Below are positions 1 through 38,152 of a stretch of DNA of 38,152 nucleotides, piece after piece. The translations under genes were made by a program, and so were the position numbers. How positions within the stretch are numbered: the stretch's first letter is position 1; each line of letters begins with the position of its first letter. The notes beneath the pieces were generated by a model, which worked only from the letters and a program-made list of their open reading frames with translations, did not search any database and was not told the DNA's origin. Source of the DNA: Meiothermus rufus DSM 22234 (lineage in GTDB: Bacteria; Deinococcota; Deinococci; Deinococcales; Thermaceae); assembly GCF_000423425.1 (NCBI RefSeq), contig NZ_KE384017.1, forward strand, positions 9,667-47,818. Direction: 5' to 3'.

Positions 1-95
1 TCGCGCCTTCGGCCTCGAGCGAAGACGAGGCGCAGGATGCAGCCGTGGGTTGACCTGTGATTTTTAGTGCTGCTCGCGCCTTCGGCCTCGAGCGA
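1..95. repeat. 22-bp direct repeat pair in the left-edge intergenic DNA
   Basis: The same 22 bases occur at 1-22 and 74-95, with their starts 73 bp apart. The second copy is flanked by a 6-bp inverted repeat (GCTCGC at 72-77, GCGAGC at 92-97), and the first can pair GCGCCT (3-8) with AGGCGC (28-33). Each copy contains CTCGAG. The stretch lies downstream of ychF; no gene, tRNA or U-tailed terminator is visible in 1-142. It may be a dispersed intergenic repeat, but no further copy was recognised in this window. Confidence 0.45.
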
Positions 96-142
96 GCCGC
101 AGTTCGGGGTGAAGAGAGGGCATTGCCCCTTTGGGCGAAGCT

Positions 143-1261
143 TTAAACGTTAAACAGAATCAGCAGTACGTCCCCGTCCTGCACCACGTAGTCTTTGCCT
201 TCGGTGCGCACCCAGCCTTTCTCTTTGGCCTGGGCCCAACCCCCAGCCTCGACCAGCTTGTGCCACTCGATGACCTCGGCCCGGATAAAACCCCGCTCGA
301 GGTCGGAGTGAATCTCGCCGGCAGCCTGGGGGGCCTTGGTGCCTTTGCGGATGGTCCAGGCCCGTACCTCCTTCTCACCGGCGGTAAAGAACGTTTGCAG
401 GCCTAAGGTGCGGTAGGCCGTGCGCACCAGCCGATTGAGCCCCGATTCCTCTAGGCCCAGGGTATGCCGGTACTCGGCAGCCTCTGCTTCGGATAGCTCG
501 GCCAGCTCGGCCTCGATTTTGGCCGAGACCACCACTACCTCGGCTCCTTCACCTGCTGCGACCTCGCGTACCTTGGCCACGTGAGGGTTCTGGGCGCCAT
601 CCGGTAGGTCTTCCTCGGCCACGTTGCAGACGTAGATAACCGGTTTGTAGGTGAGCAGCCCCATCTCGCGGGCCGCTTTGGCGAGTAGCTCGGGCTCGGC
701 AGGGCTAAAGGTGCGGGCGGGCTGGCCTTGGGAGAGGTGGGCCACTAGGGGCTCGAGCACCTCTAGCAGGGCTTTGTCGTCCTTGTCATTGCGGGCCGAC
801 TTACGCAGCTTCTCCAGGCGTTTTTCTAAGGTGTGGAGGTCGGCCAGGGCCAGCTCGGTGTGGATGGTCTCGAGGTCGTCCTGAGGGTCTACCCGGCCTG
901 CCACATGCACCACGTTGGGGTCTTCAAAGCAGCGCACCACGTGGGCGATGGCCGCTACCTCGCGGATGTTGGCCAGGAACTGGTTGCCCAAACCTTCCCC
1001 CTTGTGGGCCCCTTTGACCAGTCCGGCGATGTCCACGAATTCCACGTGGGTGGGCACAATGGGTGGCACCCGCTCGCCTTTTACGAAGAGCTTTTGCAGG
1101 GCCTCTAAGCGTGGGTCGGGCAGGGTTACCACCCCCACGTTTTTGTCGATGGTGGCAAAAGGGTAGTTGGCCGCCAAAGCCCCGGCTTTGGTGATGGCGT
1201 TGAACAGGGTGGATTTGCCCACATTGGGCAGACCGACGATTCCGACTCCAAGCGATGCCAT
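143..1261 (-). CDS. ychF: Redox-regulated ATPase YchF (Obg-family, ribosome-associated)
   Basis: Product of 372 residues, the usual YchF length. The P-loop GLPNVGKS is at residues 10-17, followed by YPFATID and the switch-II segment [20 protein letters not shown]. The position of the guanine-specifying NKxD motif reads CNVAEED, consistent with the known preference of YchF for ATP over GTP. A TGS domain forms the last ~85 residues and ends in LILFNV. The protein binds ribosomes and is linked to stress and translation control; this role is family knowledge. The reading frame continues 60 codons upstream, but homology begins at [10 protein letters not shown], and AGAGG lies 6 nt before that ATG, so 1261 is chosen. 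It is followed by the repeat-bearing intergenic region, with no clear terminator. Confidence 0.96.
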
Positions 1262-1329
1262 GGGTATCCTCTGGGCAGGCTTTCCAGCCCGCACACCAAA
1301 GGCCCATTCTACCCCAGGCAGCGCAAGGC

Positions 1330-1845
1330 TTATAGGCCCAGGTGGGCCCTGGCCTCCTGGGCAAAACCGGCCCAGTCTAAAAGGGCCTGAACCAGCTCGA
1401 GGTAGCCCTGGGTGGTGCAGAGCTTGCCCTGCCAGTGCCAACCTTCTTCCACTCGCTTTAGGGGAGTGCCGGCCAGGGCCTCCGCGGCAACAGGATGGGC
1501 CGCCGCACTGCCAGAAAGGCGCCCGGCCTCGAGCAAAAACAAGGCCCCGTTGGCCCCGGCAAACACCGCCCGTAGGCTTTCCCAGACCTCCTCCAGCCAG
1601 TCTTGGTAGGCGTCGTCGCGCCCCAGCTTGCGCATCTGGCTGCCCCCAGGAATAACCAGCACATCCAGCCCGGGTCGGGCCGCAAAGGTGTACTTGGGGG
1701 TCCAGACCGCCCCAGCGCTGCCCTCTAAGGCGGTGCGCCCCCGGGCGATGGTGAAGCGCTCCCAGCCTAAAAGCCGAGCGGCCTCCATAACCAAAGCGGC
1801 TTCGGCCTCGAGGAAACCAGGGGTAAGAAGAATGCCCAGGCGCAT
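1330..1845 (-). CDS. DJ-1/PfpI-like (glutamine amidotransferase-fold) protein without nucleophilic cysteine
   Basis: 171 residues. The order of motifs follows the DJ-1/PfpI fold: MRLGILLTPGFLEAEAA at the N-terminus, LDVLVIPGGSQ in the middle, GALFLLEAGRLSG at the nucleophile elbow and a C-terminal TTQGYLELVQALL helix. In active family members the elbow reads V-C-T-G before the ALxLAxAGLL segment; here it reads G-A-N-G, so alanine replaces the reactive cysteine. A hydrolase, chaperone or deglycase activity that depends on that residue is therefore unlikely, and a binding or regulatory role is more plausible (inference). The mRNA is probably leaderless from its own promoter, whose -35 box overlaps the end of the upstream carboxypeptidase gene. 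Function unknown. Confidence 0.8.
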   Translation of the reverse strand: MRLGILLTPGFLEAEAALVMEAARLLGWERFTIARGRTALEGSAGAVWTPKYTFAARPGLDVLVIPGGSQMRKLGRDDAYQDWLEEVWESLRAVFAGANGALFLLEAGRLSGSAAAHPVAAEALAGTPLKRVEEGWHWQGKLCTTQGYLELVQALLDWAGFAQEARAHLGL

Positions 1846-1851
1846 GGGCCC

Positions 1852-1881
1852 ATGCTAGGGAGGCCTGAAGGCCAGGGTCAA
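1852..1881 (-). promoter_or_regulatory. Promoter of the PfpI-like gene (leaderless)
   Basis: On the minus strand TTGACC (1881-1876) and TAGCAT (1857-1852) are separated by 18 bp. The -10 box ends 6 nt before the ATG at 1845, so transcription would start at or within a base or two of the start codon. The -35 box overlaps the stop codon of the S10 peptidase gene. Confidence 0.65.
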
Positions 1882-3338
1882 GGGGTGTGGGTCTTGCGGA
1901 TGAAGGCCCGTAGGTCGGCGGCCTGCCGGGCCAGGGAAGGCAGGTGCACGTACATCATGTGCCCGGCGGGGTAGTAGTGCACCTGGATGTTTTTTTGCAG
2001 GTGGGGCTCGAGGCTAAGGTGGCTCAGGGTGTAGTCGGTGGCGAAATAGGGGGTGGCCAGGTCAAAGTAGCCGCTACCTACGTATACCCGCAGGTAAGGA
2101 TTCATGCAGATGGCCTTACGCAGGGTTTCGGCCACATTCAGGTACTGGTTTTCAAACTCCTTGTAGCTCCAATTCTGGTACAGATTGGACAGGACTTCGT
2201 AGGGTAGGTCGCTCTGAAAGCCCAGTTCCTGACGCACATAGTGGTTGAAGGTTGCTGTGTAAGGCCCCTGGATAGCGGCATAACTGGGGTCGTACTCGAA
2301 GTTTGTGCCGGCTGCATCGCGGTCGGTGCCGGTAAAGCGGCTGTCCAGCCGCCCTACCGTTTTGCGCTCGGAGCGAAGGAGTTCTTTGGTGAAGCGAAAA
2401 ATTTCCAGGCGCAGATTGCTGGCCCGCACATACTCCTCGGAAAGCCCGGTGTAGCGGGCCAGCTTCTGGGCTATGCGCCGGTACTCGCTGGGGGCCAGCT
2501 TACTGCCCCGCATCAAGGCCAGGGTGTACTCGCCTTCGGCAAAGGCCTCCACCTCCTTTAGCAGGCTTTTCAGGGGTTTGCGCTGAAGGTCGGGGGGGAG
2601 TTTGCGGTGATACCAGGCAGTGGCGCTAAAGGAGGGTAGGAAGAGGATGTGGGGCAGGTCGTTGCCGGGGTTGAAGCGGGCGGTGGAGAACTCGAGGATA
2701 CTGCTGACCAGCATGAGGCCGTTCAGGTATAGGCCATGCCGTTCCTGCAAATAACCCGACAAGCCCGCGGCCCGGGTGGTACCGTAGCTTTCCCCAATCA
2801 GGTACTTGGGGCTCAGCCAGCGCCCATAGCGGCTGGTGTAGAGCCGGATGAACTCCCCCACGCTTTCCAGGTCGCGCTTGAAGCCGTGGTACTCCCGCAC
2901 TTTTTCCCCCTCGAGCATGCGGCTATAGCCGGTGCCTACCGGGTCGATGAAAACCAGGTCGCTGACCTCGAGCAGGGTATGGGGGTTGTCCACCAGCCGG
3001 TAGGGGGGTGGGGTGAGGGCCCCCGCGTCGCCCATCTCTACTCGTTTAGGCCCTAGAAGGCCCAGGTGCAACCATACCGACGACGACCCAGGCCCACCGT
3101 TGAAGGAGAAGGTGATGGGCCGCTGGCTGAGGTCGTCTACCCCTTCCTTGGTATAGGCCACGAAGAACAAAGTGGCCCGGGGTTTGTGCCCCTCGGCAGT
3201 GCCGTCTTTTTCCGCCTCTTCCCTGAGCACGATAGTGCCGCAGGTTACCCGGTAGGGCAGTTCTTTGTCCCCGATACGGATGCTGTGCTGGGTGGTGCAA
3301 AGCTGGTCTTGTGGGGTGGGTTTGTTCTCCTCTGGCAT
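1878..3338 (-). CDS. Serine carboxypeptidase-like protein (peptidase family S10)
   Basis: 486 residues, typical for S10. The oxyanion-hole block NGGPGSSSVWL is at about residues 80-90, the catalytic serine is S184 in GESYGTTR, and the C-terminal third supplies the Asp (SGYFDLATPYF) and His (PAGHMMYVH) of the triad. S10 enzymes remove C-terminal residues from peptides, usually at acidic pH in secretory compartments. The N-terminus MPEENKPTPQDQ is polar, with no signal peptide or membrane segment, so a cytoplasmic location or unusual export is implied, which is odd for the family. A TAGGAT box 6 nt before the ATG (3345-3350) suggests a leaderless mRNA. The gene diverges from the secreted LolA-like gene. 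Confidence 0.9.
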   Translation of the reverse strand: MPEENKPTPQDQLCTTQHSIRIGDKELPYRVTCGTIVLREEAEKDGTAEGHKPRATLFFVAYTKEGVDDLSQRPITFSFNGGPGSSSVWLHLGLLGPKRVEMGDAGALTPPPYRLVDNPHTLLEVSDLVFIDPVGTGYSRMLEGEKVREYHGFKRDLESVGEFIRLYTSRYGRWLSPKYLIGESYGTTRAAGLSGYLQERHGLYLNGLMLVSSILEFSTARFNPGNDLPHILFLPSFSATAWYHRKLPPDLQRKPLKSLLKEVEAFAEGEYTLALMRGSKLAPSEYRRIAQKLARYTGLSEEYVRASNLRLEIFRFTKELLRSERKTVGRLDSRFTGTDRDAAGTNFEYDPSYAAIQGPYTATFNHYVRQELGFQSDLPYEVLSNLYQNWSYKEFENQYLNVAETLRKAICMNPYLRVYVGSGYFDLATPYFATDYTLSHLSLEPHLQKNIQVHYYPAGHMMYVHLPSLARQAADLRAFIRKTHTP

Positions 3339-3344
3339 GGGCCT

Positions 3345-3409
3345 ATCCTACCGGTACGGAACCGTTTGGGGTAAATCCTTATCCGGGTCAAACCTTGGGG
3401 TTTTACCCT
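3345..3409. promoter_or_regulatory. Divergent leaderless promoters between S10 peptidase and LolA-like gene
   Basis: Minus strand: TAGGAT (3350-3345) lies 6 nt before the S10 ATG at 3338, with a weak TTACCC 18 bp further upstream. Plus strand: TACCCT (3404-3409) lies 7 nt before the ATG at 3417. Both fit the TANNNT-N6/7-start pattern seen repeatedly in this window. Neither has a convincing -35 box. Confidence 0.4.
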
Positions 3410-3416
3410 AGGGCTG

Positions 3417-4127
3417 ATGAAACGGATGGGGTGGTTTCTGGCCTGGATGGTGGGGGCCCTGGCCTTGGCCCAGGTAGCCCCCGGGGCAACCCAACTGCTA
3501 GAGAAGATGCGCCAGGCTCACGGGGGGGCGGCCTTGGCTGGCTTGCGCACCTACCAGGAGACCGCCACCCTCACCACCTTTGTGGGGCCCGAGCCCGAGC
3601 ACCAGCTCGTGGTGGTTTCGTACGTGGACTTTGCTGCGGAGCGACTGCGGGTAGAGTACCGGGATGGCCCCCGGTTGATTCAGGTGCTCCAGGTAGGCCC
3701 TGAGGGGGGACAGAGCTGGAGCGTGATTTCCGGTAGCAAGCCCCTCGAGGCCGAGCTGGCCCGGGAACTGCGCCATGGGCTTTACCAGACCTGGTATGGC
3801 CTGCGCCTGGGGGGGGCGGGGCGCGAGGTGGCCCGGCTCGAGGGGCGGAAGACCTTTGCCGAGGCCAGCGGGCAGGCGGTGGTGGTGCGTACCCGCGGGG
3901 CCCAAACCACCTATCTGGTCGACGAGCAGAATCGATTGATTGCTGAACGCTACCAAAACAGCCAGGGGCTGTTGACTGTGCGCTATACCGACCTGCGCCG
4001 GGTCGCGGGGCTGCTTATTCCCTTCCAGGCTCGCTTGTATGCCGATGGTCGTCTATTCGCTGAGGTGCGGGTAAGGGAGGCCCGGGTAAACCCGCCGTTT
4101 TCGCCCCAGACCTTCCGGATGCCCTGA
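3417..4127 (+). CDS. Secreted LolA-like (outer-membrane lipoprotein carrier fold) protein
   Basis: 236 residues beginning with a signal peptide: MKRMG, then a hydrophobic run WFLAWMVGALALA, with likely cleavage after ALA-Q. The mature part starts LLEKMRQAHGG and continues as alternating short beta-strand stretches, ending with RVNPPFSPQTFRMP. The pattern of an N-terminal helix, repeated antiparallel strands and sentences such as YQTWYGLRLGG and LLIPFQARLYADGR resembles the LolA/LppX half-barrel fold (outer membrane lipoprotein-sorting proteins). No lipobox cysteine is present. A role in lipid or lipoprotein handling in the periplasm is only an inference. It precedes an S41 protease gene by 60 bp on the same strand. 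Confidence 0.6.
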   Translation: MKRMGWFLAWMVGALALAQVAPGATQLLEKMRQAHGGAALAGLRTYQETATLTTFVGPEPEHQLVVVSYVDFAAERLRVEYRDGPRLIQVLQVGPEGGQSWSVISGSKPLEAELARELRHGLYQTWYGLRLGGAGREVARLEGRKTFAEASGQAVVVRTRGAQTTYLVDEQNRLIAERYQNSQGLLTVRYTDLRRVAGLLIPFQARLYADGRLFAEVRVREARVNPPFSPQTFRMP

Positions 4128-4187
4128 GCGGCTTCTCCTTGTGATGTAGGCAACCCCGATTGGCTAGCTTGGCGCTAAAAATAGGGT

Positions 4188-5453
4188 ATGGGTCAGTGGC
4201 GGTTTTGGGGGGTTGGCCTCTTATGGCTGGTGCTGGGCCTGGGCCTGGCCAGTCCGGCTCAGGGGTTGCTCGACGAGGTAAGCCGCCTCTTAAGCGACTA
4301 TTATGCGGGATTTTCCCAGGTCAGGCCGCAGGAGCTGCGGCAAAAATACCAGGCCGAGCTGGAAAAGGCCTGTGCTCAGGAGGTGGTCTGCCCCACCCAG
4401 AAGGCCTTACCCCTGATCCAGGCTATGGTGGCCGAGTTGGGCGACCGCCACACCCGCTACTTCACCCCTGAAGAGTATGCCGAGGTGCAGCGCCGGCTGG
4501 CGGGTGGGAGCAGCAGCCGGCCCCAGCTAGGGGTGCAGCTCCAGGTAGTGCCGGGGCTGGAAGGTTTGTTGGTGGTGGAGGTAAGCCCCGAGACACCGGC
4601 GGCCGAGGCTGGTTTGCGCCGGGGAGACCGCATTCTGGCCGTCGACGGGGTGCCATTACCCCAGGCTCAAGGGGAACGCCTGGAGTTTTTGCGAGAGCGG
4701 ATAGGGCTGGGCCAGCCCCTGCGCTTAGGGCTTCAGCGGTTGGGGCAACCCCTCGAGGTCTGGGTGGAACCCCGCATCATCTCGCTGCGCCAGCTTCCCA
4801 GCCTGGTGCTGCGGGAGGATGGAGTAGCGCTGCTGCGCATCCCTTCCTTTAGCGGCTACCAGCAGATAGGCCCCCGCATTCACGAGCTGGTACGGCAGGC
4901 CCAGCAGGGCGGGGCCTGGGCTATGGTGGTTGATCTGCGCAACAACGGTGGGGGAGTCCTGAGCGAGTGCCTGGTGGGGGCGGGGGCTTTTGTGGAAGAG
5001 ACCTATCGGCGCCTACAGGACAATTGGCGGGCCAGCGAACAGGGATATAAGGACGGCTACTACTACCACCGCTTGGGGGGGCGCGACCGGCCCCAGTACC
5101 AGGTGCAGCCTGCGCGCTGGGCGGGGCCGGTGGTGCTCTTGGTAAACGAGCGAACCGCCTCGTGTGCGGAGTACTTTACCTTCGATGTACAGGAGGGCCG
5201 CCAGGCTTTAGTGATTGGCCAGCCCACCGCCGGTGTGGGCAACACGGCCACCCTGTTTTTGCGGTTGAGCGATGGCTCGGGCCTGCAGATAACCACCTCC
5301 CGGGCCCAGCGTAAGGACGGCAGCTTCTACCCCGACCGGGTGACCCCCAGCCTACTTTTAGCTGAGGACTGGTACGCTCTGGCCGAGGGGCGGGATACCC
5401 TGCTGGAGAAAGCCCTCGAGGTCTTAGCCCAAGCCAAGGTGGGCTTGGAGTAA
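4188..5453 (+). CDS. S41-family (CtpA/Prc-like) peptidase with PDZ domain, catalytic Lys replaced
   Basis: 421 residues. A signal peptide (WFWGVG-type hydrophobic start ending LGLASPAQG) is followed by a helical region ending in DRHTRYFTPEEY, a PDZ domain (about 107-150, with AGLRRGDRILAVDG), and the S41 core. The nucleophile position is S325 in NERTASCAEYF. In CtpA/Prc the general-base lysine lies 25 residues later in a GKG motif; here residue 350 is valine (PTAGVGN). The enzyme is thus either inactive or uses another base, as in tricorn/IRBP-type S41 members. It should act in the periplasm or at the outer face of the inner membrane. The stop is 1 bp from the stop of the convergent MOSC gene. 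Confidence 0.88.
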   Translation: MGQWRFWGVGLLWLVLGLGLASPAQGLLDEVSRLLSDYYAGFSQVRPQELRQKYQAELEKACAQEVVCPTQKALPLIQAMVAELGDRHTRYFTPEEYAEVQRRLAGGSSSRPQLGVQLQVVPGLEGLLVVEVSPETPAAEAGLRRGDRILAVDGVPLPQAQGERLEFLRERIGLGQPLRLGLQRLGQPLEVWVEPRIISLRQLPSLVLREDGVALLRIPSFSGYQQIGPRIHELVRQAQQGGAWAMVVDLRNNGGGVLSECLVGAGAFVEETYRRLQDNWRASEQGYKDGYYYHRLGGRDRPQYQVQPARWAGPVVLLVNERTASCAEYFTFDVQEGRQALVIGQPTAGVGNTATLFLRLSDGSGLQITTSRAQRKDGSFYPDRVTPSLLLAEDWYALAEGRDTLLEKALEVLAQAKVGLE

Positions 5454-5454
5454 C

Positions 5455-6075
5455 CTAAGCCCCCTCGAGGTTGCGCAAGCGCTCGGCGAATACCCTCCGG
5501 GCCCGCTCGGCCAGGGGGGCCCCTAGCAGCCAGCGCAAGCGAGCGGGATACGGGTTTTTCTCATACCAAAGCGCAAAAACCTCAACCAAGGGGGGGTGCT
5601 GGGGGGGAGCCGCGACTTTTTCGACGGCCTGGGGGGCTTGCACCAGGCCAGCCTGAAGCACCCGGGCGTAAAACCCCGGGCGGCCCGCCTGGCGGAAGCG
5701 CTTAACAAAGCCGGGGTCGTTCATGTGGGCGGCTAGGGTAGCGCAGGGGATGCGGGGAGCCGAGACCTCGAGCCAAACCGGGCCAATGCGGAAGCGGTCG
5801 CCGATGCGCACCGGCTCAGGGCCAAAGCTGGAGAAGGTCAGGTTTTCACCAAAGGTGCCGGCCGCCAGCGGCTGGCCTAGCTCCTCCATCCACCAGTCGT
5901 AGTCTTGCGCACTATAGACGTACACCGCCTGGTCAGGGCCGCCGTGGTGTTCCTGGTCGGCGACATAGTCGCCAGCCAGCCCCAACGCATGAACAAAGGC
6001 CGAGGCTACCGGGCGCTTGTCAATGCCGCTTGGGCCTTCACCCCGGCTTAAGTTGACGGATACAAGGCGGATCAT
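5455..6075 (-). CDS. MOSC domain protein (YiiM-like)
   Basis: 206 residues. MOSC features: GDYVADQEHHGGPDQAVYVY near residue 37, FGENLT, then VWLEVSAPRIPCATLAAH with the conserved cysteine, and GRPGFYARVLQAG. The order and the RIPC motif match the YiiM branch, implicated in molybdenum-cofactor-linked sulfur chemistry and detoxification of N-hydroxylated bases (family knowledge). The frame is open 62 codons upstream, but the domain starts at MIRLVSVNLSRGEG, and this ATG overlaps the DUF3054 stop as ATGA, so 6075 is the start. It is the last gene of the lipB-lipA-DUF3054-MOSC unit. Confidence 0.9.
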   Translation of the reverse strand: MIRLVSVNLSRGEGPSGIDKRPVASAFVHALGLAGDYVADQEHHGGPDQAVYVYSAQDYDWWMEELGQPLAAGTFGENLTFSSFGPEPVRIGDRFRIGPVWLEVSAPRIPCATLAAHMNDPGFVKRFRQAGRPGFYARVLQAGLVQAPQAVEKVAAPPQHPPLVEVFALWYEKNPYPARLRWLLGAPLAERARRVFAERLRNLEGA

Positions 6076-6461
6076 GGCTGCTTTGGACGCAAAAAAAGCC
6101 AGGCTAGCCCGCGCCAAGCCAGCAGCAGGACCAAGGTGGCCCCCAGGGCGATCACCCAGAAGACCAGATAGCTGGTATCTAGGGGCCTTTGCAGCACCAT
6201 GGCCCGTAGCCACACCCCCGCGCTCACCGCCAGGAACCAGCTTGCCAGCAGATTGCGCCAAGAAGGCCTAGTGTAGGTGCGCAGGAAGGGGGCCAACAGC
6301 CACCAGACCAGCAAAATAGGCAGGGCGTTGCGCAGGATGCCACTCAAGTTGACCGGTTCACCGTGGCTTTGCAGGCCCACAACAGCAAAGAGCAGAATAC
6401 AGGCCGCATCGCCCAAGGCTAGCGTCCGGCCTGGGGGGTGGGGTGGGATGCTTACGGCCAT
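6072..6461 (-). CDS. DUF3054 integral membrane protein
   Basis: 129 residues with four predicted transmembrane helices: ILLFAVVGL, LPILLVWWLLAPFL, LLASWFLAVSAGVWL and VIALGATLVLLLAW. The arrangement, with SHGE after the first helix and TRPSWRN before the third, fits DUF3054, a small inner-membrane family of unknown function. The ATG is 3 nt after the lipA stop and the stop overlaps the MOSC start by 4 bp, so it is translated with its neighbours. The association with lipoate synthesis has no known functional meaning. Confidence 0.85.
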   Translation of the reverse strand: MAVSIPPHPPGRTLALGDAACILLFAVVGLQSHGEPVNLSGILRNALPILLVWWLLAPFLRTYTRPSWRNLLASWFLAVSAGVWLRAMVLQRPLDTSYLVFWVIALGATLVLLLAWRGLAWLFLRPKQP

Positions 6462-6464
6462 GGG

Positions 6465-8122
<1,658 letters not shown>

Positions 8123-8126
8123 CTAC

Positions 8127-8132
8127 AGCATA
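8127..8132 (-). promoter_or_regulatory. -10 box of the lipBA unit
   Basis: TATGCT on the minus strand ends 7 nt before the lipB ATG, giving a leaderless transcript. A candidate -35 (CTCACG, 17 bp upstream) is poor, so the call rests on the -10 box and on the repeated spacing pattern in this window. Confidence 0.45.
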
Positions 8133-8163
8133 CTCCTGCTTGGATACCGCGTGAGGAACTGGG

Positions 8164-9102
8164 TTACAGAGCTTGCAGGGCCTGGAAAGCCTCCTGGTAC
8201 TCCTGGGCGTCCAGTCCACGCCCAATCACCACCAGGTGGGAAGGGGCCGTGGGGGGATGGCGGGATAGCTCGAGGCTGAAGATTTCCCGCACCGACTGGA
8301 AAATCACCTGTTTTTCAAAGCCTTTTACACTGAGAAAGCCCTTGGCGCGCAGCACCGCATCGGGTCGGGCGATCAGGTAGTGGTCGATGAAGGCGTTGAC
8401 CTTCTGCCGCTCGAGGGGTCGCTCGGCCCGGAGGGTAAAGCTCGTGAGGTGGGGGGTATGCCGGTGGGGGTGGGGCTGGGGCTGCCAGTCTGGGGTAGAG
8501 GCCCGCTGGTGCAGCAGCGCTTGGGGGGCCACATTCGCCTGCACGGCGGGGTAAATCTGGCTCAGGGGGTTGAGCTTTTGGATCAGCCCCTCGGCCTCGG
8601 CTCTTTGGGTAGGGGAGACCAGGTCGGTTTTGTTGAGCACCACCACGCTGGCGTAGGCAAGCTGAACGGCTCCTTCTGGGCTGTTCTGCAGGGTGCGCTC
8701 GAGGTGGCGGGCATCCGCTACGGCGATGATGCCGTCTAGGGCAAACCTACTACGGGCAAAGGGGTCCAGGATGGTCTGGGCCACTGGCACCGGGTCGGCT
8801 AGGCCAGAAAGCTCAATCAGGATATACTCGGGTCTATCCTTACGCGCGATCAGCTTGAACAGGGCCGAGGTCAGGTCTTCCCGCCCCACGCAGCACAAAC
8901 AACCGTTGGCTAGCTCGGCGATGCCGTCGGTATCTACGTTTTCAATCAGGGAGCCGTCGATGCTGGTCTCGCCAAACTCGTTGACGATGATACCGAAGCG
9001 GTGTGCCCCGGAGCGCACCAGGTGGTTAACCAGAGTAGTTTTTCCTGCGCCCAGAAAACCGCCGATTATGCTAACGGGTATGCGTTCTTCTGCTGAAACC
9101 AT
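8164..9102 (-). CDS. CobW/YjiA-type G3E GTPase (metal chaperone)
   Basis: 312 residues. Walker A GGFLGAGKT is at 14-22, the metal-binding CxCC motif (C68-L-C70-C71) follows ELANG, NKTD gives guanine specificity, and a CobW C-terminal domain starts after a His-rich linker (HPHRHTPH). Members load zinc or other metals into client proteins; the client here is unknown. The frame is open for eight more codons (GTG-type start), but the ATG of MVSAEERIPV has a TATTGT box 7 nt upstream and homology begins there. It diverges from the NYN-domain gene. No Zur-like operator was recognised. Confidence 0.93.
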   Translation of the reverse strand: MVSAEERIPVSIIGGFLGAGKTTLVNHLVRSGAHRFGIIVNEFGETSIDGSLIENVDTDGIAELANGCLCCVGREDLTSALFKLIARKDRPEYILIELSGLADPVPVAQTILDPFARSRFALDGIIAVADARHLERTLQNSPEGAVQLAYASVVVLNKTDLVSPTQRAEAEGLIQKLNPLSQIYPAVQANVAPQALLHQRASTPDWQPQPHPHRHTPHLTSFTLRAERPLERQKVNAFIDHYLIARPDAVLRAKGFLSVKGFEKQVIFQSVREIFSLELSRHPPTAPSHLVVIGRGLDAQEYQEAFQALQAL

Positions 9103-9109
9103 ACTCTCT

Positions 9110-9115
9110 ACAATA
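9110..9115 (-). promoter_or_regulatory. -10 box of the CobW-type gene
   Basis: TATTGT on the minus strand ends 7 nt before the ATG at 9102 (leaderless). No good -35 box is visible. This box decides the start codon chosen for the GTPase. Confidence 0.45.
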
Positions 9116-9134
9116 ACGCAAACCAAGACCCTAT

Positions 9135-9149
9135 CCTGGCGAAGCCAGG
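9135..9149. other. Perfect 6-bp inverted repeat between divergent genes
   Basis: CCTGGC-GAA-GCCAGG sits between the CobW-type gene and the NYN gene, upstream of both likely start points. It is therefore not expected in either mRNA and could be an operator, or chance in GC-rich DNA. Confidence 0.3.
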
Positions 9150-9207
9150 GTGGTGTAAGCCGGTCATACTTTGTAGCTCATCTGTCTCCCCTATCATAGC
9201 CTTAGGC

Positions 9208-9756
9208 ATGGACCGCGTGGCTGTTTTTATTGATGGCAGCAACCTGTATCGGGGCCTGGTCTCCACCCTAGGCACCGATTACCGCCTGGATTTTGTGGCC
9301 TTTATCTCGGCTTTGGCGGCGGGCCGTCCGCTGTTGCGGGCCTACTACTACAACGCCCCCCTGCCCAACGAGGACCCGGCAGCCAAGGCCCATCAGAGTT
9401 TCCTCAACTACCTCAAGCGGGCACCCTACGTCACGGTGCGCTTGGGCCGGCTAGAGCGGCGGGGAGAGGGATTCGTGGAGAAAGGGGTGGATATCCAGAT
9501 CGCCATCGATATGCTCCGGCTGGCCTATGCCGATGCCTACGATGTGGCCGTTTTGGTCTCGGGCGACGGCGACTTTGCCGAGGTGCTCAGGGTGATTCAG
9601 GATATGGGCAAGCAGGCCGAAAACACCACGTTTCAGGTGCTCTCCTCTTACCGCCTGGCCCAGCAGGCCGATAAGTACTACCCGCTGGACGAGCTTCCCT
9701 GGGAACGGCTGCGGGCCAAAGGGGCCGAGTCGGTGGCTTTCCCTTTTCCTGATTAG
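9208..9756 (+). CDS. NYN domain protein (LabA/DUF88-like, PIN-fold)
   Basis: 182 residues. Acidic positions of the NYN/PIN fold are in place: D9 in VFIDGSN, the pair in GVDIQIAIDML, and D120/D122 in VLVSGDGDFAEVL. Such proteins are putative metal-dependent ribonucleases; no substrate can be named. The whole protein is the NYN domain plus a short tail ending FPFPD, without an extra RNA-binding module. The stop codon TAG shares bases with the stop of the convergent cupin-like gene (TTAG at 9753-9756). A -10 candidate TATCAT (9192-9197) lies 10 nt before the start. Confidence 0.9.
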   Translation: MDRVAVFIDGSNLYRGLVSTLGTDYRLDFVAFISALAAGRPLLRAYYYNAPLPNEDPAAKAHQSFLNYLKRAPYVTVRLGRLERRGEGFVEKGVDIQIAIDMLRLAYADAYDVAVLVSGDGDFAEVLRVIQDMGKQAENTTFQVLSSYRLAQQADKYYPLDELPWERLRAKGAESVAFPFPD

Positions 9757-10016
9757 ACCAGCCGCCACACCGCCAGTACGCTGGGGTCGATCGGGGTGAG
9801 CCGATGCGGGCCCTCGAGGTGGGCTGCTTCGCCTTTGCGCAGGTGGAGGTAGCTTTGATCGGCCAGATCGATTACCACCTCCCCCTCGAGCAACAGGTAC
9901 AGCCGGGCCTCGGCCACCTCTTCGGGCTGGGTGAGCAGGCAAGCGCGAAAGGCCGCGATGCCTGGAAAGCGGGCCTGGCCCTGGGCCTTGGCAAGGCGGA
10001 TCAGATGGAGTTTCAA
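9753..10016 (-). CDS. Small cupin-like protein
   Basis: 87 residues, TTG start one base after the topA stop, indicating translational coupling with topA. The sequence runs as short beta strands: RLYLLLEGEVVIDL, then QSYLHLRKGEAAHLEG and HRLTPIDPSVLAVWRLV, the usual layout of a one-domain cupin barrel. Only scattered histidines are present, so a metal site cannot be assigned. No function is recognised; it may bind a small ligand. Confidence 0.65.
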   Translation of the reverse strand: MKLHLIRLAKAQGQARFPGIAAFRACLLTQPEEVAEARLYLLLEGEVVIDLADQSYLHLRKGEAAHLEGPHRLTPIDPSVLAVWRLV

Positions 10017-10017
10017 G

Positions 10018-12504
10018 CTAGGCCCCCACCGCCTCCTTGCGGGTTTTGCCGTAGGCCATACGCAGTTTGAACATAGCCTGACGGAAGAGCTTCAAGGTTT
10101 CCTCCGGCGAGCGCCCCAGGGCCCGGGCTACCTCGGGTACGGCTTTCTGCTGCCCCTGGGTGTGGCGGGCCACCTCGGCCTGCTCGGGGGTAAGGCCCAC
10201 CTGGGGCAGCAGGGCCTCGAGGTCGGCCCAGGTAGCCCTGGGCTGGCTTGGCTTTGCAGGGGCTTTTGGCGCTTTTCCTTTGTTCTTGCCGCTTGCAGGG
10301 CGTCGCTGGTTCAGAGCTTGTAGGTCTGGGCCGCCGTAGCGGCGGCAGGCGGGGTTAGCACAGACCCGCTGGCCCGAGCGGCCCTTGGCCATCTCGTTCC
10401 AGCCGCAAAGGGGGCACTTTTCCGGCAACAGCGGATCGAAGGCCAAGAAGTCGCAAGAGGGATTGTTGCAGCGATAGTAGGCCTTGCCCCGCTTACTGGT
10501 TTTCTGCACCACCTCGCCCGCATGGCACTTAGGGCACTCCAGGCCGGTAGAGGGGGCTTCGTCGCGGGTGTAGGTGCAGGTGGGGTAACGGTCGCAGCTG
10601 ATAAAGCTGCCATAGCGGCCAAACCGGCGCACTAGCTGGCCCTGCTGGCAGGCAGGGCAGGCCTCGCCGATGGGTTCGGGCTCTTTTTTGGCCTCGAGCC
10701 GTTCGGTGTATTTGCACTCGGGGTAGCCGGTGCAGCCCAAAAACTGGCCGAAGCGTGAGACCTTGAGTTCCAAAGGCCGCCCGCACTGGGGGCAGAGCTT
10801 GCGCGGCACTTTTTCGTAGTCGCGCAGGAAGGGTTCGTAGAACTCCCGCACCACCTTAGGCCAATGGGCCTTGCCCTCCTCAATCTCATCGAGGCGGGCC
10901 TCGAGCTGGGCGGTGAAGTCGTAGGCCACCACATCGGGAAAGTGCTTTAACAGGTAGCCGGTCACCTCGCGCCCCAGAGGGGTGGGCTTGAGGCTTTTTC
11001 CAGTGCGCTCGAGGTAGCCCCGGCGCTCGAGGGTCTCGAGGGTAGGGGCATAGGTGGAAGGCCGCCCAATACCCATTTCTTCCAGAGTCTTGACTAAGCT
11101 GGCATCAGTGTAGCGCGAGGGCGGCTCGGTGAAGTGCTGTTCGGGCTTCACCTCGAGCAGCTGGGCCTCGGCCCCTTCCCTCAAGGGAGGGAGCTGCTTC
11201 TCTCCTTCTTCGTCCTCCCGCCCGTAGACCCGCAAGTAGCCGTCGAATTTAAGTACCGAGCCCACCGCACGGAAGACCAATTCCTCCCCGGCCACCAGCA
11301 CCGTGGTCTGGTCGTAGACGGCCGGGGTCATCTGGGAGGCCACAAAGCGCTGCCAGATAAGCTGGTATAGCTTGAACTCGTCGTCCTGTAGGTGCTTCCG
11401 TACCCCCTCGGGAGTGCGATGAACCGAGGTGGGGCGGATGGCCTCGTGGGCGTCCTGGGTGTTGGCGGCTTTTTTGCTGGCGTAGAAGTTGGGTTTTTCC
11501 GGCAGGTACGGCGGGCCAAACTTTTGCGGAATCAACACCCGCACCTCGGCCAAGGCCTCTGCCGAGACCCGGGTGGAGTCGGTGCGCATATAGGTGATCA
11601 GGCCCACCGGGCCTTCGGGCAGCTCTACGCCCTCATAAAGCTTTTGCGCTACCCGCATGGTGCGGCTGGCGGTCCAGCCTAGGCGGCTGCTGGCAGCTTG
11701 TTGCAGGGTAGAGGTGGTGAAGGGGGGAGGGGCGTTGCGCCGCCGTTCGCGGCGCTCGAGGCTCTGGATGCGGTAGGTGGAAATGGCCCGTGCCCGGTGG
11801 GCCAAGCTTTGGGCCTGGGTCTCCTGGGTGATCAGAAAGCCCTGGTTGGTCTGTACCCTTTCCTGGCCTACCCTATAGAGCAGGGCCCGGAAGGTCTGGC
11901 CTTCTGAGGTGAAAGTACCCTCGAGGCTCCAGTACTCCTGGGGTACGAAGGCCTCGATTTCCTCTTCCCGCTCAACCAAAAGTCGTAGGGCCACCGACTG
12001 TACCCGCCCGGCGGAAAGAGCCCGGCGGCGGAAGGCCATACTCAGTACAGGGGAAAGCTGGTAGCCCACCAGCCGGTCTAGCACCCGGCGGGCCTGCTGA
12101 GCATCTACCAGGCTCTGGTCGATGGGGCGGGGCTGCTTTACCGCAGCCTGCACGACCTTAGGGGTGATCTCGTGGAACTCCACCCGCAAGGGCTGGCGTG
12201 GGTCGAGGTTCAGAAGCCGAGCCACATGCCAGCCAATGGCCTCACCCTCGCGGTCGGGGTCGGTGGCGATGAGCACCCGCTTGCCTTTGGCCGCCTTCCT
12301 CAGCTCGTTGACCACCGGCTGTTTGTCTTTCTTAACCTCGTACTGCGGCGCAAAATCGGCTTCAATATCCACGCCTAGGTCGCGCTCGGGCAGGTCGGCC
12401 ACGTGGCCCTTGCTGGCCCGCACCTCGTACTCCGCGCCCAGCATTTTTTGAATGCTCTTGGCCTTGGCGGGCGATTCCACCACAACCAGTGTCGAATCCG
12501 GCAT
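10018..12504 (-). CDS. topA: DNA topoisomerase I (TopA, type IA)
   Basis: 828 residues. The Toprim domain opens with TLVVVESPAKAKSI and contains ATDPDREGEAIGWH; the DNA-cleaving tyrosine is Y305 in ITYMRTDSTRVS. After the core come four C4 zinc-ribbon modules (CPQCG..CTGYPEC, CPACQ..CDRYPTC, CPKCH..CNNPSC, CPLCG..CANPAC), then a Lys/Ala/Pro-rich linker and a helical tail of about 80 residues (ATWADLEALLPQVGL onward). It relaxes negatively supercoiled DNA by a single-strand break with a 5' phosphotyrosine link. The open frame reaches 12543, but that start is TTG and the ATG of MPDSTLV fits the family and the promoter. Confidence 0.97.
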   Translation of the reverse strand: MPDSTLVVVESPAKAKSIQKMLGAEYEVRASKGHVADLPERDLGVDIEADFAPQYEVKKDKQPVVNELRKAAKGKRVLIATDPDREGEAIGWHVARLLNLDPRQPLRVEFHEITPKVVQAAVKQPRPIDQSLVDAQQARRVLDRLVGYQLSPVLSMAFRRRALSAGRVQSVALRLLVEREEEIEAFVPQEYWSLEGTFTSEGQTFRALLYRVGQERVQTNQGFLITQETQAQSLAHRARAISTYRIQSLERRERRRNAPPPFTTSTLQQAASSRLGWTASRTMRVAQKLYEGVELPEGPVGLITYMRTDSTRVSAEALAEVRVLIPQKFGPPYLPEKPNFYASKKAANTQDAHEAIRPTSVHRTPEGVRKHLQDDEFKLYQLIWQRFVASQMTPAVYDQTTVLVAGEELVFRAVGSVLKFDGYLRVYGREDEEGEKQLPPLREGAEAQLLEVKPEQHFTEPPSRYTDASLVKTLEEMGIGRPSTYAPTLETLERRGYLERTGKSLKPTPLGREVTGYLLKHFPDVVAYDFTAQLEARLDEIEEGKAHWPKVVREFYEPFLRDYEKVPRKLCPQCGRPLELKVSRFGQFLGCTGYPECKYTERLEAKKEPEPIGEACPACQQGQLVRRFGRYGSFISCDRYPTCTYTRDEAPSTGLECPKCHAGEVVQKTSKRGKAYYRCNNPSCDFLAFDPLLPEKCPLCGWNEMAKGRSGQRVCANPACRRYGGPDLQALNQRRPASGKNKGKAPKAPAKPSQPRATWADLEALLPQVGLTPEQAEVARHTQGQQKAVPEVARALGRSPEETLKLFRQAMFKLRMAYGKTRKEAVGA

Positions 12505-12511
12505 ACGGCTA

Positions 12512-12543
12512 AGTATATGGGTGAGGCTTGGGTGGTTTGTCAA
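12512..12543 (-). promoter_or_regulatory. Promoter of topA
   Basis: A perfect TTGACA (12543-12538) and TATACT (12517-12512) lie upstream of the topA ATG, which is 7 nt after the -10 box. The spacer is 20 bp, longer than ideal; the overlapping CATATA would give 18 bp. It begins just after the ileS stop codon, so topA has its own start as well as possible read-through from ileS. Confidence 0.6.
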
Positions 12544-12550
12544 GCCGCCC

Positions 12551-15829
<3,279 letters not shown>

Positions 15830-15840
15830 ACGTTGGTTCC

Positions 15841-16175
15841 TTTCTGAGGCCTCTGGGTCAAACAAAAATCCCACCCCAGGATGCTCCTCAGGTGCGGACG
15901 AGAGACTCTATCGAGTTTTCCCGCGGTACCACCGCACTTCCCGAGGGACTAAAGCCCTCGAGCCCTTTAGCGCGCTATTTCGGGCGCACCCGTTGGGTTC
16001 TACGCAGCTTTTGGCTGTTTCTTCCCAAAATAGGCTCGGGGTGATTTTCGACCCTCAGGTTGCCGCCTGGCTCACACCCTCCCAGGCTCGCTGCGTGGAC
16101 GCTGGGGGCTTACTCGTCCCGAGGCTTTACACCAGGGCCAGCCTGTGCAATACTACAACGCTGGCAACCGGCTAT
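15841..16175 (-). ncRNA. Isoleucine T-box riboswitch leader of ileS
   Basis: The minus-strand leader carries the core T-box sequence TGGTACCGCG (15931-15922) inside GTGCGG...CCGCAC, followed by TCTCTCGTCC. Upstream, Stem I is recognisable: base pairing CTCGGG (about 16122) with CCCGAG (about 16038), an AGTA specifier-loop motif, the distal AGCGAGCC...GTGAGCC elements, and a specifier ATC (16045-16043) for isoleucine in the context GAAAATCACC. Uncharged tRNA-Ile would stabilise the antiterminator form. A clear intrinsic terminator is missing: a weak hairpin before TTTTTGTTT (near 15865-15880) is the only candidate, so control may act on transcription or on access to the ribosome site at 15838-15843. 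T-boxes on ileS are known in Deinococcus-Thermus. Confidence 0.93.
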
Positions 16176-16180
16176 CTTGC

Positions 16181-16209
16181 ATGGTAGCAAGCTGCTATCC
16201 CCGCGTCAA
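16181..16209 (-). promoter_or_regulatory. Promoter of the ileS T-box transcript
   Basis: TTGACG (16209-16204) and TACCAT (16186-16181) on the minus strand are separated by 17 bp. Transcription would start near 16174, giving a leader of about 345 nt before ileS. Its -35 box is 8 bp from the -35 box of the divergent fsa promoter. Confidence 0.7.
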
Positions 16210-16217
16210 CAAAGCAC

Positions 16218-16247
16218 TTGTTTCTCATCCTCAACCGGCGCTATACT
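16218..16247 (+). promoter_or_regulatory. Promoter of fsa-rho
   Basis: TTGTTT (16218-16223) and TATACT (16242-16247) with an 18-bp spacer. A start near 16254 gives a leader of about 36 nt with the ribosome site AAGGAG 6 nt before the ATG at 16290, so this mRNA, unlike many here, has a normal 5' leader. Confidence 0.65.
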
Positions 16248-16289
16248 CGGTTGACAATCCGCAACAATGGGCGCGGGAAGGAGTTGGGT

Positions 16290-16940
16290 ATGGATCTATA
16301 CCTGGATACTGCTGAAGTAAGCGAGATAAAGGAGATTGCGGCCTGGGGCGTGCTGGCGGGAGTCACCACCAATCCTTCCCTGGTGGCTAAGGCAGGCCGC
16401 CCACTGGAAGCGGTCATCAAGGAAATCTGCCAGATTGTGCAGGGGCCGGTGTCTGCCGAGGTGGTTTCAACCACCGCCCTAGAGATGGTGGCCGAAGGGC
16501 GTCGGCTGGCGGCCATTGATCCCCATGTGGTCGTCAAGCTTCCCACCACCGTCGAAGGGCTCAAGGCTTGCAAAGCCCTAGCCCAGGAGGGGGTTCGGGT
16601 AAACATGACCCTGGTCTTCTCAGCTAACCAGGCCTTACTGTGCGCCAAGGCCGGGGCCTGGTGTGTTTCACCCTTTCTAGGCCGCATCGACGACATTTCC
16701 TGGGAGGGGGTGGAGTTGATCCGCGAGATTGCGGAGCTTTTCCAGGTGCAAGCCCTTAACACCCGCATCCTGGCGGCCTCTATTCGCCACCCGCGCCACG
16801 TAACCCAGGCAGCGATGTTAGGGGCTCACATCGCGACCATGCCTGCCAAAGTTTTTCAGCAGCTTATCAAGCACCCCCTGACCGACCTCGGCCTCAAGGC
16901 CTTCCTGGAGGACTGGGCCAGGGCCGGCACCAGGGCGTGA
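16290..16940 (+). CDS. fsa: Transaldolase / fructose-6-phosphate aldolase (small TalC-Fsa type)
   Basis: 216 residues, the size of the small decameric transaldolase/FSA subfamily. It begins MDLYLDTAEVSEI and has AGVTTNPSLVAKAGR, the Schiff-base lysine K83 in HVVVKLPTT, and the VNMTLVFSANQALLCAKAGA and SPFLGRIDD segments. Real transaldolase activity (pentose phosphate pathway) and fructose-6-phosphate aldolase activity cannot be separated by eye, so the symbol is provisional. The frame is open 24 codons further upstream, but AAGGAG before 16290 and homology fix the start. rho follows after 22 bp, so the two are probably co-transcribed. Confidence 0.93.
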   Translation: MDLYLDTAEVSEIKEIAAWGVLAGVTTNPSLVAKAGRPLEAVIKEICQIVQGPVSAEVVSTTALEMVAEGRRLAAIDPHVVVKLPTTVEGLKACKALAQEGVRVNMTLVFSANQALLCAKAGAWCVSPFLGRIDDISWEGVELIREIAELFQVQALNTRILAASIRHPRHVTQAAMLGAHIATMPAKVFQQLIKHPLTDLGLKAFLEDWARAGTRA

Positions 16941-16962
16941 AGCAAAAACAGGAGTTGTGGCA

Positions 16963-18312
16963 ATGCCTAAATCCAGTCCAGTAGACCCCAACGCAGAAGC
17001 CCAGGTGACCGTAACCCGCACCGGAAAGCGCATCCGGCGCAAGGCCGAAGAGACCAAGGTTCCCCTGAGCTACCACGAGCTTTCCAGCCGTATCCTGCCT
17101 GAGCTGCACCTTTTGGCTGCTGAGGCGGGCATCCCCAACTATAAGAAACTCTCCAAGGACGAGTTGGTGATGCAGCTGCTCTCGCGGGAAGCCAGCGAGG
17201 AGGGCCTGACCCTGGCCCAGGGCTACCTCGAGATCAGCCCGGATGGCTACGGTTTCCTGCAGGAGAGCCTCTACAGCCTCGAGTCGCGCACGGTGATTGT
17301 CTCGGCGGGCCTTATCAAGCAGTACCAGCTTCGCAGCGGCGATTTCGTGGTGGGGCGGGCTCGCCCGGCCCGAGAGAATGAGCGCTATGGCACCTTGATG
17401 AAGGTCGAGGCGGTCAACAACCTTGACCCTGAGGCAGCGGCCAAACGCCCCCGCTTCGACGATCTGATACCCCAGTTCCCCGATCGGCAGCTCATTCTGG
17501 AAACCACCCCCGATGAGCTTTCCTGCCGGGTAATCGACCTTCTGGCCCCCATTGGGCGGGGACAGCGGGGGTTGATTGTGGCCCCGCCCAAGGCGGGGAA
17601 GACCACCCTGCTCAAGAAGGTGGCTCGTGCGGTTTTGCGCAACGAGCCCGACGTGAAGGTCATTGTGCTTCTGATCGACGAACGGCCCGAGGAGGTCACC
17701 GATTTCCGCGAGTCGGTGGAGGGGGCCGAGGTGATCGCTTCAACCTTCGACGAGCCGCCGCAAAACCACATCCGGGTGGCCGAGTTCGTTCACGAGCGCA
17801 GCCGCCGGATTGTGGAAGAGGGGGGGCATGTTTTGATTCTTCTCGACTCCATTACCCGCCTGGCCCGGGCCAACAACCTGGTCACTCCCCCCACCGGGCG
17901 CACCCTTTCGGGTGGTCTGGACTCAGCCGCGCTACACTTTCCCAAGCGCTTTCTGGGAGCGGCCCGCAACATCCGGGGGGGTGGTTCGCTGACCATCCTG
18001 GCCACGGCCCTGGTCGAAACCGGTAGCCGGATGGACGACGTGATCTTTGAAGAGTTCAAGGGCACCGGGAACATGGAGCTCCACCTTTCCCGCCGCCTAG
18101 AGGAGCGCCGCATCTTCCCGGCCATCGATATCCTTAAGTCGGGTACCCGGCGCGAGGAGCTTTTGCTGGGTCAGGAAGTGTTGCAGAAGATGTGGCTTTT
18201 GCGCAAGGTACTGGCCGATATGGACCCTGCCGAGGCCATGGAAATGCTTTTGGCCAGGCTATCCCGCACCAAAACCAACAAGGAGTTCCTTGCAACTTTG
18301 GGGGGGAAGTAG
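16963..18312 (+). CDS. rho: Transcription termination factor Rho
   Basis: 449 residues. An N-terminal SAP-like helical region ([22 protein letters not shown]) is followed by the RNA-binding cold-shock-like domain ([14 protein letters not shown]), then the ATPase with Walker [11 protein letters not shown] (about 207-216), Walker [16 protein letters not shown] and the Q/R loops near [10 protein letters not shown]. Rho is a hexameric RNA helicase that ends transcription of untranslated RNA. GTG at 16957 is also in frame, but GGAG lies 8 nt from the ATG at 16963 and only 2 nt from the GTG, so ATG is preferred. The few intrinsic terminators seen in this window fit reliance on Rho. Confidence 0.97.
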
Positions 18313-18319
18313 GTATACT
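18290..18319 (+). promoter_or_regulatory. Promoter of the LysM-M23 gene, overlapping the end of rho
   Basis: TTGCAA (18290-18295) and TATACT (18314-18319) have an 18-bp spacer and straddle the rho stop codon. Transcription would begin near 18326 and the leader would include the GGGCA/TGCCC hairpin at 18350-18363, which lacks a T tract and so is not a convincing rho terminator. Confidence 0.5.
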
Positions 18320-18430
18320 TCCTGCGGAAGTTAGGGGGAGCACCGGGTAGGGCACCTGTGCCCGTTGTTCCAGCTAGGGGTGGTGTTTTGCCATTTTCCT
18401 AGCCGTAAAAACCAGCCTCGGAGGTTGATT

Positions 18431-19627
18431 TTGGCCGTAAGTGAACTCTTGAGCAGCACCTTGGCGGCGGGTATTCTTGGGCTACCCCTGGGCCTGCAAG
18501 CCAACCTGCCAGGAACCGAGATCGCGGTAGACCCTCCGGTTCGCAAGGGATGGGTTCTGTACACCGTCAGGCCCGGCGACACCCTGAGCCAGATTGCCCA
18601 GCGCTACCGGGTGGATATGCGGGCCATTATGTACAGCAGTGGCCTCGAGGGGATTGCCCTGCGTCCCGGCCAGGTTTTGCGCATCCCTTTGGTCGACGAA
18701 GCCCCCAGCGAGGTGCGGCTGCCTCCGGGGGTTCAGGTCTACATCGTGCGGCGGGGCGATACCGTGGAGTCGGTGGCCCGCCGTTTCGATCTGACGGTAC
18801 TGGGGCTGGTGTCTGCCAACCCGGGTCTGCCCAGCCTTGACCGGCTCGAGGTGGGTTCTGCCCTGTACATCCCTACCAAGGAGCCTGGCTTGCTGCTGCG
18901 CCTCAAGCCAGGGGAGACCATCCAAGACCTTTCCCGCCGCTTTGGTCTATCCATGCTCGAGCTGGCTCGGGCCAACGGCCTGAACTCGCCCACGGACGTA
19001 GGCCCTGGCGACTTCGTACTATTGCCGGGCATCCAGGCCCGAACCACCTACGAGCGCCTTTTGCAGATTCGTGAGGCTGAGCGCAAGGCCCGCGAGGAGG
19101 AGGCCCGCCGCTTAGCGGAGGAACGCCGCCGGCAGGAAGAGGCCCGGCGCAAGCAGGAAGAGCAGCGCCGGCTTCAGGCCCAGCAGCGGCATCGGCAACA
19201 AGTCCAGAGCCAGGCCCGTCTGCGTCCAGCCAACGCGGTGGTGGCTGCTGCCGGGTATCGCTGGCCCATGAGCAACTTCACCATCACCACCTACTATGGC
19301 CGTCGGGGGGTTTTCCAGCGTTTTCATACCGGCATCGACCTGGCTGCCCCCACTGGGACGCCCATCTACGCGGCTAGGGCTGGCCAGGTGAGCGTTGCCG
19401 GTTGGAGCCGCTTTGGCTACGGTCTACACGTCATTATCGACCACGGCGAGGGGCACGAAACCTTATATGGTCACATGTCGCGTATCGCAGTTCGCCCAGG
19501 CCAGTGGGTGGCTCGAGGGGAGCTTATCGGTTATGTAGGCTCGACGGGTTGGAGCACAGGCCCTCACCTCCACTTTGAGGTGCGCGTCGGAGGGGTGACG
19601 CGCAATCCCATGGCCTACCTGCCGTAG
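18431..19627 (+). CDS. Secreted cell-wall peptidase: three LysM domains, coiled coil, M23 domain
   Basis: About 398 residues. A hydrophobic export signal (LLSSTLAAGILGLPLGLQA) is followed by three LysM modules (VLYTVRPGDTLSQIAQRY, VYIVRRGDTVESVARRF, LLRLKPGETIQDLSRRF), a charged coiled coil rich in R/E/Q, and a zinc endopeptidase domain of family M23 with metal ligands in FHTGIDLA and HLHFEV. It should bind and cut peptidoglycan, like EnvC/NlpD-type division or wall-remodelling factors. The start is uncertain: a TTG at 18431 has GGAGG 6 nt upstream, but an upstream GTG (18380) or TTG (18365) would add a basic stretch (RKNQPRR) before the hydrophobic segment and make a better signal peptide. 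Confidence 0.9.
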   Translation: MAVSELLSSTLAAGILGLPLGLQANLPGTEIAVDPPVRKGWVLYTVRPGDTLSQIAQRYRVDMRAIMYSSGLEGIALRPGQVLRIPLVDEAPSEVRLPPGVQVYIVRRGDTVESVARRFDLTVLGLVSANPGLPSLDRLEVGSALYIPTKEPGLLLRLKPGETIQDLSRRFGLSMLELARANGLNSPTDVGPGDFVLLPGIQARTTYERLLQIREAERKAREEEARRLAEERRRQEEARRKQEEQRRLQAQQRHRQQVQSQARLRPANAVVAAAGYRWPMSNFTITTYYGRRGVFQRFHTGIDLAAPTGTPIYAARAGQVSVAGWSRFGYGLHVIIDHGEGHETLYGHMSRIAVRPGQWVARGELIGYVGSTGWSTGPHLHFEVRVGGVTRNPMAYLP

Positions 19628-19656
19628 CGCTTTAGGGGGGAGCACGTCAATAAGCC

Positions 19657-20259
19657 CTAGACAAGCCTTACGGCCCTGTTCCAGCAGGAACATGCTTTCG
19701 GCAGGAAATCCCCCAAAGCCAGCTTCTTGTCACCGTGCACCAAGCGCAGATGGCCGGGGATATGCCCCACCCATACCCCCTCGGTGCTGGGAGAAAGCCA
19801 AAGCCGCTCGAGGGTGGGGTCCTTCGTGGCCTGGCCCATATCGGTAGCCTCTACCAGCAAGAGTAGCCTCCGGCGGCGCTCGGGATGGCCACCCAGGTAC
19901 TGAAGGGAGACCAAGGGTTCGGGAACCCCCTCGAGCGCTGTAAAACAGATCTCACCCACAAGGTGGGCGGGATGGGTTTCCAGGCATATGGTCTTGCCAA
20001 AGGGGATGAGGCTGCCGGCGGCAAGCGCTGCCTCGTTCTCTTTGGTGTAGATTCGCATCTTCGGGGGGACGGCCAACAGCCGCAACCCGCCCCTAGAAAG
20101 GCGCAAACACAGGCCGGTGAGGGTGGGCATACCCAGCTTCTCACCCAGGTCTATGGTGCCTAGGCCCCCTAGATCGAAGCGGATAGGGTAGCCCGTGCTC
20201 GGGGTGTAGGTGGCTTTCCCCCAACAAGCGAGGCTGGCCTGACGCTGTTTTGTAACCAT
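19657..20259 (-). CDS. Unrecognised protein diverging from perR
   Basis: 200 residues; no family is recognised. It has no signal peptide or membrane segment. The first half is strand-rich (YPIRFDLGGLGTIDLGEKLG, CLRLSRGGLRLLAVPPKMRIYT), the second half has VWVGHIPGHLRLVHGDKK and ends KACSCWNRAVRLV. The frame is open to 20376, but the ATG at 20259 has GGGAG 4 nt upstream and the segment before it looks like translated promoter DNA. Its position back to back with perR makes it a candidate PerR target (inference only). A TATAGT box on the minus strand (20357-20352) is a possible -10. Confidence 0.6.
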   Translation of the reverse strand: MVTKQRQASLACWGKATYTPSTGYPIRFDLGGLGTIDLGEKLGMPTLTGLCLRLSRGGLRLLAVPPKMRIYTKENEAALAAGSLIPFGKTICLETHPAHLVGEICFTALEGVPEPLVSLQYLGGHPERRRRLLLLVEATDMGQATKDPTLERLWLSPSTEGVWVGHIPGHLRLVHGDKKLALGDFLPKACSCWNRAVRLV

Positions 20260-20315
20260 AAGTCTCCCGAAAAATTCGTTACAGGCACGTCTGCCCTCAG
20301 CCTTATCGCTTGAAT

Positions 20316-20329
20316 CCCCTTTTGAGGGG
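20316..20329. other. Inverted repeat in the leader of the unknown gene next to perR
   Basis: CCCCT-TTTG-AGGGG forms a perfect 5-bp stem with a 4-nt loop, about 57 bp before the unknown gene's ATG. It could be a hairpin in that mRNA or an operator. The rest of 20260-20501 (242 bp) shows only the perR -10 box and its ACTA/TAGT dyad. Confidence 0.35.
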
Positions 20330-20469
20330 GTTATCCGGGCCTGCGCTTCACTATACATACATCGGCTTTCAGGCATTCACCAGGGCTTCCAACTCGAGGT
20401 TGTGGCTGGTGGAAACAGGCCACTGAAGCTCAAAAGAATCTTAGAGCGACTTTTACTCTGAAAAAGTTT

Positions 20470-20486
20470 TATACTAACGATAGTTG
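20470..20486 (+). promoter_or_regulatory. perR promoter -10 box with overlapping dyad
   Basis: TATACT (20470-20475) is the -10 candidate; no good -35 box is present, as is common for regulated promoters. The bases ACTA-ACGA-TAGT (20472-20483) form a small dyad over it in an AT-rich stretch, which could be an autoregulatory PerR site, although it does not match the Bacillus PerR box well. A purine-rich AGGGGG precedes the ATG at 20502 by 6 nt. Confidence 0.35.
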
Positions 20487-20501
20487 TACAGGGGGTCTAG
20501 T

Positions 20502-20942
20502 ATGGCCAGGATCAAGGAGCGGGAGAACTACAGATTGCGGCTAAAGGCGGTTGGTTTGCGCCATACCTTGCCCAGGGAACGCATCCTAGCCTACCTTGAT
20601 CGCAAGAACGTCCACCCCACACCCGAGGAGCTTTACCAGGCCTTGAAGAAAAAGGGCTTTGCAATCGGACTCTCGACGGTTTACCTGAACCTACAGGTCT
20701 TGCGCGATGCGGGGTTGTTGTGGGAGTTCAAAGATCAAAAAGGCAACACCCGCTACGATGGCTTCACGGAACGGCACCATCACCTATTCTGCCTGCAGTG
20801 CGGCAGAATAGAAGATGTGTTGCCTAGGGACTTGCCTGAATTCGAGGCCGAGCCCGTTCGCAAAGCGATAGAGGGCAGGAACGGCTGGTTCGTGGAGGAT
20901 GCCCGTTTGGAGATGCGTGGGGTCTGCCCAGCCTGTCAGTGA
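20502..20942 (+). CDS. perR: Fur-family regulator of PerR type (peroxide sensor)
   Basis: 146 residues: winged-helix domain (GLRHTLPRERILAYL... STVYLNLQVL) and dimerisation domain. All five ligands of the PerR regulatory Fe/Mn site are present at positions one higher than in Bacillus subtilis PerR: H38, D86, H92, H94, D105. The structural zinc site has two CxxC motifs (C97/C100 and the C-terminal CPAC). In PerR, Fe-catalysed oxidation of the two histidines by H2O2 releases the repressor from DNA. The ATG at 20502 is preferred to an upstream in-frame start at 20484. Its last 7 bp overlap the convergent aminopeptidase gene. Confidence 0.9.
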   Translation: MARIKERENYRLRLKAVGLRHTLPRERILAYLDRKNVHPTPEELYQALKKKGFAIGLSTVYLNLQVLRDAGLLWEFKDQKGNTRYDGFTERHHHLFCLQCGRIEDVLPRDLPEFEAEPVRKAIEGRNGWFVEDARLEMRGVCPACQ

Positions 20943-22420
20943 CCGAGCAGTTCAACCAGGGTGCGCACTCCAAAGCCGGTGCCCCCGGCTGGCCCTAGGT
21001 CGTGGCTTTTCTCGCTGTAGGCCGGGCCGGCGATGTCCAGGTGTACCAGGGGTTTATCGGTAAACTCCGCCAGGAATAAGGCCGCGGTGATGGCACCTGC
21101 AGACCGGCTGCGTCCGTGGGTATTTTTTAGGTCGGCGGTGTCGGACTTGAGGGCCTCGAGGTACTCCTCTTCTAAAGGCAGCGGCCAGACTTTTTCACCC
21201 GCGCGCTCAGCGGCTTCCTGTACCTCACGGCCCCAGCGCGGCTCGTTGGTGAAGAGCCCGGCTACCTTCTCGCCCAAGGCCACCACACAGGCCCCGGTCA
21301 GGGTGGATAGCTCCACAATGGCATCGGCCCCCTGCCGATCGGCGTAGGTGATGGCATCGGCCAGGGTTAGCCGGCCTTCGGCGTCGGTGTTGAGCACCTC
21401 AATGGTTTTGCCCGAAAGGCTGGTGAGCACATCGGAGACCCGGTAGGCTGCCCCGGAGATCATGTTCTCCGCAGCGGCGATATAGGCCCGCACCTCCACT
21501 GGGGGCTGTAGCCGGGCGATGGCCTGCATGGCCCCTAAGACGGCAGCGGCCCCAGCCATGTCGCCTTTCATGGTAATTTGGCTTTCCGAGGGTTTGAGCG
21601 AGTATCCCCCGGTGTCGAAGGTCAGCCCTTTGCCCACCAAGGCGACGGTGCGCCTCGAGGCCGTCTGGGGTTTGTAGGTTAGCTGGATGAAGCGGGGCGG
21701 GTTGGCCGAACCCTGGGCCACGCCGTAGTAGGCCCCCATACCGGCCTCTTGGATCTGCTGCTCGTCCCAAACCTCCACCTCGAGGCCTAAGGCCTGGGCC
21801 ATTTCGCTGGCGCGGCGGGCCAGTTCTACCGGGGTCAGGACGTTAGGGGGCTCGTTGACCAGGTCGCGGGCGTAGTGGACGGCCTGGGCCACCACCTCGG
21901 CTCGAGCCACCGCTGCCCCTGCAGCGCGGGCCAGCCACAGGCGGAGTTTTTCACTCCGCTTGCCGCTGGGGTTGCTGGTTTTGTACTTAGCCCAGCTATA
22001 CCCGCCCAGCAGCGCCCCCTCGGCCAGCGCGTAGCTGGCCGCTTCCTTGCCGAATTTTTCTGCTAGGAAGGTCTCGCTGGCGGCCTCTTTAAAGCCCAGC
22101 TTAGCAACGGTTTGCACCAGCTTGGCCCCTGCTTTGCGCACGGTTTCTAGGCTGACCCCTCTTTTTTTGCCTAGCCCAAAGAGCAGGGCGAACTCTGGGC
22201 CTTCCTTCTGGCTTCTTTGTGAGGATAGCGGCACCAGCAGACTTTCCCCGAACTCGCCCTTAAAATGCAGGGCCTGCATCATGCCGGAAAGGGCTTTCCG
22301 ATGCTTTTGATCGAGCTTCTGCCCAGCCTCGCTTAACTCACCTCCCCAGACCCCCACCACAACCAGGGGGGCAGGGATTTCCTCTACAAAGCGGCGCGCT
22401 GCTTTTAGTGTGATTTCCAT
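20936..22420 (-). CDS. pepA: Leucyl aminopeptidase (peptidase family M17)
   Basis: 494 residues. The metal-binding and catalytic segments are standard: VGKGLTFDTGGYSLKP, MKGDMAGAAAVLGA, and the family signature NTDAEGRLTLADA. The enzyme is a hexameric cytosolic dinuclear-zinc aminopeptidase that recycles peptides; some relatives also bind DNA, which cannot be judged here. The C-terminal GPAYSEKSHDLGPAGGTGFGVRTL is normal. The start at MEITLKAARRF fits homology and lies 9 nt after a TATAGT -10 box; the open frame 25 codons further upstream is promoter DNA. Confidence 0.95.
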   Translation of the reverse strand: MEITLKAARRFVEEIPAPLVVVGVWGGELSEAGQKLDQKHRKALSGMMQALHFKGEFGESLLVPLSSQRSQKEGPEFALLFGLGKKRGVSLETVRKAGAKLVQTVAKLGFKEAASETFLAEKFGKEAASYALAEGALLGGYSWAKYKTSNPSGKRSEKLRLWLARAAGAAVARAEVVAQAVHYARDLVNEPPNVLTPVELARRASEMAQALGLEVEVWDEQQIQEAGMGAYYGVAQGSANPPRFIQLTYKPQTASRRTVALVGKGLTFDTGGYSLKPSESQITMKGDMAGAAAVLGAMQAIARLQPPVEVRAYIAAAENMISGAAYRVSDVLTSLSGKTIEVLNTDAEGRLTLADAITYADRQGADAIVELSTLTGACVVALGEKVAGLFTNEPRWGREVQEAAERAGEKVWPLPLEEEYLEALKSDTADLKNTHGRSRSAGAITAALFLAEFTDKPLVHLDIAGPAYSEKSHDLGPAGGTGFGVRTLVELLGH

Positions 22421-22429
22421 ACCGTGCGA

Positions 22430-22457
22430 ACTATAACACAAAACGGGCTGTTGCCAA
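22430..22457 (-). promoter_or_regulatory. Promoter of leucyl aminopeptidase gene
   Basis: TTGGCA (22457-22452) and TATAGT (22435-22430) on the minus strand, 16-bp spacer, each one mismatch from consensus. The start codon is only 9 nt from the -10 box, so the mRNA has almost no leader. Confidence 0.65.
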
Positions 22458-22578
22458 TGCTTGGGCTGAGGCTGGCTTTTGTTCGGGGCCAGCAAAATCC
22501 GGATGGGCTGGGCTTGCAGTAGGGCAAAAGCGGCACTGAGGGAAAGACCTCAGGGGTGATGTGGCCCGCCCCATCGGC

Positions 22579-22584
22579 TATGAT
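22579..22584 (+). promoter_or_regulatory. -10 box of the DUF1385 gene
   Basis: TATGAT lies 7 nt before the ATG at 22592, fitting a leaderless start; no clear -35 box. It supports 22592 over the upstream in-frame starts. Confidence 0.45.
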
Positions 22585-22591
22585 AGGGGAG

Positions 22592-23527
22592 ATGAGGCTT
22601 AGCGCTCGGATTTCGCGTTTTTGGCAAAAAGTGGGTTTTTCCTCTAACCAAGCTGCCCTAGGGGGCAGTGCGGCCCTCGAGGGGGTGATGATGAAGGCAC
22701 CGGAGGCCTGGGCCTTGGCGGTGCGGCTGCCCAATGGGCAGATTCACGTGGAGCGCCACGAGGAAGTGGCCCTGACCAAGAAGTATCCCTGGGCCCGGTT
22801 GCCCTTGCTGCGGGGGGTGGTGGCCTTGTGGGATGCCCTGAGCATCTCTTACAGGGCCCTTTCTCGCAGCGCTGAATTAGCCGGGGAGGAAGAGGAAAAG
22901 CTTTCTGGTCTGGCGATGTACGGCACCCTTGCGGTCTCTTTGCTTGTTGGGCTCTTCCTGTTCGTATGGCTGCCGGCCCGGCTGGCGGGTTTGTTGGTAG
23001 ACGAGGAGCGCTTCCGCTTTTTGTTTTACCTGCTGGCGGCCCTGTTCGAGACTGCTATTCTGATTGGCTACCTGGTCTTCATTGGCCGGATGAAGGATAT
23101 GCAGCGCTTTTTCATGTACCACGGCGCCGAGCACAAGGCCATCGCCGCTTACGAGAAGGGCCTCGAGCTCACGGTGGAGAACGTGCGTGCCCAGCCGGCC
23201 TACCATCCCCGCTGTGGTACCAGCTTCATCGCCTTTACCGCGGTGGTGGGGATTTTTATCTACAGCTTCTTTCCCCCGCTAACCCTGGCCTGGTACTGGA
23301 TTTTCCCTCGCTTGCTGCTTATCCCGGTGGTGGCGGCGGTTTCCTTCGAGGTACTGCGCTACTCGGCAGCCCACCACGACCCCATCTCTCGCCTGTTCCG
23401 TTGGATAGGCTTTAAGTTCCAGATGCTCACCGTACGGGAACCTACCGACGAGATGATCGAGGTAGCCATTGCCAGCACCAAGGCGGCTTTGGCCCGGCCC
23501 CTCCAGAGGCCAGAGGTGGTGGCCTAG
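22592..23527 (+). CDS. YqhQ-like membrane protein (DUF1385)
   Basis: 311 residues. The family hallmark LGGSAALEGVMMKAP is near residue 23, and FMYHGAEHKAIAAYEKG and HPRCGTSFI follow in the second half. Membrane helices: about 110-130 (GTLAVSLLVGLFLFVWLPA), 140-165 (FLFYLLAALFETAILIGYLVF) and a pair between FIAFTAVVGIFIYSFF and LLLIPVVAAVSFEVL. DUF1385 proteins are inner-membrane proteins of unknown biochemical role with invariant His/Glu/Cys residues suggestive of a metal site. The stop TAG overlaps the sbcC stop as palindromic CTAG (23524-23527). Confidence 0.9.
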   Translation: MRLSARISRFWQKVGFSSNQAALGGSAALEGVMMKAPEAWALAVRLPNGQIHVERHEEVALTKKYPWARLPLLRGVVALWDALSISYRALSRSAELAGEEEEKLSGLAMYGTLAVSLLVGLFLFVWLPARLAGLLVDEERFRFLFYLLAALFETAILIGYLVFIGRMKDMQRFFMYHGAEHKAIAAYEKGLELTVENVRAQPAYHPRCGTSFIAFTAVVGIFIYSFFPPLTLAWYWIFPRLLLIPVVAAVSFEVLRYSAAHHDPISRLFRWIGFKFQMLTVREPTDEMIEVAIASTKAALARPLQRPEVVA

Positions 23528-26238
23528 TCCTGCCAGCGCACCCGGCTACCGGCGGGGGATTTTTCCACCAAGAGTCGGGCTGGTAACCGCTCGGCTAAAG
23601 CCTCCACGTGGGTGACGATGCCAACCAGGCGGCCCTGTGTAGGCAGGGCTTCCAACACCCCGGCGACCTGTTCTAGGGTTTCCCCGTCGAGGGTGCCGAA
23701 ACCTTCGTCGAGGAACAAAGCCCCGATCCGGCCCCGCGAGAGGTGTTCGGAAAGGGAAAGGGCCAGGGAGAGGCTGGCCATGAAGCTCTCGCCCCCCGAG
23801 AGGGTGCGCACCGGGCGGGAGGCCTGGGTCCAGCGGTCGAGCACCTTGTACTCGCCTTCCTCGAGGTGCAGGCTGTAACGCTGGTGGGAAAGGGCCTGGA
23901 TCAGCGCAGAGGCCCGCTGTAGGAGGCTGGCTTGGTAGCGCTCGAGCAAAAACGCTGGGAAGCGGTCGCTCCGTAGGTCTTGGGCAAGGGTTTGCCACAG
24001 GTCGTGTTCTTTCTCCAAGGCGGCTTTCCTTTTTTCCAGTGCCCGCTGGCGCTCCAATTGCATTTGCAGGCTTTCCAGTCTGGTCTGGGCACGCCCCAGG
24101 CGTTGTTGAACCTCGCTTAGTGCTCTTTGGAGGGTGTGGAGCTGGGCTTTTTTCTCGGCAAGCTGGGCCTCGCTCACCGGCTCTTCCTGGCGGATGTTCT
24201 TGAAGCGCTCTAGCTGGGATTCGATCTCCACCCCTTCTCGCTCGTGCTGCTCCTTTCGCTGGCGCAGGGCCTGCACCTCCGAGGGATGGAGAAGGGCCTG
24301 TTTCAGGGCCTGTGGACTGGCGAACCGGGCCTCTTGCAGTAGGGTTTGTAGGGTGGCTTCTTGTCGGGTGAAAGCCTCTTCCAGAACCCGCACGCGCTCC
24401 TCTTGGCGCAGGGATAGGGCCTGGGCTTCCTTTAGCTGGGCCTCGAGTTCAGCCAGCTGCCGGGCTTGGGCCTCCAGGGTCTGGTGCTGTTGGCGCAGGT
24501 TGGCCGCGTAGGCCGCGACCGGCAAACCCCCCGTGGCCGCGCGGATGGCTTGGGCCAAGGCGGCCAGGCGGCGGTTCTGCTCTTCCCGCAAGGCTTCCAC
24601 CGGGCCTAGCCCCTCTAAGCGGGCCTGGAGGGTGGCAAGCTCAGCGCGGGCCTCGGCCTCTTCTTGTCGGCGCTGGGAAAGCCGCTGATTTAGCCTAGGT
24701 AGGCTCTCTAGAAGCTGTTTGTGGCGCTCCTGTTTGGCCCTGTATTCGGCCCGCAGCTCCTCCAACGCCTGGGTTCGGGCCTTTAGGTCTGCCTCCAGCA
24801 GGGCAAGGTCGGCCAGGGCGCGGGGCGGGGGGAGCTGAACGAGGGGCTGTTCGCACAGCGGGCAGGGCTGGCCCAGGTGCAGATGGCTGCGGAACGCCTG
24901 GAGGCCCTGGCGGGCCCGTTCTTGCTCTAGGGCCGCCTCAGCCTGTTCTTTGGCAGCCTTGGCGGCGATGCCTTCCGCCTTGAGGTGCTCGAGCTCTTTT
25001 TCTAAGGCGCTGGCTTCCTCCTGGGCTTTTTGTAGCTCGGCCTGGGCTTCGTCCAGGGCCTTTTGCGCCCGCCGGTGCCACTCCTGTTGCCGGCTGAGTT
25101 CGGCTATTTGGCGCTCCGCGTTGTGCAGAAGCTCGAGGCGCTCTTCGTCAAAGGGCAAAGGAGAAGGGTGCTCTAGGTTCAGGTGGCCCCCGTAGCGCTT
25201 GAGCCAAGCTTCCTGGCTTTGCAGCAGGGGAAGCTGGTTCAGGCGCTCTTTGAGTTCTTCCAGCCGGCCAGGGTCGAAGCCCCGGCCTAGGGTGTGGTAC
25301 CGGGCCTCTAGCGCCCCCAGCTTTTCCTTTTCCCCCTCGAGCTGAGCATGCGCTTGCTCTAGCTCGCTTTGGCTTTTCTCAAGAGCCTCCCAGTGCGGCC
25401 AGATACGCTCGGCCCGATCATGTCGCTCCAGCCGCGCGGCGACCTCCTGCATGTGGGGCCGTTCTTTTTCCCACTGCTCCCGGCGACGGCGCAGCCTGGC
25501 CAGCTCGAGGTGCTGCTGGTATCTTTCCTCCAGGGCGCGTAGCTCCTTTTCTTCTTGCTGACGGCGGCGCTCCAGTACGCCTGCCTCTTGCGCTAGCTTT
25601 TTTAGCTCCTCTTCCAGCGCGGCCACCCGGTCTTCCCGGGCCTCGGCCAGGGCAGAGAGTTCCCCCTCCAGGCGCTGTATTTCCTCTTTCAGGCTTTTCT
25701 GGTGGGTGGATGCCCGTTCCTGCATGGCCTGCAGGGACTCCAGACCGTAAAGCTTGATCAAGGTCTCGCGCCGCTCCTTAGGCGAACCGCGCAGAAACAG
25801 GTCGAACTGCCCCTGCGGCAGCAGGATAGCCCGGGTAAAGGTCTCGTAGTCCATGCCCAGGATTTCCGCCAGTTTGCCGTCTAGCTCCCGTGCTTTTTCC
25901 GAGGACGGGTGGGTTTTCCACTGGCCCTGTCTGAGGTATTCCAGCCGGTTCTGGTTTTCCCGGCCCACCACCCGTACCACCCGCCAGCTCTCTTCTCCCA
26001 GGGCAAAGGTGAGTTCGACCTTGGCCGACTCGGCGGCAGGGTGCTTGAGTTCCCTAAAGTCCCTCGAGCCCAGGCGGGGGGTGGCTTTGTAGAGGGCAAA
26101 GGTGATGGCGTCGAGCAGGGTGCTCTTGCCAGCTCCGGTCTGGCCGGTGATGGCGAAGAGTTCGATATCGTCGAAGCTAATTTCCTGGGGCTGGATATAG
26201 GCCCCAAAACCTTCGATGCGCAGTTTGAGCGGTCTCAT
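23524..26238 (-). CDS. sbcC: Exonuclease subunit SbcC (Rad50-like SMC ATPase)
   Basis: 904 residues. N-terminal ATPase half with Walker A GQTGAGKST, long antiparallel coiled coil rich in Leu/Glu/Arg/Gln, zinc-hook C459-P-L-C462 near the centre, and the C-terminal half with ABC signature LSGGES, Walker B ALFLDEGFGTLD and the H-loop IVTHVEAL. With SbcD it forms the complex that removes protein-blocked ends and cleaves DNA hairpins at palindromes. The ATG is 5 bp after the sbcD stop, without a good ribosome site, so translation is likely coupled. Confidence 0.95.
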   Translation of the reverse strand: MRPLKLRIEGFGAYIQPQEISFDDIELFAITGQTGAGKSTLLDAITFALYKATPRLGSRDFRELKHPAAESAKVELTFALGEESWRVVRVVGRENQNRLEYLRQGQWKTHPSSEKARELDGKLAEILGMDYETFTRAILLPQGQFDLFLRGSPKERRETLIKLYGLESLQAMQERASTHQKSLKEEIQRLEGELSALAEAREDRVAALEEELKKLAQEAGVLERRRQQEEKELRALEERYQQHLELARLRRRREQWEKERPHMQEVAARLERHDRAERIWPHWEALEKSQSELEQAHAQLEGEKEKLGALEARYHTLGRGFDPGRLEELKERLNQLPLLQSQEAWLKRYGGHLNLEHPSPLPFDEERLELLHNAERQIAELSRQQEWHRRAQKALDEAQAELQKAQEEASALEKELEHLKAEGIAAKAAKEQAEAALEQERARQGLQAFRSHLHLGQPCPLCEQPLVQLPPPRALADLALLEADLKARTQALEELRAEYRAKQERHKQLLESLPRLNQRLSQRRQEEAEARAELATLQARLEGLGPVEALREEQNRRLAALAQAIRAATGGLPVAAYAANLRQQHQTLEAQARQLAELEAQLKEAQALSLRQEERVRVLEEAFTRQEATLQTLLQEARFASPQALKQALLHPSEVQALRQRKEQHEREGVEIESQLERFKNIRQEEPVSEAQLAEKKAQLHTLQRALSEVQQRLGRAQTRLESLQMQLERQRALEKRKAALEKEHDLWQTLAQDLRSDRFPAFLLERYQASLLQRASALIQALSHQRYSLHLEEGEYKVLDRWTQASRPVRTLSGGESFMASLSLALSLSEHLSRGRIGALFLDEGFGTLDGETLEQVAGVLEALPTQGRLVGIVTHVEALAERLPARLLVEKSPAGSRVRWQD

Positions 26239-26243
26239 AGGTT

Positions 26244-27395
26244 CTAGGCTTCAGCGGCGTGGGCTTCGGCGAAGACCTTGCGGAAAGCGTCCAGCAGCTC
26301 AGGGCTGGCGGCCTGTCCGGTGCTCTTTCGGTACTGGGCGTAGGCCTCTATCCAGTCCAGGTTTTCCGGCGGGGCTGGGGGCTGGTTCGAGTTGGGGTCT
26401 GGGGGGCTAGTCTCTACCTCTACCTCGAGCAGGCCAGGCAGCTCCTTGAATAGCCGCTCGCGCAAGCCGGGGCTAGGGGAGCCCTCGAAGATTATCTTGC
26501 TGTAACCAGCGAAGGTGCGCACCTCTTCCAGGCGACGGTCCAGCGAATCGCTATTCAGGCGGAAGGTTTTGAGGGGCCGGCCCCAGCGCTCGTTGACCGG
26601 GTGCACCTGGGGGGGCAGGCCAGGCTCGAGCTCCACAATCAGGGCCCCACGGGGGGTTTCTTCCCCCTCGCCGAAGTCGAGTTGGATGAGCGAGCCCGCG
26701 TACCAGGCTACTGGAGCCTCGGCCACCGGCTGCTGGCGGTGTAGATGGCCCAGAGCCACATAGCTTAGGCGCTGGGGCAGATCGGTGGGTTGCAGCGCAT
26801 AGCTGTTGGTGGTGTGAAAGGTAAACTCCCCTCCTCCCAGCCGACCTCCGGCCACGGTCAAGTGGGCTACCAGCAGGTTCAGGTCGGAGCTTAGGCCCTG
26901 GGCTAGGTTTTGTAGGATTTTCTGCATTCCCAGGCCGTACTGGGCCTTCCACTGGGCTGCATCACCTTCCAAGAGGTGCAGGGCCTTGACCAACCGGCGC
27001 TCGGAAAGGAAGGGCAGCAGGGCTATCCGGGCCTGCTGGAAGGGTACCACCCCCCCCTCCTCGGCGAAGCGCACCTGACCCAAAACCTTGGCCCCGGTCA
27101 GGGAGAGCAGCGGGGCTAAGGCCTCGAGGCGCTCGCGGCTGTCGTGGTTGCCGGCAATGACCATGGCCGGAACCTTTTGCTCGAATAGACCTAGGAAAAA
27201 CTCGTAGGCCAGAGCCTCAGCCTCGGCGGAGACCACGCTGCGGTCGAAGAGGTCTCCGGCTACCAGCACCAAATCGATCCGCTCGGAACGAACCAGCTCC
27301 AAAAGGCGCTTTAGGGCCTGCCCTACCTCGGCGGTGCGCTCCTGCCCCTTGAGTACCTTTCCCAGGTGCCAGTCTGCTGTGTGCAGAATCCGCAT
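26244..27395 (-). CDS. sbcD: Exonuclease subunit SbcD (Mre11-like)
   Basis: 383 residues. The metallophosphatase motifs appear in order: MRILHTADWHLG, AGDLFDRS, GNHDSRERLEAL, then VAHLTVAGG and YVALGHLHRQQ. The C-terminal capping and SbcC-binding part ends PELLDAFRKVFAEAHAAEA. It is the Mn-dependent nuclease partner of SbcC. A TAGAAT box 6 nt before the ATG (27402-27407) implies a leaderless mRNA. It diverges from murJ. Confidence 0.95.
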   Translation of the reverse strand: MRILHTADWHLGKVLKGQERTAEVGQALKRLLELVRSERIDLVLVAGDLFDRSVVSAEAEALAYEFFLGLFEQKVPAMVIAGNHDSRERLEALAPLLSLTGAKVLGQVRFAEEGGVVPFQQARIALLPFLSERRLVKALHLLEGDAAQWKAQYGLGMQKILQNLAQGLSSDLNLLVAHLTVAGGRLGGGEFTFHTTNSYALQPTDLPQRLSYVALGHLHRQQPVAEAPVAWYAGSLIQLDFGEGEETPRGALIVELEPGLPPQVHPVNERWGRPLKTFRLNSDSLDRRLEEVRTFAGYSKIIFEGSPSPGLRERLFKELPGLLEVEVETSPPDPNSNQPPAPPENLDWIEAYAQYRKSTGQAASPELLDAFRKVFAEAHAAEA

Positions 27396-27401
27396 GGGCA
27401 G

Positions 27402-27447
27402 ATTCTACCCCAAGAAGGTTGGCCCGTTGGGCCAGGCCAGGTATAGT
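27402..27447. promoter_or_regulatory. Divergent promoters of sbcDC and murJ
   Basis: Minus strand: TAGAAT (27407-27402) lies 6 nt before the sbcD ATG. Plus strand: TTGGCC (27419-27424) and TATAGT (27442-27447) with a 17-bp spacer, 16 nt before the murJ ATG. The two -10 regions are about 35 bp apart. Confidence 0.55.
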
Positions 27448-27463
27448 CTGGGGGGCGTTTTTT

Positions 27464-28951
27464 ATGTCGCGCATACGGCGAAACACCCTCTTGGTCATGG
27501 CGGGTACCCTTTCCAGCCGCCTGTTGGGACAGGTGCGCCAGACCGTCCTAACCAATCTGCCCCTTCCCGACGTCACCAAGGATGCCTTCTGGATGGCCTA
27601 CCGCATTCCCAATTTGTTGCGCGAGCTTCTGGCCGAGGGAGCCATCCAGAACGCCCTTATACCGGTGTTGACCAACCTCCCCCCGGCAGAGGCGCGGGTG
27701 TTTGCCCGCCGCTTTGGGGCTTTTCTGCTGGGGATTAACCTGCTCATTTTGGGCCTTGGCCTGCTGTTCGCCCCGGCCATCGCCCAGGCCTTGCTCTGGC
27801 TGGCTGAGCTGGCCCGGGGCCAGGCCAGCCCCTTGCGCGATCCGCTGGTCTTCGAGCAGCTGGTTTTGCTGATCCGGCTGGTTATGCCCTTTTTGCTCTC
27901 CATCTCCATGGCGGTGTTGTTTTCTTCCATGCTTCAATCGCGGGAGCGTTTCGGCATAACCAGCTTCAGCCCGGTAGCCTTCAACCTGGCTTCCATTGGC
28001 CTGATGCTGCTTTTCCCCAGCAGCGTGGTGGCCCTGGGGCTTTCGGTAGCTTTGGGGGGGGCGTTGCAGGCTTTGGTCCAGCTTCCGGCATTGCGGGGGT
28101 ATGGCCTCGAGTTCCGCTGGCATCCCGCTTTCCGCCAGGCTCTAGGGCGGATTGGCCCTTTTGCCTTCACCACCTCGGTGCGACAGTTTTTGAACCTGGT
28201 GCTCTTGAGCATCCTGGCGGCCTACCCTTCGGCAGCAGTGACCGGATTCCAGAATGGCGAGCTCATCTTCACCACTGCGTTGGGCTTGCTGGCGGTTTCG
28301 CCAGCCATGGCGGCTTTTCCCCGCCTTTCGGCCCTAGCCCAGGACGACCGAGCCGCCGCCCGGGCGCTGTTGGGGCGTCTTTTGCACCGGTTGGCGCTGC
28401 CGCTGGCCTTTGTGGCTGCCATGATGGTGGCGCTGGCGCCTTGGGTGGTGGGCCTGCTTTATGCCCTTACCACCAACTTCTCCGAGGCCAATCGTGCTTT
28501 TACCACCCAGACCCTGATGGCGCTGGGCCTGGCCCTTCTGCCCTGGGGTCTAAACCAGCTCATGCTGCGCGGGTTCTATGCGGTAGGCCAGGTGGGTTCA
28601 GCGGTTCAGGTGACGGTAGGGGTGGCCCTGCTTAACACCCTGGGCTACTGGCTTTTGCGCGACCAGGGCTTGTTCGCCTTAAACCTGGCCACTGCCGTAG
28701 CGGGCTGGGTGGGCCTAGCCGCCTATGCCAGGCGCTTGCAACGCCTGGCTATGCTCGAGCCCACCCAGCTATGGCCCGTGCTGGTCAAGGTGCTGCTGGC
28801 CGCCTTGCCGGCGGGCTGGGTAGCCCACCAGGTGGCCCAGCACTTTGGCTTTCCCACCTTCTTTCTGCAAAACCTGCTGCCGTTGGCCGCCGGAGGTTTG
28901 GTGGGGCTGGGTGTATTTGTGGGGATCGCCTACCTTTTGAAACTGCGCTAG
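27464..28951 (+). CDS. murJ: Lipid II flippase MurJ (MviN)
   Basis: 495 residues, polytopic with about 13-14 hydrophobic helices. The MurJ start is typical: [22 protein letters not shown], then [29 protein letters not shown], which contains the charged groove residues needed for lipid II transport. It moves lipid-linked peptidoglycan precursor across the inner membrane. The ATG at 27464 is chosen because homology begins there; the open frame 15 codons upstream covers the promoter. The stop shares CTAG (28948-28951) with the convergent tandem-HspR gene. Confidence 0.95.
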
Positions 28952-29667
28952 CTGGCCGATGGCTTGGGGGCAGATTGTTCTTTGGCTGGTTTCAACTCGC
29001 GCAACAAGGCCAGGCGCAAGCGGGCAATCTCGGCCTCGAGGCGGTTTTGCTGGATGTCCAGCTCGTCGCGCAGCCGGATGATTTCCTCCACCCCGGCCAG
29101 GTTGACCCCCAGCTCCTGGGTCAGGCGGCGGATTTCTCTGAGTTTCTCCACATCCCGCTCGGAGTACAGCCGGGTCTTGCCCGAGGTGCGGCTGGGGGTT
29201 ACCAGACCCTCGCGCTCGTATAGGCGCAGGGTTTGGGGGTGCATGCCCACCAGTTCGGCAGCCACCGAGATGATGTAGACGGGCCGGTCTTTCTCGTCGA
29301 GCTTTGGGCTAGGCCGCTGACCTGGGGCGGGCAGGGCCGGGGGTGTTTTGAGGGCCTCCAGCTTCTCGCCCAACTCGGCCTTCAGCCGCTCCACTTCTTC
29401 GCGGAAGCGCTGCTCGAGGGCCCACAGCTCATCACGCAGCCGCATGATTTCCTCCACCCCGGCCAGGTTGACCCCCAGCTCCTGGGTCAGGCGGCGGATT
29501 TCCCGCAGTTTTTCCACATCCCGCTCGGAGTACAGCCGGGTCTTGCCCCCCGAGCGCTTGGGTCGGATCAGCCCCTTGCGCTCATACAGGCGTAGGGTCT
29601 GGGGGTGCATGTCTACCAGTTCGGCAGCCACCGAGATGATGTAGACGGGACGGTCTTTTTTGTCCAT
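28948..29667 (-). CDS. Tandem double-headed HspR-like MerR regulator
   Basis: 239 residues containing two complete, nearly identical HspR-type MerR domains (residues 2-81 and 124-203, about 71 of 80 identical) joined by a helical linker ([16 protein letters not shown] and a Pro-rich stretch). Each has [33 protein letters not shown] and [15 protein letters not shown]. Differences cluster at residues 31-40 ([11 protein letters not shown] versus [11 protein letters not shown]), in the wing. A second helix and Lys/Ala tail follow domain two. HspR normally is a single-domain repressor of chaperone genes that binds HAIR operators as a dimer; this fusion could act as a built-in dimer. At DNA level 59 bp from 29078 are identical to 29444 onward, suggesting recent duplication or gene conversion. 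Confidence 0.93.
29059..29664. repeat. Intragenic 240-bp tandem duplication in the HspR-like gene
   Basis: 29059-29298 and 29425-29664 are direct copies offset by 366 bp (122 codons), with identical stretches of 59 bp and 35 bp. They encode the two MerR domains. Confidence 0.9.
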
Positions 29668-29682
29668 AAACGAAGCGGGCTA

Positions 29683-29738
29683 AACGCCCTTGATAAAAAC
29701 ATTATACGAAAACCTCCAAAATAAATGTAAAGGGCGTT
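29683..29738. promoter_or_regulatory. Promoter and 9-bp inverted repeat upstream of the tandem HspR-like gene
   Basis: On the minus strand a perfect TATAAT (29706-29701) follows a TTTACA/TTACAT -35 candidate with a spacer of 18-19 bp. AACGCCCTT at 29683-29691 and its exact complement AAGGGCGTT at 29730-29738 bracket the -10 box, with 38 bp between. This is a candidate autoregulatory operator. The classical HAIR sequence (CTTGAGT-N7-ACTCAAG) is not present. The rest of 29739-29895 contains the palindrome ACCCTAGGGT (29853-29862) and nothing else recognisable. Confidence 0.6.
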
Positions 29739-29895
29739 GTCCGTAGGTTTGTTGGCTGGGTAGCTTCCGAGAAAAGCTCCTCCAAACTTGTACCCTAAAG
29801 CCGACACCAACGTGTGAGGCATGGCCTTTTTAGTGACTTTGCTCGAGCCCTCACCCTAGGGTAGGGGGCATAGGGGTATCTCTGGCGTTGCGACG

Positions 29896-30627
29896 CTACC
29901 GGGGCTTAACCTGCGGGGTGGCCGAGAGCACCAGCCGTACAAAACGGATAAGCCGGGGAAAGCGGCCCCAGCGCCTGCGGTCGGTGGCTATGCGCACCAA
30001 CCACTCTATTTTTAGCCGCTGGGCCCAGCCGGGGGCCCGCTGAACCTCTCCGGCCAGTACGTCGAGCATACCCCCTACACCGATGGCGACCCGGGCCCCA
30101 AGCCGGGCCTTGTTGCGGTGGATGAAGGTATCCTGCCGCTCACCCATACCCACCACCAATAGGTCGGGTTGGGCTTGCCGAATGGCCTGAACCACGGCTT
30201 CTTCGTCCTTGAAGTACCCATCCTGTACACCGCAGACCTGGACGCCCCAGCGGGCCTGGGCGGCCTCGGCAGCCCGCTGGGCTACCCCCGGGGCGGCCCC
30301 CAGAAAATAGACCCTGAGCCGGGGGCCCATACGGGCAAAAATCGCTGGTAAGATCTCTGCGCCGGGTACCCGGTCGGCCAGGCGGAAGCCGGTCAGCCGC
30401 CGCACAGCCCAGACAATGCCCACCCCATCCGCGGTAACCAGCTCGCTTTCCCACAGGGCCTGGCGCAGAGCAGGGTCGCTTTGCGCCCGTACTACCGCCT
30501 CGGGGTTGGTGGTGATGATCTGCTGGCAGTGGGCCTGGGGTTGGGCGATTTTCGCCTCGATCCAGTCCAGGGTCTGTTCCAGGCTCACCAGGTCTACCGG
30601 GGTTCCCAGAATAGCCACGCGCTGCAT
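29896..30627 (-). CDS. WecG/TagA/CpsF-family glycosyltransferase
   Basis: 243 residues. Family blocks: VAILGTPVDLVSLEQTLDWI at the start, IITTNPEAVVRAQSDP, ELVTADGVGIVWAVRRLTG, RVYFLGAAPGVAQRAA and LLVVGMGERQDTFIHRNK, ending with RIATDRRRWGRFPRL. These enzymes add N-acetylmannosamine or a related sugar to an undecaprenyl-linked acceptor in surface polysaccharide or teichoic-acid-like synthesis. The exact sugar is not predictable. The C-terminal basic/hydrophobic stretch likely binds the membrane. It starts 3 bp after the ComB-like stop, so the two are co-transcribed. Confidence 0.92.
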   Translation of the reverse strand: MQRVAILGTPVDLVSLEQTLDWIEAKIAQPQAHCQQIITTNPEAVVRAQSDPALRQALWESELVTADGVGIVWAVRRLTGFRLADRVPGAEILPAIFARMGPRLRVYFLGAAPGVAQRAAEAAQARWGVQVCGVQDGYFKDEEAVVQAIRQAQPDLLVVGMGERQDTFIHRNKARLGARVAIGVGGMLDVLAGEVQRAPGWAQRLKIEWLVRIATDRRRWGRFPRLIRFVRLVLSATPQVKPR

Positions 30628-30630
30628 AGC

Positions 30631-31362
30631 CTATCCTGCCTGGAAACAAAAGCCGTATCGGTCCTTGGAAAGACCGTAGCGTTGGGCCTCGAGCACCCGC
30701 ACCTGACAGAGGCGGGGCACCTTGTCTTCCACGCTGACCAGGCTGCCCAGGGCTAGCTCTTCGCTCTGGCCGGCTTTGAGCAACCGTTGGCCTAGCTCAG
30801 ACTGCACTAGGGATTCCTGAGGGTCGGGGAAGGATTTAAGTAAGCTGATGGCCAAGCGTGCCCCTTCTTGTAGGGCATTAGGTTGCTCTAGGGATTGGTG
30901 CAGCCGTTTGGCAATGAAACCCGCGGCCACGGTGTTGGCTAAGCTGGGCTCGAGGGCTTGGGCTGCCGCCACCACGGTGGTTATCTGCTTAGCCAGGGCG
31001 TACTGGACAGCATGCCGGGCATTGCGGAAGTAGGCCAGGGCGCTTCCCACCGGCATCTGTTCCAATGAAGCGGCCAGGTCGCGCGACAAGAGTACACAGG
31101 TTTGGCCCTCGAGGCGGAGCCTGCCCAGGGTTTGCAGCGAGAGGCCCTGGTGGAAGCCCTCGGGGGGAAGCCCCTCTTCTTCCCCTAATAGAAGGCCCCC
31201 TTCCTCAGCCAGGATGCGGGCTGCCCGCACGCTTTTAGCCACCCAGACCGCCCGGGCCCCACCTGCCAACAGCAGGCCCACCGCACTGCCGTAAAACACG
31301 TCTGCCAAAAGCACGGGCTGAGGGTAAGGAGGGTTGGGAACCAAATCGACCCGGAGTGTCAC
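30631..31362 (-). CDS. ComB-like (2-phosphosulfolactate phosphatase family) protein, divergent
   Basis: 243 residues, GTG start. The fold pattern of ComB is visible: LLADVFYGSAVGLLLAGGARAVWVAKS, the LLGEEEGLPPEGFHQGLS block, and SLANTVAAGFIAKRL near the position of the SLEDALCAGAI motif. However, the TTTNGT-like stretch common in the family reads LLSRDLA here, so 2-phosphosulfolactate phosphatase activity is doubtful. Coenzyme M synthesis is not expected in this organism, so a different substrate or a non-catalytic role is more likely. A perfect TATAAT (31399-31394) lies upstream on the minus strand and GGAGG is 10 nt before the GTG. Confidence 0.75.
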   Translation of the reverse strand: MTLRVDLVPNPPYPQPVLLADVFYGSAVGLLLAGGARAVWVAKSVRAARILAEEGGLLLGEEEGLPPEGFHQGLSLQTLGRLRLEGQTCVLLSRDLAASLEQMPVGSALAYFRNARHAVQYALAKQITTVVAAAQALEPSLANTVAAGFIAKRLHQSLEQPNALQEGARLAISLLKSFPDPQESLVQSELGQRLLKAGQSEELALGSLVSVEDKVPRLCQVRVLEAQRYGLSKDRYGFCFQAG

Positions 31363-31425
31363 GTGGGGCTAGCCTCCATAAAATTCCTGCGGCATTATAA
31401 GCCACATTGGTGGGTTGAAGCCGCA

Positions 31426-31959
31426 CTAGCTGCGCAGCAGCAGCACCGGGCCCTCGCCCAGTGGGGGAAGGTCGGCCAGGCTTTCCAGGCCAAACAGCTC
31501 CAAAAAGCGCTCGGTGGTTCCGTACAGCTTGGGCCGTCCAATAGCCTCTTTTTCCCCTACCACCTGTACCAGTTGGCGCTCTAGTAGGCTTTCCAGCACC
31601 CCCTCCACACTTTTGCCCCGTAGGGCTTCCAGCTCGGCCCGGGTGAGGGGTTGCTGATAGGCGATGAGGGCCAGCACCTCGAGGGCAGCCTTGGATAGGC
31701 GCGGTGGGGTAGGGCGCAAGACCTGCTCCACTGCGGCAAGGTGCGAAGGATGAACCACCAGCCGCCAGCCCCCGGCCACCCGCTCGAGCTGTACACCGGT
31801 CTTGCCCTCGCGAAGCTCGTGCTCGAGGGCCACGATGGCCCTGAGCAGGGCTTCCTCTGGGCCCAGGGGTGCGAGCTCGCGTAGGGATAAGGGCCGGCCT
31901 GCGGCGAAGAAAACCGCAAGAATCTGGGCTTTTAGGGTTGGGGTATCCGGTGTGCTCAT
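31426..31959 (-). CDS. scpB: Segregation and condensation protein B
   Basis: 177 residues forming two winged-helix domains, with the conserved core LSKAALEVLALIAYQQPLTRAELEALRGKSVEGVLESLLE and GRPKLYGTTERFLELFGL. ScpB binds ScpA and SMC to build the condensin complex. scpA is not in this window; in many genomes it lies next to scpB. The ATG of MSTPDTPTL is used; the open frame extends 19 codons more but without homology. It diverges from pilC, with 42 bp between the starts. Confidence 0.93.
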   Translation of the reverse strand: MSTPDTPTLKAQILAVFFAAGRPLSLRELAPLGPEEALLRAIVALEHELREGKTGVQLERVAGGWRLVVHPSHLAAVEQVLRPTPPRLSKAALEVLALIAYQQPLTRAELEALRGKSVEGVLESLLERQLVQVVGEKEAIGRPKLYGTTERFLELFGLESLADLPPLGEGPVLLLRS

Positions 31960-31986
31960 GTCACCTACGCCTAACCTTCCCGTGGC

Positions 31987-31992
31987 TATACT
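31987..31992 (+). promoter_or_regulatory. -10 box of pilC
   Basis: TATACT lies 9 nt before the pilC ATG; no convincing -35. The divergent scpB start is 28 bp away. Confidence 0.4.
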
Positions 31993-32001
31993 AGGGGCAG
32001 T

Positions 32002-33222
32002 ATGCCAACCTATCAATATAAGGCCAGGGATAAGCAGGGGCGGCTGATAAACGCGGTGATTGAGGCCGACGATATCCGCACAGCCGCCCGCGCGCTGCGG
32101 GAAAAGGGCCTGTTCATCGCCGAGATTAAGGAACCGGGGCGGGGCCTGCAGGCCGAGATCAAGCTACCGGGTCTGGAGCCTAAGCCGGGGTTGAAAGACC
32201 TCGCCATCTTCAGCCGCCAGCTGGCCACCATGCTCAACGCGGGCCTTCCCATTGTGCAGGCCCTGGCTATTTTGGAGAGGCAAACCGAGAAAAAGAAGTT
32301 CCAGGAGATTCTCAAGCAGATTCGTACCGAGGTGGAGGGAGGGGCTAACTTCAGTGAAGCCCTGAGCAAGCACAAATTGTTCAGCCGGCTCTACATCAAC
32401 CTAGTGCGGGCCGGTGAGACCTCGGGTACCCTGGACGCCATTCTGGATCGCTTGGCCACCTTTTTGGAAAACGAGCTGGCCCTTCTGGGCAAGATTCGCT
32501 CGGCCCTGACCTACCCGGCCATTGTGTTTGTGTTTGCGGTGGGGGTGACCTACTTCCTCTTGACCAGCATAGTGCCGCAGTTTGCCCAGATTCTGACTGG
32601 CCTAGGCTCCGAACTACCCCTTTTGACCCGCGCCCTGATGGCCATCTCCGATTTTCTGCGCCAGGGTACCCTCTTCATCCTTTTGATAGCGGTAGGGCTT
32701 TACTTTGCCTACCGCTCCTATTACCGCACCGATAAGGGGCGGCACCAGATCGATCAGATCAAGCTCAAGCTGCCGGTGTTCGGCAACCTGATGAAAAAAA
32801 GCGCCCTGGCTCGCTTTTCCCGCACCTTTGGCCTTCTGATTTCCAGCGGGGTGAACATCGTCGAAGCCCTGGACATTACCAAAGGAACCGCCGGGAACGC
32901 CATTGTAGAGGACATCCTCGAGCAGACCAAGATCGCCATCCAGGCCGGTGAGCCGCTCTACACCACCATCCAGGCCAATCCCCAGGTCTTTCCGCCTATG
33001 GTCAGCTCCATGATGGCCATTGGCGAGGAGACCGGGGCTTTGGATACCATGCTGATCAAGATAGCCGACTTCTATGAGCGTGAGGTGGATGAGGCCGTGA
33101 GCGCCCTCACTGCGGCCATCGAGCCTCTGATGATTATCTTCCTGGGCTTTATCGTGGGCGTGATTGTGGCCGGGATGTTCCTGCCGCTGTTCAAGATCAT
33201 CGGAACCCTGTCAGCGCAATAA
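32002..33222 (+). CDS. pilC: Type IV pilus / type II secretion inner-membrane protein PilC (GspF)
   Basis: 406 residues. It begins MPTYQYKARDKQGRL and has two homologous GspF cytoplasmic domains (FSRQLATMLNAGLPIVQAL and FSRTFGLLISSGVNIVEAL) and three membrane helices (around 170-190, 220-240 and the C-terminal 375-395, ending in GMFLPLFKIIGTLS). PilC is the platform on which the PilF/PilT motors act; in Thermaceae it is needed for pili, twitching and natural transformation (family knowledge). No other pilus gene lies in the window. Its 3' end overlaps the EVE gene on the other strand by 26 bp. Confidence 0.95.
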   Translation: MPTYQYKARDKQGRLINAVIEADDIRTAARALREKGLFIAEIKEPGRGLQAEIKLPGLEPKPGLKDLAIFSRQLATMLNAGLPIVQALAILERQTEKKKFQEILKQIRTEVEGGANFSEALSKHKLFSRLYINLVRAGETSGTLDAILDRLATFLENELALLGKIRSALTYPAIVFVFAVGVTYFLLTSIVPQFAQILTGLGSELPLLTRALMAISDFLRQGTLFILLIAVGLYFAYRSYYRTDKGRHQIDQIKLKLPVFGNLMKKSALARFSRTFGLLISSGVNIVEALDITKGTAGNAIVEDILEQTKIAIQAGEPLYTTIQANPQVFPPMVSSMMAIGEETGALDTMLIKIADFYEREVDEAVSALTAAIEPLMIIFLGFIVGVIVAGMFLPLFKIIGTLSAQ

Positions 33223-33655
33223 TCGCCTGGGCCACCTCGAGGTCCACCGGCATCACCGAAAGGCGGTTGCCCCGGCGCAGCAGGGGAAGCTGGTCGGGGC
33301 TAAATTGCTGCCGCAGGGCCTCTAGGGTTAGCATGCTGGGGAATTTCGCCGCAAAGCCTACCCGCACCGTCCACCAGCGGGGCTGCTCCGGCTTACTTTT
33401 GGGGTCGAAGTAAGGGGAGTGGGGGTCGAACTGGGTAGGGTCGGGGCAGGGGGCCTCGAGCACCCGGCAAAGCCCCACGATGCCCGGAGGTTGGGTGCTG
33501 GAATGGTAGAAAAAGGCCAGGTCGCCTACCTGCATGGCCCGTAGGTAGTTGCGCGCCTGGTAGTTGCGCACCCCATCCCAGAGGGTGCTTTGCTGTTGGG
33601 CGAGGTCGTCGATGCTGTAGACCTGGGGTTCAGACTTGAGTAGCCAGTAGCGCAT
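33197..33655 (-). CDS. EVE domain protein (modified-nucleobase reader fold)
   Basis: 152 residues, a single EVE domain (PUA-like). Markers: MRYWLLKSEPQVYSIDDL, WDGVRNYQARNYLRAMQVGDLAFFYHSS and GIVGLCRVLEAP, then WWTVRVGFAAKF. The W/Y/R aromatic cage positions are retained. EVE/YTH-like domains bind modified bases such as 5-methylcytosine in DNA or modified RNA; in bacteria many are tied to restriction or tRNA biology, but no such partner is adjacent here. The start at 33655 is an ATG; its promoter is unclear. Confidence 0.93.
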   Translation of the reverse strand: MRYWLLKSEPQVYSIDDLAQQQSTLWDGVRNYQARNYLRAMQVGDLAFFYHSSTQPPGIVGLCRVLEAPCPDPTQFDPHSPYFDPKSKPEQPRWWTVRVGFAAKFPSMLTLEALRQQFSPDQLPLLRRGNRLSVMPVDLEVAQAIIALTGFR

Positions 33656-33700
33656 ACCCCTGCTAGTGTGACGACTCCCCAGACTAAAGTCCAGGGCTTC

Positions 33701-33728
33701 TCGGGCATCGTAGCCTCGCTACGCCCGA
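33701..33728. other. Imperfect inverted repeat in the EVE-glcD intergenic region
   Basis: TCGGG pairs with CCCGA (33701-33705, 33723-33727) and CGTAG with CTACG (33709-33713, 33719-33723) around the loop CCTCG, with a three-base bulge. There is no T tract and the flanking genes diverge, so it is not a terminator; it may be a dispersed intergenic element. The remaining 33656-33862 shows only the glcD -10 box. Confidence 0.35.
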
Positions 33729-33850
33729 AGGCTCCGTCCGAGCCCACAAAACCTTGACTCCGTATCGGGGGGCGATGACCATGCTCAAGCTCCCCCACGG
33801 GTTTGCGTTCTTGGCTAAAAGCCTTCCACAAAAGGGCATGGCTGGTTTGC

Positions 33851-33856
33851 TAAGCT
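33851..33856 (+). promoter_or_regulatory. -10 box of glcD
   Basis: TAAGCT lies 6 nt before the GTG start at 33863, matching the leaderless pattern; -35 not recognised. Confidence 0.4.
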
Positions 33857-33862
33857 GGTGGG

Positions 33863-35311
33863 GTGATCCTCAACCTTGGTAGAAAGCCGGTCAAACCCAC
33901 GCTTCGCCGAGAATGGGCCCAGCCTGCCCGCACCGCCCAGGAGTTGTTGGAGCGCCTAGGGCCCGAGAAGGTGCTGCTCGAGCGGGCCCAGCGGCGCAAC
34001 TATGCCTACGATGGCATCGCGCTGGGGGTGACCCCGGCGCTGGTGATCCTGCCTACCTCCACCGCCGATGTGGTGGAGGTGGTGCGCTTTGCCCACCAGG
34101 TGGGGCTGCCCATCGTGCCCCGAGGGGCAGCCAGCGGGTTGTCGGGCGGTGCGGTGCCGCTGGAGGAGTCCATCGTGGTGTCTTTTACCCGCATGACCGC
34201 TCTGTCCATCGACCCTCAGGCCCGCATCGCCACGGCCCAGCCTGGGGTGGTGACCTACCGCGTTAGCGAAGCCGCCCGGCCCTATGGGCTGTTCTACCCG
34301 CCCGACCCGGCCTCCTTTCGCACCAGCACCATCGGGGGCAACCTGGCCGAGAACGCCGGAGGGCCCATGTGCTTCAAGTGGGGGGTCAGCGGCGATTATG
34401 TGCTGGGCCTCGAGTTTGTGGACGCTTCCGGCCAGGTGCACCGCCTGGAGCGCCAGGCCTACGACCTGGTGGGGCTCTTGGTGGGCTCTGAGGGCACTTT
34501 GGGCCTGATGACCGAGGCTAAGTTGCGCCTCGAGCCTCTACCGCGCTATACCCATACCCTGATGGCTACCTTTGCCGAGGTAGGCCAGGCGGCGGAGGCG
34601 GTCTCCCAGGCCATTGCGGCAGGGGCGGTGCCCAGCAAGCTGGAGTTTATGGACAACGGCTGCATCTGTGCTGTGGAAGACTACCTACGGCTGGGCCTGC
34701 CGCGCCAGGCAGCGGCTTTGCTGCTGGTGGATACCGACGGCGACGATCCGCAGGTGGTGGCGGAAGAACTGGCCTGGGTGGCCGAGGCCTGCCGGCAACA
34801 CGGGGGCCAGGTGCGCCTGGCCCACGATGCTGCCGAGCGGGAGGCCTTATGGAAGGCCCGGCGCTCCATCTCGCCGGCTATTGGGGCCATCAAACCCAAG
34901 CGCTTGAACGAGGATATCGCGGTACCCCGCTCGAGCCTGCCCGCGGTGGTGCGGGCCATCGAGGCCCTGGGGCGGCAGTATGGCCTGCAGGTGGTGCAGT
35001 TCGGGCATATAGGGGATGGCAACCTGCACCCCAACGTGCTCTTCGACCCTCGGCAGGACCCGGAGGAAAAGGTTTGGGAACTGCTGCACGAGATTGCCCG
35101 GGTGGCCCTTAGGCATGGCGGGGTGCTCTCTGGCGAGCATGGGATCGGCTTTATGAAGCGCGATTTCATGCCGGAGGCGGTGGATCCCACCACCCTCGAG
35201 GCCCTCTACCACCTCAAGGCCGCCTTCGACCCGGCCAACCGCCTGAACCCCGGAAAAGTGTTGCCCCAGACCTACTCCCCTCTCCCTGAAAGCGCCAAGC
35301 TAAGCCCATGA
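33863..35311 (+). CDS. glcD: FAD-binding oxidase GlcD type (glycolate / D-lactate dehydrogenase)
   Basis: 482 residues, GTG start. PCMH-type FAD domain: [16 protein letters not shown] and [36 protein letters not shown]-terminal oxidase domain with [16 protein letters not shown] (metal/substrate histidines) and [15 protein letters not shown]. It is the catalytic flavoprotein of glycolate or D-2-hydroxyacid oxidation; the substrate cannot be read from sequence. GlcE and GlcF partners are not adjacent; instead a small membrane protein gene overlaps its stop by 4 bp (ATGA). Confidence 0.92.
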
Positions 35312-35823
35312 GCCGAAGCTTTGCTGTGGCGTTGCTGGTTTGCTTAGGGCTGGGGTTGGCCCAGGCCCCGTTTTCCCTTGGGGTGGCCAACACCGAGGCC
35401 CCTTCCCCTCGGCCTACCTGGGAAGGGCTGCTCTTTGGCCCAGCACCCGAAGGCTACCGCGGCCTGGCCACCTCCGCCCGGCTGCTGGCCTGGAGTGTTC
35501 CTTGGGCCTTGGTGGGCTCGAGCCTAGGGCTTTTGAGCGAGAACCCCGCTCAGCGCTCCTTCTGGCTGACCCACGCCATCTGGGCTTCGGTCAATAGCGG
35601 CATCGCCTTGGTGGGCCTGCTGGGCCCCGAGCCAGAGAAGGCTTATCTGCGTGACCTGCTCTACCTCAACGCCGGGTTAGACCTGCTCTACATCGCCGGA
35701 GGGATTTACCTAGCCCTGCGGCCCGAGGCTCGCAGCCAGGGGGCGGGATGGGCCATTGTTTTGCAGGGAACCTGGTTGTTGCTCTTCGACCTCTTCAATG
35801 CCCTGGCCTTGGAGGGGGGCTAG
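35308..35823 (+). CDS. Small integral membrane protein, translationally coupled to glcD
   Basis: 171 residues, no family recognised with confidence; the layout is reminiscent of DUF6992-type proteins. A signal-like N-terminus ([17 protein letters not shown]) is followed by helices [55 protein letters not shown] and [21 protein letters not shown]. The start overlaps the glcD stop, so it is co-translated; it might anchor or couple the oxidase to the membrane (inference). Its end overlaps the pyrophosphatase-like gene on the other strand by 29 bp. Confidence 0.75.
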
Positions 35824-36202
35824 GTAGGCGGCGGATGAGGGCCAGGGCTTGCGCCTGGTCTAGCAAGCGTACCTCCCGCCCGGCAAACCAGGCCCAAAGC
35901 CCCGCCCAGTCCAGCTGCTCCAGACCGCCGGGGGGGCCTAGAATCGCCTTGTGGTCGCCATCCGCCAGATAGAGCAGCCCCAGCACCTGGCCCACCCGCC
36001 GCTGGCCCACGGCGATGGGCTCGAGGCTAGCCCAGATGGCGTCCAGGTAGTCCTGGTCGGCAGGGTTGAAATACGCGGGCACCAGGCCGTAGTTGACCGG
36101 GGCGGCCTGGGCAGGGGGTGGGTGGGGCTGCAGCCGCTCGCCATCCCACCGGAAGCGCTCGAGGCTTCCCAGGCTCCACTCCACAATCATTTCCAGTTCC
36201 AT
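35795..36202 (-). CDS. Short, divergent inorganic pyrophosphatase-like protein
   Basis: 135 residues. NYGLVPAYFNPADQDYLDAIW matches the family I pyrophosphatase core Y-G-(F/Y)-I-P...D-G-D-P-x-D, with all three aspartates of that loop. VGQVLGLLYLADGDHK corresponds to RPIGVLxMxDEAGxDxK, keeping the later Asp and Lys but with a shortened loop that loses the first Asp. The N-terminal part with the usual Lys/Glu/Arg of the active site is missing or unrecognisable, so activity is uncertain. ATG at 36202 is preferred (AAGGA 8 nt upstream) to one at 36211. It lies 12 bp after mgtE in the same direction, a suggestive link because pyrophosphatases need Mg2+. Confidence 0.65.
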   Translation of the reverse strand: MELEMIVEWSLGSLERFRWDGERLQPHPPPAQAAPVNYGLVPAYFNPADQDYLDAIWASLEPIAVGQRRVGQVLGLLYLADGDHKAILGPPGGLEQLDWAGLWAWFAGREVRLLDQAQALALIRRLPSPPPRPGH

Positions 36203-36214
36203 GCTTCTCATCCT

Positions 36215-37582
36215 TCAGATACCCAGCCCCAGCAGCCAACGGGCGACGCTCAGATAGATCATTAGGCCGGTAATGTCGGTGATGGTGGCGATCAGGGGGT
36301 TGGAGATCAGGGCCGGGTCGAGCCGTAGCCTGCGCAGCAGAATGGGCAGCATGGCCCCGGCGATGTTGGCGATCAGCACCACCAGTCCCAGGGAAAGCCC
36401 CACCACCGCCAGAAGCTGGGCCTCCCCATCCAGCAAAACCTTGATGCTGAGAAGCGCGGCCAGGGTTAGGCCCAGCAGAAAGCCCACCCCCAGCTCCTTG
36501 CGCAGCACCCGCCACCAGTCGCGTAGCTCCACGTCGCGGGTGGCTAAGGCCCGTACGATCAGGGTGCTGGACTGGTTGCCGGTGTTCCCTCCGGTACCCA
36601 CCAACACCGGTACATAAAAGGCCAGCGCGGTTACCGCAGCCAGCACCGATTCGAAGCCTTGCAGAATGCTGCTGGTGATGCTGCCAGTGATAACCAGGAT
36701 CACCAGCCAGCGCACCCGGGCGCTCCACAGCTCCCACACGCTGGACTGGCTGTAGACCAGCTCGGGTGATTCCACCGCGCCCAGGCGGTAAATGTCCTCG
36801 GTGGCCTCCTCCTCGATGATGTCTACCACGTCGTCGATGGTAACGATGCCCACCAGCTTTTTCTCTTCGTCCACTACGGGCAACACGGTGAAGTTGTAGT
36901 CGGCCATTAGGCGGGCTACTTCTTCCTGGTCGGTATCGTCCCGCACGTAGATGACGTCGGGGTTCATGATCTCGGCCACCTTGGTCTTGGGGTCGGCCAC
37001 GATCAGGTCCCGTAGGGTGAGTACCCCTTGCAGGTGCTCCTCGGCGTCCACTACGTAAATTACGTAAATCTGCTCGGCGTCGGGGGCTTCGCGGCGCAGG
37101 AAGCGGAAGACCTCTTCTACCCGCATATCGTCGCGCACCGCGATGTACTCCGGGGTCATAATGCCCCCAGCCTGGTCCTCAGCGTACTCGGTGAGTTCTT
37201 CCACCTCGGCCCGGGTCTCGGGGTCAAGCTGGCGCAACAGAGCCTGGGCCGCCTCGGGACTGTTTTCCTCCTCCACGGCGTTAATGGTGTCGGCTAGGTC
37301 GTCGAGGGAGAGTTCCTCCAGAATCTCCTTCACCCGCCAGGGGGGCAAAGCCTCTAGCAGTTCGGCCTGCTCGGCTTCCTCGAGGTGGCTGAAGACCTCA
37401 GCCGCATCGGGCGGGGAGAGCAAGGTAAGCACCACCCGCCGGTGCTCGGCGGATAGCTTGGGCCAGTGCTCCAGAATCTGGGCGGGGTAGAGTTCCTCCA
37501 GCGCAGTCTTGACCCTGAAGGCATCGTTTTCCGCTAGGGCGGCCTCGAGGGCTTTTATTTCCCGGTTTTCAGTCTGGTACAT
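36215..37582 (-). CDS. mgtE: Magnesium channel/transporter MgtE
   Basis: 455 residues, like Thermus thermophilus MgtE (450). Cytoplasmic N domain (helical, EEL/LL-rich), two CBS domains (GGIMTPEYIAVRDDM... and AEIMNPDVIYVRDDTDQEEVARL), the connecting plug helix, and five membrane helices with the signature PVLVGTGGNTGNQSSTLIVRALA. Mg2+ binding to the acidic N and CBS domains closes the pore, so the channel senses cytosolic Mg2+. GAAGGAGG is 6 nt before the ATG. The 243-bp upstream region forms a structured leader and is next to an insertion sequence. Confidence 0.96.
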   Translation of the reverse strand: MYQTENREIKALEAALAENDAFRVKTALEELYPAQILEHWPKLSAEHRRVVLTLLSPPDAAEVFSHLEEAEQAELLEALPPWRVKEILEELSLDDLADTINAVEEENSPEAAQALLRQLDPETRAEVEELTEYAEDQAGGIMTPEYIAVRDDMRVEEVFRFLRREAPDAEQIYVIYVVDAEEHLQGVLTLRDLIVADPKTKVAEIMNPDVIYVRDDTDQEEVARLMADYNFTVLPVVDEEKKLVGIVTIDDVVDIIEEEATEDIYRLGAVESPELVYSQSSVWELWSARVRWLVILVITGSITSSILQGFESVLAAVTALAFYVPVLVGTGGNTGNQSSTLIVRALATRDVELRDWWRVLRKELGVGFLLGLTLAALLSIKVLLDGEAQLLAVVGLSLGLVVLIANIAGAMLPILLRRLRLDPALISNPLIATITDITGLMIYLSVARWLLGLGI

Positions 37583-37740
37583 GTGCGGCCTCCTTCGGTT
37601 TTCGGCCTGAGCCGAATCTTGGAAGGAAGCTCCGCAGGCTACACGGTTTGTCGAGGATTAGCCGGTGTAGGAGAACACCGGGCCAAACCTTCGACTAGAA
37701 CTGTGATCTTCCACGGTGCCTCCTATCGGCCTTCTTGCCT
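37583..37740 (-). other. Structured 5' leader of mgtE
   Basis: The mgtE upstream RNA can form a perfect 7-bp hairpin CCGGTGT/ACACCGG (37681-37662) and a 6-bp hairpin TTCGGC/GCCGAA (37616-37601). The first arm of the latter can instead pair with CCGAA at the ribosome site (CCGAAGGAGG, 37598-37589), and the CCTTCC tract at 37622-37627 can also pair with it. This could switch translation. The conserved M-box sequences are not found, so no known Mg riboswitch class is assigned. No convincing promoter is visible. Confidence 0.4.
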
Positions 37741-37793
37741 TGACTAAACCCGATTGTCTAGCCCTGCAATACGGCCTGCACCAGCCTAGCACT

Positions 37794-37808
37794 CCCAGCA
37801 CTTCTGGG
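37794..37808. other. Small hairpin beyond the transposase stop
   Basis: CCCAG-CACTT-CTGGG, a perfect 5-bp stem, lies 18 bp after the transposase stop on its transcript. No T tract follows, so a terminator role is weak. Confidence 0.3.
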
Positions 37809-37825
37809 CAAGCAAATGTAATCGG

Positions 37826-38152
37826 TCAACACATGTGAGACTGGGGAACCGACTCCTCCTGCATCTTAGCTAAATACTCCAAGGGAGCAAGACCCCCCAG
37901 GGCCATGTGAGGCCTTCGGCGGTTGTAGTGGTCCAGGTAGGCATCCAGCTCTGCCTGTAGCTCGCTGAGCCGGGGGGGCAGAGGCCGGGTATAGAGCTCC
38001 TCCCTAAAGGTCCGTTGCACCCGCTCCACGTGACCATTGAGTTTAGGACTCCTCGGCGGCAGCACAAACAAGGCAATCCCCAGAGCACAGCAGGCCTCCT
38101 CAAACTCGGCCATGAACTCGCTGCCCCCATCCACCTGGATGGCCCGGATGGG
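37826..38152 (-). mobile_element. Partial IS481/IS3-type transposase (DDE integrase core), cut by the window edge
   Basis: The last ~108 residues of a transposase; the frame is open to the window end. Catalytic features are VDGGSEF (second Asp of DDE) and SPKLNGHVERVQRTFREEL (the Glu), followed by HYNRRRPHMALGGLAPLEYL. This is the rve/rve_3 type catalytic core of IS481 or IS3 elements. The element's outer end probably lies near 37817, where TGTAATCGGTCAACACATGT could be the start of an inverted repeat, but the partner end is outside the window. It lies 243 bp upstream of mgtE in the same direction. Confidence 0.9.

Follow-up and report, generated by a model that had tools for sequence, protein, structure and literature searches.

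The hspR gene of Meiothermus rufus DSM 22234 encodes two near-identical DNA-binding domains in one polypeptide, which raises the questions of how old this fusion is, what keeps its halves alike and how a single chain with two such domains would act on an operator. The gene lies in a window of 38,152 nucleotides, by which we mean the whole stretch of DNA analyzed. Its features, in window positions, are as follows.

28948..29667, minus strand: hspR gene of the fused type, 239 amino acids, ATG at 29667 and stop codon at 28948-28950
29425..29655, minus strand: MerR/HspR DNA-binding domain of the N half, residues 5-81
29059..29289, minus strand: MerR/HspR DNA-binding domain of the C half, residues 127-203
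29290..29424, minus strand: end of the N-half long helix of the dimerization type, which runs to about residue 105, followed by the Pro-rich linker at about 106-126, from the AF2 model
28951..29058, minus strand: C-half long helix, ending at about residue 225, with the C-terminal tail after it, from AF2 secondary structure
29548..29577, minus strand: end of the N-half recognition helix plus wing, residues 31-40, exempt from conversion by comparison of halves and genomes
29182..29211, minus strand: equivalent wing of the C half, residues 153-162, a Meiothermus C-half signature by the same comparison
29425..29547, minus strand: converted segment of the N half, domain codons 37-77, residues 41-81, with 116 of 123 nucleotides identical to its partner
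29059..29181, minus strand: converted segment of the C half, residues 163-203, from site pairing by genome

A recount upheld all the figures of the sequence-only reading, which had named no strand and had seen two near-identical MerR/HspR domains in this gene. Between residues 2-81 and 124-203, 71 of 80 positions are identical, and the two stretches are encoded by repeats of 240 nucleotides each (29059-29298 and 29425-29664; spacing, 366) with 88% identity and a longest identical run of 59 nucleotides. The differences were likewise found to be concentrated where that reading had placed them, with six of the nine at residues 31, 34, 35, 37, 39 and 40 (counterparts within 153-162). As AF2 predicts a helix at residues 22-30 and wing strands at approximately 37-46, residues 31-40 correspond to the end of the recognition helix plus the wing. 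The recognition helix has the same sequence in both halves.

The window protein matched the NCBIfam model NF047377 (HspR, fused homodimer type) over its full length (400.1 bits; cut-off, 300; model positions 1-214 of 214), and its two HspR domains share one open frame, as this type requires. Each half also matched the HspR model NF047375, and the identification as HspR is further supported by operators that agree with the sites found in the outgroup family f5, whose HspR has a single domain. Pfam searches detected PF13411 (MerR_1) twice and, together with fold matches to the MerR family, indicated a winged helix-turn-helix followed by a long dimerization helix, the arrangement that defines the MerR superfamily. 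The fused two-domain architecture has already been catalogued by the NCBIfam curators and is not new; the window protein exhibits no family-defining difference from it. No paper describing a two-domain HspR was found in literature searches, which had subscription journals largely outside their reach.

With the single-domain HspR proteins of Streptomyces, Helicobacter and Mycobacterium (NF047375; PMC6102357), the window protein shares HspR-scoring halves, an operator of the HAIR type with an N7 spacer and chaperone targets, but it has two domains per chain, and the upstream operator arm in its genome is CTTGAYA rather than CTTGAGT. HspR of Deinococcus radiodurans (DR_0934), a member of the same phylum, is a negative regulator that binds HAIR sites close to the promoters of chaperones and proteases, according to a passage of PMC6888292 citing Schmid 2005. 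The GlnR/TnrA and CadR-type regulators, for which structures are solved, share the MerR domain fold but consist of single-domain subunits with other ligands and targets. The best PDB sequence match was 4r4e, and the nearest folds in Foldseek were GlnR and CadR (7tea and 6jgx), each aligning with one half at a time. In the AF2 model (41 homologues; pLDDT 77, pTM 0.31), each half consists of a MerR domain with its own long helix (48-105 and 170-225), while linker residues 111-123 mostly have a pLDDT of <50 and the model does not fix where the halves lie with respect to each other.

The gene lies outside any dnaK operon, in a neighbourhood (23524-33655) of SbcC/SbcD-like genes and genes for MurJ, a WecG-type glycosyltransferase, ScpB, a 2-phosphosulpholactate phosphatase family protein, an EVE-domain protein and a type II secretion/pilus F protein. 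The promoter region of hspR (29683-29738) contains an inverted repeat, AACGCCCTT / AAGGGCGTT, with 38 nucleotides between the arms, which is not HAIR-like.

A total of 111 genomes of the phylum, from five families (f1 to f5), were surveyed with NF047377 at a cut-off of 300 bits, and 50 had matches above it. The fused form was present in four of the five families (f1 to f4) and about fourteen genera, with an interdomain spacing of 35 to 48 residues in all fused members, while f5 has a single-domain HspR. Named records of Meiothermus and Calidithermus carry the fused form, and a survey control detected NF047377 in Thermus composti and Deinobacterium chartae as well. Genus g1 was taken as Meiothermus because the closest relatives are records bearing that name, and the sister genus g4 (27 genomes; 2.0 to 2.4 Mb) is probably Thermus. 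A plasmid search turned up no record in which a fused relative spanned 80% of the query.

Being common to four families, the fusion must be old. The sequence-only reading had proposed a recent duplication, and the 88% DNA identity would fit a tandem duplication in the window lineage whose halves have simply not yet diverged. The distribution of the fused form contradicts this, and the same N and C signature residues distinguish the halves in 16 to 18 of 18 Meiothermus genomes; the explanation is now so improbable that it was discarded. An assembly artefact, which that reading had named as an event that would undo it, was ruled out as the origin of the fused gene by assemblies of 1 to 6 contigs with the same architecture (G031, G037, G040, G051, G050, G060, G062, G070 and G009) and by the named Meiothermus and Calidithermus records; nor are the homologues in relatives all single-domain.

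Some genomes of the fused families appear to have a one-domain hspR. In six cases (L053, L054, L056, L057, L067 and L068; genomes G047, G054, G063, G068, G016 and G017), the protein is untruncated, with a single domain between the N-terminal start and a tail of the C-terminal type. Recombination between the repeats, with real loss of a domain, or collapse of a short-read assembly could each have produced this form, and both fit. Draft contigs break within or right beside hspR in several further genomes (L055, L059 to L064, L069, L070 and L072), and the repeat is a systematic assembly breaker. At L058 (g4, G064), a frameshift in the linker places the two domains in separate overlapping frames, due either to a sequencing error or to a genuine split. 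As short-read assemblies are broken at these repeats, and may be collapsed there, calls of single-domain HspR in these genera deserve checking.

The similarity of halves this old was examined by site, by silent-site identity and by phylogeny. Within a g4 genome the two halves were on average 98% identical at four-fold degenerate codons, while the same half was only 72 to 74% identical between g4 species. In 14 of 15 g4 genomes, the halves were closer to each other than to their counterparts in any other g4 genome. A DNA tree of the halves exhibited pairing by genome in most g4 genomes and in g5, f2 and f4/g12, whereas in most Meiothermus genomes the N halves were separated from the C halves, with 99% SH-aLRT for the C clade. 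The silent-site identities and the tree indicate an old duplication homogenized by intragenic gene conversion, so that the earlier suggestion of conversion keeping the copies alike was borne out. In the same tree, both halves of L006 (f4, G009) branched with the g4/g5 group and away from other f4 genomes, and a transfer of hspR between families is possible.

Meiothermus has a local exception to this homogenization. Domain positions 15, 27, 30, 31, 33, 35 and 36 distinguish the two halves, each in 16 to 18 of the 18 genomes compared. Sites were then compared between the window and three congeners (L011, L016 and L018), giving six pairwise counts that are not independent, as they come from four genomes. 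In codons 37-77, 7 to 12 sites paired the halves by genome and 0 to 1 by half; in wing codons 27-36, 6 to 12 sites paired by half and none by genome. This pattern indicates that conversion in Meiothermus recurs beside the wing and spares the wing itself. Concerted evolution with a wing exception seems to be the undescribed part of this system; no description of the conversion pattern with a fixed wing difference was found in the literature searched.

The simplest reading of these comparisons suggests that selection keeps the two Meiothermus wings different. The wing difference could instead be neutral, with conversion tracts failing to cross the mismatched stretch and the protein acting as a symmetric dimer. 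Heterology does block conversion, and g4 and f4 carry the same wing in both halves of a protein that evidently persists; in addition, the clpB and dnaK operators are asymmetric with single-domain HspR too. The neutral explanation sits poorly, however, with the recurrence of differences at domain positions 27, 30, 31, 33, 35 and 36 in 16 to 18 of the 18 Meiothermus genomes, and with L011, in which tracts identical between the halves flank the wing on both sides (codons 1-15 and 38-77), indicative of conversion either side of it. We regard neutrality as a serious possibility that falls short of being probable. Selection for a difference would imply an asymmetric repressor in Meiothermus, as the comparisons suggest.

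Candidate operators were sought in the window genome. Four sites, and no others, matched the pattern CTTGAYA-N7-RCTCAAS perfectly, and each precedes a chaperone gene, although the pattern was partly derived from these four sites and its specificity does not count as independent evidence.

C3:22547: candidate HAIR site upstream of dnaK, perfect pattern match
C4:30561: candidate HAIR site upstream of hsp20, perfect pattern match
C4:34424: candidate HAIR site upstream of clpB, perfect pattern match
C7:53267: candidate HAIR site upstream of groES-groEL, perfect pattern match

HAIR-type inverted repeats at the dnaK, clpB, hsp20 and groES promoters of the genome encoding the protein are what is expected of an HspR repressor. 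Another trait of HspR repressors is DnaK acting as co-repressor or heat sensor. All four sites are oriented alike relative to their genes, the CTTGACA arm lying upstream. An unbiased genome scan for HAIR sites allowing 3 mismatches was uninformative by count (66 matches versus 64 in the control), and no HAIR site was found within the window. Autoregulation through a HAIR site before the gene or operon of HspR itself is known for some HspR proteins but is not universal. Among the hspR genes examined, none had a site with 9/10 core matches in the 250 bp before it, and the window hspR, with no strong HAIR site before its own gene, differs in this from HspR of Helicobacter pylori, which is autoregulated (PMC6102357).

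Matching sites precede clpB in f2, f3, f4, f5 and other Thermaceae and precede dnaK in most of them. In f5, with its single-domain HspR, a similarly polarized site precedes clpB and weaker sites precede dnaK, so that the operators most likely existed before the fused chain took the place of a homodimer on them. Asymmetry of the operators as a product of the fusion was dismissed as stated, since those of clpB and dnaK are polarized in f5. Overlap with the −35 element was also rejected as the full cause of asymmetry; it fits hsp20, and perhaps clpB, but not dnaK and groES, for which the best promoter in the window genome, as judged by eye, is located downstream of the site.

A HAIR-like site preceded groES in 8 of 8 Meiothermus genomes examined, the window genome included, while no HAIR-like site was detected upstream of groES in nine g4/g5 genomes (L199, L205, L206, L208 to L212 and L214), and this operator may have been gained or lost between the sister genera. 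The site is polarized in Meiothermus, whereas its inner bases in f5 are symmetric (GT or GC in both arms), a contrast that is suggestive only. Between its promoter and its start codon, groES also has an inverted repeat resembling CIRCE, TTGACACTC-N9-GACTGTCAA (L106:1857-1883; G000 C7), and the window genome encodes an HrcA-like protein scoring below the curated cut-off; groESL may be under double control by HrcA and HspR.

We consider it likely that the fused-type HspR acts as a covalent pseudo-dimer on one HAIR operator (CTTGAYA-N7-RCTCAAS) at dnaK, clpB, hsp20 and groES-groEL, exerting a repression that is relieved by heat. The pseudo-dimer had been proposed from the sequence and agrees with the NF047377 name and with operators like those of single-domain HspR. 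By analogy with MerR, the two long helices would pair within one chain as the helices of two subunits do. One fused molecule would occupy one operator, the bound repressor would block transcription from the chaperone promoter and heat would relieve this block. In Meiothermus, recurrent conversion homogenizes both domains except for the wing. The paired helices of MerR dimers are antiparallel, and the end of each lies near the DNA-binding domain of the partner, so that a linker of approximately 20 residues suffices. This established property and the single candidate HAIR site per promoter in the window genome argue against the halves pairing between chains to form a tetravalent repressor capable of bridging or looping two operators. 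Such pairing is unlikely, even though AF2 does not place the halves confidently and a model of several dimers binding in cooperation has been put forward for H. pylori HspR (PMC6102357).

Whether the two halves of the pseudo-dimer have different half-site preferences, as the sequence-only reading had suggested, received a divided answer. The idea is plausible given a wing difference fixed genus-wide despite conversion, but the asymmetry of the clpB and dnaK operators was already there in single-domain relatives. As some operators were polarized before the fusion, polarity alone is no proof of halves reading different arms. Nothing in the analysis pointed to the changed heat response that the sequence-only reading had offered as another option. 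A coupling of symmetric operators with identical halves was consistent at clpB, where the second arms found in g4, g5 and f4 lacked the GT/GC ending (no clpB site whatever was found in G049), but inconsistent at dnaK, where the operators were asymmetric in g4 and f4. It is conceivable, although we hold it doubtful, that the Meiothermus protein is a one-chain asymmetric dimer in which conversion refreshes the core, selection maintains the wing difference and each half reads one arm of a polarized operator, giving a fixed orientation at every heat-shock promoter.

Fusion of a homodimer into one chain leaves the halves free to diverge, while their tandem identity exposes them to gene conversion. 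Sister genera exhibit both outcomes, with homogenized halves in g4 (probably Thermus) and diverged wings in Meiothermus. As similar operators serve single-domain, homogenized and diverged forms of HspR, these organisms provide a tractable natural experiment on a palindrome-reading repressor becoming asymmetric. The added value lies in the contrast between homogenized and wing-diverged proteins that act on operators of a similar kind, through which the question of how an asymmetric repressor arises becomes testable.
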